A DNA stretch of 64,000 bases, taken from contig JAFKMU010000038.1 of assembly GCA_017305195.1 (NCBI GenBank), positions 1 to 64,000 on the forward strand. The letters are read 5' to 3'. The DNA comes from Verrucomicrobiota bacterium (GTDB lineage: Bacteria; Verrucomicrobiota; Verrucomicrobiia; Chthoniobacterales; Terrimicrobiaceae). Below, one piece after another: positions 1 to 64,000 of this stretch (positions are counted from its first letter, which is position 1; every line of letters begins with the position of its first letter). The position numbers were made by a program, and so were the translations under genes. Under the pieces are notes generated by a model that was not told the origin of the DNA, made no database searches, and saw only the letters and a program-made list of their open reading frames with translations.

Positions 1-84
1 AATCACTTCCCCGATGCTTTGCCCTCGGTCGGCCTGCCGCAAAATGCGAATTTTATCCTCGGTACTGTATCTCTTTCCCTTCAT
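1..84 (-). CDS. IS3-family transposase OrfA, N-terminal fragment cut by the window edge
   Basis: An ATG at 84 opens a frame that stays open leftward to base 1. It encodes 28 residues beginning MKGKRYSTEDKIRILRQADR, the classic start of the small OrfA (helix-turn-helix, HTH_Tnp_1 type) of IS3-family elements. OrfA binds the element ends and is usually fused to OrfB by a -1 frameshift to make the active transposase. A purine-rich AGAAGAA precedes the start. The rest lies outside the window, so intactness cannot be judged. It is too short for an automated ORF call but is recognisable by sequence. Confidence 0.7.
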   Translation of the reverse strand, partial: MKGKRYSTEDKIRILRQADRGQSIGEVI

Positions 85-421
85 TTCTTCTGGTTCCTTT
101 TGGTCCCAGACTAACTCATCCCCTGGCGCGAAAAAGTCGAGTCACGTCAGGCCCGGTCGGCCGGTAGAGAACGGATACATTAAGAGCTTCAATGGCAAAC
201 TGCGAGACGAGTGCTTGAACCTGCATCTGTTCTTCTCGCTGGCGGATGCCGAAGAGAAGCTTGCGCAATGGCGAAGGGAATACAATCATGAAAGACCGCA
301 CAGCGCCCTTGCTGGACAGCCTCCGGCAGTCCTACGCTCGAGCGCTGTGTCAGAACACAAACCGGACGACCGCTCTGACCGACTCTTGAGCTTTTGCGGT
401 CCAGTTTGCGGGGTGAGGTCA
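1..421. mobile_element. Two broken IS3-family insertion sequences, head to tail in opposite orientation
   Basis: Two transposase fragments of IS3 type lie back to back. The start of an OrfA reads leftward off the window, and the end of an OrfB reads rightward. A terminus-like sequence beginning TGAGTTAGTC reads leftward from 118. A second one, TGACCTCACC, reads leftward from 421 and would be the right end of the OrfB copy. Both start with TGA and share a CTGG..ACC core, so the copies may be related. The simplest reading is that one element inserted into, or recombined with, the other. Exact ends and target duplications cannot be fixed from this side alone. Confidence 0.6.
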
Positions 422-499
422 AACCTCTCGAAAACTCAACCTAGCTCTGGTTCAACTTTCGGGAGCACGTCAAAAGTTTCTACCTTAGGTCCTCAATAA
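119..499 (+). pseudogene. IS3-family transposase OrfB, 5'-truncated C-terminal remnant
   Basis: The frame from about 119 carries the C-terminal end of an rve/DDE integrase core: a GRPVENGYIKSFNGKLRDEC segment, then AEEKLAQWRREYNHERPHSA with the last catalytic Glu region and the NxxRPH motif of IS3 OrfB. The DDE residues that should lie upstream are missing, because the frame runs into the OrfA fragment on the opposite strand. An in-frame ATG at 14 lies antisense to OrfA and is not a believable start. The family similarity fades after about 355; the rest to the stop at 499 is read-through, and its end overlaps the end of the next gene. Non-functional on this evidence. Confidence 0.7.
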
Positions 500-2480
500 A
501 TTTACTCCTAATAACGTGGAATTCACCGGGGGAAATTCCGTTATATGGCATCTTGCTTCGATTTACCCAAACCTCAATTCCACCTGAATACTGAGTGCAT
601 GATACGAGCTTCGCAGGCTCACTACGACTCAAAATCTCCCGCTGACCGAGCAAAACAGCCAGTCCATCGTTCCCAAAATAGAGATTGTAGATGCGGAGCA
701 TCGTTTGCGCGACGCTTGAAAACGCCGGGATCCCAAATGATTCCGATGGATGCGCACAGACCTCCCAGACTGGAGTGAGCCCAAGATCAAGCCAATACAA
801 CGGATCGTCATCATGCTCTCCAACAGACTCCCCGCAGTTGATACTGCCGTGAACTGCCGTCTGCAGCAAAGGCACCGTCCGGTCGAGAAAGAACCGGCCC
901 ATGGGGGAAGCCCGATGCCAGGGAGATGGATCGGTATAGCTATGGAAGAATCCATCAACATCGGCGAAATACGGCCCAAACGGCATCTCGGTGGAAACGC
1001 TGCCCATGGTCTCTCGAGCGATCCGAAACATCTTCGACACCTGCCGGGTGAAATCCTGCCGCAGTTCAAGCGGATGCGTGTGCGAATGGCATGTCATGAA
1101 GCTCCCGATGGCGTCAATATGATGATGCCCATAAACGCCAAGCGCGCTCAGGTGAGAGATATCTCGTCTGGTATGTTTTTCGACAAATACAGAGGGGCAT
1201 ATCTTGTGCACCTGCCCTCCGCTCCAGATGATTCCCTGCCAGGCTTCTCCAGTTCGATGACGGATGACATCGCCGAGGTCAAACTCCGGCGAGCAGGCGT
1301 AGCCTTCGCCATAGGAATCATGCACGCCTAGCATGATGTCCCGGTCACGACACCACTCCAGCACCATTCGAAAGCCCTCTTCTCCGCCAAGGTGCAGATC
1401 CACCGGAAATCGTGTCGGCGGCATGCCATCGTGTCCGTCGCGTCCCCAGCCGACAAGCATGACAGCAAGTCGCGACATTCCCATGGCGAGGCATTCTTCC
1501 AAAATCTGCTTCACTTCATCGAAGGTGCATGTGGCGTGATATCTGCCCCGCCCATCGGCCTGAGGATCCTTGTAGGCCATGAATATCTTCAAAAAGAAGC
1601 GATCCCGATAGTCGGCCACAACCGGACGCTCGGTCTCCTTTTCAGCCCAGGTCTGGAGGCCCCGCTCGGATCTCAGAAACTCCCTGTATGCGCGCCCACA
1701 GGCCACGTATCCTTCACCGCTGGCATCGTTTGGAGAGGTGAAGAAGTACCGAACTTCCCGCCGCCCCGGCAAAAGCGCATCCTGCTGCTCCCAACGATAG
1801 ATCAGATTAGGATGTACGCTATTAGCCTGATCGTTCTCCCAATGAAGTCGGCAAATCAGTTCGGCGTCATAATCGCCTGCTGCCACCAGACCGCAAAGGG
1901 TTCCGTGGTTCCGGGTGATGCCAAAGACAGGCATGTCACAGACATTCTCCCACTGGTCGTTGCTGCTATATATGGTCTGCCGCACCTCCCGCGGGTAGGT
2001 CTTGTTGTAAAAGGTCTGACATCCCGACCAGTTTGGCAAAGTCAGGTAGCCCGGCTCTCCCGTACGGGCGGCACCAAACTGCGGAAGGATCTCGACCGCG
2101 AGCACCCGATACAGATCAGGCAGCCTTTCTTCAATGGCGTCCGAGTTCAATCGCACAGAAAATCCTGCGTCCAGAAGGGCGATATCTACAGCCATTCGAA
2201 TGCCGATGGACGGAAACTCGCCGATCACCTCCAACCCGTTTGAGCGACTCTCCACACGCAGCTCCCCTCTGGCTCCGAGCGACGGAGTGCCAGCCGTCCC
2301 AAAGGCAAAACCCGTATCTGAGGGCAATGCCACGGTTTGCTTCCGCGGATGCTGTCGATCGTAATAATGGAGGATCATCAAAGGACCGGTTCCCTGCCAG
2401 AAGTGAGCTCGATCCAGCAAGACTCCGATCTCTCCGGAGTCCTTCAGGTTGAGGGCGATTCGTGAATTCGCGATTTTCAT
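480..2480 (-). CDS. Putative TIM-barrel glycoside hydrolase (DUF5696/DUF6259-like)
   Basis: A 666-residue protein without a signal peptide, last gene of a four-gene leftward operon and five bases after the esterase gene. Residues 1-290 look like a beta-sandwich. From about 295 a TIM-barrel-like region begins: the VMLVGWGRDGHDG strand near 340, GVHDSYGEGY near 385, HHHIDAIGS near 452 and VSTEMPFG near 495 are strand-end acids typical of retaining glycosidases in the GH101/DUF5696/DUF6259 sphere. The substrate is unknown. A cytoplasmic or unusually exported location is inferred from the absent signal peptide. The family name is a best guess; the glycosidase-like fold is the firmer part. The 3' end touches the IS remnant but the frame closes normally. 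Confidence 0.6.
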   Translation of the reverse strand: MKIANSRIALNLKDSGEIGVLLDRAHFWQGTGPLMILHYYDRQHPRKQTVALPSDTGFAFGTAGTPSLGARGELRVESRSNGLEVIGEFPSIGIRMAVDIALLDAGFSVRLNSDAIEERLPDLYRVLAVEILPQFGAARTGEPGYLTLPNWSGCQTFYNKTYPREVRQTIYSSNDQWENVCDMPVFGITRNHGTLCGLVAAGDYDAELICRLHWENDQANSVHPNLIYRWEQQDALLPGRREVRYFFTSPNDASGEGYVACGRAYREFLRSERGLQTWAEKETERPVVADYRDRFFLKIFMAYKDPQADGRGRYHATCTFDEVKQILEECLAMGMSRLAVMLVGWGRDGHDGMPPTRFPVDLHLGGEEGFRMVLEWCRDRDIMLGVHDSYGEGYACSPEFDLGDVIRHRTGEAWQGIIWSGGQVHKICPSVFVEKHTRRDISHLSALGVYGHHHIDAIGSFMTCHSHTHPLELRQDFTRQVSKMFRIARETMGSVSTEMPFGPYFADVDGFFHSYTDPSPWHRASPMGRFFLDRTVPLLQTAVHGSINCGESVGEHDDDPLYWLDLGLTPVWEVCAHPSESFGIPAFSSVAQTMLRIYNLYFGNDGLAVLLGQREILSRSEPAKLVSCTQYSGGIEVWVNRSKMPYNGISPGEFHVIRSKFIEDLR

Positions 2481-2485
2481 CAGTC

Positions 2486-4573
2486 CTATTGGGGATATTT
2501 GCCGCCCTCGGTGACTGCAGGAAAATCATCGGTGCGGAAGGGTGCGGCGGGAAGCCCTGCCCCGTTGAAGAGATTACAGGTTGGAAATTCCGCCCAGGCA
2601 TAGCGCACCGCCACGGGCTCTGAAACAAGAGGAGACGACACCGCCACGGTATCTCCATCGATCCGGGCATCCGCCCAGACCCACTTGCGGTCCGGCCCGC
2701 AGAGAGCAAAGCCTTGCAACTCGCTCCCAGGAGATGGCAGGATCAGCGGTTTTGTCTGACCGGTTCTGGTGGCGACCGGATATGTCTCGCCCATGACCTT
2801 GGGTACGAGCCCTCCATCTGCATGCGAAAACCTGATACGAATCGCATTCCCCTCCCTTGTGTGCGAATCATACTCCGGCCCGGAGAAGGAAATATTCCTG
2901 CCGTAGACGTCATGCAATGCCGCCAGCGCAAGACGTCGACCCGCCTCGCTTTTATCACGGTAGTGGACATCGACCTCTCCTTGATCGATCAGGACAGCCA
3001 TGCTGACATGCGGCAAGGCTCGAGCGACGGCTTGAGCCTCACGGAGCTCCGCCACACCGCTCTCACCCGGAGAGGATTTCTTCTCCTGAAAAGAAGCCAG
3101 CTGGCACAGCACCACCGGCAGTGAGCCGATCCCCCACCTCCTGCGCCAGTCCTGAATCAACAAAGGTAGCGCTCTCCGGTATTGCCAGGCCCGCGAGACG
3201 TTGCTTTCCCCCTGGTACCAGATAACCCCCTTTATCCCGTATGGAATGAGCGGATTGATTGCCCCGTTGAACAAGGTTGAAGCCACCAGCTGCGGCTCAG
3301 GCACGAGAGCTGGCATCTGCGGTATGGAGATGTGCTCGCTCTCGGTGAGAGGCGTCAATTCAGCCTCCGCCCTGGCTTGCCATACTCCGGCCAGAGGCCG
3401 GATCGTGGAGAGGCGCAATTGATTGACCGACCCCATAATGCCCAGGGGACCGACTGGACCATGGAGGCGTACGGCCAAGACGTTGCGCCCCTCCTTGAGC
3501 AGACGCTCGGGGACATTATAGGTGCGGGCCATACCGGGCCCCCGCAAATCCTCAAGGCGCATCTCGCCGATTTTCTCCCCGTTCCAGTACACCTGCTCCA
3601 GATGTGTCGGGATACCGAGATAGAGAGGCCATTTTTTATCCGTCCAGGCCTTTTCGATTTCGATCTCCTTGCGCACCCAGACCGCGCCGCCATCGCGACC
3701 GATGTCCAGCACCCCTGGAAGGGAAACAGCCTGCCACCCATCCATCGGGATGTCTGGAGCGGCAAACTCCTCCGATTTTGCTCGTGGCATGTCGCCCCTG
3801 TGCGTCGATTCAACCCACCTGGACCATTGAGTATCAAACGTCTTTTTGCGCTCAGGATAGCCAACCAGGCTGTCATACGCCGATCGAGCTTCGTTCCCGA
3901 TTTCGGCATCCGCCATCAGACCCTCCATGCTAATCCACGACTCAATTGGCGTTCCGCCATAGGAAACGTGGATGAGTCCGACTGGCTCCTCCAGTTCTCG
4001 CTGGAGGGATTTGCCAAAATAGTAGGCGACGGCGCTAAACGTGCCCGATGTCTTTAGGCCTGAGGACCTCCACTCCCCGCCCACGCGCTCCTCAGGATTT
4101 ACTGACGGGCGCTTGTCCACCCGGAACTCCCGCAGTCGCTCGTTCGCAGACGCCGCGATCTCGGTATCGTCGTCCAGGCCTCCTTTGAGAAGAAACCCCA
4201 TATTGGATTGCCCCGCGCACAGCCACACCTGCCCGATCAGGACATCCTGAAGAAGGATGCGGTTCTTTCCAGTCACAGTCAGCGTGCAGGGCCCCCTTTC
4301 CGCCAGTTGCAGGTTCAGCACCACCATCCACTTTCCCTGGGCGTCCGCGGCGACCTTCCGACTTAGTCCGGCTATCTCAACGCACACCGTCTCGCCCGGC
4401 TCCGCCCAGCCCCACACGGGGACCCTCTCCCCGCGCTGCAATATCATGTGATTCGAAAAAAGGGCGGGTAATGTCACGTCGGCATGGGCATGTAAAAAAG
4501 CCAGACACCCCAGACTGCAACATAGCAGCCGGACCCATGAATAAGCCCTAATAGAACAAAATCGTTTACTCAT
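2486..4573 (-). CDS. Sialate O-acetylesterase family protein (SASA, SGNH-type)
   Basis: A 695-residue exported esterase. The N-terminus has a basic start and a hydrophobic stretch ending near residue 31 (AHA), a signal peptide. Block I GQSNM lies at 121, WYQGESN near 455, and the Asp/His block VDVHYRDKSEAGRR near 535, matching the catalytic arrangement of SASA-domain acetylesterases. A GBD-like beta-sandwich is inserted near 270-400, as is common in bacterial members. Such enzymes remove acetyl groups from sialic acid or, in plant-polymer loci, from xylan or pectin side chains; the local context (GH42-like, FAD oxidoreductase) favours a plant or algal glycan. The ATG overlaps the end of the upstream gene by 8 bases, so translation is probably coupled. 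Confidence 0.85.
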   Translation of the reverse strand: MSKRFCSIRAYSWVRLLCCSLGCLAFLHAHADVTLPALFSNHMILQRGERVPVWGWAEPGETVCVEIAGLSRKVAADAQGKWMVVLNLQLAERGPCTLTVTGKNRILLQDVLIGQVWLCAGQSNMGFLLKGGLDDDTEIAASANERLREFRVDKRPSVNPEERVGGEWRSSGLKTSGTFSAVAYYFGKSLQRELEEPVGLIHVSYGGTPIESWISMEGLMADAEIGNEARSAYDSLVGYPERKKTFDTQWSRWVESTHRGDMPRAKSEEFAAPDIPMDGWQAVSLPGVLDIGRDGGAVWVRKEIEIEKAWTDKKWPLYLGIPTHLEQVYWNGEKIGEMRLEDLRGPGMARTYNVPERLLKEGRNVLAVRLHGPVGPLGIMGSVNQLRLSTIRPLAGVWQARAEAELTPLTESEHISIPQMPALVPEPQLVASTLFNGAINPLIPYGIKGVIWYQGESNVSRAWQYRRALPLLIQDWRRRWGIGSLPVVLCQLASFQEKKSSPGESGVAELREAQAVARALPHVSMAVLIDQGEVDVHYRDKSEAGRRLALAALHDVYGRNISFSGPEYDSHTREGNAIRIRFSHADGGLVPKVMGETYPVATRTGQTKPLILPSPGSELQGFALCGPDRKWVWADARIDGDTVAVSSPLVSEPVAVRYAWAEFPTCNLFNGAGLPAAPFRTDDFPAVTEGGKYPQ

Positions 4574-7500
4574 TATTTTCCAGCAAAGAGATCTCGAAGA
4601 AACCCGCCGTCTTTGCCTTCAGCGGCAATTCCATCGCCGTCTCAGCGTCTTGGAGATGCACAGGCAACGCTTCACCGGCGTTCAGGATATCTTTCAGGGA
4701 AAATGCTCTGCCGCCCAATGGGGACGCCCACGCCGAGAGATGCACGACATCCTCGGATCCCCCATTGAAAACATAGAGATAGAACCTTCCATCCTGGCCA
4801 TCGTGCAGCGTCGTCGTCACGTTCCTCTGTCGGGACCCGAAGAATCTCCTGCCTCCCCGTTCCTCAAGCGCCTTGAGAAACTGATCCGAACCGAGGAAGG
4901 TTCGCATGGCCACTTCATCGCGGCAAATCCAAGCCCAGCCCTTGCCGACGCTGACCCTGGCAGGAACCTCATCCGTTGGTTCTTTTCCAGCGAGACCCAG
5001 AGCGCGCAGCAATCCCTCCCGCTTACCAAGATGAGCCAGGTCGATATTGGCCGATTCCGGAGTCATCACAACAGTGCCGCCATCCCTCACATAGTCTGCA
5101 ACACGGCGAAGCAACTCCTCCGGGACAACGGGTGTGACCTCAGGCGGGAGAACCAGCACCGGAAACTTCGCCAGACCAACCTCGTCAAAGGTATCATCCG
5201 CGCCAAACGACTCGATGCCACGGTTCAACAGCACGTCACGATACTCTTTCTCCATAACATCGGTGAAGGCTAGTGAGTACATGCCGCGCAACCCCAAGGT
5301 CATACCTTCCCACGAGAAGACGATTCCCACAGGTGCCTGAGGCATGCGCAGCCGGGGGACGGATTGAAAAACTCTGTTCCACGCGCCCAGTCGTACCGCA
5401 GCCTGTTGCTGCGCCGAGCTGCCGTCTCTGGGATCCTGCATCATGGGCCAGTTGGAAAACATCCGGGGGCCATGGCCGGTGGAACCCTCCAAAGCGGTAC
5501 CCGCATGGTCATCCGCATGACGGGCGGATGGCATCGCATAGGCATTCGGCTCTGGCATGAGGTTGAGTCCATACCCAGTTGGATAGAGCCGTGCATATCC
5601 AATCTCTCCGACAGGATGAGAACCGCCCGCCGCGAGAGCGGCATTCTTCCGCTCAAACCCCAAAAGGGTTTCACGAGAGGGAGGACCTGTCAGCGCGTTT
5701 ATACTGTAAAAATACAGTCGCTGGCCGGGAGCATTCGCATGCAACCCGTCCAGGACACGAGAAACAGTCCGGTTGTAATACTCCGTCTTGTAGTCGACCC
5801 AGTCCCGCCATGGTGTCGAAAGATTCAGGTCGGCCGCGTCGGCATAAGGCGTGGGCGGACGAATTTGCTCCCAGCTTGTGATGTCTTCTCCATAGGCCTC
5901 GGCAACTTCGCCCAACCCGTCATAGCGCGCCTGCAAGAACCCACGATATCCACGCTCGGCACTGGGACTATAGTCCGTAAATTGATAACGAAAGGGTCTG
6001 TCAATCCAGAATGACTCGCGAATGTTCTGGGGAACCTTGAATCCCGTCACCGCCTTGCTCCCCGCATATCGTGCAGCGACGGTCTTCTGGAAGTTTGTGT
6101 AAGCTTGCACCCATCGTTCATCGCAGGGAGAGAATGACGGGCCAGACGCCAGCAGGCCGGATACAGTTCCGTCCTGTTGGCAGATGTAATCGGCATCCAC
6201 CCACCCTGGGATCGTATAGCGAGGGAATTCGCTCCGCAGGCGTAACATGACAGCAAATCCCATCCGCGCCGCCAGCTCGAGATGGCGATCCATCTCGGCA
6301 AATGTGAAGCACCCGGGGAGAGGCTCAACATCAGCCCACTCCACGGCATACTCGATGCCACGGATTCCCATATGCTGAAACGCGTCCAGCGCCCTGGCGT
6401 AACGGGCATCATCTCGAAATTTTGCCCCCATCGCCGTAACACCGAGGTAGATTCCGGGTTCAGGCGAGACTCGTTCAGCAGGGATCGCCCGCTGCTCCGG
6501 CCCGGTGCCTTTAAATCCAATGATTCTGGTCGTCGCATCTATGACCTTTCCGCCCTGAGAGATCGCTACCTCGAGCGAAAACACATTGTCATCCTCCGGT
6601 ATATCGAGAAGCACGCTCGTTGTGAAATCCTCTCCGCCATCGCGGTGAACAGGAATGACTCCCTCGGCGATCGGGCGTCTGTCATAGTGACGAAACTTCC
6701 ACGTGAGATCATAACTTTTCTCCCCGGAGGCAAGCCCTCGCAAGGACACCAAAATCGGAAGGTCCAATTTGTCGACGCAGTCATAAACCCCCGACGGAAC
6801 CTTCGGATCGATAACGATCCGGTCATATTCGGAAGGCCATGCTGCGACCGCCGATTCATTTTCTGGTCCACGGAAAATGAGAAACCAGCTATTTCGTTCC
6901 CGATATTCGCCGATCGGTTTGCCAGCCTCAAGCCGCCAAACCCGGCTCTTTAGCCGGTAGGTTCCCGGAGACAACAACGGCAGCTCCACGGCCTGAAAGC
7001 TGGGAATATCCGAGGAATCGATCGAGAAGTCCCCGACCTTGGTCGCCACGGGCGCGCCATCTGCCGCGCGAGTTAGTGCAGCGTATATTCGATAGGAGCC
7101 GTTGCTTTCCGCATAGTCGGATGCGACGAGGAAAGGACTTGCAATCCCGGTTTCCTCAACCGTGAGGCATCGTCCATCGGCCTGCCAGTATCCACGAGAC
7201 AGCCGGCGATCAAGCGTGGTGTATATGGGATTCCTGACTTCCAGTATCTGAAACTTGTTGCCCGTGGTCGTGAAATCGATCCCCACGAGAGATACTGGAA
7301 AAACCGGCAACGCCGCTCCGCCGCTCGGAATCTTGCCAACGAATCGTCCGACAGATGATGGCAATGCATCAAGATCCCTCGCATTGAGGGGATAGGACTC
7401 GATCTGCGTCCAGCTTTCGGAGGGTATCTTGAGTGAACTCCAAATATCCTGTGATGTATTGATAACGAACAACGCTCCCCGGGCATCCCGCAGACGAAAC

Positions 7501-7781
7501 TGGACCGATACGGAATCCCCAGGTTTCCCGGTTTTTGCGTATAGCCAAAAGCAAATCCTCCCCGAGTCACCAGCCAAGGGCAGCGGTTTCATGCATTCCA
7601 GAGCGACCTTCTTGGTGTCCGTGAGAGCTTCCACCCGTAATCCATGGTCCATCGATACCAGGCGAAGCCGGGAACTGCTCGACCTCCATCCGCTCGCCTC
7701 TTCAAGAGGCGTAAGCGGAGAAATCACGGAGCTCCCCCAGGCAATGAGCGGGAAAGTGGCAAGGACGGATATGAGCTTCAT
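4566..7781 (-). CDS. GH42-like beta-galactosidase-type glycoside hydrolase, secreted
   Basis: A 1071-residue protein with a short signal peptide (ISVLATFPLIAWGSS). The N-terminal half is beta-rich, possibly sugar-binding. Near residue 460 a clan-A barrel starts (RGIEYAVEWADVEPLPGCF). It continues through GFKVPQNIRES, a possible acid/base site, and FLQARYDGLGEVAEAYGED, which mirrors the W-WG-FWS segment that follows the acid/base in GH42. The later AGLxxLPVLVLPP / GGTVVMTPESAN stretch resembles the GH42 flavodoxin-like trimerisation domain. The canonical N-E dipeptide is not clear, so activity needs proof. Second in the operon: it starts directly next to the FAD oxidoreductase stop and overlaps the esterase start. 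Confidence 0.65.
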   Translation of the reverse strand: MKLISVLATFPLIAWGSSVISPLTPLEEASGWRSSSSRLRLVSMDHGLRVEALTDTKKVALECMKPLPLAGDSGRICFWLYAKTGKPGDSVSVQFRLRDARGALFVINTSQDIWSSLKIPSESWTQIESYPLNARDLDALPSSVGRFVGKIPSGGAALPVFPVSLVGIDFTTTGNKFQILEVRNPIYTTLDRRLSRGYWQADGRCLTVEETGIASPFLVASDYAESNGSYRIYAALTRAADGAPVATKVGDFSIDSSDIPSFQAVELPLLSPGTYRLKSRVWRLEAGKPIGEYRERNSWFLIFRGPENESAVAAWPSEYDRIVIDPKVPSGVYDCVDKLDLPILVSLRGLASGEKSYDLTWKFRHYDRRPIAEGVIPVHRDGGEDFTTSVLLDIPEDDNVFSLEVAISQGGKVIDATTRIIGFKGTGPEQRAIPAERVSPEPGIYLGVTAMGAKFRDDARYARALDAFQHMGIRGIEYAVEWADVEPLPGCFTFAEMDRHLELAARMGFAVMLRLRSEFPRYTIPGWVDADYICQQDGTVSGLLASGPSFSPCDERWVQAYTNFQKTVAARYAGSKAVTGFKVPQNIRESFWIDRPFRYQFTDYSPSAERGYRGFLQARYDGLGEVAEAYGEDITSWEQIRPPTPYADAADLNLSTPWRDWVDYKTEYYNRTVSRVLDGLHANAPGQRLYFYSINALTGPPSRETLLGFERKNAALAAGGSHPVGEIGYARLYPTGYGLNLMPEPNAYAMPSARHADDHAGTALEGSTGHGPRMFSNWPMMQDPRDGSSAQQQAAVRLGAWNRVFQSVPRLRMPQAPVGIVFSWEGMTLGLRGMYSLAFTDVMEKEYRDVLLNRGIESFGADDTFDEVGLAKFPVLVLPPEVTPVVPEELLRRVADYVRDGGTVVMTPESANIDLAHLGKREGLLRALGLAGKEPTDEVPARVSVGKGWAWICRDEVAMRTFLGSDQFLKALEERGGRRFFGSRQRNVTTTLHDGQDGRFYLYVFNGGSEDVVHLSAWASPLGGRAFSLKDILNAGEALPVHLQDAETAMELPLKAKTAGFFEISLLENNE

Positions 7782-10055
7782 CTAGTTCCGGGATTGAGGC
7801 CCATAGCACCGAATTTCGCACAGCCGGGCATTGCTTCCGCCAGCATTCATTCGCGTGATCGAGATCCTTAGGGCTTGGGTCTTCACCGGAGCAAAGGAAT
7901 GCACTGTCATGCGTCTGTCGTTGGCTTGCACAGACGCCAGGCGACGCACCCCCGCCTCGGTCTCCACATCGATCACATAATCGGCGGCCATAACCTCGAC
8001 CGGTTCTCTCGATGGCATGGCAAGGTCCATGTCGGCATCGAAAATCAATCTCACTTCCTCCACCAGAACCGGCTCGCCCCAATGCAGCGAGATCTCCTGA
8101 GGGAGCCCATCAACCGGGTCGGACGCCCAGAGATTTGGCAACCGGGTCGGGCGATTCACCCCATTTTTCACATTGCTCGCACGATAACAATGCGAGGCAG
8201 GATGGACGGCGAATCTCGGAGTAAGGTGAAAGTCCATGGGATTCGTCACACGACGGGGGTTAAACCGTCGCACCCACCTGGGAGGGTTGGGCATTCCAAG
8301 CTCCTGTCCCCAGCCGTGGGGATCATTCGTCGGTCCATGCGGAAAGTGATCCGCCGAATGAACGCCCGTAACCCGGGACCGGGTCTGGGATACATGGATG
8401 TCAGGTCTCTCGGAAAAGAGATGAACCATGTAAATATCCTCGGCAAGATCGTTGGCGCCCAATGCGAACTCAACCGTGCTGACTCCGGCGCTGGCGACTG
8501 CCTGTGCCTCGGAAAGCACCTCCGTGGGATGAAAATCCCTGATCGTCCGAAGCGGCTGGAGTCTGGCGGTCAGTACACTGGGAGAACCCGATTCATTTTT
8601 CACCCAGATCGTGAGGGTTTCAAGTTTCCCCGCGGTTACTGGGAAGGCAATCCCGACTCCATCATTGATCGGACTCCACTCCGAGTGCTCTCCCGTGCAG
8701 AGCGTGGCTTCGCTGGTGGCGCGCACTTCTGCGATGCGAGCAAGATCGTCAGGATCCTGATTCCGGACCCCAGGTATGAATCCTCCGTTTCGAAGCAGAT
8801 CCTGTTGAATCGACTTGATGTGATTCCGAGATGTCCCGCGACAGGTCCCTTCTTTGGAAAAATACACGGCGGCCGTACCCACAGCCTCACCGGCAAGCCC
8901 GCACGACGCCATTAATCTGACGCCGCCAAGCGCCACGTGCGTCACGCTAATGTCGCGACCGGCGAGCCATAAGTTGTCCAGATCACGCGCGTAAAGACAC
9001 CTCAGCGGAACCGAATGAATCTCAGGAAAAAAGTAGAATGTCGTCGGCCTGGTCTTTCCATAAAACCCATCTGGATTGTGCAAATCCAGACTCCACCCGG
9101 CATAAAGCACATCGTCTTCAAATCGCCGCGTCTGAACGATGTCGTTTTGGGTGAGTATGTAATCTCCGATAACCCGTCGACTTTCGCGTTTCCCGGGAAC
9201 CGCGCTAAGAAAGCTGATCCGGTAGTTCTCCATGCCGCACTCTGGACGCCGCTTGAGATCGGCCCATGCACTGTAGACGATTTTCAGCAGCTCCTCATAG
9301 ATTTCCTCCGCGTCGAGAATCGTGTCGAGCTTGCCGCCATATTCAAATGTCCAGCACCCGCTCTCCATGGGGGCCGAGGGAGGGTGCAGCGTCCACCAAA
9401 TCTCACGCCCCCGCAGATCTTCGATCCACTCAAAATCCGGAGCCGGGACCTCGCAATCCAGTTTCTCCGCCTGGAAAAGAATGGTATTTCCCATTGTGAA
9501 ATCGCTTCGCTCCGGCGGAGCAAGCGATTCCCCGAACTCTTCCCGGGCCTCCTGTCCGGCAAGAAATTTTGCACCGCCCAGATATGCCAGCACCGCATCG
9601 CCGGAACAGTCCGCAAACTGCTTCGCCCTAAAGCGAAAACGCTTTCCCGTGCTACCCTGAAGGCCGCAGATGGAAATGATTTCCCGCCCCTCTTTCTCAA
9701 CTTCCAAAACTTGCGTGTTTAGGAAAAGACGCAGATTCCTTTCCCGACGGCACACATCCCAGAAGAGCACACTGCTTTCGGCATAGTCATTGGGATTTGA
9801 ACGATAGCATTTCCGGCGAAGCATTGACCACAAATCACCAACGATACCCGCCTCCCGGGCCTCGGGAAAATGCCCCTGAAAACCAGCCCCCCCGATATGC
9901 TGCCGGATTTCACTCGATGCGTTCCCGCCCAGTAAAGAGCGGTTTTGCACCAGCACGACGGAGAGCCCTCCCCGCGCTGCGGCAAGGGCGGCGCATATGC
10001 CTGCGATCCCCCCGCCAACCACACACAGGTCGGAGTCAATTTCACAAACTGCCAT
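7782..10055 (-). CDS. FAD-dependent oxidoreductase (PF12831-like) with C-terminal beta domain
   Basis: First gene of the leftward operon. The dinucleotide fold is explicit: DLCVVGGGIAGICAALAAAR followed by a NASSEIRQHIGGAG segment typical of the FAD_oxidored family. The last 250 residues form a non-catalytic, discoidin-like tail (HWGEPVLVEEVRLIFDADMD). No signal peptide is seen. Members of this family are common in glycan-degradation loci, but the reaction is rarely known; oxidation of a sugar is an inference. I take ATG 10055 as the start. A longer frame could start at a TTG at 10091, but that triplet sits in a TTGACC promoter-like stretch. The gene is divergent from the regulator at 10141. 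Confidence 0.8.
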   Translation of the reverse strand: MAVCEIDSDLCVVGGGIAGICAALAAARGGLSVVLVQNRSLLGGNASSEIRQHIGGAGFQGHFPEAREAGIVGDLWSMLRRKCYRSNPNDYAESSVLFWDVCRRERNLRLFLNTQVLEVEKEGREIISICGLQGSTGKRFRFRAKQFADCSGDAVLAYLGGAKFLAGQEAREEFGESLAPPERSDFTMGNTILFQAEKLDCEVPAPDFEWIEDLRGREIWWTLHPPSAPMESGCWTFEYGGKLDTILDAEEIYEELLKIVYSAWADLKRRPECGMENYRISFLSAVPGKRESRRVIGDYILTQNDIVQTRRFEDDVLYAGWSLDLHNPDGFYGKTRPTTFYFFPEIHSVPLRCLYARDLDNLWLAGRDISVTHVALGGVRLMASCGLAGEAVGTAAVYFSKEGTCRGTSRNHIKSIQQDLLRNGGFIPGVRNQDPDDLARIAEVRATSEATLCTGEHSEWSPINDGVGIAFPVTAGKLETLTIWVKNESGSPSVLTARLQPLRTIRDFHPTEVLSEAQAVASAGVSTVEFALGANDLAEDIYMVHLFSERPDIHVSQTRSRVTGVHSADHFPHGPTNDPHGWGQELGMPNPPRWVRRFNPRRVTNPMDFHLTPRFAVHPASHCYRASNVKNGVNRPTRLPNLWASDPVDGLPQEISLHWGEPVLVEEVRLIFDADMDLAMPSREPVEVMAADYVIDVETEAGVRRLASVQANDRRMTVHSFAPVKTQALRISITRMNAGGSNARLCEIRCYGPQSRN

Positions 10056-10080
10056 GGCGTTCGGTATGCTCGAATTATTT

Positions 10081-10098
10081 ATATCGGTCAATTGATAT
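10081..10098. promoter_or_regulatory. Candidate operator dyad in the 10.1-kb divergent promoter
   Basis: The AT-rich gap between the FAD oxidoreductase operon and the GntR-type regulator contains ATATC-N8-GATAT around a perfect TCAATTGA palindrome. The overlapping TTGACC (leftward) could be a -35 box. It is placed where an autoregulating repressor would bind both promoters. The arms are short and there is no second copy, so this is tentative. Confidence 0.35.
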
Positions 10099-10140
10099 TT
10101 TTCTTGCGTGATAGCATTACCGCATTAAGAATGCCATCCA

Positions 10141-11325
10141 TTGAAGGCAAAAAGGCACATCATCCAATCTGCGCTTGGCCGCCAGGATCACGCAGGCAAA
10201 GAGAATAATGAGCTCAAGAGAGCGGCTCTCGATCGCGTTCCCGAAGCGCGGAGATATCAGGCCCTGGCCACGTATCGGAAGATCCTTCGCCTCATTCATG
10301 AGAACGACCTTTCCATCGGAGACCGCCTTCCTCCCCAGGCCGATCTCATGGAGATCCTTAAGGGATGCCAGGGAACAATCAGCGAGGCCATGAAATGGCT
10401 GGTTGCTGATGGCATCCTTACTCGTCGCCAAAAGGCCGGGACCTACATTACCTCTCTGCTGCCTTGCAACCCGCTTCGCCGCGTCTGGACAGTTGGCATC
10501 GTTACCCCTTCGCTGCAGGCGAGCCCTTTTTATTCGGTCCTGGCACATTGCCTGCATCGTCAGCTCAGCCTAAGGAACTGCACGGATCGCACCTACATGC
10601 TTTCGCCATCTGCTCCGAACGGAGAAGAAGTAGACACACGAAGCTTGAGCGACTTTTCCGGCCTGGGCGATGACGTAAATGGCGGTCTCGTCGACGGGAT
10701 CGTCACCGCCACCCGTCTCCTTAGTAACGACATCCCGGTCTGCGGCGTGGCGGGTTGGAACTCTCCCGACTTCGGAGTGATTATCGATGAAAAAGAGTTC
10801 ATCCTGAACGCTTCGACTGAACTGATCGCCCAGGGAGCAAGGCATATCGGCATCGTCACAAAATGCCGTCTCAATTCAGAATACCGCCACGTCCTGGAAG
10901 GATGGAAGGCCGCATCGCGCGCATTTCCAGACTGCCACTTTGAGTCTGAGGCAACACATATCGGCAGCAACGGCATCGGCGGCGGCGTCCTGGTCGCAGA
11001 CGAACTCCTTCGTCGTCCCACATCGAAACGCCCTTCCGGCCTGATCATTCCCGACGATATGATGGCGCAAGGTCTGACCTACAGGCTGCGCGAGTCCGGA
11101 AGTTACCGGCCATTCTGCGCCGTCCAGACACGCCAGCAAACGCCTTCACTGTTTTCCCTGCCCGTCACGGCATTTGAAGTCGACGTCGAGGAACTTGCCA
11201 TACGAGCGGTCGATTTGCTGATCAGAAAGATGATCAACCCCTTCTACCCTGCGGGAGTTTACCGCTGCGCGCCCAAGCTTCGACCCAACTCTCTGCTCCA
11301 TGACCTTTTGCACTCCTCAAAATAG
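10141..11325 (+). CDS. GntR-type winged-helix regulator with LacI-like ligand domain
   Basis: A 394-residue regulator divergent from the region A operon, so probably its local controller. Residues 35-100 form a GntR winged helix (RKILRLIHENDLSIGDRLPP, then ISEAMKWLVADGILTRRQKAGTYI). From about 115 to 385 there is a periplasmic-binding-protein-like effector domain (VWTVGIVTPSL, ARHIGIVTK, SGLIIPDDMM). The effector is probably a sugar released by the operon enzymes (inference). The start is odd: the only in-frame candidate ahead of the winged helix is TTG 10141, just after a TAA at 10126. An ATG at 10131 is in another frame. Confidence 0.8.
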   Translation: MKAKRHIIQSALGRQDHAGKENNELKRAALDRVPEARRYQALATYRKILRLIHENDLSIGDRLPPQADLMEILKGCQGTISEAMKWLVADGILTRRQKAGTYITSLLPCNPLRRVWTVGIVTPSLQASPFYSVLAHCLHRQLSLRNCTDRTYMLSPSAPNGEEVDTRSLSDFSGLGDDVNGGLVDGIVTATRLLSNDIPVCGVAGWNSPDFGVIIDEKEFILNASTELIAQGARHIGIVTKCRLNSEYRHVLEGWKAASRAFPDCHFESEATHIGSNGIGGGVLVADELLRRPTSKRPSGLIIPDDMMAQGLTYRLRESGSYRPFCAVQTRQQTPSLFSLPVTAFEVDVEELAIRAVDLLIRKMINPFYPAGVYRCAPKLRPNSLLHDLLHSSK

Positions 11326-11356
11326 AGTACATATCAACCCTCCAATCCATCAAACC

Positions 11357-12295
11357 ATGAACTCCCTCCATGCAATAGCACTCGCGTCTTTCGCCATAGG
11401 CGCCTCACTGCAAAGCAGCTTTGGCACCACGCTTCTTCTTGACTTCGAAGCTACCTCGGGAGATCGACAGGCCCAGTTCGGCTCTGGCAATTATACGGGA
11501 GGTACGACGATTTATGATAATGCATCCTCAACCACTGGTAACTTCTTTGTGCAAGGAGGAGGGCTTAAGTATCAGATATCGAGCTCCTATACTGCGAACT
11601 CGGCCTGGCTGGTCCTCGATGATGCCCAGCCAACCGTCGTAAACTCATCCCGCCCCAGTGGGTATACGGAATTCTCGTACGGATCATCCATGGTTGTCAG
11701 GAGCCGCGTCAGTACGTTGACCAGCGGCGTCAGCAACACCTCCGCATCCGGCGGCATCTTCATCGGCCTAGCCGACAGCGGCTCCAACGACAGCGGTTTG
11801 TTTTTCAGCCTGCAAAACAATGTCAATGGAGCAGGAGCCGACTACATCCGGCTCAATACTCTTTCCTCAGGCACGATTGGAAGCTCTTTGAACTCCAGCT
11901 CGTTTGAATACGGTTCCTCGTCGACGCCGTATTTCATCGAGCTAACCTTGACCCCCAACGGCACCTCGACCAACTACACCTTTGAGTTGTTCGCCGATAT
12001 ATCCATCTCTGGAACTGGCGGCGATGCCAATCGCCTTCTGAGTGCAGACTTTGGAACCGCAACTCCCGTCGCTTCGATCTCCGGCACCCTGTCATCTTCT
12101 CAATACGCTTCCGGCTATGTCGCTATGGCCTATAGCAGCACCAGCACTAATACCAGCGGACAGGTGATATACGACAATTTCTATATTGATACCACAGCCG
12201 TTCCCGAGCCCGCCACGGTAGCCACCTTCACTATTGCCCTGTTCGGAGCTATGATACTTCATCTCTCTCGTCGCCGCCCATTCCCGTCGAGATAG
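11357..12295 (+). CDS. PEP-CTERM exported protein, jelly-roll-like
   Basis: A 312-residue exported protein. It has a signal peptide (HAIALASFAIGASLQSSFG), a Ser/Thr/Gly-rich beta-strand body, and a C-terminal PEP-CTERM sorting tail: VPEPATV, a hydrophobic helix and SRRR. Such tails are recognised by an exosortase, which is not in this window. The body begins LLLDFEATSGDRQAQFGSGN and is paralogous to the protein at 12975, which lacks the tail. ATG 11357 is chosen because it starts the signal peptide; the longer frame from 11300 overlaps the regulator. It follows the regulator directly and probably belongs to its regulon. Confidence 0.8.
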   Translation: MNSLHAIALASFAIGASLQSSFGTTLLLDFEATSGDRQAQFGSGNYTGGTTIYDNASSTTGNFFVQGGGLKYQISSSYTANSAWLVLDDAQPTVVNSSRPSGYTEFSYGSSMVVRSRVSTLTSGVSNTSASGGIFIGLADSGSNDSGLFFSLQNNVNGAGADYIRLNTLSSGTIGSSLNSSSFEYGSSSTPYFIELTLTPNGTSTNYTFELFADISISGTGGDANRLLSADFGTATPVASISGTLSSSQYASGYVAMAYSSTSTNTSGQVIYDNFYIDTTAVPEPATVATFTIALFGAMILHLSRRRPFPSR

Positions 12296-12303
12296 TTAAG
12301 AGC

Positions 12304-12942
12304 ATGTTTCCGTCCTCCCCCCCAGATCCTCCGGCAGATTCCGGGTTTACTCTGCTCGAGCTCCTCGCCGTACTTGCATTACTAGCCGTTCTAGTCGCGT
12401 TGCTTTACCCGGCTGGCAAACGCGTGCTCGATGAAGGTCGCCTCAGCACCTGCCTCGGCAATCTGCGACAACTCGGCGTCGCCGCAAATGCCTACGCCGG
12501 AGACCACAATGGTTTTCTCCCCACTTCCTTAGGAACTTTCTGGCAGCGCGAGCTGGCTCCCTACGTTGGGATCACACCATCGAGTTCCGGCATGGAACTT
12601 TACGGCGCGGAGGCCTCCAGGAAGACGATCTTCACCTGTCCCTTCGTCGCCAAGGATCCCACCCCCCGCCGCAGCTACGGCATCAACTACCGGATCCAAC
12701 AGGATGATAGAGTCGACGGCTATCAATCGGATTCCACATTCTCGATTCAAGCTCCCGGCAACACCATGCTCTTTGCCGATTCTCTGAGCACATCCTTCAT
12801 CGGGATCATTGGAAACATGTCCTTCCGCCATATCCAGGATCGATGCGGCGTCGCATATGCCGATGGTCATGTCGAAAATGTTTCCAAAGAGGATGCCCTT
12901 CTCTTCAAAACTTCAAAATTCTTCGGTGGACAAAACCAGTAA
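12304..12942 (+). CDS. Prepilin-type pseudopilin with H-X9-DG-like motif
   Basis: A 212-residue type II secretion/type IV pilus-like pseudopilin. The prepilin peptidase site G-FTLLELL is at about residue 16, followed by a hydrophobic helix (AVLALLAVLVALLYPAG) and the CLGNLRQLGVAANAYAGDHN segment of the DUF1559-like group. Near the C-terminus, RHIQDRCGVAYADGHVENV is the processing-associated H-X9-DG motif, with ten rather than nine residues between His and Asp. Such proteins are numerous in Verrucomicrobiota and Planctomycetota, and their exact job is unknown. Its place between two paralogous exported proteins suggests a role in their export or display (inference). Confidence 0.85.
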   Translation: MFPSSPPDPPADSGFTLLELLAVLALLAVLVALLYPAGKRVLDEGRLSTCLGNLRQLGVAANAYAGDHNGFLPTSLGTFWQRELAPYVGITPSSSGMELYGAEASRKTIFTCPFVAKDPTPRRSYGINYRIQQDDRVDGYQSDSTFSIQAPGNTMLFADSLSTSFIGIIGNMSFRHIQDRCGVAYADGHVENVSKEDALLFKTSKFFGGQNQ

Positions 12943-12974
12943 TGTTGGCGCTGCCTCCATCTGCACGATTTATC

Positions 12975-13838
12975 ATGAAAATCCGTCGCTTCTCCGCCAT
13001 CGCCCTTCTGTCACTCACGCCTCTCGGTCAGACATACGCTGGCTGGCACATCATCAACTTTGATGCGGAGAGTGGAGACCGCCAGGCCGAGTTCGGATCA
13101 GGCAATTCTATCGAAGGAGGAATGATCAAGCCGAAATACGACAATACCCACGAGAGACTGTTTTTTATCGTTCAGGGCGGCGCCCTCAAATGCAAGGTGC
13201 ATACCGAAGAAGGCCGCAACCTCGCGTGGATTGTTTACGACGACACCGAACCGGAAACCTTGAACACAACACGCCCTCCCGGCTGGGAACAGTTCGAATA
13301 CTCAGCACCTCTCGTTATTCGTGCTCGGCTTACGAATCTCACCAGCGGTTCGAATGGAACTCCGGCACGAGGTGGAATCCTTGTTGGACTATCCGACTCC
13401 GGTCCAGACGCGAGCGGCTTGCTATTCGCCATTGAAAACAGCCCAAGCGGGAGCGCCGAGGACGATTATCTGCGGCTATATTCGTTCAAAGATGGCGATC
13501 TTGGTTCCGAGCTGGATTCATCTATACCATTTTCTTTTGGAAGTTCCACGAGCCCCTATTTTCTCCAGCTGACACTTTCCTCATCGGGTTCTGCTATCGC
13601 TTACAAACTCGAGCTCTTTTCCGATGCCTCGATCCCTGGCAGCGGATCAGACCAGAACCGACTACTGTCATCATCTTTTCAAACGGCGACACCTGTCGCC
13701 AGCATAGGCGGGAACCTGAATGATCTGTACTCAAAAGGCTTTGTCGGCCTGCTGTTTGAGTCCGAACCCGGCTCTCTCACAAGCGGCGAGATAGATATCG
13801 ACAGCTTCTTCATATCAGCCGATCCCATGACGCAATAA
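12975..13838 (+). CDS. Exported jelly-roll-like protein, paralogue of the 11357 protein without PEP-CTERM
   Basis: A 287-residue exported protein with a signal peptide (MKIRRFSAIALLSLTPLGQ). Its body aligns along most of its length with the PEP-CTERM protein at 11357: NFDAESGDRQAEFGSGN against DFEATSGDRQAQFGSGN, and later GSSTSPYFLQLTL against GSSSTPYFIELTL. It stops at ADPMTQ with no sorting tail, so it should be released rather than anchored (inference). ATG 12975 gives the same signal-peptide-to-body distance as the paralogue. ATG 12942, overlapping the pseudopilin stop as TAATG, is a possible alternative. Confidence 0.75.
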   Translation: MKIRRFSAIALLSLTPLGQTYAGWHIINFDAESGDRQAEFGSGNSIEGGMIKPKYDNTHERLFFIVQGGALKCKVHTEEGRNLAWIVYDDTEPETLNTTRPPGWEQFEYSAPLVIRARLTNLTSGSNGTPARGGILVGLSDSGPDASGLLFAIENSPSGSAEDDYLRLYSFKDGDLGSELDSSIPFSFGSSTSPYFLQLTLSSSGSAIAYKLELFSDASIPGSGSDQNRLLSSSFQTATPVASIGGNLNDLYSKGFVGLLFESEPGSLTSGEIDIDSFFISADPMTQ

Positions 13839-14037
13839 CGAGAGTTCCCCATAGTCGACATCTGTCTGCAATTACCAGGCATCTCGTTTCCTGAAATAGA
13901 ACAGGCCTTGCAGTTCGCCCGCCTGCCAAGAAGTCGGCTATCCTGATCTGCCCCAATAGATCGGACCGGGTAAAACGAGAAAGTTGCTGCCGGCGAGGAG
14001 TTCAAGGCAACCACGGCAGCCAGGGGACCGGGAGAAG

Positions 14038-14835
14038 TCACTTGAAGCGGTCGTATCCGAAATAGAGATTCTGGAAATTCGGATCGGTAAGCCGATAGGG
14101 GACGTGCTCCACATGGAAGTCGCAGAAGGCGACGTTCATTCCCGGTCCGTGGCGCCCCTCGGCACAGCGGGCGTCATCGCCCCAGAAGAGGTTCAGCAGA
14201 TTCCCCTCGCCATACAGCATGAGGCGCGAGAGCTTGAGCTTTTCGTTCGAAGCCTGAAGGACCCAGGGCGTAATAGGAACGCTTTGAGCGGCGTTGGCGA
14301 CCGTCGTGGCGTTGATGCCATAGGCTATGACGCCGCTGCCGTAACGATATTTCGCCGTGTTGCCGTTCAGTGTCTGCCGATCGGCCCCCGGGCAGAAAAA
14401 GACGCTGGATTTCGGAGCGATGTTCGAAAAGTACAGCATCCCCTCGGCCAGGGTGCCCGGTCGATCCGCCAGATACGGGAGCAGCTGATACGCCCAGTTG
14501 TTTGACGCCGGATATTGCTGGGAGTTATCCGCCATGTAGGAGGCCGTGGCCACCGCCATCTGACGAAGATTCCCCAGACAAACCGCCCCGGTGGCGGAAC
14601 TTTTTGCCCTGGAGAGACCCGCCATCAGGAGAGCGGCGAGGACGCCTACGATCGCCACCGCGGCAAGCAACTCCAACAGCGTGAACCCGGCGGCAGGCCG
14701 GAAGCGGGCCGCTCTGGGGAAACCCGGTCGAGGGACAACGCTAAAGCAGGCAGGAAATTTCCCACGATCCCCGGAGGGAGCTCGTCGAGGGCTGGAAGGA
14801 AACTCCTTCCGGGTGCGGTCTGAAAGGGGAGTCAT
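14038..14835 (-). CDS. Prepilin-type pseudopilin, H-X9-DG-like variant
   Basis: A 265-residue pseudopilin with an unusually long, basic leader (about 49 residues) before the cleavage site AAGFTLLELLAAVAIVGVLA. The body shows the familiar VCLGNLRQMAVATASYMADN segment and an FFCPGAD cysteine region. The C-terminal motif reads GRHGPGMNVAFCDFHVEHV: the His and Asp are kept, but the Gly after Asp is Phe and the spacing is eight. A shorter leader from a later start is possible, but no good ATG is seen closer to the site. It is the last gene of the leftward region B set, 12 bases after the secreted protein gene. Confidence 0.8.
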   Translation of the reverse strand: MTPLSDRTRKEFPSSPRRAPSGDRGKFPACFSVVPRPGFPRAARFRPAAGFTLLELLAAVAIVGVLAALLMAGLSRAKSSATGAVCLGNLRQMAVATASYMADNSQQYPASNNWAYQLLPYLADRPGTLAEGMLYFSNIAPKSSVFFCPGADRQTLNGNTAKYRYGSGVIAYGINATTVANAAQSVPITPWVLQASNEKLKLSRLMLYGEGNLLNLFWGDDARCAEGRHGPGMNVAFCDFHVEHVPYRLTDPNFQNLYFGYDRFK

Positions 14836-14847
14836 GAGATTGCGTCG

Positions 14848-15591
14848 TTAGTGCTCGGTGGCTACGGAAATATTGAAGATCAGCGCGTCCAGCTGCCGGG
14901 CATCGCCGAATCCCGAGGAAAAGGACAGGCGGGTATAATCGCCCAACACGGCCGACATCTTTTCGCTGGATTTCAAAACCGGCTCATCATTGCCCGGTTC
15001 CCGCACGACAAAGGATTGTATCCCCTCGGCTCCTGGCGGCGGCAGTGTGACCTCGACGCGATACCATTGGTCGAACTTGAGAGCGCCGAGTTCCGCGCCC
15101 GGCTTGTTGCCGACGAGCACCCCCCGGCCTTCTCCATTCCAGTTGTTGAAAAACTGGATGACGCCCGCGTACTCCGTATTTTTCCCAGCATCATCGTAGA
15201 CGCGGAACAAGAGATTGGTATTCGTTCCGGTATTCGCCATGCGGAAGTCGAATGAGATGAGCACCGCCTTCACGGAAGGATCGGAGGCGGGCGAACTGAG
15301 CAGCGCCGCCGCCACCAGCGGCCGGAAGCTCCCGGCATCCAGGTCGGGGTCCAGCAGATGCAGGCTCCTCTTGTCCAGCCCGCCAGGAGGCGCCTCCGCC
15401 ACGACCTCGGCACTGGCATTTCCCGAGGCCTTCACCTCCCAATCAAATCCCCCGCCAGCGGCCTTGGGAAAACCGGCGAAGTCGCGGTCGGAGACAATCG
15501 CCTTCAGTTCTGCGCTGGAGGCAGCCGCCAACCCGGCAAACATCAGGCAGACTCCGACGAGCGCGGAGCAATGGCGCGGGGAGTTTTTCAT
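14848..15591 (-). CDS. Secreted jelly-roll/LamG-like protein, unknown ligand
   Basis: A 247-residue exported protein. The signal peptide ends near residue 28 (MFAGLAAASSAE). The body has the alternating pattern of a concanavalin-like jelly roll: SLHLLDPDLDAG, VLISFDFRM, LLFRVYDDAGK, FDQWYRVEVTLPPPG. The same marks in the same order (LHFVD, LSFDIKM, MRIYDSSG, SWYNISITLP) occur in the PEP-CTERM protein at 18874, so the two look like distant relatives. It lacks a sorting tail. ATG 15591 is chosen because it begins the signal peptide. A glycan-binding role is inferred only from fold pattern and context. Confidence 0.65.
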   Translation of the reverse strand: MKNSPRHCSALVGVCLMFAGLAAASSAELKAIVSDRDFAGFPKAAGGGFDWEVKASGNASAEVVAEAPPGGLDKRSLHLLDPDLDAGSFRPLVAAALLSSPASDPSVKAVLISFDFRMANTGTNTNLLFRVYDDAGKNTEYAGVIQFFNNWNGEGRGVLVGNKPGAELGALKFDQWYRVEVTLPPPGAEGIQSFVVREPGNDEPVLKSSEKMSAVLGDYTRLSFSSGFGDARQLDALIFNISVATEH

Positions 15592-15672
15592 ATCAAATGC
15601 GGCGGAGTGAATACTGCCGAGCAGATCTCCCCAAACGGTGATGCGGGGCGTTACCGTTCGCAAGGCGCAATA

Positions 15673-15710
15673 ATAGATAATTATTCACGGGAGGAGATTT
15701 CGTAATATTA
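15673..15710 (-). promoter_or_regulatory. Possible third copy of the AT-rich bipartite element
   Basis: Read leftward, TAATATTA (15710-15703) is followed after 16 bases by GAATAATTATCTAT. This is a weaker match (8 of 14) to the half-site found at the same spacing at 18762 and 30378. It lies about 80-120 bases ahead of the secreted jelly-roll gene. An AATAAT-N5-ATTATT dyad overlaps it. The remaining 15592-15802 interval shows no other feature. Confidence 0.35.
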
Positions 15711-15802
15711 TAATCGGCGGTTCATCTGCGATCCGAAAGTTATCTATTGCCTTAGGAAGAGGACGATATGGCGAGGCAGACTGTTCGAGCAGCGATCCGT
15801 AC

Positions 15803-16906
15803 TCATAGGAGGCCGGCGGCGGGTGTATTTTCCCTCATGAGGTCGTATCCGATGAGGACCTGGGAGCACTCCTCTCCGCGATGGATGCGAACGAGCTGAT
15901 CAATGATCGCATCGACACATTGCGCACACGAGTTGCCGACGATGGTGGCGGGAATGGGGCAAAGGAAGGGCAGCTCCGCGTTTTTGTGAAAAGCCACCTT
16001 CAGCTCCGCTGGCACTTTCACGCCGGTGGTGGTGATGCCGAGCACGATGCCCTTGGCGCATGTATCCGGGTAGCCAACGAGGCCGTCCGGCTTGTCGGGC
16101 AGCTCCCAGAGTTCGCGGAATTGTTTGTAGCCGAACTCATCGTGATGCTCGGGGTGCCTGATGTTGTTCCTCACCCATGCCTCGCGGACCTGTAGCTTCA
16201 GGCGCTGCGCGACCTTGCGAAAAACCTGAAAGTGATCGCTCTTGGCGGCAGCCACTGCGCTGATCAGCCCGACGCTGCGGCAGCCCTGATCGCGCAAGGC
16301 GGTGAGCGAAATCTCGAAGAAGCTCACCTCGTCAAAGTCCACGTGGTTCCTTAACAAGGGGCTGAGCCCGGAAACCGGCATGGGCAGGGCGTTGATCCAA
16401 CCGGCATTGTATTCGCCGCCATTCAAGGCGACGAGCGCCTGGATCTCGCCTTTCTCCACCGCCTTCATGAGCTGCGGGAGCGGCGTGGAGGTCTTCTCTC
16501 CCTGGCGCGTCTCGAACCACACGCTCGCGCGGATATTCTCCTGCAAAAAGCGGCTTTCGAGACGGAGAAAGATTTCGCGGGTAAAGTACAGTTCGCTGGC
16601 ATCCTGCCAGAGCTGGCTCGGCGCGAGGACCCCCACTCGCGAAAGGCGGGATTCGCGTTCCTTGACGAATGTCCCCTTGCGATGACGGCGGTCGAGGAGG
16701 CCCTCCTTTGCCAGAGTCGAGAGGGCGGCATGCACCGCCGGGACATAGGTGCCCCACTGCTCCGCGAGCTGCTGCGTCGTCGGCAGGCGCGTCCCCGGGG
16801 GCATCTCCCCGCTCAGGATCTTTTCCCGCACGCGGTCCGCCAGTTCATCGACGGTGGATCGTTTCTTCGATAGCGCGATGTCGACTTTCAGGGGTTCGGA
16901 ATGCAT
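15803..16906 (-). CDS. GntR-type regulator with LacI-like ligand domain (copy 1 of a near-duplicate pair)
   Basis: A 367-residue regulator. Residues 12-85 form the GntR winged helix (STVDELADRVREKILSGEMP, GTRLPTTQQLAEQWGTYVPA, EGLLDRRHRKGTFVKERE). From about 90 follows a periplasmic-binding-like domain (SRVGVLAPSQLW, GCRSVGLISAV, PDGLVGYPDTCAKG, FHKNAELPFLCPIP). It is very similar along its whole length to the regulator at 22352; the winged helix differs by only a few residues, so both probably read the same DNA site. It lies downstream of a GH35-like gene and upstream of the jelly-roll and pseudopilin genes, all leftward. Confidence 0.85.
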   Translation of the reverse strand: MHSEPLKVDIALSKKRSTVDELADRVREKILSGEMPPGTRLPTTQQLAEQWGTYVPAVHAALSTLAKEGLLDRRHRKGTFVKERESRLSRVGVLAPSQLWQDASELYFTREIFLRLESRFLQENIRASVWFETRQGEKTSTPLPQLMKAVEKGEIQALVALNGGEYNAGWINALPMPVSGLSPLLRNHVDFDEVSFFEISLTALRDQGCRSVGLISAVAAAKSDHFQVFRKVAQRLKLQVREAWVRNNIRHPEHHDEFGYKQFRELWELPDKPDGLVGYPDTCAKGIVLGITTTGVKVPAELKVAFHKNAELPFLCPIPATIVGNSCAQCVDAIIDQLVRIHRGEECSQVLIGYDLMRENTPAAGLL

Positions 16907-17006
16907 GCAGTGTGAAGGGGTGCGGGCGATGGCGGGCGGGCCGTTCCCGGGGTGCTAAGGCGTTCGCGCGGCGGGGCGAAAGGGATCGGCCTCCCGTGTG
17001 CTGGTT

Positions 17007-18605
17007 TCAGGCATAACTATAAAGCTTGGCGCGACGGATGGCGGGTTCGTCGCCGAATCGCAGGACGTATTCATCGCCATTCAACCTGCGGCCGGGCTGC
17101 CAGACGCCGTCGCGGTATTCGCCCTCCTCGATGCTCAGGTAATCCACATTCATGCGGCTGCCTTCCGGGGTGAACTCCCGGCTGGAGAAGTTTAAGTCAA
17201 TACCTCCGATCCCGAGGACGGTGAGCGAGTCCGGCGTTTCCTCGATGATCAAGGCCGCTGCCGGGGGGCGGTCGGAGCGCGGGGCGGAGTGGTAGTAAAC
17301 CTCGACCTGGTACTTCTCCAGGAGAAGCACCTCTTTTTCCGCCCCATTCACTCCGGGAGCCGGTCCCACGCCGCTATTCACCGGAGTTCCCTGCACGACG
17401 GCTGTCATCCGGCCGGTACCCGTGTGCGCGGTGATGACCGGCATGAGATCGGCGAGCAATTGATAGGTCCGCGCCAGCAGCGGGTCCGACATGCTGTCGA
17501 TCCCGAAGGGTGCAAAACCCAGCGCATCGTGTCGGCCGATGGCGTAGATGGCATGGGCGGCGGATTCCCGGCGGCGATTGCCCGCCTCGGGAATCAACAG
17601 CGGATTGCCGCTGCCCGCGTAGTCCTCGCAAATCCCCGCAAAGGCATCGAGATAGATATCGGGGGCGAGGGCAAACAACTCGGGTCCGGCGATCTGCCAG
17701 ATGTCGAGCATCCGCGAGACCGGGCCGCCGCTGGGATACTCCCCCGGTTCCTGGCCGGGGTACTGCACGAGCCAGCTATTGGCATAGCAGGGCAGTGGAT
17801 AGGCGCTGCGTCCCTCGGCTGCGACTTCATTGATGAAACTGGCGATCTGCCAGGACATGAAGGCCTCGTTGGCCAGCTCTCCAAAGGTCGCCGCCCATGC
17901 GCCGGGCACCTCCCCGAGATGCATCCCGGCCAGCTCCGGGCGCAAGGTGCCAGTCTCCTGACGGGCCGCGAGCCCTTCATGCAGGTCCGCCGGAATCGGG
18001 GAGGCAAAAGCCGCGTCGGCCAGCGCCGAGCGATCCCGGGGCGCGCCGCGCAGTCCCGGCTCATTTTCCACCTGCATCATGATCACCGTGCGATCCACCG
18101 CGTCGTGAATGCTCAGGTATTTCATCAGCTCGCGAAAGGCGCGCGCATCCGCCCGCAGGGTCTCCGAGCCAAAGGACGACAGCGCGGCGCAGGACCTCCC
18201 GGGTTCGCGCTCCATCCGCGGGAATCTCCGGGGGTCTGTCTTCACCCACGCAGGCGCGTAGGTGGAGAATCCGTTCTTCCACGTCCCAAACCAGAGGATC
18301 ACCATTCGAAGTCCCCGGCGGCGCGCGCCAGCCAGCAGGCCCTCCACCAGGGTGAAATCAAACTGGCCCTCCTCGGGCTCCAGGAGCTCCCAGTAGACGG
18401 GAGCAAAGATCGCGTTGCAGTGATGCTCGACCAGTTTGTCCCACACGGCGGACTCCATGTAGGCGAGATCCGACGCGCTCGAGTTGTGAATCTCCCCTCC
18501 CAGCGAGATGAATGGACGGCCATCCACCAGCAGCTGCGCGGATTTCCCCTTGCGGCATATGGTCGGGATGGAGGGGGCTTCTTTGGCGTATCGGACTACG
18601 GACAT
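17007..18605 (-). CDS. GH35/DUF5597-type beta-galactosidase-like enzyme
   Basis: A 532-residue enzyme of the GH35 group with the DUF5597-type C-terminus. The landmarks are LLVDGRPFISLGGEIHNSSA, FAPVYWELLEPEEGQFDF, the acid/base site MMQVENEPGLRG, FMSWQIASFINEVA, APDIYLDAFAG and the nucleophile site NPLLIPEAGN. These enzymes remove terminal beta-galactose or related residues. No signal peptide is seen, suggesting cytoplasmic action on imported oligosaccharides. ATG 18605 is used: the longer frame starts at a TTG at 18668 inside the conserved 43-bp promoter-like box, so its N-terminus would be an artefact. Confidence 0.85.
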   Translation of the reverse strand: MSVVRYAKEAPSIPTICRKGKSAQLLVDGRPFISLGGEIHNSSASDLAYMESAVWDKLVEHHCNAIFAPVYWELLEPEEGQFDFTLVEGLLAGARRRGLRMVILWFGTWKNGFSTYAPAWVKTDPRRFPRMEREPGRSCAALSSFGSETLRADARAFRELMKYLSIHDAVDRTVIMMQVENEPGLRGAPRDRSALADAAFASPIPADLHEGLAARQETGTLRPELAGMHLGEVPGAWAATFGELANEAFMSWQIASFINEVAAEGRSAYPLPCYANSWLVQYPGQEPGEYPSGGPVSRMLDIWQIAGPELFALAPDIYLDAFAGICEDYAGSGNPLLIPEAGNRRRESAAHAIYAIGRHDALGFAPFGIDSMSDPLLARTYQLLADLMPVITAHTGTGRMTAVVQGTPVNSGVGPAPGVNGAEKEVLLLEKYQVEVYYHSAPRSDRPPAAALIIEETPDSLTVLGIGGIDLNFSSREFTPEGSRMNVDYLSIEEGEYRDGVWQPGRRLNGDEYVLRFGDEPAIRRAKLYSYA

Positions 18606-18629
18606 ATCGGATGGCGTGGCGAAAATTTG

Positions 18630-18672
18630 AATATTCGCTTTTTTTAATTCTTGTTTTATAAAAGTCAATTAG
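18630..18672 (-). promoter_or_regulatory. 43-bp conserved box, copy 1 (promoter/operator for the GH35 gene)
   Basis: The stretch from AATATTCGCTTTTTTT to AAAAGTCAATTAG matches 25171-25213 at 39 of 43 positions by my count. Read toward the GH35 gene it begins CTAATTGACTTTTAT, with TTGACT as a possible -35. A shared box ahead of two genes that each sit beside one of the near-duplicate GntR regulators suggests a common operator. Confidence 0.6.
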
Positions 18673-18761
18673 CGTATGTGTTGCTCACGCGAGATTTCTT
18701 TAAGAAGCCGCCGCCGCCGTGAGAGATGAGGAGACGGATAATTAAAATCCAAAGATCGCGA

Positions 18762-18800
18762 CTAATATTACATCACGTTGATTAACAATTAATTACATTG
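18762..18800 (+). promoter_or_regulatory. AT-rich bipartite element, copy 1 (CTAATATTA-N16-AATTAATTACATTG)
   Basis: This 39-base element ends 73 bases before the PEP-CTERM gene at 18874. Both half-sites and the 16-base spacing are reproduced exactly at 30378-30416, ahead of the GH71-like lipoprotein gene. The rest of the 18673-18761 interval holds nothing recognisable. Confidence 0.55.
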
Positions 18801-18873
18801 ATTTTTCCTTTGCTGGAAAATTCAGCCAGACCCATAGTTCACCTGTCCGACAACCTCCACAAATCCAAGCCCC

Positions 18874-19710
18874 ATGAACCCAACAACCACCCTTAAGTTC
18901 CCAAGCGCCACGGCCATTGCCGCCCTCGCCGTCGGCTTCATTTTCGTCGCTGGCGCGCAGGCCGCGCCGCTGTATACGGATCAGAATTTCTCGACCTTTC
19001 CGACGGGCTGGACGGTTTCCACACCGACAAACACCTCGATCTCGGTGGCCTCGGGAGCACCGGCCACCGGCACCGACACGAACAACCTGCACTTTGTCGA
19101 TAACACCAATGCCGCGCTCGCATCCGCGAAGGTGAACATCGATGGCGGCACTCCGCAGACGGGCGCCATCACCCTTTCGTTTGACATCAAGATGACCCTC
19201 GTGATGGTCGACGCCTCGACCAACCAGTACAACAAGATGGTGATGCGGATTTACGACAGCTCCGGAATCACAAACAGCGCCCACACCGCCGCAGGTATGA
19301 CCTTTTCCCGCAGCGCTGGCGCAGGAAACAGCACCTCCAAGCTGACCCTCGGCGATCAAGGCGGCACCTCCGTCGGCTTCTTCGATCCGGGCTCCTGGTA
19401 CAATATCTCCATCACGCTCCCGGCCATCGGGACCACGGCCACATCCGTCATCACCGTCACCGGCCTCGACGGCGCCAAGGTCTACAACTCATCGAATACC
19501 CTGGTCTCCTCGCTCTCGTTCAGTCAGTCCTTTGGAAGCAGTGTCACGAACTTCTCGGCCCTTTCCCTGGCGACAGGATCATCTGGGGAGAACACCTCGT
19601 ATGCAGATGCGAATATCTCCAATATCGTTTCCGTTCCTGAGCCTTCCGCCGGCCTGAGCATCCTGGTCGGATCGGGCCTTCTCTTCATCCTTCGTCGCCG
19701 GCTCCGGTAA
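18874..19710 (+). CDS. PEP-CTERM exported jelly-roll-like protein
   Basis: A 278-residue exported protein. It has a signal peptide ending VAGAQAAP near residue 30, a beta-strand body with LHFVD, LSFDIKM, MRIYDSSG and SWYNISITLP marks, and a C-terminal PEP-CTERM tail (VPEPSAGLSILVG then LRRRLR). It is divergent from the GH35-like gene and resembles the tail-less secreted protein at 14848. Exosortase processing and outer-membrane or matrix display are expected from the family. Sugar binding is an inference. No Shine-Dalgarno sequence precedes the ATG; the leader is C-rich (CAACCTCCAC). A strong hairpin follows the stop. Confidence 0.8.
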   Translation: MNPTTTLKFPSATAIAALAVGFIFVAGAQAAPLYTDQNFSTFPTGWTVSTPTNTSISVASGAPATGTDTNNLHFVDNTNAALASAKVNIDGGTPQTGAITLSFDIKMTLVMVDASTNQYNKMVMRIYDSSGITNSAHTAAGMTFSRSAGAGNSTSKLTLGDQGGTSVGFFDPGSWYNISITLPAIGTTATSVITVTGLDGAKVYNSSNTLVSSLSFSQSFGSSVTNFSALSLATGSSGENTSYADANISNIVSVPEPSAGLSILVGSGLLFILRRRLR

Positions 19711-19723
19711 ATCCGGACTGGTG

Positions 19724-19774
19724 AACGCAAATCCCGTGCGCGGTCGCAAGACCTGGCGGCGGGATTTTTGCGTT
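19724..19774. terminator. Hairpin terminator after the PEP-CTERM gene
   Basis: AACGCAAATCCCG (19724-19736) pairs with CGGGATTTTTGCGTT (19760-19774) with a two-base bulge and a 23-base loop. The T-run inside the 3' arm and the placement just after the stop, between convergent genes, suit a transcription terminator for the rightward gene. It could also work for the leftward small gene. The interval 19780-19930 shows nothing else. Confidence 0.6.
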
Positions 19775-19932
19775 TCCAGGAGAAGCTCCTGGCGACTCGC
19801 CGGGGCACCCGAGGCCATTTCGCAAATCTCCCGCAGGTCGTTCCTTGCGGACCTCGCCCCAAGACAGCATCTCTCCGGCACGGAAAATCTCAGCAGCGTG
19901 GAGTCCGTGAAGATGAGCGAGACAGCCGGGTA

Positions 19933-20172
19933 TCAGGACAGGCCTGATGTGATCTCAGGCGATCCGGCCAAGTGCGGATATGTCGTCTGCTGGCCGATGG
20001 TGCGGTGTCCCGTCCCACCATGTTGGATTGCCCGATGAGGAGATAAATCCGGCATTTGCTTTTCTCTCCCGAATCGAACGGGGGCCGGGCTGGGTTGCGG
20101 CGTGCCGCCAGACTGGGCCTGGAGCGCGGCCACGCTCCCCGCGATCAACAGGATAACGAGGAGCCTTTTCAT
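19933..20172 (-). CDS. Small exported protein, 79 residues, unknown function
   Basis: The ATG at 20172 overlaps the stop of the upstream glycosidase as ATGA, so translation is coupled. The product starts MKRLLVILLIAGSVAALQAQ, a clear signal peptide ending at AQ. The mature part is only about 59 residues: Pro/Ser/Thr-rich at first, then a His/Gly/Thr-rich tail (HRAIQHGGTGHRT, TTYPHLAGSP). No cysteine lipobox or known domain is seen. It could be a small periplasmic partner of the glycosidase or of an export system. I do not recognise the family. Confidence 0.55.
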   Translation of the reverse strand: MKRLLVILLIAGSVAALQAQSGGTPQPSPAPVRFGREKQMPDLSPHRAIQHGGTGHRTIGQQTTYPHLAGSPEITSGLS

Positions 20173-22355
20173 GGGATTGCCGTCCCGGCACCGCAGACGA
20201 TCGAAATCCGGTTGTTCTCGCCCAGCATGTCGTAGGGGATGACAGACTCCTCCGGCGAAAGCCTGCGTCCATTCAGCGCGATGCAGGCGCGCCCGGGTTT
20301 GCCGGAGATCGCGATGTCGACGGACCTGCCGCGCAATTTCCATCCCGAGACCTCCACGGGGAAAGCAAACGGTCCCGGTCGGATGGAAAGCCCGTCCAGT
20401 CCCGCCTCAAGACCAAGCACCGTGCGGAAGAAGAGTCCATACCACGCCTTGGCCGCAAAGGCCTGCTTGGTGCCGGGATTGTCCGGGAGCTCGCTCTCCG
20501 TCTCATAGGTCAGCCCCTCGGGGATGGTGTGGCTTTCCCAAAACCAGGCCACGTTGCGGGCCCAGGCCTTCAGCTCGGCGGATCGCCCGGCCAGAGCCAT
20601 GACATTGCGGAAGAAGGGCTCCACCACGGGATAGTACGCGCCGCATTGATTCCCGTCGCGCATCCAGGCGGCATCCCAGCCGGGGTACATGCCGAGGCCA
20701 TGAGGGCGGACGAAATTGCGGCTCATAAAGGCCGCGATGCGCTTCTCATGTCCGCCCAGCAGATCGCGGGCAAATGGAGTGGTCCAGAGGATCGCATAGA
20801 CGGGGTAGTGCTGGCGCGGCGTGAGATCAACCGCGGAGATGGAGTCGTAGAAATATCCCTTCTCCCCGTCAAAGAAGTGCCGGATGAAGCCCTCGCGTGC
20901 GGCCTGCGCCCGGGCGGTGTAGTCCTCCGAGAGCGCACTGTAGCGTTCTTCGCCGTCTGCCGCCAGATGCGCGGTGAGGCGACTCATGGCGGCGAGCGCC
21001 TGATAGTAGATGCTGTTATTAAAGCTGCTGATGTCCTGCCCATCCTGGCCCATGAGGCCGGGGAAATCGGGATAAAGCGAGGTGCCGCGAACGAGCCCCG
21101 TCTCAGCCACCACATCGCGCCCGCATTTTTCCAGTATCCAGATGGCCAGTGGCAAAGCCTCCTCAAGGAGCGCGCGATCGCCCGTGTGGCAGTAATAGCT
21201 GTAGAGCGTGGTGATGAAGAGGCACTGGGCCGGAAACGCCATCACCATCTGCGGGACCAGGCGGGTATTGAACTGATGCGGAATGCCCAGCACGGGGTCC
21301 GCCGTTTTCACCGCAAACCGCAGGGCATTGCGCACGAAATCCGCGTCGCCCGCGAAGAGATGCGCCTCGGGATAGACCAGATCGTCCCACGACCAGACCC
21401 AGTAACCATGAGCCGCCGCGCGCATCCCGCCGGGCAGGTCGGCCACCTTGAGCGAATCGAGCACGGCGGGGATATTCTCCAGGCAGGATCGCAGGGAGGG
21501 CGGCTGCACGGCGATGCGCGGTGCAGTGCGCAGCCGTTCGTGGTACGAGCGGACGAGGGCATCGCAGTCGGCGCAGGCGCTTTGCCGGAGCTCCCGCATG
21601 CGGGCCGCCAGCATCTCCTCGCCGGGGCTGAAACAGACCGCGAATGCCGCTTCGCAGCCGGAGAAATCGCTGCGCAGGTAATGCTTGAACCCCTCGTGAA
21701 CGCCGCCCATGGACTCCAGGGTCAGGCCTTGCGTGGCGAGCAGGCCGACATGCGTCGCAGCCTCGGCGACATCGGTGTTCTCAAAAGTGGGATTCTGCAC
21801 CGGGTTTTTCTTCCGATCCTCGATCTGGGCCAGAAGCTGGCTCTCGGGAATCCGGTCCAGCGCCGCCGCCGTGACGCCCAACCCGTCGGGACGCTCCGCC
21901 CACGGAGTCCAGGTCCGATAGCCGGGTGTCGTATTGACAAATCCATGTAGAGCCACCTTCAGGGCCAGATGCCGGTCCCGGGGGTTGGCGAGGATGCGCA
22001 CACGCTGGACGAGGGCATCATTGAGCAGGAACATCTGAAAGCCGTAGCGCACGCCCTGAAACGAGCCCTCCGTCTCGAAGCCGAAGGGATAAAGCCGCGT
22101 CTTTTGAAATCCCGGGTAGCGCCCCTTGCCATCGACCTCCAGCACGAGGCGAAACAGCTTGGGCCAGGAGGAATGGGCGAACCCGGAGCGAAAGAGCGAG
22201 GCTCCGCCGAGGGACTGCTGACCGTAGTAGATGAGGTTGATCAGGCCGCCGTGGCTGGCGACTGTCATGCCGGTGCGGCCACCGGAAAAATGCACGTGCT
22301 CCAGGGGGAAGCCCTTCGGGGCGCTGGGGGGACTTTCTCGAAAATCAATTTTCAT
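20169..22355 (-). CDS. Six-hairpin (alpha/alpha)6-barrel glycosidase-like protein
   Basis: A 728-residue protein starting MKIDFRESPPSAPKG, with no signal peptide. The N-terminal beta-sandwich (residues 1-240) is followed by a helical toroid: YWVWSWDDLVYPEAHLFAGD, LYSYYCHTGDRALLEEALPL, SFNNSIYYQALAAMSRLTAH and YPGWDAAWMRDGNQCGAYYP, with acidic residues in the positions seen in GH63/GH133/GH78-type enzymes. The tail (GLEAGLDGLSIRPGPFAF, GENNRISIVC) is the small beta domain typical of the clan. The exact family and substrate are open. The longer frame from 22604 is an artefact; ATG 22355 overlaps the regulator stop as ATGA, a translationally coupled regulator-enzyme pair. Confidence 0.7.
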   Translation of the reverse strand: MKIDFRESPPSAPKGFPLEHVHFSGGRTGMTVASHGGLINLIYYGQQSLGGASLFRSGFAHSSWPKLFRLVLEVDGKGRYPGFQKTRLYPFGFETEGSFQGVRYGFQMFLLNDALVQRVRILANPRDRHLALKVALHGFVNTTPGYRTWTPWAERPDGLGVTAAALDRIPESQLLAQIEDRKKNPVQNPTFENTDVAEAATHVGLLATQGLTLESMGGVHEGFKHYLRSDFSGCEAAFAVCFSPGEEMLAARMRELRQSACADCDALVRSYHERLRTAPRIAVQPPSLRSCLENIPAVLDSLKVADLPGGMRAAAHGYWVWSWDDLVYPEAHLFAGDADFVRNALRFAVKTADPVLGIPHQFNTRLVPQMVMAFPAQCLFITTLYSYYCHTGDRALLEEALPLAIWILEKCGRDVVAETGLVRGTSLYPDFPGLMGQDGQDISSFNNSIYYQALAAMSRLTAHLAADGEERYSALSEDYTARAQAAREGFIRHFFDGEKGYFYDSISAVDLTPRQHYPVYAILWTTPFARDLLGGHEKRIAAFMSRNFVRPHGLGMYPGWDAAWMRDGNQCGAYYPVVEPFFRNVMALAGRSAELKAWARNVAWFWESHTIPEGLTYETESELPDNPGTKQAFAAKAWYGLFFRTVLGLEAGLDGLSIRPGPFAFPVEVSGWKLRGRSVDIAISGKPGRACIALNGRRLSPEESVIPYDMLGENNRISIVCGAGTAIP

Positions 22356-23476
22356 TTGGGCGGGGATTTCGGCGGCGGAATGAGTTCGTACCCGAGCAGG
22401 ATCTCGGGGCATTTCTCTCCGGCGTGAAGGCGGGTGAGCTGATCCACAAAGGCATCGACACACTGGTGGCTGGAGTTTGCCACCATCGCCGCCGCGATCG
22501 GGCAGAGAAAGGGCAGCTCGGCGTTTTTGTGGAAGACGACCTTGAGCTGATCCGGCACGCGGACGCCCGCCGTCGTGATGCCCAGCATGACGCCCTTGGC
22601 GCAATTATCGGGAAAGGCGATCAGGCCATCGGGGCGCCCGGGCCCGGCCCAGAGTTCGCGAAACTGATTGTACCCAAACTCATCGTGCGGCTCGGGGTAG
22701 CGGATGGAGTTTCTCACCCAGGCGTCGCGCACCTGGATCTTGAGCCGACGGGCTGCCCGGCGAAAGGCATGCACGTGCTCCGCGTGACTCGGAGGGACGG
22801 CGGTGATCAGGCCGGCCGACTTGCAGCCCTGCTCCTGCAGGCGGGTAAGCGCGATCTCAAAAAAGCTGTTGATGTCGAAATCGACGCGATGCTTGAGCAC
22901 ACGCCCCAGGCCGGTAACCGGTACGGGCAGGGCGTTGAGCCACGCCGCATTGTATTGACCGCTGTTCAGCGCGATCAGCGCCTGTATCTCCCCTCGCCCG
23001 GCCGCCTTGACCAGAGCAGGAATGGGTGTCGTCGTTTTCTCCCCCTGGCGGGTTTCAAACCATACGGTGGTGCGGATATTCTCCTGGAGGAAACGGGTCT
23101 CCAGCAGGAGAAACAGCTCACGGATAAAAAGAAGCTCGCTCGCGTCCTGCCAGAGCTGGCTGGGAGCAAGGATGCCGACGCGGGAAAGCCTCGCCTCGCG
23201 CTCCTTCACAAAGGTGCCCATGCGATGGCGGCGATCCAGCAGCCCTTCCTTCGTCAACGCCGTGAGCGCCGCATGCACCGCCGGGACATACGTGCCCCAT
23301 TGGGCGGCGAGTTGCTGCGTGGTGGGCAGCCGGGTTCCCGGGGGCATTTCTCCGCTCAGGATCTTTTCCCGCACGCGGTCGGCGAGTTCGTCCACGGTGG
23401 ACCGCTTTTTCGAGAGCGAAATATCCAGGCTTCCCGGGATCGGATCGGGAGAGGTATGGGCGGCGGTTTTTTTCAC
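22352..23476 (-). CDS. GntR-type regulator with LacI-like ligand domain (copy 2 of a near-duplicate pair)
   Basis: A 374-residue regulator with the same architecture and most of the same sequence as the one at 15803. The winged helix (SKKRSTVDELADRVREKILS, GTRLPTTQQLAAQWGTYVPA, EGLLDRRHRMGTFVKERE) is nearly identical. The effector domain has diverged more (GCKSAGLITAVPPSHAEHV), which suggests the same DNA site but a different inducer. The start is GTG 23476. It lies 94 bases after the GH43 gene and is coupled by ATGA to the six-hairpin glycosidase. The shared 43-bp box at 25171 lies ahead of this gene group. Confidence 0.85.
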   Translation of the reverse strand: MKKTAAHTSPDPIPGSLDISLSKKRSTVDELADRVREKILSGEMPPGTRLPTTQQLAAQWGTYVPAVHAALTALTKEGLLDRRHRMGTFVKEREARLSRVGILAPSQLWQDASELLFIRELFLLLETRFLQENIRTTVWFETRQGEKTTTPIPALVKAAGRGEIQALIALNSGQYNAAWLNALPVPVTGLGRVLKHRVDFDINSFFEIALTRLQEQGCKSAGLITAVPPSHAEHVHAFRRAARRLKIQVRDAWVRNSIRYPEPHDEFGYNQFRELWAGPGRPDGLIAFPDNCAKGVMLGITTAGVRVPDQLKVVFHKNAELPFLCPIAAAMVANSSHQCVDAFVDQLTRLHAGEKCPEILLGYELIPPPKSPPK

Positions 23477-23570
23477 GCGCGGAGTATCTCTGATTTCGCG
23501 TTCTCAGGCTATCTCTCTTCGCTGGCCCGGAGGGTGCGACGGGATCGGCGCCCGGGCATGGGGCGGATCG

Positions 23571-25064
23571 TCATTGGGCGGAGGAAAAGCCTGCCTCATG
23601 AGGACGGCCAAAAACGGTGAACTCCCACACGGCGGCCGTCATTCCCGGCGGCAACGCGAGGATTTCCAGCCGCACATGCCGCGCGGGTACGGGTGCCCAG
23701 GTGTGATAGGCGATGTGGCGCTCCTCCTCGTTTCCCGAAAGATCGGCCAATACGGACCACTGCGAACCATCGAGGGACCCGTGGATGCGATATTGATACG
23801 GCGCGGGGCGGCAACCGGCGGCGTAATCCAAGCCCCGATCAGCAAAAAGAATCCTCACCGCCGCCACCGGGAAGGCCGCCTCCAGGTCGACCTCAAGCCA
23901 CTGCGGCGCCTCCTCCGACGAAGCCTCCCACCAGGTGCGAATACCATCATCCACGGCATAATGCGGAGAGCGCCCCTCGCGAACCGAGGAAGCCCGCGCC
24001 GGGCAATTCACCGACAGCGCCACCAGGGGCTCGCCCGTTTCACCACCGGGGACGGGCTGCGGAGTCTCCGTCGGTCCCTCGATGTAAAGCTCGCCATTCT
24101 CATCAAACGCCACGCGGTCCATCGCGATGCGGCGCTCGTAGGGGTGAGCGATGCGGACCAGGGTGGTGTAAAAGCACCACAAGCCGCCATCCGGTCCCTC
24201 GACCACGGAGTGGTGCGCGCAGCCGTTGACCAAGCCGCCCCGATGAATGAGGACGGGGTTGCGCCGCTGGGGCTCGAAGGGACCGAGAGGATGGTCGGAA
24301 ACATAGCACCCGATGGCGTAGTTGCGGTACTCCGTGCCGTTGGCGCTGTACTGGAGGAAGTAGCGTCCGCCATGCCGGGTCATCCACGCGCCTTCCAGCA
24401 CGGGCGCGTCGAGACGGTGATTGGACTCGCCGCCGCGCTCCCACCAGTGCTCCGGGCGGAAGTTCACGAGCTTGACGGGCGCCTCGGCAAAACGGCTGGG
24501 ATCTTCCGCATCCAGCCGCACCCCGAGGATTCCGATGTCATTGGTGATCCGCCAGGGATGCGCGGGACTGGGCTCCACCTCCTGGCCGAGGTTGCAATAG
24601 CAATAGAGCGAGCCGTCTTCATCGGAGAAGAGACAGGGATCGCCCCAGCGAACCGGCTTGCCGGTGTGGTCCTTCAGCCACGTTTCATTCCCATCGGCAT
24701 CATAGGCCCTGGTCCCCAGCCGCTCCCAGGGTCCCAGCGGCGAGCGGGCCCTCCAGATCGCGGAGCAATCCCAGGAAGCCGTGAGGTACAGCCAGCCCCG
24801 ATGAACCACGACCGTTGGAGCGTAGCCGGGATCGAATGGCTCGATGGGGATATGCTCCCAATGCACCATATCCGCACTGCGCCAGAGCAGCCCGGCGGAG
24901 GGAAAGAGATACCACTGTCCCTCGAATCGGATGACGGTGGGATCGGCCATCTCGCGAAAGTCCGGGCCTTCATAACCCGGTTTGGCGCAGGCGCGACCGC
25001 GCTGGTAATGCGGCAACGGGAGGGGGTTGCAATACGTGCTCACGAACGCTGGATCAGAAACCAC
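23571..25064 (-). CDS. GH43-family glycosidase with C-terminal discoidin/CBM32-like domain
   Basis: A 497-residue enzyme. The five-bladed beta-propeller of GH43 shows its landmarks: the base Asp in FREMADPTVIRFEGQWYLF, the pKa-modulating Asp near WGDPCLFSDEDG, and the acid Glu in APVLEGAWMTRHGGRYFLQY. Residues 345-497 form a discoidin (F5/8 type C) sandwich (GIRTWWEASSEEAPQWLEVD, YQYRIHGSLDGSQWSVLADL) for glycan binding. GH43 enzymes cut arabinose, xylose or galactose linkages. The start is GTG 25064; a 37-residue reading frame overlaps it upstream. No signal peptide is seen from this start. Confidence 0.85.
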   Translation of the reverse strand: MVSDPAFVSTYCNPLPLPHYQRGRACAKPGYEGPDFREMADPTVIRFEGQWYLFPSAGLLWRSADMVHWEHIPIEPFDPGYAPTVVVHRGWLYLTASWDCSAIWRARSPLGPWERLGTRAYDADGNETWLKDHTGKPVRWGDPCLFSDEDGSLYCYCNLGQEVEPSPAHPWRITNDIGILGVRLDAEDPSRFAEAPVKLVNFRPEHWWERGGESNHRLDAPVLEGAWMTRHGGRYFLQYSANGTEYRNYAIGCYVSDHPLGPFEPQRRNPVLIHRGGLVNGCAHHSVVEGPDGGLWCFYTTLVRIAHPYERRIAMDRVAFDENGELYIEGPTETPQPVPGGETGEPLVALSVNCPARASSVREGRSPHYAVDDGIRTWWEASSEEAPQWLEVDLEAAFPVAAVRILFADRGLDYAAGCRPAPYQYRIHGSLDGSQWSVLADLSGNEEERHIAYHTWAPVPARHVRLEILALPPGMTAAVWEFTVFGRPHEAGFSSAQ

Positions 25065-25167
25065 GGCCCTCTCGCGCCCGATGGATCACAGTCTCGCCCG
25101 GGCCACCATCGATCCGCTCGACGAACCCAAACCTGTCTTCAGCAATCTCCAAACTTCGCGCCTCCAT
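25054..25167 (-). CDS. Possible 37-residue leader ORF overlapping the GH43 start
   Basis: ATG 25167 opens a frame that ends in TGA at 25054, eleven bases inside the GH43 gene in another frame. The peptide starts MEARSLEIAEDRFGFVERID. It begins four bases from the conserved 43-bp box. It may be a leader peptide, the true N-terminus with a frameshift, or chance. I do not recognise it. Confidence 0.25.
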   Translation of the reverse strand: MEARSLEIAEDRFGFVERIDGGPGETVIHRAREGRGF

Positions 25168-25170
25168 TTA

Positions 25171-25213
25171 AATATTCGCTTTTTTTAATTCTCTTTTCAT
25201 AAAAGTCAAATAG
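25171..25213. promoter_or_regulatory. 43-bp conserved box, copy 2 (between GH43 and the divergent 797-residue gene)
   Basis: It matches 18630-18672 at 39 of 43 positions, including 22 identical bases from AATATTCGC to AATTCT and an identical AAAAGTCAA. It lies 40 bases before the rightward gene at 25253 and about 107 before the leftward GH43 GTG, so it could control both. The TTGACT read leftward is a possible -35 box. Confidence 0.6.
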
Positions 25214-25252
25214 AGTCTCGCCAACGTCGCAAATTTCCTTCCTTCGAATGCC

Positions 25253-27646
25253 ATGAAGTCTTTCTGCCACATCTACGCCCAGTGGGATCAGGTGAACGAC
25301 CGGATCTCCGAGGAGGCCAGCCATCTCCTGGGCCTCGGCCTCACGTGCGACACGACCTTTGGGTTCAGCCGGGCCGGGCAAAACCGCACCATCCTGAAGC
25401 GTATCACGGAGGCGGGAGGACTGTGCGCACCGAATATCTATCCCGCCAATTACGCGCCGGAGTGCCGCGATGCCAACTGGTGGAAATACCCGCAGTCGCA
25501 GTGCGAAGAGTTTCTCGGCAAAGCCGCGGAGCGCTTCGCGGCGCTGGACCTCGGTCCGCTCCAGGCGGTGAATACCTACACGCCGGGCAACACCTTCGTC
25601 GCAGCCTGCCGCCGGGTCGGCATCGGCTACATCCTGGGATTCTGCGCCCCCACGGTGATCGAGGACGGCGGCTGGGAAATCGCTCACTATGGTTCGCCGC
25701 TTTCACCGTACTTCGCCTCCGACGAGGATTTCCGCAAACCCGAGGCAGGAACGCGTGCCGACGCGGTGCTGATGTCCAGCATGGAGCTGCGCAATCCCAT
25801 GGTCTGCCTGAACCACTGGAGCGAGGGCCCCTGGTGCCCGCTCAATGCACTGGCCGCAGATCGCTGGCTGGAGCCTTCCCGCGATCCCCTGCCCTTTCAG
25901 CAAATCGCCGAGGATTGGCTGCACCAGGCCGAGCTCAGCGGGCGGCCCCTCTTCTTTCACATCAACCTCCAGTATTTCTTCTCGGGACGATGCTATGAGC
26001 ATAACCGCCGGGCGCTGGAGTGGCTGGCCGCGCAACGCGACAAGGGCCGCCTTGAGATCGGCGGCCTGCAGGCATGGGCCGCGCGGCTGCGGGCCCAGGG
26101 AGGATTTGAGCGGCAGACGAGCTACTGGCGCGGCGAGATGATGGGCTTTCATGTCGGCCACCGGCCCGGATGCTTCCCGGATGTGATCGTCGACGAACAC
26201 CTCGGCGCGCAGACGATCTGGCAACATCCCGAGCCGCTGCCGCAGCGGCGTTACGACTACTCTTCGGAATGGAGCTACCCGGCTTTCCAGCCCGACGGCA
26301 GCGCACCCGCCTCGATCACCCGCCCGCAGGATGAGGTGAAGATCGAGAGCGCAGAATCAGGCAATACCTCCCGCATCCTCACGATTACGCAGCAGGGCGG
26401 CGGATCAGCGCCGGTGATGATCTGGGAGGCATTCTCCGGGTGGCAGCCCCCTTTTCAAGCAGAGATCGCCAGCGGCGAGGGAGAGACGCGCATCGTCCCC
26501 CATCCCTCCGGAACGGGAGGCGCGTTGCTGGTGGAGACACCCGGTCCCAAGCTCGTGATCCGCGTCGCGGGCCGGCCGGGCGGAGAAGCCCCCACCTCCC
26601 GCCGATGGGGAAATCTCGTGGTCGGCCAGACGTTTCACCGCGGCGGGATTCCCTACACGGTCCTCGCCGCCCAAACCCCGGAGCCCTTCGCGGTGGAGGC
26701 CCGCATCCGGCGATCCTCCCCGGAACCTGTGGAATGGGAACGTCTCTGCGGACTCGACCACCGCAGGGAGATCGTAGCGGGCGACCGGATCACCCTGAGC
26801 TTTGACGGGACCCGCCTCGCGTGCTGGCATCGGTTCTGGGGATTGCAGGCGGGCGAGATCGATCTCATCGGCGTGGAGGCCATCGAGGCCGGGCTGCGCC
26901 ATGCCACTGCCGCCGACGCCGCTCGAATCGACTCCGCCATTCTCCCGGAGGGGCCGGGATTCCAGCTCTTCGGCAACATCCGGAACCCGGATCGCTGGGA
27001 TCGCAGGCTCGCGCGCTCCGCCGGGGAAAAGGAAATTCACGCCATCGGCCGGTGGTTCGCCTCAAAGCGCCCTGGGGCAGGCAAAACCGTGATCGAGGTT
27101 CACCCGGGGGCATTTCTCCCGCGCGGCTCGATCACCAAGGTGCTCGGGCATGAGTTTGACTCGATCACGTGCGCGGAGGACTATTCCTTCGAGGAAATCT
27201 GCGTGGACTATCCCCAGGGCTGGGACTGGGGAGTGAGCGCGTGGGTGCAGTGGCGTCACCTGCGGGTGAGCCTCTCCGGGTTGAAGCGCGGAGCGGGCGC
27301 CTATGTGCTCCATCTGCATGCCTTTGATCCCGAGCGCCGGGACATCTCGCAGCGCGTGCATTTCTTCAATCCCCTCGCATCCTCGCCCGCCCCCCGGGTC
27401 ACGGGCTTCCCGGTGCATCAGCCGTCGGAAATCTGCGCGGTGGCCGACTGGGTGCTCCCGGCGGGCCTGGAGGGGCGCTGGAGCGACGAGGCGCTGTGCT
27501 CCATCGAGATTCCCGAGATGTGTCTGGACTGGCCCGCCATAGGCGTACGCATCATGCCCGTGGAAAAGACCAAGCTCTACGACTGGGTGGCGGAGCGCGG
27601 CGCGCCCGGTCTCTTTAGCCATCTCTGGGTGACGTGCCTGCCGTGA
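25253..27646 (+). CDS. Large protein of unknown family, possibly a polysaccharide deacetylase-like or GH57/38-like barrel
   Basis: A 797-residue protein with no signal peptide. I do not recognise the family. The N-terminal 300 residues read like a TIM- or NodB-type barrel that follows a person-like search motif: LGLGLTCDTTFGFSRAGQNR, GGLCAPNIYPANYAPE, GPLQAVNTYTPGNTFVAACR, GIGYILGFCAPT, FFHINLQYFFSGRCYEHNRR. The second half is beta-rich. Asp, His and Trp residues are frequent at strand ends, as in carbohydrate enzymes. It is followed immediately by a sugar symporter with a 4-base overlap, so a role in handling an imported or secreted glycan is likely (inference). Confidence 0.5.
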   Translation: MKSFCHIYAQWDQVNDRISEEASHLLGLGLTCDTTFGFSRAGQNRTILKRITEAGGLCAPNIYPANYAPECRDANWWKYPQSQCEEFLGKAAERFAALDLGPLQAVNTYTPGNTFVAACRRVGIGYILGFCAPTVIEDGGWEIAHYGSPLSPYFASDEDFRKPEAGTRADAVLMSSMELRNPMVCLNHWSEGPWCPLNALAADRWLEPSRDPLPFQQIAEDWLHQAELSGRPLFFHINLQYFFSGRCYEHNRRALEWLAAQRDKGRLEIGGLQAWAARLRAQGGFERQTSYWRGEMMGFHVGHRPGCFPDVIVDEHLGAQTIWQHPEPLPQRRYDYSSEWSYPAFQPDGSAPASITRPQDEVKIESAESGNTSRILTITQQGGGSAPVMIWEAFSGWQPPFQAEIASGEGETRIVPHPSGTGGALLVETPGPKLVIRVAGRPGGEAPTSRRWGNLVVGQTFHRGGIPYTVLAAQTPEPFAVEARIRRSSPEPVEWERLCGLDHRREIVAGDRITLSFDGTRLACWHRFWGLQAGEIDLIGVEAIEAGLRHATAADAARIDSAILPEGPGFQLFGNIRNPDRWDRRLARSAGEKEIHAIGRWFASKRPGAGKTVIEVHPGAFLPRGSITKVLGHEFDSITCAEDYSFEEICVDYPQGWDWGVSAWVQWRHLRVSLSGLKRGAGAYVLHLHAFDPERRDISQRVHFFNPLASSPAPRVTGFPVHQPSEICAVADWVLPAGLEGRWSDEALCSIEIPEMCLDWPAIGVRIMPVEKTKLYDWVAERGAPGLFSHLWVTCLP

Positions 27647-28938
27647 GCGACTCCCACCCAAAGGTCGCCGAGATCACCGACCCCGCCCTGCGGGCGTATT
27701 ACGAGAATCGCCCGCTCATGTGGCGCAACCTCGGGTTCATCCTCTTTCTCAACCTCGGGTGGGCCGTGAGTTTCACCGTCGTGGGGCCGCTCATGCAGCT
27801 GCGCGTGAATTCCCTCGGGCTGAATGAAGCGGGCATCGGCATCATCGGGTCGATCAACTCGTGGGCCTACAGCTTTCTCGTGATGTACTTTGCCTGGAAG
27901 AGCGATCACACGGTCTCGCGCTTGGGCCGGCGCATCCCGTATCTCTTCATCTCCGCGCCGATCATCATTCTGTCGTTTGTCCTGTTCCCCTTCGTCCATG
28001 TGCTGTGGCTGCTCGTCGCGCTCTGGCTGCTGCAGATGCTCTTTACCGACATCAAGGCGGCGACGATTCCGCTGCTGAACATCGACTGCATGCCCCGGCG
28101 GATGCTGGCCCGGACGGGCGCGCCCGCGGCGATCCTCACGGCCATCGTCACGTTCTTTGCCCTGCGGGAGGGCATGGCGCTGAGCGAGATCGCGGAGTGG
28201 CTGCCGTATGTGCTCGGCGCCCTGGTCCTGCTCGCCACCACGCTCGTGGGAGGCTTTTCCATCAAGGAGCCGCCGGTGCGCAATCCGACCACGGAGAAGT
28301 TCCGCCCCTGGTCGGCCATGAAAGTAGCGTGGACCGACCGGCGCAAGGTCGTCCAGATGGCAGCCTGCTCGATGTTTCAAACCTACCAGATCGTCTTCAA
28401 TGGCTGGATCTGGCTCTTTGCCGTCAACAAGCTCGGCCTGGCCCGCAGCGAGGTCGCCATCGCCATCTCGTGGTCGATCCTGTGCGGCGTGCTGGCCGTG
28501 TTTCCCATCTCATGGCTCGTCGATCGCTTCAGCCCGTACCGGCTCATGCCTTTCTTCTGCCTCATCTCGGTGGGCAGCCTGCTGCTCTTTCTCAACATTC
28601 GCGACATCAACACGCTCATCCTCGCGACCTGCCTCCAGGCCATGGTGCAGCCGCTCTACAACTCCGCGGACATCATGGTCTATCGCACGACCGAGCCCGC
28701 GAACATCGGCTCCGTAACCTCGACGAACTCCTGCCTGCGGGGATTTTACAACGGCTGCGTCGCTGTTTTCATTGGCTGGCTCATCCACTCCTCAGGCGGC
28801 GACTATCACTGGGCCTACATCCTGGCCTGCTCGCTGACGGTGCTCGGCCTCGTCCCGCTTTACCTCTATCGCCGCCTCATGAGCCGCGATACGCTCCAAA
28901 AAACCACCGGCCATCCGGAGCCAATGGCCGCCCGGTGA
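27643..28938 (+). CDS. GPH-type (glycoside-pentoside-hexuronide) cation symporter, MFS superfamily
   Basis: A 431-residue membrane protein with about twelve hydrophobic segments. The pattern NLGWAVSFTVVGPLMQLRVNS, the loop AWKSDHTVSRLGRRIPYLF between helices 2 and 3, and the paired central loop are those of GPH/MFS sugar symporters. It should import a mono- or oligosaccharide together with a cation across the inner membrane, and is the only sugar transporter in the window. I take GTG 27643, which overlaps the previous stop as GTGA and has a GGTGA at a good distance. GTG 27634 is the alternative. Confidence 0.85.
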   Translation: MSDSHPKVAEITDPALRAYYENRPLMWRNLGFILFLNLGWAVSFTVVGPLMQLRVNSLGLNEAGIGIIGSINSWAYSFLVMYFAWKSDHTVSRLGRRIPYLFISAPIIILSFVLFPFVHVLWLLVALWLLQMLFTDIKAATIPLLNIDCMPRRMLARTGAPAAILTAIVTFFALREGMALSEIAEWLPYVLGALVLLATTLVGGFSIKEPPVRNPTTEKFRPWSAMKVAWTDRRKVVQMAACSMFQTYQIVFNGWIWLFAVNKLGLARSEVAIAISWSILCGVLAVFPISWLVDRFSPYRLMPFFCLISVGSLLLFLNIRDINTLILATCLQAMVQPLYNSADIMVYRTTEPANIGSVTSTNSCLRGFYNGCVAVFIGWLIHSSGGDYHWAYILACSLTVLGLVPLYLYRRLMSRDTLQKTTGHPEPMAAR

Positions 28939-28984
28939 AGAAACCGCTCACGCCAATCCCCTTTCCGCAACCCCTCCATCCCAC

Positions 28985-30364
28985 ATGAAAAACCTCCTGG
29001 CACTCGGCCTCCTGGCACTCACGGCATTGCCTGCTTCCGCCGCTCCGCAACTTCACACCGACACCCTCCCGACCGTGGGAGCGATCGGAAACTCGATCTG
29101 CCGCAACCAGTACACGCCGATGGAGTGGAAGGGGCTGGTCGGCACGAACAGGCAATGGACCGCCTTTGGAGCGTTTGTCTTCTTCGGCTGCGATGGACTG
29201 GCCGTGCCGGACATCCAGGCCTTTGAGGGGCATTCCGGAAAAACGTCCGCGGAAATCGCCCGTCTGCTCCTGCCCGCGGGTTCGACCGAACCTTGGGGCA
29301 ACGGCGAGAAAATCCCGGCTGGCATCGCCTCGCTGAACCCGGACATCACCGTCATCATCTCCTCGACGAATGACCTGCTCCTCGCCCCGCCGGACAAGAT
29401 CGCGTCCGGCAAGGCTCTGGAAGAAGCCATCGAGGGATTGAAGGAAAACATCCGCTACGTCAAATCGATCGGCTCGATTCCCGTCGTCTGCAACATCCTC
29501 CCGATCGAGGGCCTCACTCCGCTGGTCCCGGGCGCATCGATTCCCAACGACATCACCTCCGTCGTGCCGACGTGGAACACGGAGATCAAGGAGCTCTGTG
29601 AACGCGAGGATGTCTGGTACTGCGACATCTTCTCCGCCTGCGCCAAGGCCGATGGCTCCGCGCAATGGAAGGATGGTTTTGTCTTTCGCAATGGTTCCGA
29701 GACCGAGGGCCGCCCGGAGGACGCGTGGAAGGTTCATCCCTCGCTGCTCGCCTCACTCGCCATCGCCCGCGAGGCGCTCCAGCCCGTGCTGAAACAAATC
29801 ATCGGCCCCGACTGCCCCAAGCTGCCCGCCGGTCCGGGAGCCGACAGCGAGATCGCGCCCCGCAAATGGAAGGTCGACTACGATCCCGAGGCAGACTCGT
29901 CATTTGAAGTCGCCGAGAATGCGGCTGGCACCGCCGAGATCGTGCGCTTTCACAAACCCTCGCACGAGGCAGGCCGATACGCCCAGTGGAAGACCGACGA
30001 CATCGCAGTCGAGCCGGGGCAAACGTACTTCTATGCCGTCGACCTGAATTTCGCCTCCAGCGACGGTCGCGCCTCGCTCGGCTTCTCCATCGGAGACCGC
30101 ATGACCGGCAGCGCATCGAGAGGCCAGCCTCTGGCGGGAATCTCCACCGCGCGGCTGACCACCCCCGGGGCGATGGAAACCGGGACGTTCCGCGCGTCGG
30201 GCTTTTTCACCGTTCCCGCCGGGATCACCAAGGTGAGCCCCTGCGTATCCATCAACCGCTCGGCCGGCGGCAAGGAAGGCGGCGAGGATGAGGTAACACT
30301 CAGCAACCTGATCATCGCCCCCGCTCCGGAGACCATCGCCGCACGGCACAAACCGGCGCAATAG
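28985..30364 (+). CDS. SGNH/GDSL-type hydrolase, secreted, with C-terminal beta domain
   Basis: A 459-residue exported hydrolase: signal peptide LLALGLLALTALPASAAP, then an SGNH fold. Block I reads VGAIGNSICRNQYTP, so the usual GDS is GNS with the nucleophile Ser kept. FEGHSGKTS gives the block II Gly, SSTNDLLL the block III Asn and DAWKVHPS the catalytic Asp/His pair. Residues 300-459 form a beta-sandwich, perhaps carbohydrate-binding. Likely an acyl- or acetylesterase on a polysaccharide. It lies 46 bases after the symporter gene, so may be co-transcribed. The leader is C-rich without a Shine-Dalgarno sequence. Confidence 0.8.
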   Translation: MKNLLALGLLALTALPASAAPQLHTDTLPTVGAIGNSICRNQYTPMEWKGLVGTNRQWTAFGAFVFFGCDGLAVPDIQAFEGHSGKTSAEIARLLLPAGSTEPWGNGEKIPAGIASLNPDITVIISSTNDLLLAPPDKIASGKALEEAIEGLKENIRYVKSIGSIPVVCNILPIEGLTPLVPGASIPNDITSVVPTWNTEIKELCEREDVWYCDIFSACAKADGSAQWKDGFVFRNGSETEGRPEDAWKVHPSLLASLAIAREALQPVLKQIIGPDCPKLPAGPGADSEIAPRKWKVDYDPEADSSFEVAENAAGTAEIVRFHKPSHEAGRYAQWKTDDIAVEPGQTYFYAVDLNFASSDGRASLGFSIGDRMTGSASRGQPLAGISTARLTTPGAMETGTFRASGFFTVPAGITKVSPCVSINRSAGGKEGGEDEVTLSNLIIAPAPETIAARHKPAQ

Positions 30365-30377
30365 CGCGCCGGATTTG

Positions 30378-30416
30378 CTAATATTATCATTACAGAAATA
30401 CTAATTAATTACATTG
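30378..30416 (+). promoter_or_regulatory. AT-rich bipartite element, copy 2 (CTAATATTA-N16-AATTAATTACATTG)
   Basis: Exact copy of both half-sites at the same 16-base spacing as 18762-18800, here 140 bases before the GH71-like gene. The 16 spacer bases differ, which argues for selection on the two halves rather than simple duplication. Confidence 0.55.
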
Positions 30417-30433
30417 CATAAGTCCTTGCAGTT

Positions 30434-30462
30434 CCGCCCCGCCTGCGCAACCGTAGGGGCGG
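30434..30462. terminator. Possible hairpin between the SGNH and GH71-like genes
   Basis: CCGCCCC (30434-30440) and GGGGCGG (30456-30462) can pair across a 15-base loop. There is no clear T-run. It follows the bipartite element, so it would be a leader hairpin of the downstream gene if that element is a promoter, or a weak terminator for the upstream gene. Confidence 0.3.
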
Positions 30463-30555
30463 GATTTCCGCTCTCCTGATCCCGGCGATTCGCCTTCGAG
30501 ATGCCGCAGGGGAGAGCGCCGACCCGGCAATCTCAACCCCCGCCCCTTCACCTTC

Positions 30556-32169
30556 ATGACGACTCCTCCCATCAAGCTCTCGCCCGCCTGGCGCAAGCCC
30601 ATGGCCCGGCCCCGGCTGGCGCGAATGACCTCCCTGGCGGTCGCATCCCTCGCGGCCCTCCTCACCGCCGCGCTGGCGAGCGGATGCGCAAGGCCTCCGC
30701 AGGAGCGGGCAAAATGGGCCGGGGAGGAGCAGGGGCTGCCCGATTACCGGCTCCCGGAGAAAACCTTTTTCAAGATCGACAACACCTTCCTGAAGAACCG
30801 CAAGGTCTTCGCCTGGTACATGCCCTGCACCTCCGTGTTTCCCTCCTGGGACGATGCGCCGGTCGAGCAGCGGGAGGCGAATTTCATGGCGGAGATCCAG
30901 ATGGCGCAGTCGATGGGCATCGAGGGATTCGGGCTCGACATCATGCAGGACAACGAGAACTACCACCGCTCGATCGAGGCCATGTTTCGCGCGGCCAAGC
31001 GCCTGAATACCGGCTTCAAGCTCTTCTTCGAGTTCGACTACGGCCAGCCAACCCTGGAGCGGCGCGCGGCGGACATCCTCATGCTGATGAAAAAGTATGC
31101 TGATCATGAAGCTTACGAAAAAGTCGATGGCAAGCCCCTCGTCGCGGCCTACGGCCCGGATGGCTGGGTCACCGACGCCAACAACAAGCCATCCTACAGC
31201 GGAAGCGTGACGTGGTGGCGGGATAACGTCACCGAGCCTCTGCGTAAGGACGGGATGGAGATTTATTTCGTTCCCGCGACCTTTCGCCAGGTCTGGAGCG
31301 GAGGAGTCAATGCCCAATCCGCCAGCGCCGAAATCTCCGAATGGGGCGACCTGATCCAGGGCCTGTCGCTCTGGCAGATCCAGCTTTCCCCCAACGGCCC
31401 CGGCCTGCAAAACCTGGAACGGCTGGGAAGCGCCCTGCATGACTCTGGCAAAACCTGGATGAGCACCATCGCCATGCATTACTGGTGCGGAGCGGGTAAA
31501 AGCATCCCGAGCTGGTACTGGCGGCCCGGCGATCCGGAGGCGGACCAGAAGGATAACGGCTCGTATTACGAACACTCCGGCGGCAAGGGCCTCGACGCGC
31601 AGTGGCGCTCGGTCATCGAGGTGCAGAAACCCGAGTGGGTCATGATGCTCACCTGGAATGATTACAACGAATCGTACATCATCCCCGTCGACGACCTGCA
31701 CAAATACCGCAACGGCACGGGCGACGCGCCCTACGGCTGGTACAAATCCATGGCCGGGCTCGATGAGCTCAACCGCTACTACATCCAGTGGTACAAGACC
31801 GGGGTGCAACCCACGATCACGGACGACACGCTTTTCTTTTCCTATCGGACAAGCAGCCAGAAGCTCGTGCCCTCCGCCGACACGCGCCCGCCGGTGAAGA
31901 TCGGCAACGCCCCCATCAAGGACGAGATTTACCTCACGACCGCCCTCACCGCTCCGGCCCAGGTCGAGGTGATCTCCGGGCAGGAGCGCAAGCGCATCGA
32001 TGTCCCGGCAGGCATCCATCATCTGGAGGTTCCCTTCCAGGCGGGCAGGCAATACTTCGCCCTCTGGCGCGACGACAAACAGATCGCCAGCGGGGAAGGA
32101 ACCCCGGTGAACTCCGCCATCCCGTTCTACGACTACTGGCCCACCACCGGCTACATCCGGGCCAGATAG
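30556..32169 (+). CDS. GH71-like endo-alpha-1,3-glucanase (mutanase) family lipoprotein
   Basis: A 537-residue protein. The N-terminus ends in a lipobox LASGC (Cys near residue 44), so it is probably membrane-anchored. The signal peptide may start at the later in-frame ATG 30601. The catalytic region has the GH71 hallmarks KVFAWYMPCTSVFPSWDD, MGIEGFGLDIMQDN, FKLFFEFDYGQP and MMLTWNDYNESYIIP. GH71 enzymes hydrolyse alpha-1,3-glucan. Residues 440-537 form a small beta domain. It stands alone between the SGNH gene and a convergent gene 8 bases away, and carries the bipartite AT-rich element upstream. Confidence 0.8.
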   Translation: MTTPPIKLSPAWRKPMARPRLARMTSLAVASLAALLTAALASGCARPPQERAKWAGEEQGLPDYRLPEKTFFKIDNTFLKNRKVFAWYMPCTSVFPSWDDAPVEQREANFMAEIQMAQSMGIEGFGLDIMQDNENYHRSIEAMFRAAKRLNTGFKLFFEFDYGQPTLERRAADILMLMKKYADHEAYEKVDGKPLVAAYGPDGWVTDANNKPSYSGSVTWWRDNVTEPLRKDGMEIYFVPATFRQVWSGGVNAQSASAEISEWGDLIQGLSLWQIQLSPNGPGLQNLERLGSALHDSGKTWMSTIAMHYWCGAGKSIPSWYWRPGDPEADQKDNGSYYEHSGGKGLDAQWRSVIEVQKPEWVMMLTWNDYNESYIIPVDDLHKYRNGTGDAPYGWYKSMAGLDELNRYYIQWYKTGVQPTITDDTLFFSYRTSSQKLVPSADTRPPVKIGNAPIKDEIYLTTALTAPAQVEVISGQERKRIDVPAGIHHLEVPFQAGRQYFALWRDDKQIASGEGTPVNSAIPFYDYWPTTGYIRAR

Positions 32170-32177
32170 GAGAGAAC

Positions 32178-35100
32178 TCACCAGTGCATCTGCAAATACG
32201 GGTCGTCGCTTCTCTTGTATTCGCCGATGTATGGGCCCGCATCCTCTTCCAGCGGGCGAATCACAATCGGCCCTCGCAGCCAGGTCTTCCAGTCCTTGCT
32301 GTCCGCATTGCGGTTCCACGCCCGGATGGCCAGCACGTTTTCTCCTGCGGCCAGCAGCCCTCCCGGGATGGGATAGACTCGATGAACTGAGTAAGCCTGG
32401 TCGGGACTGGTGTTTTTGTCGGAGGTTTCGCCGATCTTCACGCCATTGAGCCAGACCTCATCGTAGTCATCCACAGTTCCCAGATCCACGGCCAGGCCGG
32501 AGTCCACAAGGTCCGGAGGCATCTTGAAAGAAGCCCGGACCAGGGCCTTGCCATAGGGAGTCCTCTTGCTCGTCGGGTCAAAGATCGCCCACTGGGCATC
32601 GTTGTACCCCGGCCGGGTCCACGCCGTGTCTGCGGTGTCCCCAGCTTCGCGGATTTTGAACACTCCTTCGTCAGCAACCGGTATTTTTTTCGCCTGCCGC
32701 CCGAGAGTCTGGAAGAGGGAATTCACGGGATTGGAAAGATCTGCGCCCAGGTTGCCAAGGATCTGAGCAAGAGCCCGGTATTGATGTCTCATGGTCAGAC
32801 GCAGGTAGGGCTGTTTCTCGACATCGAGCTTGCGGGGATCGAACCCCAGCAGCACCCAGCGCCCCTTTCCGTCGGGGATTTCCGCGATATTGCCCCCGCC
32901 ATCAAAGATGATCTGCTCCAGCGCCTGGCGATAGTGAAAATCATTCTGGCCCAGCCCTGCCAGCAGTCTGCCCCCCGGCAGTTGTTTCCAAGGAATCAGG
33001 CTTACACGCTCGATCGTCGTCTTCAACCCCGGGAAGTATGCCCGATAGGTTCCCTCCGCCTGCGGAAGCACAACAGCCGTGCCTCCCGCTCGTATCCAGG
33101 CGGCCAGAGCAGACGGATCAGCAGGCAGGGTGCCAACCAATGAGATCGCGCCGGGAGCGCCCTTATTCGCAGGATCGGACGGCGATCCGCCCAGATCGCG
33201 GATCATTTTCTCGACCGAGACGTCGCCGATCGCATGCAAGCTGGCTCTCCTGGTGACGACAGGCTCAGCCAGAAGGTAATCCAGAATGTTCGCCGCCACT
33301 CTCGTCGCGGCAGGGTCAATACCAGCGCCATCCGTGAGGGACAACTGACTGAAGAGCACCGGATGGCCTTTCCAGACGGTTTCCAGCAAGGGGGTTTCAC
33401 GAAGATCGAATCCACTCTGGAGATGGGGCGTAAAATTTCCCCGGGTCGGCGTCTCGATGGTGACGGACGCCACCGCGCCGCGATATCCGGTATGGAAATT
33501 ATACCCGTCTTTCAGCGGCGCCGCCCCTGGTGGCAGCAGAGTCGCCGCCACCCGCCAATCCGCAAACTCTTTATCGGTCATGCCCTGGGAGAGGGCCGAG
33601 GGCATGGGCAGGGTAAAGGCCTGCCGCGTCCGGGTCGGAAAGGCGCGCAGGCCCAGTTTCTCCAGGACCTTGTCGGTTTGCTCCAGGATCAGGATGGGAG
33701 TTCCCGGCGGCAGGGCAGCGAGCCAGGCTGAACCACCCGCTCGCTCAAGGGCGTGACGGCCGATGACCAGCAAATCGCAGGGAGGAATCTTGTCGAGGCT
33801 GGCGACAGGGAGAGTCGATACCCCCATCCGCTCAAACATGGAGCGCGATTCCCCAGCCGGATCGAAGAGCGCCACTTTTGCGCTGGCGATTCGTTGCGGG
33901 AGCACGAAGCGAGAGTAAACCTGGAAGGCAAATCGATCGCGTGCGACCACGTCGTTACCGGTCTTGCGCCGCACCGCCATCTCGATCTCGCCATCGAGGC
34001 GAGGTTCCGTCGTCACGGGCGCATCGAACTCGAAGGGTTTCAAGGCGATTTCCCCCGGTGGCAGATTCATCTCCATCTCTCCGGAGCCGATTTCGCGGCC
34101 TCCCGCCATCGCCTTCCATGTCACAACAAACTCCGCGGGGACAAAACCGTCCCAGACGAGAGCCAGTTGCTTGCGCACCTTTTCACCGCTCCAGAAGACG
34201 TGATCCTTCGCCGTGAAAGCGGGGCTGGCTCCGGCGATGTAGGCCAGAAGCGGCGAGTTATTTTCCGCCAGCACGTCGCCCAAGGGCGAGAGAATGGCAG
34301 GCTTCCTGCCGACAGGCTGCTCCGGATAGGAGATCATGGTCTCGAAAGGCCAGTAACCCTGCCAGGTCCAGCGATCCTGTTTCGCCCCGGTGGTTTTAAG
34401 ATTGGCGGAGGGATCTGCCACGACGGTGCCGTCCCCCTTCTTCAGCTCATCGATCTTTATATAATTGGTCGCAGGGCCGAAGGGCTCGAGCCCCATGGAG
34501 ACACCGTAAGTGCGCCAGGCGCGATAGATCGCCCGGTTCCTCGCAGCCCAGATCCGCTGCACGTTGTCGATGGATTCCTCGACGGCTCTCTTTCCCGAGT
34601 CATGCGGGGGGTTGCGGATGTCTTTGGCAAAATTCTTTGTCTTTGGGTCATATGTTCTCGCGATATATTCCAGATAGGATGCGGGCTCGTGAAAATAGGA
34701 GGAATCTCCGGTTTCCGCGGCGACGTACTCGGTCACCCACGGCTCCAGGTCGCCTCCGGCGGGAGCGTGATTCACAAAGCTGCCGGGATAGGGAAGACCA
34801 TGTTCCGTCGAGCCCATGGGCATGACTCCCTTTTCCGCCCATTGTGCGGGCCATTCCTCCCACTCCTGGGTGGGAGTCCAGTTGAAGTAGTCAAAAGTTC
34901 CCCATCCGTCGCCCTGGCCAGCATCCAGGTGAGACAGGAAGGGCCGGGTAGAGTCTGCTTGCTTGATCGCCCGCACGAATCGCCGGCTGGCCTCCAGACT
35001 CTTGAGATCCTTCCTCCTCACCTCGTCGCCCGGGATGTAGGCGTCCAGCAGGCCGGGCTGGTCTAGGGGCTTCTGTCCCCAGATATCTGGGTGCATGCCG

Positions 35101-37163
35101 AACGGGTTGCCCGCGATGGAGGGCGAATACCCGAATCCCGACCACGCAATGACGCTGGGGTGGTTAAATGCCTGCTGGATCTGGTTTTTCTCAACGTAAC
35201 GAACCAGCCTGTCCATTTCCGAATCCGGAATCGTCTCGTCCCCCCACTGGCCTCCGGAGACCAGATTGTAGGGTGTGTAGGATATGAGCAACATCCCCAT
35301 CTCGTCAGCCGTGGCGTAGAGATCCTCCGCCGACATCCGGCTGGTCCCTTCATCGCTGTTTCCCGCCGCGACGCGCAAGACACAGTTGAACCCCATGTCC
35401 TTGAAAAAGCTGAACATCCTGCGGAGCGCGTGCTTGTCGACATTTCCGAGGAGCGGCGTCAGCCGCGGCCTGAGCCGGAGGGGATGCCCGTTGAGGAAGA
35501 TATCCTTCCCCTCGACCCAGATTTCACGAAAGCCAAAGGTAACCGGCAGGGACTCATCGACGATGGAGCCATCGGCTCCCTTGACCTGAAGGACGCCGCG
35601 ATACAGCCACGGGTCGTCGGGATTCCAGAGGCGCGGGTCCTCCCATGGGATTTTCCAGGAAAGCCAGCCATCTTCCTCCTGCACGTTTTCGAGCTTTTTC
35701 TCCAGCACGATCCCGCCGGACGGATCAGTCACGGTAAACTTGTAGTCCAGCCCTGCGCCGGACGGCTGAGCCGGGACTCGGACCTCCAATGTCTTGTGGC
35801 GGACCGATGGCAAAAGGCGGATCTGCTCCGCCAGCTGCCGCTCCGGCTCAACGGTGAGATAGATATCGTGGAATCCCTTGCTCCAGTTGCCGCCAAAGGT
35901 GACGGGCTCGCGCTTGCGCACGAAGTCCTCGCGGTAGGCGAAGCGCGGATCGGCCGGTTTCACACCCAGTGCATAAATGGCAAGCTGGCCCTTTTCGCCC
36001 GGCTTGGCCACATCAGTAAGGTCGATGCGGCCTCCCAGCTGGTTCTCCAGCACCCCCACCGGCTTCCCGTTCCAATAAACCCGGATCGCGTATCCCCACA
36101 TCCCTCCCACGTCGAGGAATACTCTTTGCGCCGGAGGAGTTCCCGTCGCAGGAGCCAGAGAGCTCTTCCCAAATCCGAACAAGCGCGACAGCCAGTTTCC
36201 GGTTGATTCCTTCGGCGAGGGCTGCGACACGCTCCCCGCTTGACCAAGGACCGGCACCTGCACCTCGCGTACATACCAGATCGGGTCTGCCGTCCGGTAG
36301 ATATCCCTGCCACTCCAGGTTACCTTATCCAGCCCGTAGATCGAATACATCTGCGGATTGAAGTACCCCGGCACTTTGAAAAACGCCCAATCCCCGGTAC
36401 TGGGAGCTCCGTCGGCTGGCTGTATGGCCCACAGGCCGTTGAGGCACAGGCGGAGCCGGGTCGCGGACGAGTCTGTCTGCGCGCCCGTGTTGGTCCAGTC
36501 GGGGGTCAGGGTGACGCCATTGGCGCTGACTGGCAGAAGCCTGATTTCCTCGACCGGAATCTTTTCCGGAGCCTGTTGTAGTGCCTCTTCCACGGTCTGA
36601 CTCGTCCGGACGAGCTTGATCGAGCGAAACTCAGCCTGAGCCGGAGACGAGGCTCCCAGCCCGAAACGCAGCCCGAAAGAGACCGTGCCCGGAGGCAAGG
36701 TGAAACTCGACTCGAACGTCTTCCACTTTTCCACGGCCGGTTTCGCCACGTTGGGCCATTTTTTGCTAGCCCTGGCGATGGTCTGGAGTTGCGTAAAGCC
36801 CAGCCATTTCCGCGCAGCCCCCACGTAACCGGCGCCGACATAGATATTGTACTCCTCGCCAGGGCCAAAGCCTCTGGCTTCCCAGGTCAAACGGTAGGAA
36901 TCCCCGGCGCTTCCCGGAAACTCCTGCGTCCACCACGCATGGACCTCGCCCGGAGAGCGCAGATAGAGGAATCTCCTCCCATCCGCCTCTCCCACGCCCC
37001 AGTCCAGGGAGCTGCTTTTTGGCAGATTCACCTGCCACTCCGCCGGCATGTTTTCCCTGAGGTCTGTAAAATCGGGATTCCGGACAATATTCTCCGCTTC
37101 CCTGGCAACAGACAGGGTGCATGACGCAATGAGCGCGAGAAGGGGAAGGATGCAGACTTTCAA
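32178..37163 (-). CDS. Giant GH2-like multidomain secreted protein, acid/base residue not in canonical place
   Basis: A 1661-residue exported protein with a signal peptide from TTG 37163 (ILPLLALIASCTLSVARE); no in-frame ATG precedes it. In order: a galactose-binding-like module (about 25-190), a GH2 sugar-binding sandwich (LCLNGLWAIQPADG, VYWNGKPVGVLENQLGG), an immunoglobulin-like domain, and a GH2-like barrel (GKDIFLNGHPLRLRPR to about 900). Two further large regions follow, one Rossmann-like (LLVIGRHALERAGGSAWL), and a C-terminal GBD sandwich (VDDYDEVWLNGVKIGE). The strand that normally reads WS-GNE is VIAWSGFGYSPSIAG, so the usual catalytic Glu is absent; GSTEHGLPYPGS could hold the nucleophile. 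Confidence 0.7.
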   Translation of the reverse strand: MKVCILPLLALIASCTLSVAREAENIVRNPDFTDLRENMPAEWQVNLPKSSSLDWGVGEADGRRFLYLRSPGEVHAWWTQEFPGSAGDSYRLTWEARGFGPGEEYNIYVGAGYVGAARKWLGFTQLQTIARASKKWPNVAKPAVEKWKTFESSFTLPPGTVSFGLRFGLGASSPAQAEFRSIKLVRTSQTVEEALQQAPEKIPVEEIRLLPVSANGVTLTPDWTNTGAQTDSSATRLRLCLNGLWAIQPADGAPSTGDWAFFKVPGYFNPQMYSIYGLDKVTWSGRDIYRTADPIWYVREVQVPVLGQAGSVSQPSPKESTGNWLSRLFGFGKSSLAPATGTPPAQRVFLDVGGMWGYAIRVYWNGKPVGVLENQLGGRIDLTDVAKPGEKGQLAIYALGVKPADPRFAYREDFVRKREPVTFGGNWSKGFHDIYLTVEPERQLAEQIRLLPSVRHKTLEVRVPAQPSGAGLDYKFTVTDPSGGIVLEKKLENVQEEDGWLSWKIPWEDPRLWNPDDPWLYRGVLQVKGADGSIVDESLPVTFGFREIWVEGKDIFLNGHPLRLRPRLTPLLGNVDKHALRRMFSFFKDMGFNCVLRVAAGNSDEGTSRMSAEDLYATADEMGMLLISYTPYNLVSGGQWGDETIPDSEMDRLVRYVEKNQIQQAFNHPSVIAWSGFGYSPSIAGNPFGMHPDIWGQKPLDQPGLLDAYIPGDEVRRKDLKSLEASRRFVRAIKQADSTRPFLSHLDAGQGDGWGTFDYFNWTPTQEWEEWPAQWAEKGVMPMGSTEHGLPYPGSFVNHAPAGGDLEPWVTEYVAAETGDSSYFHEPASYLEYIARTYDPKTKNFAKDIRNPPHDSGKRAVEESIDNVQRIWAARNRAIYRAWRTYGVSMGLEPFGPATNYIKIDELKKGDGTVVADPSANLKTTGAKQDRWTWQGYWPFETMISYPEQPVGRKPAILSPLGDVLAENNSPLLAYIAGASPAFTAKDHVFWSGEKVRKQLALVWDGFVPAEFVVTWKAMAGGREIGSGEMEMNLPPGEIALKPFEFDAPVTTEPRLDGEIEMAVRRKTGNDVVARDRFAFQVYSRFVLPQRIASAKVALFDPAGESRSMFERMGVSTLPVASLDKIPPCDLLVIGRHALERAGGSAWLAALPPGTPILILEQTDKVLEKLGLRAFPTRTRQAFTLPMPSALSQGMTDKEFADWRVAATLLPPGAAPLKDGYNFHTGYRGAVASVTIETPTRGNFTPHLQSGFDLRETPLLETVWKGHPVLFSQLSLTDGAGIDPAATRVAANILDYLLAEPVVTRRASLHAIGDVSVEKMIRDLGGSPSDPANKGAPGAISLVGTLPADPSALAAWIRAGGTAVVLPQAEGTYRAYFPGLKTTIERVSLIPWKQLPGGRLLAGLGQNDFHYRQALEQIIFDGGGNIAEIPDGKGRWVLLGFDPRKLDVEKQPYLRLTMRHQYRALAQILGNLGADLSNPVNSLFQTLGRQAKKIPVADEGVFKIREAGDTADTAWTRPGYNDAQWAIFDPTSKRTPYGKALVRASFKMPPDLVDSGLAVDLGTVDDYDEVWLNGVKIGETSDKNTSPDQAYSVHRVYPIPGGLLAAGENVLAIRAWNRNADSKDWKTWLRGPIVIRPLEEDAGPYIGEYKRSDDPYLQMHW

Positions 37164-37293
37164 AACTGAAAATTCGGAGGGCTAACGATTCGATGATTTT
37201 CCACCCGGCTCCCAGCGACCCTGGTGAAAGAATCTGAGCGTGGCAGCGCCACGGCATTGTGCTGCGCGCGACGCGGTTCGGTGTGTTTGGCGA

Positions 37294-37842
37294 CTATTTC
37301 ACCTTCTCCATCTGGATATTTCGAAACCAGGCTTCGCCTCCCCCCTTTCCACCGAGCCCCAGCCGAAGGCGCACACGGGAAAAGCCGTCGGGAACGACGA
37401 AATGGCTGTCAAAGACCCGCCATTGATCATTGGTTATTTGTTTGGGTGAAATCGCCTGGGTGTCGGAAATGGTAATCAGCATTTTGTGATCGACCTCCTT
37501 GCCCGTGTCGTCAAGGAAAGCCACGAGGACATAACAGCGGTGATCACTGCCTGGGCTCCGCGCCTCCACGGTGATGGCATAATCAGCGCCGGGCTCGACC
37601 GCGACATCCTGCGACCACCAGCAATGGCTTCCCGGGCCGGCTTCCATCCTGATCATCAGCGCACCCATGTCATCGACGGTTTCAAACCTGCCGTCGACGA
37701 ATTCTTTATTGTCCCTGCCGGGGTAGAACACCCAGCCTGAGTCGCCTTCCTTCAAGGAGCCGTTTTCCAACAGATTTCCCTCTGCCTGCCCGCGTGCAAG
37801 CGAGAGACCAGTCAGAGCCAGAGCCACAAGGATACCTTTCAT
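37294..37842 (-). CDS. Small secreted carbohydrate-binding-like protein (galactose-binding fold)
   Basis: A 182-residue exported protein made of a signal peptide (LVALALTGLSLARGQAEG) and one beta-sandwich. NLLENGSLKEGDSGWVFYPG, HCWWSQDVAVEPGADYAITV and FRNIQMEKVK are the pattern of CBM4/9/16/22-like galactose-binding domains. It resembles the N-terminal module of the adjacent giant GH2-like protein (NIVRNPDFTD, AWWTQEFPGSAGDSYRLTWE). It lies 131 bases ahead of that gene, same strand. Probably a stand-alone glycan binder; ligand unknown. Confidence 0.7.
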   Translation of the reverse strand: MKGILVALALTGLSLARGQAEGNLLENGSLKEGDSGWVFYPGRDNKEFVDGRFETVDDMGALMIRMEAGPGSHCWWSQDVAVEPGADYAITVEARSPGSDHRCYVLVAFLDDTGKEVDHKMLITISDTQAISPKQITNDQWRVFDSHFVVPDGFSRVRLRLGLGGKGGGEAWFRNIQMEKVK

Positions 37843-37902
37843 CTTACGTTCGTTTCTTTCTTTAGCTTAAGTACGCGCCCGTGAATCCCGCGGGCATTCG
37901 TG

Positions 37903-38583
37903 CTAGGGATTGAGTCCTCCGGTCCAGAAAACATTGGTCTGGTCCGTGGGTATCTGCTTCCTGGTCAATGCCTCCACATGACCATCCAGGAAGCCAAAGT
38001 TCTGGGCGTTGCCGTGCAGATAGGTGAAGTAATCCGCATCTGTCCGGGTGTAGGAGAAATAGGCAAACACGAATGCCGTGAGGTCGGTGACAAGAGGCAC
38101 CTTCGACGGCTGCGCGACACGCGCCAGGCGAACCGCCGCCACTCCCTTGGAGCCATCCGTACTCACGGCGCTATTCAGGCCGTACGAGACATAGTATCCC
38201 GAGCCTCCAGCTCTCTGCTCGCTCCGGAACCCCTTTTCCTTCATCAAGGGACAGAGGACGGCATTTTTTGCCAGGAACTGGCCTTCCGGCCTCACATAGT
38301 CTTGCAGGTAGGGCTGCAGCCGCCACGTCCAGTAGGTGCCTCCGCTGGGGCCGGTTCTTGACTGAATGATCTCTCCGCCGTTGTCATTCGCATAGGCCAA
38401 TACAGCCTCGGTTATCCGTTTCATGTTGTTGACACAGACCGCCGTGGATGCCGAGGCTCGCGTATTCCGCAAGCCCGCGAGGACAAGTGACGCGAGGACG
38501 CCAGCAATGGTGATCACGACCAGCAGCTCCATCAAAGTGAAGGCTCGGGTGCCGGCATGAAATCCAGGGTTGGGGATGCGCAT
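37903..38583 (-). CDS. Prepilin-type pseudopilin with H-X9-DG motif
   Basis: A 226-residue pseudopilin. The leader is 13 residues, with cleavage expected in the RAFTLMELLVVITIAGVLAS segment; the residue before Phe is Ala instead of Gly. VCVNNMKRITEAVLAYANDN and a VLCPLM cysteine follow. The C-terminal YLHGNAQNFGFLDGHVEAL has exactly nine residues between His and Asp-Gly, the H-X9-DG signature. It stands between the autotransporter-repeat PEP-CTERM gene and the carbohydrate-binding gene, all leftward. Confidence 0.85.
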   Translation of the reverse strand: MRIPNPGFHAGTRAFTLMELLVVITIAGVLASLVLAGLRNTRASASTAVCVNNMKRITEAVLAYANDNGGEIIQSRTGPSGGTYWTWRLQPYLQDYVRPEGQFLAKNAVLCPLMKEKGFRSEQRAGGSGYYVSYGLNSAVSTDGSKGVAAVRLARVAQPSKVPLVTDLTAFVFAYFSYTRTDADYFTYLHGNAQNFGFLDGHVEALTRKQIPTDQTNVFWTGGLNP

Positions 38584-38622
38584 GGAGATGGCAGAGAGGG
38601 GGGGGGGAACTACCTTCTGATC

Positions 38623-40578
38623 TCAGCAAACCACACGACGGCGGCGAAGAACAAGCACCGTCGTCACGCCGAGAAGCGAGAGAACCAGGGCCGAGGGCTC
38701 GGGGACAGCCGTCACCATGAGATCCACCCCCCCGGCACCGTCGTAGGAAAAGGTCCCCGTCCATCCCGCATTGGCGATGGTCCAGCTGCCGATGCCGGAC
38801 AAGCCCGCTTCCGTTCCAGCAAGGCCGCTGATGATATTGTCATACACTCCCACCGTCGCGCCAAGGTCGAGGAAACTGAACGCCTGGTCGCTGTCGAAAA
38901 CCCATGCGCCCCCGGTGCGGGAGAGGCTGGAATGCGCTCCGGAGGCGCCCAGGACCAGTTGGATCTTCGATGTATCCTGAAGGGTCAGATTGCCGGCCAT
39001 GGTCAATGCTCCCGACGCTGCCGCGCCATCGCCTCCGCGCAGAATCGCCGAACCCGCCACCACCGTGGCGCCATTGACCGTACCGGTGCCGCCGAAGACT
39101 GCGTTGGCAGCCACCGCGACCGCGGAATTGCCAATCGAACCACTGACCAGAAGGGTGCCCGCATTCACCTGGGTGGTGCCGGTATAGGTATTGGCGCCTC
39201 CCAGGACCCAGGCTCCCGTCCCGTTCTTCGCGACGCCGACCACGCCCGCGCCGTTGTTACCGAGCGAAGGATTCATCACGTTGACCCCCGTGTTGCTGGC
39301 GGTCAGGACCAGATTGGCCGCCGAACCAGCAGAGGCAAAAACGATCGATCCGCTGTTCGTGAAGGAAACCGTCCCCGTCCCCGCCGCGTTGATCCCCGTA
39401 TTGCCCTGCATGGTAAACAGCCTGTCGGTGGAGGAGTTTGAGGAGCCGATATACTTGAGCGATCCGCTCAGATCTCCGCGAATGACAAGATTTGCCGCGG
39501 CGTTGGAGGAGGCGCCGATGCTGCTGTTCGTCCCGCCGTTGGCCAGGCTGGCGACTTCCAGCGTGCCACGGACGATCTGCGTGGCTCCGGTATAGCTGTT
39601 ATTGGTCCCCGACAATCTGACGACTCCGGTATCCCCGGCTTGTCCGGCCCGGAGGTCGTTCGTCGTGCCGGTGATCTGGCCGGAGATCTCCAGCACGTTG
39701 CCCGATGCCGCGCCCAGATCCAGGAAGCGGTTGCTCTTATTGACCGTTCCCGAGAGAGTCAGGGTGCTGCCGCCGGACGCAAGGTTTCTGATGCCGCCGT
39801 TGTAGGACATGGTGATGTTGCGGTTTGAACTCTGGCTGGTGCTGCCGTTGAAGATCAGGACGCCGCTGTTCGTGATTGTTCCATTGGCCACGGTGGTCGC
39901 GGCGCCCAACGCGGAGGGGCCGCCGCCGACATTGCTGATGGAGGTAAAATAGAGGTTCCCGGCATTGTCGATCGGAGCGTCGAAATCATTGCCATCATTG
40001 GTCAGGTAAATATTCGGGTTGGCCGTGACGTAGGTGATGGCGATCTTTCCCGAGCCCGTTGCCGTGCCGCTGATCTTGCCATTGATCACCAGGTTGGAGC
40101 TCCCTCCGCCTCCCGCCGCGACATACGCGATATTCCGAGCGACGCTGAAGCTGCCGTAGTTGATCGTCACGTCGCTGCCGATGGTCACGGCAGAAGTTCC
40201 CGCCGCCCGGGACAGCAGGATATCTCCCGCCAGGTTGATCACCTCACTTGCGCCGCTGCCGTTGCCGGTGAGGGTCAGGTTATTGGCCGTCGTCCAGTTG
40301 AAGTTCAAGCCGCTCACCGACGTGGAGGCAGAGGACAAGGCCAGCGTCGCATTCGTCGTGTTGTTAATAAACGAACCCGTGATGCTCCCGCCAGTCCAGT
40401 TGGCCGGATCATTGATATCCGTCCCGCTCCCGCCCGCACCTGATCCCGACCATTGAGCCTGGGCGGCGACGGGAAGAAATGCCAGGCACGCCAGCGCGAG
40501 AAGCACTGATCCTTTGGTTGAGCCGGAGCGAAGTTTCACAGCAAGGGATGCCGTGGAGTGAATTGATCTGAGTTTCAT
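38623..40578 (-). CDS. Autotransporter-associated beta-strand repeat protein with PEP-CTERM tail
   Basis: A 651-residue exported protein. After a long signal peptide (ALACLAFLPVAAQAQ) come Gly/Asn/Thr-rich beta-helix repeats, including LGGANTYTGTTQVNAGTLLV and LSGTNNSYTGATQIVRGTLE, the autotransporter-associated (PATR) repeat. There is no autotransporter barrel. The end is a PEP-CTERM tail (VPEPSALVLSLLGVTTVLV, RRRRVVC). It is expected to be a fibrous surface or matrix protein sorted by an exosortase. ATG 40578 begins the signal peptide; the longer TTG frame is rejected. It is divergent from the GntR-type regulator at 40736, with a 13-bp inverted repeat between them. Confidence 0.85.
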   Translation of the reverse strand: MKLRSIHSTASLAVKLRSGSTKGSVLLALACLAFLPVAAQAQWSGSGAGGSGTDINDPANWTGGSITGSFINNTTNATLALSSASTSVSGLNFNWTTANNLTLTGNGSGASEVINLAGDILLSRAAGTSAVTIGSDVTINYGSFSVARNIAYVAAGGGGSSNLVINGKISGTATGSGKIAITYVTANPNIYLTNDGNDFDAPIDNAGNLYFTSISNVGGGPSALGAATTVANGTITNSGVLIFNGSTSQSSNRNITMSYNGGIRNLASGGSTLTLSGTVNKSNRFLDLGAASGNVLEISGQITGTTNDLRAGQAGDTGVVRLSGTNNSYTGATQIVRGTLEVASLANGGTNSSIGASSNAAANLVIRGDLSGSLKYIGSSNSSTDRLFTMQGNTGINAAGTGTVSFTNSGSIVFASAGSAANLVLTASNTGVNVMNPSLGNNGAGVVGVAKNGTGAWVLGGANTYTGTTQVNAGTLLVSGSIGNSAVAVAANAVFGGTGTVNGATVVAGSAILRGGDGAAASGALTMAGNLTLQDTSKIQLVLGASGAHSSLSRTGGAWVFDSDQAFSFLDLGATVGVYDNIISGLAGTEAGLSGIGSWTIANAGWTGTFSYDGAGGVDLMVTAVPEPSALVLSLLGVTTVLVLRRRRVVC

Positions 40579-40661
40579 GACAGGAGGTGTTCTTGAGGTG
40601 AAATGCTGGTTAAGCGCGAGGGGGGGGTTCAAGTCTCACCGGAAGACTGCCAGACTCACTA

Positions 40662-40699
40662 AATACGTCAATTAATTTTTTTGATGTAATTGAAGTATT
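40662..40699. promoter_or_regulatory. 13-bp inverted repeat, candidate operator of the 40.7-kb GntR regulator
   Basis: AATACGTCAATTA (40662-40674) and TAATTGAAGTATT (40687-40699) are reverse complements at 12 of 13 positions, separated by 12 bases (centres 25 bases apart). It lies 37 bases before the regulator ATG and in the divergent promoter of the autotransporter-repeat gene. Confidence 0.6.
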
Positions 40700-40735
40700 G
40701 AATAATCGGAACTTTGCGCTAAGAGGTATTCCATC

Positions 40736-41950
40736 ATGGATGTTCAAAGCGCCGCCGAAGTGGAAGGATTGGGGGAAACCCACATCCTTTCCAACGTCGT
40801 GAGCAAAATATCCCGTGATGCCGCCGCCCGTGAAGCCATTCGCAACCTGGTAAGCGTCAAGCGTGCAGAATCCCCCGTTTTCCAGATCGCCTCGCGCATC
40901 CGGCAAATGATCCATGATGCCAAGCTGCAGCCCGGCACGAAACTGCCCACCAACCAGATGCTCTCGGCCGAGCTGCAGGTCGACGCCTCAGCCGTGCAGC
41001 GCGCGCTGGCCCAACTGGTGAAAGAAGGGCTGCTGGTTCGCACGCGGCGCGTAGGCACTTTCATCGCAGAACCGCCAAAAAAGAAACTGGAGCGCCTCGC
41101 CTTTTACTATCAGGCCGAGGAAGGCAAGTTCAACGAGTTTGGCCGCGCCTTGCTGGCGGAGATCACCGACCTCGGGCACAAACAGGGGTTTGCAGTCGAG
41201 GTCTTTGGAGATACCCGCAAACTCGCCCTGAGCGCGGAGCGCCCGCCGGATGACCTGAGCCGACACGCCCGCACGCGCTGGGTGCAGGGGCTCGTCGCTC
41301 CCGGCGTCCCGCCCGAGCGCGTCCGATGGATGGAGAGCATCCCGATTCCTTTCGCGACGCTCTCGTCAAACAGTTACCCTCACTCCCTGAACTGGGATCG
41401 CCGTGAGATGGCCAGAGCCGCCATCCGCCAGCTCGTCGCCCGCGGCTGCAAAAAAATCGGCGTCGTCACCTGCCTCCTGGCTCATGACCACCCCGATGCC
41501 GACTCGTATCAGCTCGGCCTCTGGCGCGGCCTCAAGGAAGCGCTGGAGGAGGCCGGGCTGGAAATCTGCCCCGAGCGGCTGATCGGCATCGATTCCCCGC
41601 AGACTGATCTCCAGCGGGATCACGCCTCGACCGGCTACGAGTTCTGCGACCATCTTTGGCGGAATCTGCCGCCGGACAAACGTCCCGACGGTTTGTTCAT
41701 CTATCCCGACTCGATGGCGGTCGGCGCGATCCTCGCTCTTTCCATGCATAGCGTCCGGATCCCGGAGGACCTTCACATCGTGCTGCACACCAATGCGGAG
41801 TTCCCCGTCTTCTGTCCATTTCCGGCAGATCGCCTCGTCGTGCGCGTCAAGGACGCAGCAGCAGCTCTCGTCGGCCACATTCGCGATCAATTGGCGGGCA
41901 GGACGACACCCGACCGTACGCTGCCAGTCTATCTGGAACCGTACGGCTAG
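40736..41950 (+). CDS. GntR-type regulator with LacI-like ligand domain
   Basis: A 404-residue regulator. An N-terminal extension of about 45 residues precedes the winged helix (PVFQIASRIRQMIHDAKLQP, GTKLPTNQMLSAELQVDASA, EGLLVRTRRVGTFIAEPP). From about 120 a periplasmic-binding-like domain follows (LAFYYQAEEGKFNEFGRALL, GCKKIGVVTCLLAHDHPDAD, PDGLFIYPDSMAVGAILAL). A real Shine-Dalgarno AAGAGGT lies 8 bases before ATG 40736, unlike most exported-protein genes here. It is divergent from the autotransporter-repeat gene and followed within 17 bases by the unknown toroid gene, likely co-transcribed. Confidence 0.85.
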   Translation: MDVQSAAEVEGLGETHILSNVVSKISRDAAAREAIRNLVSVKRAESPVFQIASRIRQMIHDAKLQPGTKLPTNQMLSAELQVDASAVQRALAQLVKEGLLVRTRRVGTFIAEPPKKKLERLAFYYQAEEGKFNEFGRALLAEITDLGHKQGFAVEVFGDTRKLALSAERPPDDLSRHARTRWVQGLVAPGVPPERVRWMESIPIPFATLSSNSYPHSLNWDRREMARAAIRQLVARGCKKIGVVTCLLAHDHPDADSYQLGLWRGLKEALEEAGLEICPERLIGIDSPQTDLQRDHASTGYEFCDHLWRNLPPDKRPDGLFIYPDSMAVGAILALSMHSVRIPEDLHIVLHTNAEFPVFCPFPADRLVVRVKDAAAALVGHIRDQLAGRTTPDRTLPVYLEPYG

Positions 41951-41967
41951 AATTCTCCCTTTCAGAA

Positions 41968-43998
41968 ATGCTTATCAACACATTCCCCGGAGCTGCTCCT
42001 TCCGCTCTACACAAGCTGACTTTTCCCGTTCTCGATCTTCCCGGACAGAACGGCCGCAGACAGAAATATTTCACTGAGATCCGGCGTCGCCACAGGTCAT
42101 ATTTCCGTCCCTCCGGAGAATGGAAATGCCCCACGACCCCGCCCGAGACTCGCGAGTGGCTCTGGCAGGCCTTTGCCTGGCTGGAGGGCGACCCGGCCGA
42201 TCAGGATTTTGCCAGCAGACTCATCACCGCCGCCCCCGAGATCATCAGCGGCCATAGTGGCAGCGGGGATCACGCCTACTGCATCTTCGCCTGCACCCAT
42301 GCGCTGCACCTGCTCGTCCTGCATGGAGAAAAGCTGTCCTGTCCGGCGGGGGCGAGGCTCGCCTCCTGGGCGCGGCGGACGATCATGGACAACCCCGGCG
42401 GAGCCCGGGCTGATCTCCAGTTTCACGGATACAACGACAACATGCCTGCGAAGGCGACGCTCGGGCTTATCCTCGGCGGAGAATACTTTGAAAACCGCCG
42501 CGCCGTGGAACACGGGCTCTGGAATCTCCATCAGCTGCGACTGCTGCTCACCCGGCGCGGGGTGATCTCCGAGCACTGCAGCCCGACCTACTCCCCCCTG
42601 ACGCTGACAAACCTCACTGAGATCGCCCGCTACTCGACCAATGCCGAAGCGCGAAGTCTGGCGGAGGACTGCTGCCACCATATCTGGGCCGAGCTGCTTG
42701 CTCACTATCACGCCCCAACGCGCTCGGTCGCCGGGCCCTATTCGCGAGCCTATGCCGTCGACTCGGCAGGACACATCAGCGCCCTCCACTTCATGCTATG
42801 GCAGGTTTTCGGAGACGATTTCGTGGCCAATCCCCTGGACGAATTGTTTTCGGAAGAGAGCAAGCTCATCCGGCATCATCGCGGGGACAGATTTTTCTTC
42901 GAGGGAGGATTCAGCTTTCTCGCAGCCTGCCAGCACCATCCCCCGGCCCGCCTGCTCGACTGGCTGCGCCTGCGCCGGTTCCCCTTCAACTTTTCCGCAA
43001 CGACAGAACGCGGAGAGGGAGGGGCTAAGGGAGACTTCCATGCCGACAAGATCTCCATCCGCATGCACCAGACCGAGACTTTCGCTCTCGGGACGAGCAA
43101 TGGCGACTGGACGCAACAGGCTGAACGCTGGCAACTCGTCTATCGCCGGACGGAAGATCAGGAAGACCATCTCCCCCGGTTTTCGGATCGCAGGCACCTG
43201 AGCATGCGGTATATCGTCAACGACGATCTGCCTGGCATCACCGCCCCCAGCCCTCGGGGGGAAGCCTCTGGCGAAGTCGACTTCACGCGGGAGATGGGCG
43301 GGTACCATACGCTCCAGCATGGCGCGACCTCGCTCGTTGCAGCGCATCCGATGCCGAGCCTTGCCGGTCGGCCGATTCATCGCATGGGACTGGCCATCCT
43401 CATCCCCGAGCACCTGGATCGCGTCGAGGAAATCACCTTTGAACACGGGCACGTCTGGGTGACGGACGGCCCCTTCCAGATGGCCATCAGGCCTCTCGGC
43501 GTCACGCACTGGGGAAACGCGACACCGGAATTTCGCGAAATCCGCTCGGGAGCCTGGCGGCTGCTTTTTTTCCCGAACTATGAAGGGCCTGAAAGAACCT
43601 TCACCCGGGAGGAACTGGATGGAACGACTAATGGCTTCGTCGCCGTCTGTTCGGGCCTGGATGAAACATCCGATTATGATTCGGAAAAAGGCCGGGAGGC
43701 ATTCCGCCGGGCGGTCATCGAGTCCACACTGCGCGACACGATCTGGGTCAATCTGCGCACCATTTTCTGGGAAGGATTTGGCAATACAATAGAGATGTCG
43801 TACGGGCTGAGCTCCAAGCGCCTCCGCTTTGCGGCGGTCAATGGCATCGAGCCGGAGTCTTCCGTATGGCACGCGGACGGCCTGACCCGGCAGAGCCTGC
43901 CCTTCACATCCCGGTCGTCCCTGAAAAACCCGTATCCCTTTCCCTACGGCCCCGACGCCGATGGATGGGAGGTATTCCCCTCGGGGCAATCTACTTGA
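41968..43998 (+). CDS. Unknown protein, probable (alpha/alpha) toroid plus beta-sandwich (polysaccharide-lyase-like)
   Basis: A 676-residue protein without a signal peptide. I do not recognise a named family. The first 330 residues are helical with lyase/six-hairpin-like marks: DLQFHGYNDNMPAKATLGLI, RRGVISEHCSPTYSPLTLTN, PTRSVAGPYSRAYAVDSAGH. The rest is beta-rich (MGGYHTLQHGATSLVAAHPM, FEHGHVWVTDGPFQMAIRP), the order seen in heparinase II/III- and alginate-lyase-like proteins. The conserved-looking N, H, Y and R residues would suit lyase chemistry (inference). It is followed 55 bases later by a Gfo/Idh/MocA gene, as in uronate pathways. Confidence 0.5.
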   Translation: MLINTFPGAAPSALHKLTFPVLDLPGQNGRRQKYFTEIRRRHRSYFRPSGEWKCPTTPPETREWLWQAFAWLEGDPADQDFASRLITAAPEIISGHSGSGDHAYCIFACTHALHLLVLHGEKLSCPAGARLASWARRTIMDNPGGARADLQFHGYNDNMPAKATLGLILGGEYFENRRAVEHGLWNLHQLRLLLTRRGVISEHCSPTYSPLTLTNLTEIARYSTNAEARSLAEDCCHHIWAELLAHYHAPTRSVAGPYSRAYAVDSAGHISALHFMLWQVFGDDFVANPLDELFSEESKLIRHHRGDRFFFEGGFSFLAACQHHPPARLLDWLRLRRFPFNFSATTERGEGGAKGDFHADKISIRMHQTETFALGTSNGDWTQQAERWQLVYRRTEDQEDHLPRFSDRRHLSMRYIVNDDLPGITAPSPRGEASGEVDFTREMGGYHTLQHGATSLVAAHPMPSLAGRPIHRMGLAILIPEHLDRVEEITFEHGHVWVTDGPFQMAIRPLGVTHWGNATPEFREIRSGAWRLLFFPNYEGPERTFTREELDGTTNGFVAVCSGLDETSDYDSEKGREAFRRAVIESTLRDTIWVNLRTIFWEGFGNTIEMSYGLSSKRLRFAAVNGIEPESSVWHADGLTRQSLPFTSRSSLKNPYPFPYGPDADGWEVFPSGQST

Positions 43999-44053
43999 AC
44001 TCGCCATGAGGCCTGCACTCTCGCTTCACGCTGGCTGGGCCGGCGCCTGATAT

Positions 44054-45124
44054 ATGGACAAGTCAAGAATACCGTTCGCAGTCATCGGCCTGAACTACGG
44101 CCGCTGGATCGTGGACTCCCTGCTCGATCGGGACCAGGCCGGAAGCCATTTCGCCATTGCAGGCGTATGCGATTCCGATTCCGGACGGGCCAGTTCAATG
44201 GCGCAAAAAGCCGGAGTTCCCGCGATGACGTTTGAGGAAATACTGGCAGACCCGGGGATCCCTGCGGTCGGCCTGTTTACCGGCCCGGCTGGGCGGGCGG
44301 GCCTGATCCGCCAGCTGATCCGGGCGGGCAAGCACGTCATGACGACCAAGCCCTTCGAGCGGGACATCCAGGCCGCCAAAGACATCCTGAGGGAAGCCCG
44401 CGAGCTCGGCTGCGCGGTGCATCTGAACTCGCCGGAGCCGATCACGCCGCCGGACCTAGTCGTGATCGACGCCTGGCGCAAAACCCATGATCTGGGCCGC
44501 CCCATCGGATGCAGAGCCGACACCTATGCCAGCTACTTTGAGGATGCCGATGGGACCTGGTATGACGATCCCGCCAGCTGTCCTGTCGCCCCGGTTTTTC
44601 GCATTGGAATTTATCTTATAAACGATCTGATCCGCATCCTTGGGGAAGCCGAGGCTGTGCAGGTAATGACCTCGCGTATCCGGACCGGACGCCCGACGCC
44701 GGATAACGCGCAGATCGGCATCCTGTTCCGCAGCGGCGCCATCGCCAGCGTCTTCGCCTCGCTCTGCATCGACGACGGCCAGAGGTGGAGCGATACGCTG
44801 ACCCTCAATTTCGAACGCGGAACCATCTATAGAAATGTGGGGCCGCTGGTATTTGGCGGCGCGGAGTCCGCCACGCGCCTATCCCTGCTGACGCAAAAAG
44901 ACGGGACACCCGTGACCGAGGAAATCCGCTGCCCGAAGCGAAGCGGGCAATACCAGTGGGAGGCTTTTCATCGGGCGATCAACGGGGAGGAGATTCACAC
45001 TCCCGCCGATACCGTCTTGTCCGCGCTCCAGGTCGTCGCCGCAATGGCGCGCGCAGAAAGTTCAGGACAGCGCGAACCGGTCGACGGTTCCCAGGGTGAA
45101 AGCTCCTCCATGAGCAGCCTGTGA
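44054..45124 (+). CDS. Gfo/Idh/MocA-family oxidoreductase
   Basis: A 356-residue NAD(P)-dependent dehydrogenase type protein. The N-terminal Rossmann fold starts FAVIGLNYGRWIVDSLLD; the nucleotide loop is degenerate (GLNYGRW rather than GxGxxG). The usual EKP of the family is TKP in HVMTTKPFERDIQAAKDILR. The C-terminal half is the family beta-sheet domain (GIYLINDLIRILGEAEAVQV). Members oxidise or epimerise sugars and uronates, and some act as redox glycosidases. The degenerate motifs make cofactor use uncertain. Probably in the operon of the 40736 regulator. Confidence 0.75.
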   Translation: MDKSRIPFAVIGLNYGRWIVDSLLDRDQAGSHFAIAGVCDSDSGRASSMAQKAGVPAMTFEEILADPGIPAVGLFTGPAGRAGLIRQLIRAGKHVMTTKPFERDIQAAKDILREARELGCAVHLNSPEPITPPDLVVIDAWRKTHDLGRPIGCRADTYASYFEDADGTWYDDPASCPVAPVFRIGIYLINDLIRILGEAEAVQVMTSRIRTGRPTPDNAQIGILFRSGAIASVFASLCIDDGQRWSDTLTLNFERGTIYRNVGPLVFGGAESATRLSLLTQKDGTPVTEEIRCPKRSGQYQWEAFHRAINGEEIHTPADTVLSALQVVAAMARAESSGQREPVDGSQGESSSMSSL

Positions 45125-45191
45125 AAACTCCGGGCCAGCGCCCCGCCCTGCTCGGATCTCTCCGCAAACCCGCTCCGGCTCGAAGGCCGGA

Positions 45192-45761
45192 TCACCGCAT
45201 CGCGGCCTTCCGCACGAGGCGGCGGCGGAGCACGAGGAGACCGGTGAAGCTGGCGGCGATGGCGAGGGAGAGGGAGGGTTCCGGCACGGCGGTGGTCTTC
45301 AGCTCCTTCAGGGTGATGCTCAGGCTGGAGCCGGTGCCTGCGGTGAAGAGGGCGACGCGCACGACATTTCCATTGAAGGCGGGCACCGGAGCGTAGCGGC
45401 TCAAGACCACGCTGGTCTGCGCGCCCAAGGCAAACGAGCTCCAGGAGCCGTCGAAGTAAACAGCATTGTCGTCGGTGTCGAGGAGCGCGATCTGGAAGGC
45501 TGATCCCGGATTGGACCCGGAAAGCGTGCCGGTGAGCGTGAGCTCAATCGTCGAGGCCGGGATCACCACGGTCGAGACGATGCCGGAGAGCTCGGAGCCG
45601 AAGTCCGTGCCCGAGATATGCAGCGAGGACTGGGTCTGCGTATCGGTGAAGTCGCTGTAGGTGATGGTGAACTGATCCGAACCAAAGTCGGTCAGGACCT
45701 GCGCGGCGAGGGGCGAAAGGGAGAGGGCGAGGAAGGCAAGGGGCAGGGCCAGAGATTTCAT
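45192..45761 (-). CDS. Small PEP-CTERM exported protein
   Basis: A 189-residue exported protein: signal peptide LALPLAFLALSLSPLAAQ, a beta-sandwich of about 130 residues (FTITYSDFTDTQTQSSLHIS, AFQIALLDTDDNAVYFDGSW) and a PEP-CTERM tail (VPEPSLSLAIAASFTGLLVL then RRRLVRKAAMR). The function is unknown; a matrix or surface binding role is inferred. It is 21 bases after the giant SGNH gene and reads in the same direction, so it is probably co-transcribed. The leader is pyrimidine-rich without a Shine-Dalgarno sequence. Confidence 0.8.
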   Translation of the reverse strand: MKSLALPLAFLALSLSPLAAQVLTDFGSDQFTITYSDFTDTQTQSSLHISGTDFGSELSGIVSTVVIPASTIELTLTGTLSGSNPGSAFQIALLDTDDNAVYFDGSWSSFALGAQTSVVLSRYAPVPAFNGNVVRVALFTAGTGSSLSITLKELKTTAVPEPSLSLAIAASFTGLLVLRRRLVRKAAMR

Positions 45762-45782
45762 CGGAAGGGAAGCAGGGAGGGA

Positions 45783-48700
45783 TTAGCGGAAGTTCTGAAT
45801 GAGCGGGGTCGTGCCGGGCGCGGAACCCGGGCGGGAGATCAGCATCCCTCCCCCGGCCGGAATCGCGGCCGAGTCGGCGAGCGTATTGAGGCTCACCGCG
45901 CGCCAATGGGTGCCGTCGAAGTAGTATTTCTTCCAGGTGTTGGCGCTCCAGAGCATGACGGTATCGGCGGCGGCGGGGCTGGCGCCGGATGCCCAGCCCG
46001 GCAGGGTTTCCAGACCGGCGGCGGCGAGCGTCTGCCCGGTCAGCGAGGTGGAGGACAGCGGGGTGATCCCCGAGTTTGCGATGTCGGCGACCCGGCGGGT
46101 GCGCGACGACCGGCCCTGGAGGGAAAGGGTGACGGGAGAGGCCGCGAGGCGGGAGAAGAGCACCGCCGTCGAGGGCGGGATCGGGATGTTGCCGGCTGCC
46201 GTCTCCAGGCTGGCCTGCCGCCAGGAGCCGCTCGTGGTGTTGAAGTAGTATTTCTTCCAGGTGTTCCCGGAGAAGATCTGTACCTGGTCCGCCTCGCTGG
46301 CCGAGACGCCGCCGAGGATTCCCGTCGTGGCCGGGGCGCCAAAGGCCGAGGCGATGGTGGGGCACGCCAGCAGCTCATAGGCATCGCCGGCGGCCACCCC
46401 GAGCGCGACGAGGTTGGCGGATTGAGCGGGGTCCAGGGTCGCGGTCGTGGCGGTATTGGCTGTCGCGGTGGAGAGCAGGAAGGCGCGGCCGAGTGCAGCG
46501 CCGCTGGTGAACTGCACGAGGCAGGGCGAGGCGGGGTTGGAAAGCTGTCCGGCGGTCCACCCGGCGCTGGCATTGGTGAAGGCCGTGGCGGTGACGCCGG
46601 TGACCACGCCGCTCAACTGCCCGGACGCGGTCGGCGCGCCGGGCAGCGGCAGCGAGAGAAAGGTATTGGCGCGGGCGGTCCCGGTGCCGGCGGCGAGGGT
46701 CGTCGCCTGGCTCTGCGGCGAGCCAGGGCCACTGGCTTCACTGACCGCGAGGGTGAAGGCCTGGGGGACGCTGCCTGCGGAATTCGTCGCCGTGATGGTG
46801 AAGGAGGCAGGGCCCGAGGAAGACGCCGTGCCGGAGAGGAGCCCCGTCGCGGCGTCGAGGCTCAGCCATGACGGCAACCCGGAGGCGGCATAGGTCGGGG
46901 CCGGATGCCCGGCGGCCGCCACCTGGAAGGCGAAGACATCGCCCCGGGCGCAGGAGGCACTCGACGCGCTGGCAAACGAGGGCGCGGACGAGGCCAGATA
47001 CGGCTGCAGGATCGGGATGAGGTAATTCGTGATCTGGGTGTGCCCGAGCGGGCTCGGGTGAATGCCGTCCGACAGGATTTCCACCGTCCATCCGGTGGTG
47101 TCGATGAAGTGCACCTTGTTGTCGCCGCCGGTGATCACGGCCTGGGCGGCATTTGCGATGGCCGCATTCACATTGGCGTAGGGAATGCTCACGGGGCGCA
47201 TCACGAAGATCTGCGCGTCGGGATGATACGTGCGCAGCTTTTTGAGGAAGTTGACGTAGGCGGTTTGGAAATTCGCGACGAGGCCGGGAGAGCCGGTGAT
47301 CTGCGCGGCGTCGTTCGTGCCGAGGTTGACGACGAGGACGCTCGGCTGGTAGGGCGACTGGCTGAAGTTCCACAACCCCGCCGTGCCGGAGCCGTAGGTC
47401 GCCATGGCGATGTTGAAATACGCTTCCTGCATGCCGATGTTGGCGGGGGTCGTCGTCACGTAGCCATATCCGGTCTGGAGGGCGATGCCCGGCCAGCAGA
47501 TGCGGCTGCTCTCGACGCCGAGGGTGCGGGGAACCAGCCACGAGTAGCCATCGTTCCAGGCGGTGATCGAGTCGCCGATGAACTCGATCTCGTTGGCGTT
47601 CGTCACGGGATCGACCAACGTTCCCGAGGCCTCGAGATGGAGCGCATCGTAGCGGATGATGTCGGGGTACGTGGCAGCGGCGACCGTGACGGTATGCACC
47701 CCGGCCGGCGCGAGGTCGCGGGCGATCTCGGTGTATCCGTTGGCTCCGCTGTAGCGGGTCGTCGCGCCGTCGACGGTCACGTCCAGATTGGTCGCCGCCG
47801 TCAGGTGAATGGCGGCATAGGAGCCGGTGAAGCTGAACTTGAAATAGGGCCGCACGTAGTCGCTCACCATGCCCGGGGAAGCCGCGCTCCAGCGGCCGAC
47901 GTACTGGATCTTTGAGCTGGAGGGAGCGATGGTCTGCACCTGGCGGAGCAGCGTCGTGCGGGCGGCCAGGACGGTGCTGCGATCACTGCCATAGACGGTG
48001 AGATCGGCGCTCAGTTCCGCCGGGGACAGGCCGTCGAGGGGAGCCCGGAGCTCGGCAGCGGCGAAGCTCAGCCCCGAGGCGCCCATGGCGGGGATGTTCA
48101 CGGGTTTCGTCACGGTGCTTTTCAGGAGGCCCTGCTGCCGGATATTCAGGACCACGAATCCGCTGAGCGCCGAGTCGACCAGGGAGTTTTGGATGACCGC
48201 CTCCGCCGACAGCGTCGTGGCGGACGCGTCGAGAGCGGTGACGGTGTTGCCAGCGGAATCAATCGCCGACGTGCTGGGCGAGAAAAGCACGCCTGCCGGG
48301 ATTTTCCCCACCGCAATGTTGTCGATGTAAAAGGGAGAGGCGTAGCTCGCCGAGGAGGGTGCGGTCAGGATGATGGCGACGCGGCTCGCGTTGGGCTGGA
48401 CGGTGTTGCGGGCGGACGAGACGGGATGGATGGGGATCTGGTTCCAGGCGCCCTTGACGAGGCTGGCCGCGGGAAAGGAGCTGGAATCCGAAACAATGAT
48501 GTCGCCCGCGGCGGGATCATAAGATGAGAACGAGATGGTCGGGAACCCCTTGGTGACATCGGCGGAGGCCGGAACGTAGAGCCAGTAGTACCCGCCGACC
48601 TTGTCGCCGATACGCGGCAGGTTGTCGTCGGCCGAGGAGGAAAGCGACGCAGGATTCCAGCCAAACCCCGCCGCGCCGACAGCAGCCATGTTGTACCCGC

Positions 48701-49514
48701 TCTGCGCCGCTCCCGGGGTCGTGGCCGCCGGGTTGGTGATGAATTGCAGCGTGGCGGCGGCTCCCGCGCCCCAGTATTGATTGCCGACCGAGGCGTTGCC
48801 GACTTCAAAGTCGCCGTTGAACGTCGAGCCGGAGTAGGCGTGAAACACCGGGAGGTTTCCCGCGCTGACGAGGCCGGGCGTTTCCGCCGGCTCCTGGGTC
48901 TTGCGGCCAAAGGTGACGGCATTGACGTAGCAGTTCACCCCGCCGCTGGAGAGGATGTTAAAGCCCGGAGTCAGCCCCGCCACCCAGGTCGAAGATGAAG
49001 GCGTGAGCGGAATCTCGATCCAGGTCTGCAGCGGCAGCGAGGACAGGTCGACCGCCGAGGTGTGGCAAAAAACGCTCTCGGTGTTGCCGGAGTCATACCC
49101 CGTCATGCGGACATCGACCGATGCGCCCTGGGTGGGCGACGAGAGGAGGTAGATCCAGAAGGACCCGCCGACGGAATCCCCGGCGGCAGGCAATACGGAC
49201 CCATTGTAGCGTCCGCCCCATACCGAGACATAGGACGAGCCATCCATGTGCAGGACATTCGGGCCGCCTCCCGCATGGCCGCCAGTCGGGTCGGCGGGGA
49301 AGGAAACCGCCGTGCCATTGGCGGAGAAGGACCCGATGTTCACCGGGCCCGGCAGGAAGGACAGGTTTCCCCAGCAATCATACGGCGTGATGCCGGATGC
49401 CGCCCCGGCACGGGCGACGCCGGAAAGCATCAAACAAAGAACCAGAAGGAAAAGCGAGCCGACGGGCAGCCTCGAATTCCGGACAGCGTGGCGGGAAGGG
49501 GGGAGGGCGCTCAT
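45783..49514 (-). CDS. Giant secreted SGNH hydrolase with Ig-like and repeat modules
   Basis: A 1243-residue exported protein. The signal peptide ends near residue 38 (LSGVARAGA). Two CBM-like sandwiches (ending IDNIAVGKIPAG) and further beta modules (to about 640) lead to an SGNH domain: IEFIGDSITAWNDGYSW, VVNLGTNDAAQ and SDGIHPSPLGH, all catalytic blocks intact. A putative Ig (He_PIG) domain follows (GLPSWLSLDAATGLLSGTAS). The last 300 residues hold two copies of a module containing NTWKKYYF, as in Verrucomicrobial TIGR02597-like proteins. Probably a surface polysaccharide esterase. A GATAC-N5-GTATC dyad lies 65 bases ahead, near the GntR-type regulator gene. Confidence 0.8.
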   Translation of the reverse strand: MSALPPSRHAVRNSRLPVGSLFLLVLCLMLSGVARAGAASGITPYDCWGNLSFLPGPVNIGSFSANGTAVSFPADPTGGHAGGGPNVLHMDGSSYVSVWGGRYNGSVLPAAGDSVGGSFWIYLLSSPTQGASVDVRMTGYDSGNTESVFCHTSAVDLSSLPLQTWIEIPLTPSSSTWVAGLTPGFNILSSGGVNCYVNAVTFGRKTQEPAETPGLVSAGNLPVFHAYSGSTFNGDFEVGNASVGNQYWGAGAAATLQFITNPAATTPGAAQSGYNMAAVGAAGFGWNPASLSSSADDNLPRIGDKVGGYYWLYVPASADVTKGFPTISFSSYDPAAGDIIVSDSSSFPAASLVKGAWNQIPIHPVSSARNTVQPNASRVAIILTAPSSASYASPFYIDNIAVGKIPAGVLFSPSTSAIDSAGNTVTALDASATTLSAEAVIQNSLVDSALSGFVVLNIRQQGLLKSTVTKPVNIPAMGASGLSFAAAELRAPLDGLSPAELSADLTVYGSDRSTVLAARTTLLRQVQTIAPSSSKIQYVGRWSAASPGMVSDYVRPYFKFSFTGSYAAIHLTAATNLDVTVDGATTRYSGANGYTEIARDLAPAGVHTVTVAAATYPDIIRYDALHLEASGTLVDPVTNANEIEFIGDSITAWNDGYSWLVPRTLGVESSRICWPGIALQTGYGYVTTTPANIGMQEAYFNIAMATYGSGTAGLWNFSQSPYQPSVLVVNLGTNDAAQITGSPGLVANFQTAYVNFLKKLRTYHPDAQIFVMRPVSIPYANVNAAIANAAQAVITGGDNKVHFIDTTGWTVEILSDGIHPSPLGHTQITNYLIPILQPYLASSAPSFASASSASCARGDVFAFQVAAAGHPAPTYAASGLPSWLSLDAATGLLSGTASSSGPASFTITATNSAGSVPQAFTLAVSEASGPGSPQSQATTLAAGTGTARANTFLSLPLPGAPTASGQLSGVVTGVTATAFTNASAGWTAGQLSNPASPCLVQFTSGAALGRAFLLSTATANTATTATLDPAQSANLVALGVAAGDAYELLACPTIASAFGAPATTGILGGVSASEADQVQIFSGNTWKKYYFNTTSGSWRQASLETAAGNIPIPPSTAVLFSRLAASPVTLSLQGRSSRTRRVADIANSGITPLSSTSLTGQTLAAAGLETLPGWASGASPAAADTVMLWSANTWKKYYFDGTHWRAVSLNTLADSAAIPAGGGMLISRPGSAPGTTPLIQNFR
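45918..46265. repeat. 24-bp direct repeat inside the giant SGNH gene
   Basis: The same 24 bases, starting GAAGTAGTATTTCTTCCAG, occur at 45918-45941 and 46242-46265, exactly 324 bases (108 codons) apart. They encode the NTWKKYYF core of a duplicated module, so this is an in-frame tandem duplication whose core has stayed identical. Confidence 0.75.
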
Positions 49515-49578
49515 GAGAAGACGCCCGCTATTTCAGAACCTTTCCGGCCTACGGGTCAAAGGAAAGCCACCCTCAAGA

Positions 49579-49601
49579 GATACAAACTGTATCTATACAG
49601 T
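49579..49601. promoter_or_regulatory. Overlapping dyads ahead of the giant SGNH gene (GntR operator candidate)
   Basis: GATAC-AAACT-GTATC (49579-49593) shares its arms and 5-base spacing with 50753-50767 at the regulator's own promoter. Overlapping it, ACTGTAT-CT-ATACAGT (49586-49601) is a perfect 7-bp inverted repeat similar to sites of the HutC/TreR branch of GntR proteins. Confidence 0.65.
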
Positions 49602-49641
49602 TGCGACTGCGAGCCCGGCGCGGCCGGGGTGCCACGGCCCT

Positions 49642-50751
49642 TCAGAGGGACGCGGAGCGCCGGGCCGGGGAAGGCCGCGTGCGCCGCCGCGGCGGCGGGC
49701 CGACGCTCTCCCTCCAGTTGGCCCGGTAGGAGATGACCTGAGAGAGGAGCGGACTGCGGTCGCCGCTCCATCGCCGCCCGATGATGTCGATGGCGGCGGC
49801 GGCGAGTTCCTCATCATGGAGGGCGGCATCGGAGGTCGGCGGGATGCAATAGATCGCGCGCGGGTCGCTCCCGATGCTGCACAAGCTCAGATCGCGGGGG
49901 ATAGAATATCCCGCCTCCCGGAAAACCACCGGGGCGGGCACAGAGCCTGCGGTGCTGCCCGCGATGAGCGCGGTAAAGGGCAGCGGCGCGCGGCCCAGCC
50001 GCCCCAGGTAGCGCCGGAGGAATCGCTCGGTATTCTTCACGCCGTCCTGGCCGTATTGGGTCCGGACATTGAGAACGGTGAAGTCCTCCAGTCCGTTGCT
50101 CCGGCAGATCTCGGCGAAATACTCCAGGCGGCGCCGCACCTCGTCGAAGGGCGGTTCGCAATCCAGATAGGCAATCCTCCGATGCCCGCGTTCCTTCAGC
50201 CCGAGGACGAACTCGCGGAGCGCGGGCTTGTCGTCTCCGGTGACGAAATCGAGATGATCCTCGCTGGTGTCGCGCCCCATCACCACGACAGGGACGCCCC
50301 TCCCCGTCAGACGCTGCAGGAGCGGGGCGTGAAAGGTGATCAGCTCCGGCGGGATGACAAAGGCGCCGGCCGGGGCCTCCTCGGAAAAGACATCCACCTT
50401 GAGCGCATCGAACCGATCCACGATCAACTGCCATCCCCGGGCCTGGCAGGCCCGGCCGAGAGCGTCCTCCTTGAGATCAAAATGAGCGTTCTGGTTCCCC
50501 GGGCGGCAGAAACAAATGACGGGGTTGGCATCCGGCTTGCGGACATAGACTCCGCTCCCGGGTCGCCGGTCGATGATGCCGTCATTTTCCAGCAGGGCGA
50601 GGGCGGATGTGACCGTGTGCTGGCAGATGCCAAACCGCCGCATCATCGCCCGTACGGAGGGGAGCCGGGCTCCGTCGGCTTTCGTCGACAGGCTCTCGCG
50701 GAGGAGGTTGGCGATCTCGGCGTACTTGGGCATGGGGAGGGAGGACGGCAT
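49642..50751 (-). CDS. GntR-type regulator with LacI-like ligand domain
   Basis: A 369-residue regulator. The winged helix spans residues 5-75 (AEIANLLRESLSTKADGARL, FGICQHTVTSALALLENDGI, DRRPGSGVYVRKPD); the rest is a LacI-like effector domain (PVVVMGRDTSEDHLDFVTGD, GLKERGHRRIAYLDCEPPFD, LSLCSIGSDPRAI). The C-terminus is Arg/Pro-rich. ATG 50751 is chosen so that the GATAC-N5-GTATC dyad lies just upstream. ATG 50769 would place the dyad in the coding sequence; ATG 50733 is also possible. It lies between the giant SGNH gene, which carries the same dyad, and a divergent autotransporter-repeat gene. Confidence 0.85.
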   Translation of the reverse strand: MPSSLPMPKYAEIANLLRESLSTKADGARLPSVRAMMRRFGICQHTVTSALALLENDGIIDRRPGSGVYVRKPDANPVICFCRPGNQNAHFDLKEDALGRACQARGWQLIVDRFDALKVDVFSEEAPAGAFVIPPELITFHAPLLQRLTGRGVPVVVMGRDTSEDHLDFVTGDDKPALREFVLGLKERGHRRIAYLDCEPPFDEVRRRLEYFAEICRSNGLEDFTVLNVRTQYGQDGVKNTERFLRRYLGRLGRAPLPFTALIAGSTAGSVPAPVVFREAGYSIPRDLSLCSIGSDPRAIYCIPPTSDAALHDEELAAAAIDIIGRRWSGDRSPLLSQVISYRANWRESVGPPPRRRTRPSPARRSASL

Positions 50752-50752
50752 A

Positions 50753-50767
50753 GATACGATCCGTATC
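50753..50767. promoter_or_regulatory. GATAC-N5-GTATC dyad at the GntR regulator start
   Basis: GATACGATCCGTATC sits directly before ATG 50751. With the 49579 site it forms a pair that brackets the regulator gene, the arrangement of an autoregulated local repressor. Confidence 0.6.
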
Positions 50768-50834
50768 ATTTCACCTTCCCCAGGGTGGTGGCAATGGGTA
50801 TCTTTTCATCCGCCCACCCCGGCGGCCGGGCTTA

Positions 50835-50865
50835 GTTGACGTGTCAGCGTTGCAGCCCATTGTCA
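50835..50865 (+). promoter_or_regulatory. LacI-type operator (GTTGACGTGTCAGC) with downstream TTGTCA box
   Basis: The 14-bp near-palindrome (50835-50848) is the reverse complement of the GCTGACRYGTCAAC sites at 61302 and 61336. TTGTCA (50860-50865) follows after 13 bases, exactly as at the 61336 site, and may be a -35 box. It lies 46 bases ahead of the autotransporter-repeat PEP-CTERM gene. Confidence 0.65.
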
Positions 50866-50893
50866 ACCGGGGGCGCGTTGTTAGCCTTGGGGA

Positions 50894-52294
50894 ATGAACA
50901 CCCTCCAGAGCCCCAACCTGGCAAACCCGTCGTTCCTCACCCCCGCCCACCGAACCCTGCGAACCCGCAGCGCTGCGCTACTGTGCGCATCATTGCTGAC
51001 TGCCGGACCCGCCCTCCACGCCCAATCGGTCTGGACAGGGGGCAGCGGCGCCTGGGACAGCAATGGCAGCCCGGGATGGAATGGCACCGGCGTGCCCAAC
51101 AGCATGGGAGCGAGCGTGAACAAGACGGACTCGACCAGCGCCACGATCACCCAGAACAACAGCTCCGGTGTCACCATCGGGAGCTTCACTCTCTCCGGCG
51201 GGGCCGGGACATTCGGCGTGACGTTGAGCAATGCCCTGACCTTCAACCAGGATGGAGGGGGCGCGGGAACAGCCGCGATCACAAATGCAGGCTCCAACGC
51301 AAGCTCCCGCGTGAACTTCGGGTCCGGCACCCTCACGCTGGCCGACGACATCCTCATCAGCAACACCGGCAGCTCGACGAATGCGAGCGGGTCCATCGCC
51401 ATCTCCTCCACCATCGGGGGCGCGGGCAATGTCACCTTCAGCAACCTGAGCAACAGCGCCTCCGCCGGTCACATCACCCTCTCCGGGCCGAATACCTTCA
51501 CCGGGACGGTCACGGTGCAGAAAGGCGCGGTGACATTTTCCAATGCCACCTCGCTGGGCAGCTCGGCCAATGCCGTATACCTGGGCAGCGCCGGAAACTC
51601 GGCCACGCTCGTCTCCAGCTCCAACTCGGTAACGCACGCGTACAATATCACCGTGGTCTCCACGGTGGGCACGAATGTCCTCGGCTCGATCAACACGTCC
51701 ACCTCCGACACAACGTACTCCGGCACGCTAGCCCTCAACGGCAATGTCACCCTGGCCAGCAGCAAGACCGGCGTCGGTGCGGTGCGCTACACGGGAGCCA
51801 TCTCGGGCGGCGGAAATGTCACGCTCTCCGGGACGGGCAGGACGCAATTCGGCGACGGCGCCGCCAGCGTGACCAACACGTATACGGGCAACACCGTGCT
51901 GAGCGAAACCAGCTCCTTCCTGCTGGCGGATAATGCGAAGATGACCTTCGTCATCGGCGCCAGCGGCCTGAACAACAAGATCTCGGGAACCGGCGGGCAG
52001 GCAGCCACGCTGAACGGTGACTTCGTCTTTGATCTCACCAACGCAGCCGCCAATGGCAGTTGGACGATCGTCGATCTGGGCACGGTCAACGGGACTTTTG
52101 GCTCCACCTTTTCGATCACAGGCTTCACGGAGGCGGCGAATGTGTGGACCTACGTGTCCGGCACGACGACGTACACCTTCACCGAGGCCACGGGCGTTCT
52201 CTCGGCGGTGCCGGAGCCATCCACGGCGGTGCTCTGGGGGTTGGGCCTCGCCTTTGTGCTCTTCGGCATTCGTCGGCGGATGCGTCATGCCTGA
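50894..52294 (+). CDS. Autotransporter-associated repeat protein with PEP-CTERM tail
   Basis: A 466-residue exported protein. A long signal peptide (residues 1-44, ending ALHAQS) precedes Gly/Ser/Asn-rich beta-helix repeats (GAGNVTFSNLSNSASAGHIT, SGPNTFTGTVTVQKGAVTFS). The end is a PEP-CTERM tail (VPEPSTAVLWGLGLAFVLFG, RRRMRHA). No translocator barrel is present. It is a likely surface or matrix fibre related to the 38623 protein. It is divergent from the GntR gene but carries the LacI-type operator, and is followed at 57 bases by a Gfo/Idh/MocA gene and then the LacI gene. Confidence 0.85.
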   Translation: MNTLQSPNLANPSFLTPAHRTLRTRSAALLCASLLTAGPALHAQSVWTGGSGAWDSNGSPGWNGTGVPNSMGASVNKTDSTSATITQNNSSGVTIGSFTLSGGAGTFGVTLSNALTFNQDGGGAGTAAITNAGSNASSRVNFGSGTLTLADDILISNTGSSTNASGSIAISSTIGGAGNVTFSNLSNSASAGHITLSGPNTFTGTVTVQKGAVTFSNATSLGSSANAVYLGSAGNSATLVSSSNSVTHAYNITVVSTVGTNVLGSINTSTSDTTYSGTLALNGNVTLASSKTGVGAVRYTGAISGGGNVTLSGTGRTQFGDGAASVTNTYTGNTVLSETSSFLLADNAKMTFVIGASGLNNKISGTGGQAATLNGDFVFDLTNAAANGSWTIVDLGTVNGTFGSTFSITGFTEAANVWTYVSGTTTYTFTEATGVLSAVPEPSTAVLWGLGLAFVLFGIRRRMRHA

Positions 52295-52351
52295 GCGGCA
52301 CCTCGCCCCGCGCCCCGGCAGGCCCGGAAGGGGCGAAACATCCCTGACAAA

Positions 52352-53593
52352 ATGCTCAATCTCGGCATCATCGGAGTCGGCGGCTACGGCTGGAACAACG
52401 TCCTCGGGTTTCTCGCTCTGCAGGCGGAGGGGCGGGTAAAAATCACCGCTCTCGCGGATGTCTCCACGCCGGCCCTGGAGGATTGCCGCGCCCGGCCGGA
52501 GCTGAGCGAGGCGCGCTGTTTCACGGACTACCGCGACCTGCTGGATGCGCCGGGGCTGGATGCTGTCCTGATCAATGTCCCCATCCCCTTTCACCGGGAG
52601 ACAACCCTCGCGGCCCTCGAACGAGGGCTGGCTGTACTGCTGGAAAAGCCCGCCGTCCCGCTCCTCTCCCAGCTCGATGAACTGATCGACGCCGATCGCG
52701 AAGGCCGGGTGATGGTGGGCTTTCAGCATGTCTACTCGTCGCTCGCGGCGGCGGCGCGGGCGAGCATCCGGCGGGGCGAGCTGGGTCGGCTGAAATCCGC
52801 CTCGACCTGGGGGATCTGGCCGCGCCCGACATCCTACTACCACCGCGCCGGCTGGGCCGGGCAGCTCGAGTGGCGAGGGCTCGCCGTGCTCGACGGCCCA
52901 TGCACCAATGCCTTTGCCCACTATATCAATCTCGCCCTCCACCTGTGCAGTTCCGAAGGGTGCAGCACTGGGCTGCCGGTGAGCGGGCGGGGCGAGGCCT
53001 ATCGCGCCCGGCCCGACATCCCGAGCTACGACACGGGGTTTCTCCGCGCCCGGCTGGACGGGGATATTGCCTGCTCCTTTGCCTTCACCCACGCGGCGGC
53101 GAGGGAGCGCGGTGTGACGATCCGGCTGGCGGGCAGCCGGGGGGAGCTGCTTTTTGCCGACAATGGGAGGGAGCTGCGGCTGCCCGATGGCGGGGTGCTC
53201 CGAGGCGAAGACGGGCAGATGAGCCTGCGGCGGGCCTTCGTCGCCTTTGCCCGGGGCGACCGGGAGAGAAACCTCACACCGCTGGAGGCATCGCGGCCCT
53301 TTCTCAGCGCCACCCATCTCATGCTGGCGGCGTCGGGCGGCATTCACCAGATCCCGGCGGAGCACACCTGCAATGTGGCGCGCGAGAGCGGGGAGGACGA
53401 AGATGGCGACCTGGCGTGCGCGATCCCGGGGATCGAGAGGGATATGGCGCGATGCGTGGAGAATTTTCTCACACCCGGCGAGACCGGTCTGGCCTGGGCG
53501 GCCGACGCCGGGGAAATGATGGTTTCGGAAGGTCTGGAGGCGGAAATGCTGCACGGCCTGGGAACAGGAGCGAGGCATTCCGTCCCGGCGTAG
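52352..53593 (+). CDS. Gfo/Idh/MocA-family oxidoreductase
   Basis: A 413-residue dehydrogenase-type protein with intact marks: GIIGVGGYGWNNVLGF as the Rossmann loop, LLEKPAVPLLSQLDELIDAD with the family EKP, and GPCTNAFAHYINLALHLC with the His that usually acts in catalysis. NAD(P)-dependent oxidation or epimerisation of a sugar is expected from the family. It is cytoplasmic. It is better conserved than the relative at 44054. It lies between the autotransporter-repeat gene and the LacI regulator, all rightward. Confidence 0.85.
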   Translation: MLNLGIIGVGGYGWNNVLGFLALQAEGRVKITALADVSTPALEDCRARPELSEARCFTDYRDLLDAPGLDAVLINVPIPFHRETTLAALERGLAVLLEKPAVPLLSQLDELIDADREGRVMVGFQHVYSSLAAAARASIRRGELGRLKSASTWGIWPRPTSYYHRAGWAGQLEWRGLAVLDGPCTNAFAHYINLALHLCSSEGCSTGLPVSGRGEAYRARPDIPSYDTGFLRARLDGDIACSFAFTHAAARERGVTIRLAGSRGELLFADNGRELRLPDGGVLRGEDGQMSLRRAFVAFARGDRERNLTPLEASRPFLSATHLMLAASGGIHQIPAEHTCNVARESGEDEDGDLACAIPGIERDMARCVENFLTPGETGLAWAADAGEMMVSEGLEAEMLHGLGTGARHSVPA

Positions 53594-53654
53594 CCTGCCG
53601 GGTCCGAGGCGCGCCCGGTCTTGGGGGACCGTGCGCGAGCGGATACCGGCGCGC

Positions 53655-53684
53655 TCCCGCCCGTTCCGTCGTGAACGGGCGGGA
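53655..53684. terminator. Perfect 12-bp hairpin ahead of the LacI gene
   Basis: TCCCGCCCGTTC (53655-53666), a 6-base loop and GAACGGGCGGGA (53673-53684) form a perfect stem. There is no T-run, so it is either a terminator of the upstream operon or an RNA-level element before the LacI gene. The remaining 53594-53759 interval shows only a smaller hairpin near 53621. Confidence 0.5.
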
Positions 53685-53759
53685 AGGGCTGCGCCATTTG
53701 TGCTTTATCCGGGGATTTCCTCCTGCGAGGTTGCTCGATAGCCCAGCCCCTCCCCGAAC

Positions 53760-54884
53760 GTGAAAAGCAGCAAGAAGAAAGGCACGCCCGATCCTCCTCC
53801 GCCGCCGGAACCGCGCATCGTTCCCGGCCGGGTCTCGATCCGGGATCTCGCGGCCATCGCCTGCGTGAGCCGCACGACGGTCTCGCTCGCCCTGAGAGAC
53901 AGCCACCGGGTCAGCGCGCCGGTGCGCAAGGAGATTCAAAAGCTGGCGGCGGAGCATAACTACCGCAGCAACCCGATGGTGACTGCGCTGATGCAGCAGG
54001 TGCGTTCAAAGCGGGCGATCAAGGACAGCGCGACGATCGCCTTTGTGACGTCGAGCCATACCCGCGAGGAGTGGAAGAAGTATTCCTTCAACCGCCAGAT
54101 CTGGGAGGGAGCGCTGGCCGAGGCCACGCGGCTCGGCTTCCGGCTGGAGGAGTTCTGGGCGGGACCGGGGGCGCGGGACATTTCGGCGCTCGCGGGCATG
54201 CTGTACCATCGCGGGATCCGCGCGCTGTGCTTTGCCCCGATGGCGTGGCCCCACCCCAGCTTTGAGCTGCCTTGGGATCGGTTCGTGGCGATCGCCTGCA
54301 CGGCGTCGACGGGCATCGCGGAGCTGCCGGTGGTGCGGAGCGACCATACCCACGGCATGCACTCGCTGCTCTCCCGGCTGCGCGGCCTGGAGGCGCAGTC
54401 GATCGGCGTGGCCATCTCGCTGGAGGATGACGAGCGCATCGCCCACGCGTGGTCGGCCGGAGCCCATACCTTTTGCCTCACCGCCCCGGAGACCGCAGTC
54501 CATCTGCTCCGCCTGAAGGACTACGGCGATTTCGAAAGTTTTGCCGGATGGTTCCAAAAGACGCGCCCTCAGGTCGTGGTCGGCCTGCAGTCGACCATCC
54601 CGGCCTTCCTCGAGCGCCTGGGCATGGGCGGAAAGATCGCCTATGCCTCGCTGGACGTGCTGACGGAGGAGCTGGACGAAATCGCGGGCGTCTTTCAGGA
54701 CCCCTTTTATCTGGGGCAGCGCGGAGTGGAGTATGTCAGCAAGGCGATCTATGACCAGGTCTTCGGCCTGCCCGCGCACCCCGAGTCCATCGTGGTCCGG
54801 GGGCGCTTCGTCGAGGGGCGCTCGCTCGCGCCTTTGCGGAAAGCCCCGGCGCGCAGCAAAACGAAGACCGCCGCGCGCCGCTAA
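53760..54884 (+). CDS. LacI-family transcriptional regulator
   Basis: A 374-residue repressor-type protein. Residues 20-75 form the LacI helix-turn-helix and hinge (SIRDLAAIACVSRTTVSLAL, HRVSAPVRKEIQKLAAEHNY). The rest is the periplasmic-binding-like domain (ATIAFVTSSHTREEWKKYSF, GIRALCFAPMAWPHPSFELP, GKIAYASLDVLTEELDEIAG). LacI proteins bind palindromes with a central CG-like step; the GCTGACRYGTCAAC sites at 50835, 61302 and 61336 are the obvious targets. The start is GTG 53760 because no ATG precedes the helix-turn-helix. The 3' end overlaps the convergent SGNH gene by four bases. Confidence 0.85.
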   Translation: MKSSKKKGTPDPPPPPEPRIVPGRVSIRDLAAIACVSRTTVSLALRDSHRVSAPVRKEIQKLAAEHNYRSNPMVTALMQQVRSKRAIKDSATIAFVTSSHTREEWKKYSFNRQIWEGALAEATRLGFRLEEFWAGPGARDISALAGMLYHRGIRALCFAPMAWPHPSFELPWDRFVAIACTASTGIAELPVVRSDHTHGMHSLLSRLRGLEAQSIGVAISLEDDERIAHAWSAGAHTFCLTAPETAVHLLRLKDYGDFESFAGWFQKTRPQVVVGLQSTIPAFLERLGMGGKIAYASLDVLTEELDEIAGVFQDPFYLGQRGVEYVSKAIYDQVFGLPAHPESIVVRGRFVEGRSLAPLRKAPARSKTKTAARR

Positions 54885-56140
54885 TTCGCCGCCGGGCTGG
54901 CGGGAACCTTGCGGCACCAGGGATTGCGGAAGCGCAGCACGGCATTGCCTTGTCCCAGGACGCGCGCGCCGAGGACAAACTTCACGCTTTTAACCTCCCG
55001 GCCTTCGCCGACGAGGTTGGCCGGGGATTGCAGCGTCAGCACGAGCGGGCCGCCCGGGTCGATGGCGGAGATGGTGTCGCGCTTCTGGGTGCCGTCAAAA
55101 TCATAGGCCACCGCGAAGGTCCCGTCGCTGAAGACGAGCGTGACCTCGGCCCGCACGTCGGCGAGGTTCACCGAGCCCGGGTCGATCTCCACCTGCACCC
55201 CGGCCTGGAATCCCTCCGCCTTTTCGGCCACCGGGATGATCTGGGACACACGCATGCCGCCGAGACCATTCTGGGCGGTGGTCTTGAGATCGACGACGAG
55301 CTCATTCGCGCCATCGGGGCGGGCGTTCACGGAGAAGGCGGACGAGGAGTTCGCATTGTCCCGGCCTCCGGTGAAGAGATCGGGCAGCACTCCGGTATTG
55401 CCATCTCCCAGCTTCCCGGTCGTGCCGGTGAAGCCCGGGTTGCCGAGGATGTTCCCGGCGAGGCCCGGGTAATCCGGGACGGAGGCCCCGAGGCCGTCGA
55501 GCAGCGCGGCGAGGGCGACGCCGACCTTGTACGCGCCGAGGGTCTGGAGATGAATGCCGTCGTAGAACCAGCCCGGCTGCAGGGTGATGGAGGGCGCTCG
55601 CTGGGTGGAGGCCAGCGCGGCGAGGTCGAAGAGCACCGCGCCTTTGGTGCGCGTGCAGTAGTCGGCGATGCGGGAGTTCAGGTCGTTGATGAAGGCGACG
55701 TGCGCGGGGAGGTAATGCTCGGAGCCGGGATCCGTGCAGACGATGGGGGTGATGCCCCGGGCGAGGGCCATGTCGGCGGCCTTGGCGATGTTGGCCATGG
55801 TGTGGTCCGCGCTGAAGCCGGGCGAGCGCACATCATTGACGCCCATCAGGATCACGAGGAACCGCGGGTTGGAAGCGAGGGCCGGGTCCAGCATGGTCGA
55901 GATGATCGTGTCCGACGTCGCGCCGGAGATGCCGAAGATGCCGGTGCAGGGGTACTTCTGCTGGTTCAACGCGTTGGCCCAGTTGAAATGGCAGAGCGTG
56001 GTGCGGTTCAGCCCGGCCTTGTCAAAGGCGATGATGGCGGTGCGGCTGTCGCCGAGCGGAGCCAGGGTGGCGGGAGCGTCCTTGGCCGGGGCGAGGCGGG
56101 CCAGGGCGAGAGCGAGGAGGGTGAGCAGGATGGGTCTCAT
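54881..56140 (-). CDS. Secreted SGNH/GDSL hydrolase with C-terminal beta domain
   Basis: A 419-residue exported hydrolase. The signal peptide is short (LLTLLALALARLAPAKDAP). SGNH blocks: PLGDSRTAIIAFDKAG (I), FGISGATSDTII (II Gly), LILMGVNDVRSPGF (III, Asn) and WFYDGIHLQTLGAYKVG (V, Asp/His). Residues 235-419 form a beta-sandwich (VNLADVRAEVTLVFSDGTFA), possibly glycan-binding. It is likely to remove acyl groups from a polysaccharide. Last gene of a three-gene operon; its ATG overlaps the upstream stop as ATGA. Confidence 0.85.
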   Translation of the reverse strand: MRPILLTLLALALARLAPAKDAPATLAPLGDSRTAIIAFDKAGLNRTTLCHFNWANALNQQKYPCTGIFGISGATSDTIISTMLDPALASNPRFLVILMGVNDVRSPGFSADHTMANIAKAADMALARGITPIVCTDPGSEHYLPAHVAFINDLNSRIADYCTRTKGAVLFDLAALASTQRAPSITLQPGWFYDGIHLQTLGAYKVGVALAALLDGLGASVPDYPGLAGNILGNPGFTGTTGKLGDGNTGVLPDLFTGGRDNANSSSAFSVNARPDGANELVVDLKTTAQNGLGGMRVSQIIPVAEKAEGFQAGVQVEIDPGSVNLADVRAEVTLVFSDGTFAVAYDFDGTQKRDTISAIDPGGPLVLTLQSPANLVGEGREVKSVKFVLGARVLGQGNAVLRFRNPWCRKVPASPAAN

Positions 56141-58116
56141 GGTTGGGAAGGGGGCGGAGCCGGAGCCGCGATATCGAGCGAGGCGGAGGCGGTGTTGTTC
56201 AGTTCGTCGGATTCGATCAGGCGGTTCACGTCATCGACCTGGGCGGCGAGCGTGTGCCGTCCCGGCGCGGCGGTCCAGGTGGAGCGGCCCTGCGGCCCGT
56301 TGTTTGCACTCACCTCGGCCTTCCGGCCCGGCGCGAGCGGAGCTCGCAGGGCGTCGCTCCAGCACACGGTCTTTCCGTCGATGGAGAACTTCACCCCGAT
56401 GGTGACGCCGTCCCCGGTCGGCGCGGAGCCGATGTTTTCCACGGTCGCGAGGAAGCGCACCTCCTCGCCGGGACGCGGATTTTCCGGAGCAGTCTTTACC
56501 TCGCGGATGACCAGATCGGGAAAGGCGTCGATGGTGGAGACCGAGATCCGGGCGGGATCGGAGACGCGGCCATCGCGGGACGCAGCGATGATCTCCAGCG
56601 GATAGGTGGTGGCAGGCAGGAGCCCGCCCAGCGTGAAGTGCAGCCGCCCGTCGGCGTCGGGCGCGGCCTGCCCGAGCTTGCGCCCATGCAGGTAGACCCA
56701 CCAGGCATCCGGGCCGGGATAGGCCGGCCAGTCGAGCGAGAGCGCGGTGGGCTCGGCCCGGGCCGCGATGTCCCTGGCCGCCGGGAGCTCGCCGGGCGGC
56801 ACCGGCGCGGCGGGCTGGATCGTGACGATGAGAACCTCATCGGGCACCTGGAGGTCGACGGTCGAAACATCCGAGAATCGCGCGGAGGGCGTGGCCTTCC
56901 CGCCCGGCGTCGCGACTGTCACCTCAGCGGCTTTTTGCGCGAGGACGAGTTGCACGGGTACGGCGGCATTTGCGATATCCGTCCGCGATTTCCGGTCAAA
57001 GCCCGGCACCTCGTTCCAGAGCAGGAGCAGGAAAGACCCGTCCGAGCGCTGAAGCAGCGTATGATGAACGGAGGGCAGCGCGCCGCGCAGGGAGAAGGCA
57101 AGTGCCCCGGCGCGGTACGGAGCCGGGCGCACCCACTGGCAGGCGGAGGCGTCCCAGCGGGACTCGCCCACGGAGGCGATGAGGTCGCGCAGGGCAAAGT
57201 AGGCGGGCTTGGGGCTGGCATCGGGCATGAGCAGGCCGAAGGCGGCCTCGGGGTCCTCCTGCTCCGCCTTGCGCGGACGGCCCGCGCCGAATTCGTACAA
57301 GACGGTCCAGCGGAAGCCCGCGTCGAAGTACGCGGCGAGGAGGCGCGGCAGGTACTTGCGCTGTGCCTCGTGCGAGACCCCGGCCTGCGTGCCCGCGATG
57401 ACCTGGCTGCTGGCGAGGCAGGTGTGATAGCCCGTCTCGGTGGCTGCGAGCGGCGGCAGGGTCGCGCCGCGCCCGAGCAGGAGATACGGGTCGCGAAAGT
57501 CGAGGCTCTCCGACGGCATGGCCCCGGCGGGATAGCTATGGGTATTGGCGATGTCAAAGCTCCGGAGCGGAGCCAGCCGCGAACCGTCGCCCTTGTAGGC
57601 GGTGCTGGCGGCGATGACGGGGATGTCCTTCAGCGCGGCGTCACCCTTGACGGCGCGGTAGAGATCATCCTGGAACTCCCGAGGGCCCTCCGGCCAGCCG
57701 CGGCCGTGATAGGTCTTGCCGAGCTTCTTCCAGCCGCCGTTGACCTCGTTGGGGCCCTCGATGGCGGCGAGGAGATGGCGTTTCGCCTGCCACAGGGGAA
57801 GCTTTTGCTCCCAGGGCGTGGCCGGGTCGTCGTCGATGGCGATGACGCGGATGCCGTATTTTTCCCAAAGCTCGTCATGGCGAGGGGAAAGGTCGTCTCG
57901 GATCGTGCGCACACCGAGGCCGCCGAGGAGATCCCGCACCGCCTCCCAGCGCTCGGCATACATGGTGTCGCGGTAACTAAAATGCGTCGCCACCCCGATG
58001 GACTCGACGAAGCTGTCGGCGGGCCGGGCGGGCTCAGGAACAGGCAATGCCTCCCCTGCCCGCGCGGCCTGGGCCAGCAGGACGGCCGCCAGGGCGGCGC
58101 AGCGAAGTCCGCTCAT
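56137..58116 (-). CDS. GH39/cellulase-like clan-A glycosidase with FN3 and CARDB modules
   Basis: A 659-residue exported protein starting MSGLRCAALAAVLLAQAARA. The barrel (about 35-330) shows VRTIRDDLSPRHDELWEKYG, AAIEGPNEVNGGWKKLGKTY with a putative acid/base Glu in GPNEV, FDIANTHSYPAGAMPSE, and LAATETGYHTC with a putative nucleophile Glu. A fibronectin-III-like domain (LDWPAYPGPDAWWVYLHGRK) and a CARDB-type domain (ATVENIGSAPTGDGVTIGVK) follow. The substrate is unknown. Middle gene of the operon; ATGA overlaps on both sides show tight coupling. The longer frame from 58164 lies inside the upstream gene and is rejected. Confidence 0.7.
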   Translation of the reverse strand: MSGLRCAALAAVLLAQAARAGEALPVPEPARPADSFVESIGVATHFSYRDTMYAERWEAVRDLLGGLGVRTIRDDLSPRHDELWEKYGIRVIAIDDDPATPWEQKLPLWQAKRHLLAAIEGPNEVNGGWKKLGKTYHGRGWPEGPREFQDDLYRAVKGDAALKDIPVIAASTAYKGDGSRLAPLRSFDIANTHSYPAGAMPSESLDFRDPYLLLGRGATLPPLAATETGYHTCLASSQVIAGTQAGVSHEAQRKYLPRLLAAYFDAGFRWTVLYEFGAGRPRKAEQEDPEAAFGLLMPDASPKPAYFALRDLIASVGESRWDASACQWVRPAPYRAGALAFSLRGALPSVHHTLLQRSDGSFLLLLWNEVPGFDRKSRTDIANAAVPVQLVLAQKAAEVTVATPGGKATPSARFSDVSTVDLQVPDEVLIVTIQPAAPVPPGELPAARDIAARAEPTALSLDWPAYPGPDAWWVYLHGRKLGQAAPDADGRLHFTLGGLLPATTYPLEIIAASRDGRVSDPARISVSTIDAFPDLVIREVKTAPENPRPGEEVRFLATVENIGSAPTGDGVTIGVKFSIDGKTVCWSDALRAPLAPGRKAEVSANNGPQGRSTWTAAPGRHTLAAQVDDVNRLIESDELNNTASASLDIAAPAPPPSQP

Positions 58117-61100
58117 GGCCGGCCTCCCGGTTTCACAGGTTCCGCGAGAATAACATTTTTCCACAAAGCCGGATCGACCGTCTCCCCCAGCCCGCCGGTC
58201 CAGGAGATGAACTGCTTGCTGTAGCCTGCGTCGTCGTCATTCGCGGCGACGTTCAGGCGGAAGACCTCGTCACCAGCGAGCCGCCGGTCGAGGGTGACGC
58301 GGTAGACAGTCGCGCCCGGCGTGCGCTCCACCGTGGCAGCGATGCCCCCGGCGGACAATCCCGAGGACTCCGGCACGACCGCGGCCTTCCCGCCGACGCG
58401 CCCGATGCGATACATCCCGACGGCGTCGCCATGGGCCAGGGCGAGCAGGAGGGAGTCGGACTCCGCGAGCCGCGCCGCCTCCGAGGCGGGGCGGTCCTCG
58501 CCGTCACGCACATGGACAAGGAGATACAAATGCCCGTCATCGCCGGCCAGCCAGCCCTCCGCCGAGAGGTCCTCCGGCCCCTGCCAGAACCTCGTGCTGT
58601 CAGGGAGCTTGTCGAAGTGATTCGTCACATTGGCGCTCTCCAGCGAGAAATCCGGCGGGCGGTTCGGAGGAACGGGGAAAGCCCCCGGCCCGGCCGCGCG
58701 GGAAACGCGGAGCACGGGCTCGATGGCCAGGCGCTCGCGGGCAATCTCCTTCCCGGCCTCGTCGGTGAGCGACAGGTCGATGAAGTCCCCGGCATGGCGG
58801 GGATCGAGCAGCGCGGGGAGCGCGGCGGGCGGCGGCAGGGTGACGCTCCACCCGCCCTTGCCGCCCAGCACCTTGATGGCGATGAGGTTGTCGCCCTTCC
58901 TCAGGGGCAGCTCGAGGATGCGCTCAGTCAATACCCGCCCTTCATTCCCGCTCTCCATGGTGCTGCAGATGAGCGCTCCATTCAGGCGAAACTCCATCCA
59001 CCAGTCGGCATTGCACGCGACCCGGACGTTCTCGTCGCGCTCCGCGCGCACGGTGCCGAGGATGTACCCGGCGCGTTTCTCGCGAGGAGCCTCGCCGGGC
59101 AGGAGCAGGTTGATAAAGCCTCCCGGGGTTGCCTTGACCATGCGACCCGGCTGATCGCCGAGGCGGTCCGGCGCCGCGCGCAGCGCCGACAGGTCGACCT
59201 CGGGAGCAGGATCGCCGGTAAAGACCCGCCAGGTCTCCGGCCATTGATAATGCAGGGCGGCGGGGCTCCACGTCACCGCGAGGCGCACCGGCAGCGCGCC
59301 CCGGGCGGGAACGGTGACCGGCTGCCGCGCGGGCGAGATCGCGGTCTGCTCCGGGTTGCTGGCCGTGGCGGCGAGCGTGGCCTGGAGAGGGTGGTCGGCG
59401 GGATTGCGAATCGCGAGATCAAGCGGGCTCTCCCGGCCCGGCACGACGATCGCCATGTCGGGGGTATCGAGGATCGACCGCGACACCACGGCCTGAAAGG
59501 CCGGGTCGGCGGCATCCCACAGCAGGTAGACCGGCGTCTCCGTGACCTCGACCCGCACCACGCCCTCCGGCGAGGCCGCGGCGGGAGAGGTATTACCGTA
59601 AAGATCCATGAAGCGGAGATTCCTCGCGCCGTCCGCCGAGTCCGCGACTTTCACATAGACATTGTAAAAAGCTGGTTGATTGGCCCAGAGCAGGCAGGCA
59701 CGCCGGGCATCATGGCGCGCGGCAAAAGAGTACCCCTCGGCATGAGCCCTGCCCGTTGCGAGCTGGCTCTGGAAGGCCAGTCCCTTCAGGTGTTCGGTCA
59801 TGGTCCGGTACGCGAGAAAGGCGGGCATCGGCTCCTGATCGGAGCGCAGCATGCCGTAGCCGACATCGCCGCGCCGAAAGGCGTGCAGGCGGAAGGTCAT
59901 GAGATACTCGATGCCCGTGGCCTGCGCGTAGGCCTGCTTTTGCAGCACGGTGGCGGCCTGCACGTCCTCCTGCCTGCGGGACCCCACGAACATGCCGGAC
60001 TCCGTGTCAATGAGGGGCTTGCCCCCCATGCCGGCGGCCTGCGCGGTCCGGCGCACCTGACCGGCGATATTCTCCTCCGCGAGGGAACCCGGACCGTGGG
60101 CGTGAAAGGCGATGGCGTCGAGGAACTCCGGCTTCACCCGCTCAAGGAAGCGGCGGGAGTTCGGCTTGCCCGCCGCTCCGAAAAAGGTAATACCGCCGTT
60201 CATCACCACCGCGCGCGGGTTGCCGCGTTTGATCGCCTGGCAGGTGGCCTCGTAGATCTTCGTATAGGCGTCGATGTCGGGGTAGCCGAGATCCGGCTCG
60301 TTGCCGACCTCCCAGTAGACGACCTCGGGCGCGCTGCGGGCGGCGGATTCCGCCAGCGCCAGCCAGGAGGTCCAGACGGCTTCGGAAAACGCGCCGCTCT
60401 TTCCCTCCACGATCCCATCGGGAGACGGCGGCCACGCCATGCCCACGACCTGGAGGCCATGCCGGGAAAGGATGGCAAGGTCGCCCGTGTCGCCCGACCA
60501 CGCGCCCGGCCCGATGCCAAATCCCGCCGTGCGCAGAATGTCCGCGCCGGAGGCGAGCACCCAGCCGAGGAGGTCGCACTGGCCCTGCACGGCCATTTGA
60601 CCCGGCGCGGTCGGCTGCGGCGAACGGGCGATGACGCCGCCATAGTTCGGATCGAGCCCGTAGAGAAAGTCGCCTTTCGCCGCACGGGGAATCTCCGCGG
60701 ACGAAATCACGCCCACATAGTATTCCCTCTCCGCCAGCGTCGCGCCGCCCGCCTGCACGGTGAGGACGAGGCTGTAGACGCCGTATTTCAGCCCGTCCGT
60801 GTCGACGATCGCGGCGACGGATGCCTCGCCGCGAGCCAGAAGATCGAGCGCGCCGGATTTCTCAAAAATCTGCGTCCCCTGCCGGTCGAGGAAACGCAGC
60901 GTGTACCGCGCCGGGATCGCCTCCGCGCGATCGTTCCGCACCGGCAGCTCGATGGCTGGCTGCGCCCCCCGGGCAAACAGGAGCCTGCCGCCCGGCGTCA
61001 CAGCCGCCTCGCAGCGCACAGCGGGAAAGGCCGTGCCGGGAGGCAGATAGTGATTGCAGATGATCGATTCGTGATTCGGCGGCGGCGCGTCCGCAGGACT

Positions 61101-61190
61101 CTCAGCAGCGATGGCCGGAACGCGGACCGCCAGCAGCGCGAGACCAATGGCGGAGACCCGGAAGAATGAACCGGCGGCAAATCGAAACAT
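58113..61190 (-). CDS. GH39-like multidomain secreted glycosidase with CBM9-like tail
   Basis: A 1025-residue exported protein. ATG 61190 gives a normal signal peptide (FFRVSAIGLALLAVRVPA). After a beta domain the clan-A barrel (about 140-500) shows VVYWEVGNEPDLGYPDIDAY with the acid/base Glu and KPLIDTESGMFVG with the nucleophile Glu. Several beta modules follow, one GBD-like (RVACNADWWMEFRLNGALIC), and the end resembles a CBM9/DOMON sandwich (GDDGHLYLLVHVRDGEDRPA). It probably cleaves a beta-linked glycan outside the cytoplasm. First gene of the three-gene operon; the two LacI-type operators lie 110-160 bases upstream. Confidence 0.75.
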   Translation of the reverse strand: MFRFAAGSFFRVSAIGLALLAVRVPAIAAESPADAPPPNHESIICNHYLPPGTAFPAVRCEAAVTPGGRLLFARGAQPAIELPVRNDRAEAIPARYTLRFLDRQGTQIFEKSGALDLLARGEASVAAIVDTDGLKYGVYSLVLTVQAGGATLAEREYYVGVISSAEIPRAAKGDFLYGLDPNYGGVIARSPQPTAPGQMAVQGQCDLLGWVLASGADILRTAGFGIGPGAWSGDTGDLAILSRHGLQVVGMAWPPSPDGIVEGKSGAFSEAVWTSWLALAESAARSAPEVVYWEVGNEPDLGYPDIDAYTKIYEATCQAIKRGNPRAVVMNGGITFFGAAGKPNSRRFLERVKPEFLDAIAFHAHGPGSLAEENIAGQVRRTAQAAGMGGKPLIDTESGMFVGSRRQEDVQAATVLQKQAYAQATGIEYLMTFRLHAFRRGDVGYGMLRSDQEPMPAFLAYRTMTEHLKGLAFQSQLATGRAHAEGYSFAARHDARRACLLWANQPAFYNVYVKVADSADGARNLRFMDLYGNTSPAAASPEGVVRVEVTETPVYLLWDAADPAFQAVVSRSILDTPDMAIVVPGRESPLDLAIRNPADHPLQATLAATASNPEQTAISPARQPVTVPARGALPVRLAVTWSPAALHYQWPETWRVFTGDPAPEVDLSALRAAPDRLGDQPGRMVKATPGGFINLLLPGEAPREKRAGYILGTVRAERDENVRVACNADWWMEFRLNGALICSTMESGNEGRVLTERILELPLRKGDNLIAIKVLGGKGGWSVTLPPPAALPALLDPRHAGDFIDLSLTDEAGKEIARERLAIEPVLRVSRAAGPGAFPVPPNRPPDFSLESANVTNHFDKLPDSTRFWQGPEDLSAEGWLAGDDGHLYLLVHVRDGEDRPASEAARLAESDSLLLALAHGDAVGMYRIGRVGGKAAVVPESSGLSAGGIAATVERTPGATVYRVTLDRRLAGDEVFRLNVAANDDDAGYSKQFISWTGGLGETVDPALWKNVILAEPVKPGGRP

Positions 61191-61301
61191 GGAGGATGAC
61201 AGCAGCAAAATCGTGAGGTTGCGGGAGGGGACGGCGGAGCTGCGCCCCGGCCATGCCCGCAAGAATCCGCCGCCCCGCGCAAAATCTCAAGGCCGCGAAA
61301 T

Positions 61302-61366
61302 GCTGACGCGTCAACCAAAGGCGCGCGCCCCGCGAGCTGACGTGTCAACTTGATTGCCAATTGTCA
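61302..61366. promoter_or_regulatory. Paired LacI-type operators with TTGTCA box in a divergent promoter
   Basis: GCTGACGCGTCAAC (61302-61315) and GCTGACGTGTCAAC (61336-61349) are the same palindrome, centres 34 bases apart, about three helical turns. TTGTCA (61361-61366) follows the second after 13 bases, as at 50860. The sites lie between the GH39-like operon (leftward) and the secreted-protein/pseudopilin genes (rightward), so one repressor could control both. Confidence 0.75.
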
Positions 61367-61414
61367 TTCCTGGGCTGCGGGAACATTGTACCTCCAGCAC
61401 CCCGCTCCCCTCCC

Positions 61415-62170
61415 ATGACCAGACTGTTTCCCCTCCTCGCCACCGCCGCCATGGCGGCGCTGCCGCAGCTCCCCGCCGGGGTGATTCTTTCCACGGATTT
61501 CAAAGACGCGGAGGTTCGTTCCTATACGAATGCGGACACCATCGGCTCGGGCGAGGCCCAGATGGCGACGAGGCTGGAGATTCCCAATGTCGAGATCCTC
61601 GTGGCGGAGGCCGACGGTGCGCACGTGCTGGAGTTTATCAACAACGGCACGGAGTGGGGGCAGGCGGGAGCAGTCAAAACCATCGCACCCGAGATCGCCG
61701 CGGAGAAGGATCTCGTCCTGAAGGGGTCCGTGGTCTTCACGCCGCTCACGGTCTCCGGCGGCCGGGGGATCTTTCAGGTCGCTGTCAATAGCGGCGACTG
61801 GCTCACCACGAGCAAGACGGTGACCGCCGTGCACATCACGCTGGAGAGCAACCTCGGCCTGAAATATGTCTCCGATGCCAGATCGAAACCCGCCGCGAAG
61901 CTCCAGGCCGACACCCGGTATCGCCTTGAGTTCTCCGCCGACTTCAGCAACCCGCAACAGAACACGTGGGAGTTTGCGGTGTATTTCGACGACGACGCGG
62001 CGGGCAAGGAGCCGATCTTCGCCTCTGGACCGCTCAACACCCGCGCGCCGCACATCACGCCCGGCATCTTCGCCCTCGGCTGCGGCGTGGGCGGCGGGGC
62101 CAGCTCAGATCCCTTTGTCAGGATTCATCGCGTGAGCCTCACCCAGGCTGCCGCCAGCACTCCCCGGTGA
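61415..62170 (+). CDS. Secreted jelly-roll-like protein, unknown function
   Basis: A 251-residue exported protein with a short signal peptide (MTRLFPLLATAAMAALPQLP). The body is beta-rich: HVLEFINNGTEWGQAGAVKT, LVLKGSVVFTPLTVSGGRGI, RYRLEFSADFSNPQQNTWEF. It resembles the other jelly-roll-like proteins here in pattern, not clearly in sequence. There is no PEP-CTERM tail. ATG 61415 is chosen as the signal-peptide start; the longer frame begins inside the TTGTCA box. The stop overlaps the pseudopilin start as TGATG, which suggests the two are made together. Confidence 0.7.
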   Translation: MTRLFPLLATAAMAALPQLPAGVILSTDFKDAEVRSYTNADTIGSGEAQMATRLEIPNVEILVAEADGAHVLEFINNGTEWGQAGAVKTIAPEIAAEKDLVLKGSVVFTPLTVSGGRGIFQVAVNSGDWLTTSKTVTAVHITLESNLGLKYVSDARSKPAAKLQADTRYRLEFSADFSNPQQNTWEFAVYFDDDAAGKEPIFASGPLNTRAPHITPGIFALGCGVGGGASSDPFVRIHRVSLTQAAASTPR

Positions 62171-62880
62171 TGAAAATCGTCTTCCGCCATCGTACCGCAC
62201 GCCGCAGGCGCGCCGCCTTCACCCTGATCGAGCTGCTCAGCGTGATCGCCGTCACCGCGATCCTGCTTGTGCTCCTTTTTCCTGTGGCCGGAAAGGTGAA
62301 GGACAATGCCAACGCCTCGCGCTGCGCGGCCAACCTGCGCCAGCTCGGCATCGCCGCCATGACCTGGTCGGCGGAGAATGACAACTACATCGTCCCCTGC
62401 GACCAGGGCGGCGATGGCACGGCCCTCTGGCCCTCGCTCCTCGCCCCGTATGTCGGGATGGAGTACGAACTCAACAACCCCGCGCGGCAGCCCTCTCTTT
62501 ATCATTGCCCGGTCTCGGTGAGCGACTTCACGCCGACCGAACGCAACGCGTATTTCGTCAGCTACCGCGCCGCCATCACCGGCCCCTCCAAGAGCGCAAA
62601 CTCCTACCACCCGAAATACACCATGCTCAAGGCCTCCGCCGTGAACCCCTCGGGCTTCGTCCTGCTGGCCGACGGCAAACCCCGCAAGCCCACGAACTGG
62701 CGCGGGTGGTTCGGCACCAGCACGGGGGACAAGGACCTGCTCGGCTTTTACCACGGCGACCGGGCCAACCGCCTCTACCTCGACGGCCACGTGGACTCGC
62801 AGGAGCTTACCGGCTGGACCCCGATGACGCAGGAAAACTGGACCCAGCTCGGGTACTCGGGCAACGTGCGCACGTATTGA
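62170..62880 (+). CDS. Prepilin-type pseudopilin with H-X9-DG motif
   Basis: A 236-residue pseudopilin. The basic leader (FRHRTARRRRAA) ends at AFTLIELLSVIAVTAILLVL, where the residue before Phe is Ala. RCAANLRQLGIAAMTWSAEN and the YHCPVSV cysteine follow. The C-terminal FYHGDRANRLYLDGHVDSQE has nine residues between His and Asp-Gly. It is coupled by TGATG to the secreted protein gene and followed after 16 bases by the lyase-like gene. This is the clearest case of a pseudopilin embedded in a regulated hydrolase operon. Confidence 0.85.
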   Translation: MKIVFRHRTARRRRAAFTLIELLSVIAVTAILLVLLFPVAGKVKDNANASRCAANLRQLGIAAMTWSAENDNYIVPCDQGGDGTALWPSLLAPYVGMEYELNNPARQPSLYHCPVSVSDFTPTERNAYFVSYRAAITGPSKSANSYHPKYTMLKASAVNPSGFVLLADGKPRKPTNWRGWFGTSTGDKDLLGFYHGDRANRLYLDGHVDSQELTGWTPMTQENWTQLGYSGNVRTY

Positions 62881-62896
62881 CCTTTCCTCCATCAGT

Positions 62897-64000
62897 ATGA
62901 CCCCGGTCGAGAATTCCCCGCTCTTCACCCCGTGGCAGGACCCCGTCTCCGGCGTAACCAGCCACCTGCTGCGGGAGCGCGTCGCTCCGATCCAGCAATC
63001 CTTTTACTTCACCAACCGGAGCTTCTCGCGCGACGGGCGGTACCATTGGTTTTACTGCGCCTTTCCGCCCGGGGGCGATGCCTACCAGGGGCGTTCTCTC
63101 GGCGTGGCCGACTTCGCGGAGCAAGAGGTGCGCTGGTTTCCCGAGACGCAATTTGCAGATGCGTCGCCCTGCGTGGATGAGAATACGGGGGAGGCCTTCT
63201 GGACCACAGGGCTGGAGGTGTGGAGCCGCGGGCCGGGGGCGAAGGACACCGCCCGGCGCGTGGGGGAGTTTCCCGCCGAGCTGGCCCGGGGGCGGCGGCC
63301 GCTCCGGCTGGCAACCCACCTGGGATTCTCCGCCGACCGCGCCTCGCTCATCATCGACGCGCAGATCGGCAACGAATGGTTCGCGGGCGACCTGCCGCTC
63401 GACGGGGCCGGCTTCCGGCTGTGGCAGAGATTTGACCGCTGCTACAATCACGCGCAATTCAGCCCGGTCGATCCCGGCCTGATGCTCATCGCCCAGGATA
63501 CGTGGACCGACGCCTCCACCGGTGCGCCGGGCGGTATCGACGACCGGCTCTGGCTCCTGCGGCGCGGCGAGACTGCGCGGCCCGTGCATCCCGATGATCC
63601 CTCGCCGCTCCGGGGCCACGAATGGTGGGACCCCGACGGCGAACACATCTGGTACGTGCGCTACCACCAGGGCACGGAGCGCGTGAACATCCGCACCGGC
63701 CAGCGCACGCTCTTCCCCGGCGACTGCATCCACTCGCATGCCGACGGGACAGGCCAATACATCGTGAGCGACACGGCGCTGTCGCCCGAGGAGTGGGCCG
63801 TGACCTTTACGAACGCGGCGACGCGCCGCACCGTCGCCATCGCCTCGCACCTCCCGGCTCCGGGCCTGCCCCGCCGCCGGTACCATGTGCACCCGCATCC
63901 GCAGTTCTGCCTCGAGGATCGCTACATCTGCTACACGACCAATGTCCTCGGCGCGGTGGATGTGGCCTTTGCCTCTGTGGCGGAGCTGATCGAGCGAACC
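62897..64000 (+). CDS. Oligogalacturonate-lyase-like (PL22-type) beta-propeller protein, 3' end outside window
   Basis: The frame from ATG 62897 is open for 368 residues to the window edge. No signal peptide is present. The body reads as a seven-bladed propeller. HEWWDPDGEHIWYVRYHQGT, CIHSHADGTGQYIVSDT and YHVHPHPQFCLEDRYICYTT carry the His-rich metal and substrate positions expected of PL22 enzymes, which cleave unsaturated digalacturonates by beta-elimination. It follows the pseudopilin by 16 bases and probably belongs to the LacI-controlled unit, which would point to a pectin-type substrate (inference). Confidence 0.65.
   Translation, partial: MTPVENSPLFTPWQDPVSGVTSHLLRERVAPIQQSFYFTNRSFSRDGRYHWFYCAFPPGGDAYQGRSLGVADFAEQEVRWFPETQFADASPCVDENTGEAFWTTGLEVWSRGPGAKDTARRVGEFPAELARGRRPLRLATHLGFSADRASLIIDAQIGNEWFAGDLPLDGAGFRLWQRFDRCYNHAQFSPVDPGLMLIAQDTWTDASTGAPGGIDDRLWLLRRGETARPVHPDDPSPLRGHEWWDPDGEHIWYVRYHQGTERVNIRTGQRTLFPGDCIHSHADGTGQYIVSDTALSPEEWAVTFTNAATRRTVAIASHLPAPGLPRRRYHVHPHPQFCLEDRYICYTTNVLGAVDVAFASVAELIERT

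Follow-up and report, generated by a model that had tools for sequence, protein, structure and literature searches.

A GH2-scaffold protein family lacking the canonical acid/base glutamate, with candidate replacements elsewhere in the barrel

The positions of the two catalytic carboxylates are the defining constant of clan GH-A. Within this clan the GH2 enzymes (LacZ, GUS) have an order of jelly roll, Ig-like domain and TIM barrel, and a fold, in common with the protein described here (P0001), and the GH2 nucleophile, a Glu of strand 7, has its equivalent in E787 of P0001. P0001 differs from GH2 in having no loop-4 Asn-Glu acid/base and apparently no strand-2 Arg, in the new invariant residues E767, E812 and R884, in an enlarged loop 7 and in a long extra C-terminal part. 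For comparison with GH2_21 we take 6hpd, a GH2 beta-glucuronidase, as a solved enzyme of that subfamily, and T2KN75 is the ulvan beta-glucuronidase of Formosa agariphila. An acid/base Glu in loop 4, preceded by Asn, is a feature of the GH2 family, with exceptions, according to the 2025 GH2 subfamily paper (PMC12243196). The same paper describes GH2_21, in which this Glu is replaced and E402 of T2KN75 is proposed as the substitute, and variants of GH2_19 that carry TV, NA or NQ in place of NE, e.g. PDB 7XYR (PMC12243196). A family that kept the nucleophile, dropped the acid/base and fixed a Glu elsewhere would provide a direct test of how a catalytic pair is rewired in evolution.

P0001 is encoded in the window, the whole 64,000-nucleotide stretch of a Verrucomicrobiota bacterium that was analysed (contig JAFKMU010000038.1). 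The frame given in the earlier note, 32178-37163, is exact; it is an open frame of 1661 aa on the minus strand, as are all features of P0001 below, with a TTG start and its stop at 32178-32180. Homologues align to the protein across most of its length. This GH2-fold protein is probably secreted, and its N-terminus reads as hydrophobic and lipobox-like, with a putative signal peptide (LKVCILPLLALIASC; 37104-37163) assigned by reading the sequence rather than with a dedicated predictor. The N-terminal module that follows (residues 21-190; 36594-37103) resembles a small CBM_4_9-like protein encoded next door, which is 32% identical to residues 70-188. The GH2 N-terminal jelly roll (about residues 225-450; 35814-36491) was placed from the range of the model that aligned to GH2 structures; Glyco_hydro_2_N was matched at E 0.01 or better by 36 of the 40 family members scanned, P0001 not among them. 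The Ig-like domain (residues 456-548; 35520-35798) scores above the Pfam cut-off (PF00703, E 3.3e-6, residues 466-546). The TIM barrel (about residues 549-900; 34464-35519) was delimited from the predicted model and structural matches, the Pfam TIM-barrel model reaching E 0.18, under its cut-off.

AlphaFold2 modelling of residues 200-1395 from a 68-row alignment gave a mean pLDDT of 81.5 and a pTM of 0.86, and model range 30-773 (full-length 229-972) is the part aligned to GH2 structures. In structural comparisons, the beta-glucuronidase 6d8k matched residues 229-972 with Z 24.5 and rmsd 4.1 over 470 residues, and the LacZ-type 3ob8 matched residues 229-1080 with Z 23.2 and rmsd 5.3 over 546 residues. 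Together Pfam, AlphaFold2 and structural matches place the jelly roll, the Ig-like domain and the TIM barrel of GH2 in P0001 and its family, so the barrel is indeed recognisable, given PF00703 over its cut-off, the TIM-barrel model at E 0.18 and the 6d8k match.

The second half of the protein had been described as large and non-GH2, which holds only in part. A post-barrel beta-sandwich (residues 989-1083; 33915-34199) lies within the span of the LacZ-type structure matches, and the C-terminal jelly roll (BetaGal_ABD2; residues 1489-1651; 32211-32699; Pfam PF13364, E 1.2e-7) resembles domains of GH2 enzymes. When residues 1085-1661 were modelled separately (pLDDT 88.9), the jelly roll at the end of this second half matched 6ldc, a domain of a GH2 enzyme, with Z 15.5 and rmsd 2.4 over 137 residues. 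The description stands for an alpha/beta region of about residues 1085-1485 (32709-33911), a barely tested stretch for which no relative was found, the fold searches of the second half having been filled by the C-terminal jelly roll; a weak DUF4350 match was seen in 4 of the 40 family members scanned. Part of the second half is also common to L041-L043, GH2-like proteins with the canonical Glu (989-1203 in L041, 1227-1364/1372 in L042 and L043). These three are similar to P0001 in the GH2 part too, yet retain the strand-4 N-E motif.

Strand 4 and loop 4 of P0001 (residues 671-698; 35070-35153) contain no acid/base Glu. Residues 672-720 read IAWSGFGYSPSIAGNPFGMHPDIWGQKPLDQPGLLDAYIPGDEVRRKDL, in which strand 4, VIAWSG, runs into a low-confidence loop, and the first Glu past the strand is E714, whose column is not conserved as acidic. 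The observation that the WS-GNE of GH2 is IAWSGFGYSPS here was therefore correct, and we extended it to the family. A profile built from five proteins including P0001 was scanned over genomes; at least 342 of the 583 candidate stretches encoded relatives, and the 80 top-scoring loci were taken forward. The family alignment holds 105 rows, P0001 and 104 of 116 homologues, after ORFs shorter than 900 aa or scoring under 400 bits had been dropped; duplicates (L062, L077, L116, L135 and L142) were removed before this count. At the acid/base position the alignment has Asn in 104 of the 105 proteins, Gly in one and Glu in none. Alignment of the family profile with the GH2 glucuronidase 5c70 is gapless and sets YSLSHN under WSIANE, with Asn for Glu. 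P0001 itself and L133, its nearest relative (46-49% identity over the aligned parts), are the only two of the 105 rows with a 7-residue insertion in loop 4, and because of this insertion it is uncertain which residue of P0001, Y679 or N686, stands in the old Glu position; N686 (35106-35108) is the residue aligned, with uncertain placement, to the family Asn.

As an out-of-sample check, the most divergent members were also realigned. This set comprises 20 of the 22 weakest among the 93 listed phylum-scan matches, two G458 fragments of one gene having been omitted, and it carries a mild ascertainment bias, as the columns in question are part of the profile that detected it. The old site is here N in 15, L in two, S in one and G in one, with one unreadable, so the loop-4 Asn-Glu of GH2 occurs in 0/105 aligned and 0/19 readable divergent members. 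E787, E812 and R884 are present in 20/20 and E767 and Y759 in 19/19 readable members; Q766 and H745 drift as well. Since the old site drifts while E767 stays, E767 is the more strongly constrained of the two.

As a control we took, from the same class, the 30 GH2 loci that match PF02836 best. Asn-Glu is present in strand 4 at 30/30 of these (27 by pattern, three by eye) and P-x-Q-E at 0/30. A profile made from NE-bearing proteins served to choose the control ORF within each locus; the window genome contributes its own GH2 as one locus, and the loci are not independent because several are near-copies from one genus. In the family, the NE pattern hits 2 of the 105 proteins, in each case well away from strand 4. 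In a tree, 37 family rows, thinned from 100 long enough, are split from 16 canonical-type rows by a branch with 100/98 support; this tree omits five overlapping canonical rows and labels the row L037b_out canonical with its motif unchecked. As the canonical rows were mostly picked by NE (19 of 61 ORFs), the tree shows separation, not the frequency of motif loss. Judged from these alignments, the loss of the acid/base Glu is more than chance or a quirk of one gene.

Just four columns between residues 540 and 910 are acidic in at least 99% of the rows: E547, E767, E787 and E812. E547 lies before the barrel in a GFRE motif common to LacZ, and E767, E787 and E812 therefore remain. The Glu of the STEHG motif, proposed earlier as a possible nucleophile, is E787 (34803-34805); it ends predicted barrel strand 7 (residues 783-788), the place of the GH2 nucleophile, and is Glu in 104/105 and 20/20 divergent members. 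Its position and conservation suggest that it would be the catalytic nucleophile. E767 (34863-34865), the proposed relocated acid/base, belongs to a P-x-Q-E motif after strand 6 and is kept in 104/105 and 19/19 readable divergent members; the strict pattern is found in 97/105, and in the remaining eight the motif is slightly altered but still has an acidic residue. In the AlphaFold2 model E767 falls in the first turn of the helix that follows strand 6, at the third helix position. In a TIM barrel the start of the helix after strand 6 and the end of strand 7 lie on the active-site face, and a Glu at such a helix position can also be purely a helix cap. E812 (34728-34730), a second acid/base candidate or a structural residue, is found in 105/105 and 20/20 divergent members and lies in the enlarged loop 7, about twice the length of that of the canonical L004. 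As E812 and E767 are conserved to much the same degree, conservation gives no preference between them. R884 (34512-34514), just before strand 8, is likewise present in 105/105 and 20/20, and H745 and Y759 are each kept in 102/105 of the family alignment. The profile aligns Y759 to the Tyr of an N-R-Y motif in L004, with E767 eight residues further on.

Two other carboxylates were considered. The loop-4 Asp D693 (present in 91/105) is not favoured as the new acid, short of full exclusion, because nothing aligned to its column in the 20 divergent members; by eye, several of these have no loop Asp at all (e.g. L201, L186 and L191) and others have an Asp nearby. A substitute Glu in loop 3 was rejected, as no column in residues 624-666 reaches 85% acidic, the most acidic having D or E in 73/105 and 63/105.

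If E787 is the nucleophile and the old Glu is gone, the acid/base must therefore come from elsewhere or be absent. With moderate confidence we favour an active, secreted glycosidase on the GH2 scaffold, in which E787 is the nucleophile and the acid/base has moved, most likely to E767 and less likely to E812. In this mechanism E787 on strand 7 would serve as it does in GH2, and E767, whose Pro-x-Gln-Glu motif lies where strand 6 ends, would supply the general acid/base; E767 is preferred for its sequence proximity to known active-site positions, and E812 of the enlarged loop 7 would be the less likely source. P0001 would accordingly be an enzyme with a retaining reaction, E767 would reach the scissile oxygen, and the substrate would be a beta-glycoside of a plant or microbial polysaccharide. 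Gene expansion in some genomes and the polysaccharide-related genes near P0001 agree with a working degradative enzyme. Among the three options that the earlier note had raised, a carbohydrate-binding pseudo-enzyme, a new mechanism or a relocated acid/base, the last appears from sequence to fit best, given a canonical site that varies and E767 and E812 that are near or fully invariant. More tentatively, we propose that these proteins form an unnamed family of clan GH-A in which the acid/base left strand 4 in a single move, for the end of strand 6 or for loop 7. It is quite possible that the family then spread widely, through Planctomycetota, Lentisphaerota, Kiritimatiellota, Verrucomicrobiota, Spirochaetota and others, with 12-16 signature matches in some genomes.

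The changes in the site might instead reflect a switch of chemistry, to an inverting hydrolase or another glycan reaction in which E787 is paired with E767 or E812. The strand-2 Arg that supports the nucleophile in most GH2 enzymes is apparently lost in the family, in that it was not seen by eye in a 46-row alignment whose loop is uncertain there; its apparent loss would mean that the whole site has been remodelled, making different chemistry possible. The missing acid/base Glu and the three near-invariant barrel carboxylates also suit such a switch, but E787 occupies the place of the GH2 nucleophile and we know of no inverting enzyme in clan GH-A, which leaves this reading improbable. A pseudo-enzyme that binds carbohydrate, as the earlier note had suggested, would account for the loss of a catalytic residue and for the accessory jelly-roll and CBM-like modules, and one member, L149 (G169), with Gly at the old site and Asp at the nucleophile, may be dead. 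However, nucleophile loss or drift, the mark of a dead enzyme, is confined to that Asp; the nucleophile Glu is kept in the other 104 of 105 and in all 20 divergent members, across many phyla, and would not stay conserved like this in a binding protein. We consider this reading distinctly unlikely.

Plant myrosinases work without a protein acid/base, and the P0001 family could in the same way have none, relying on good leaving groups or on an acid from the substrate or an outside molecule. This is unlikely in our view, as is its corollary that E767 and E812 merely bind sugar or hold loops. An old site that is neutral throughout the 105 aligned and the divergent members fits it well, and so do the GH2_19 members with TV, NA or NQ for NE, for which the available portion of the subfamily paper describes no substitute (PMC12243196); such a mechanism, however, does not need a new Glu after strand 6 that is conserved like the nucleophile. 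Membership of GH2_21, the ulvan beta-glucuronidase type, would mean that the substitute Glu has already been described. The acid/base loss is the same, and Asn is among the GH2_21 replacements listed in that paper (PMC12243196), but 6hpd matched L046 with just E 0.0045, over the stretch from the Ig-like domain to strand 1, where 5uj6 reached 2.7e-13, and 6hpd is absent from the best 60 of 139 and the best 60 of 138 PDB sequences. Furthermore E402 would lie about 56 residues after strand 1, in loop 3, and E767 about 200, assuming that chain and UniProt numbering are close. We regard GH2_21 membership as most unlikely.

The preferred reading, a relocated acid/base, thus has a partial precedent. 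GH2_21 resembles the P0001 family in having its acid/base Glu replaced and another conserved Glu proposed (PMC12243196), so that a case of this kind in GH2 has already been published, apparently at another site. The P0001 family is nevertheless remote from 6hpd, and its substitute Glu would seem to lie in a different loop. In GH2_19 variants NE is replaced, as in the P0001 family; what the available text describes there is patchy loss, with no substitute, in a subfamily that mostly keeps NE (PMC12243196), whereas in the P0001 family none of the members examined retains it, and other Glu residues are newly near-invariant.

The family is apparently large and unstudied. The best 80 loci span Lentisphaerota, Planctomycetota, Kiritimatiellota, Verrucomicrobiota, Spirochaetes, Armatimonadota and others, where placements come mostly from metagenome assemblies and single ones may be wrong. 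The signature of strands 5-8 was found in 28 of 194 sampled genomes of the window's phylum, two of which are expanded, G474 with 16 matches and G516 with 12. Among the closest kin the gene is rare, which weighs against the favoured reading: a full-length match was present in 0/2 same-genus genomes and, within the same taxonomic family, in G005 only (147 genomes). Contig G033:C101 carries two opposite-facing paralogues about 6 kb apart (L037:7235-11632 and L038:951-5192), and a search with L064 at E 1e-20 found no plasmid-borne relatives. All 40 members scanned matched NCBIfam GH2 models at E 0.01 or better, P0001 scoring far under every curated cut-off, and no model specific to the family was seen in NCBIfam or Pfam. 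A search for a solved relative of strands 5-8 gave five matches to E 10, all to unrelated proteins (best 0.77), and a single-sequence search gave none. The literature search returned no recognised description of the family and no known activity for any member, and the family may already have a CAZy number; the soil beta-galactosidases of PMC5342196 were discarded as members, since the part of that paper available describes other domains. In these phyla, the textbook mechanism cannot hold for all the proteins that are likely to carry a beta-galactosidase or GH2 annotation, and the family would point to an abundant pool of probable polysaccharide-degrading enzymes.

Polysaccharide-related genes near P0001 encode a GH71-like protein, a GH43, GDSL esterases, an MFS transporter and GntR/LacI-type regulators. 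The adjacent upstream gene (37294-37842, minus strand; 182 aa) encodes the CBM-like neighbour, whose CBM_4_9 match is below the curated cut-off, and is possibly co-transcribed with the P0001 gene; its product resembles a free-standing copy of the N-terminal module. Across the 80 family loci, many of which have short flanks, the surrounding ORFs cluster poorly; the largest neighbour groups, each named from one scanned member, are Gfo/Idh/MocA oxidoreductases (11/80), DUF1559/prepilin-type proteins (9/80) and sulfatases (7/80). With such poor clustering and short flanks, shared neighbours were set aside as a substrate clue, and no substrate follows from them. Elsewhere in this sugar-related region of the window, three large products had no Pfam match above cut-off (25253-27646, plus strand, 797 aa; 41968-43998, plus strand, 676 aa; 20169-22604, minus strand, 811 aa) and are possible unrecognised carbohydrate-active enzymes. 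A PATR-repeat protein with a sub-threshold PEP-CTERM tail is encoded at 38623-40632 (minus strand), beside a prepilin-type gene at 37903-38583.
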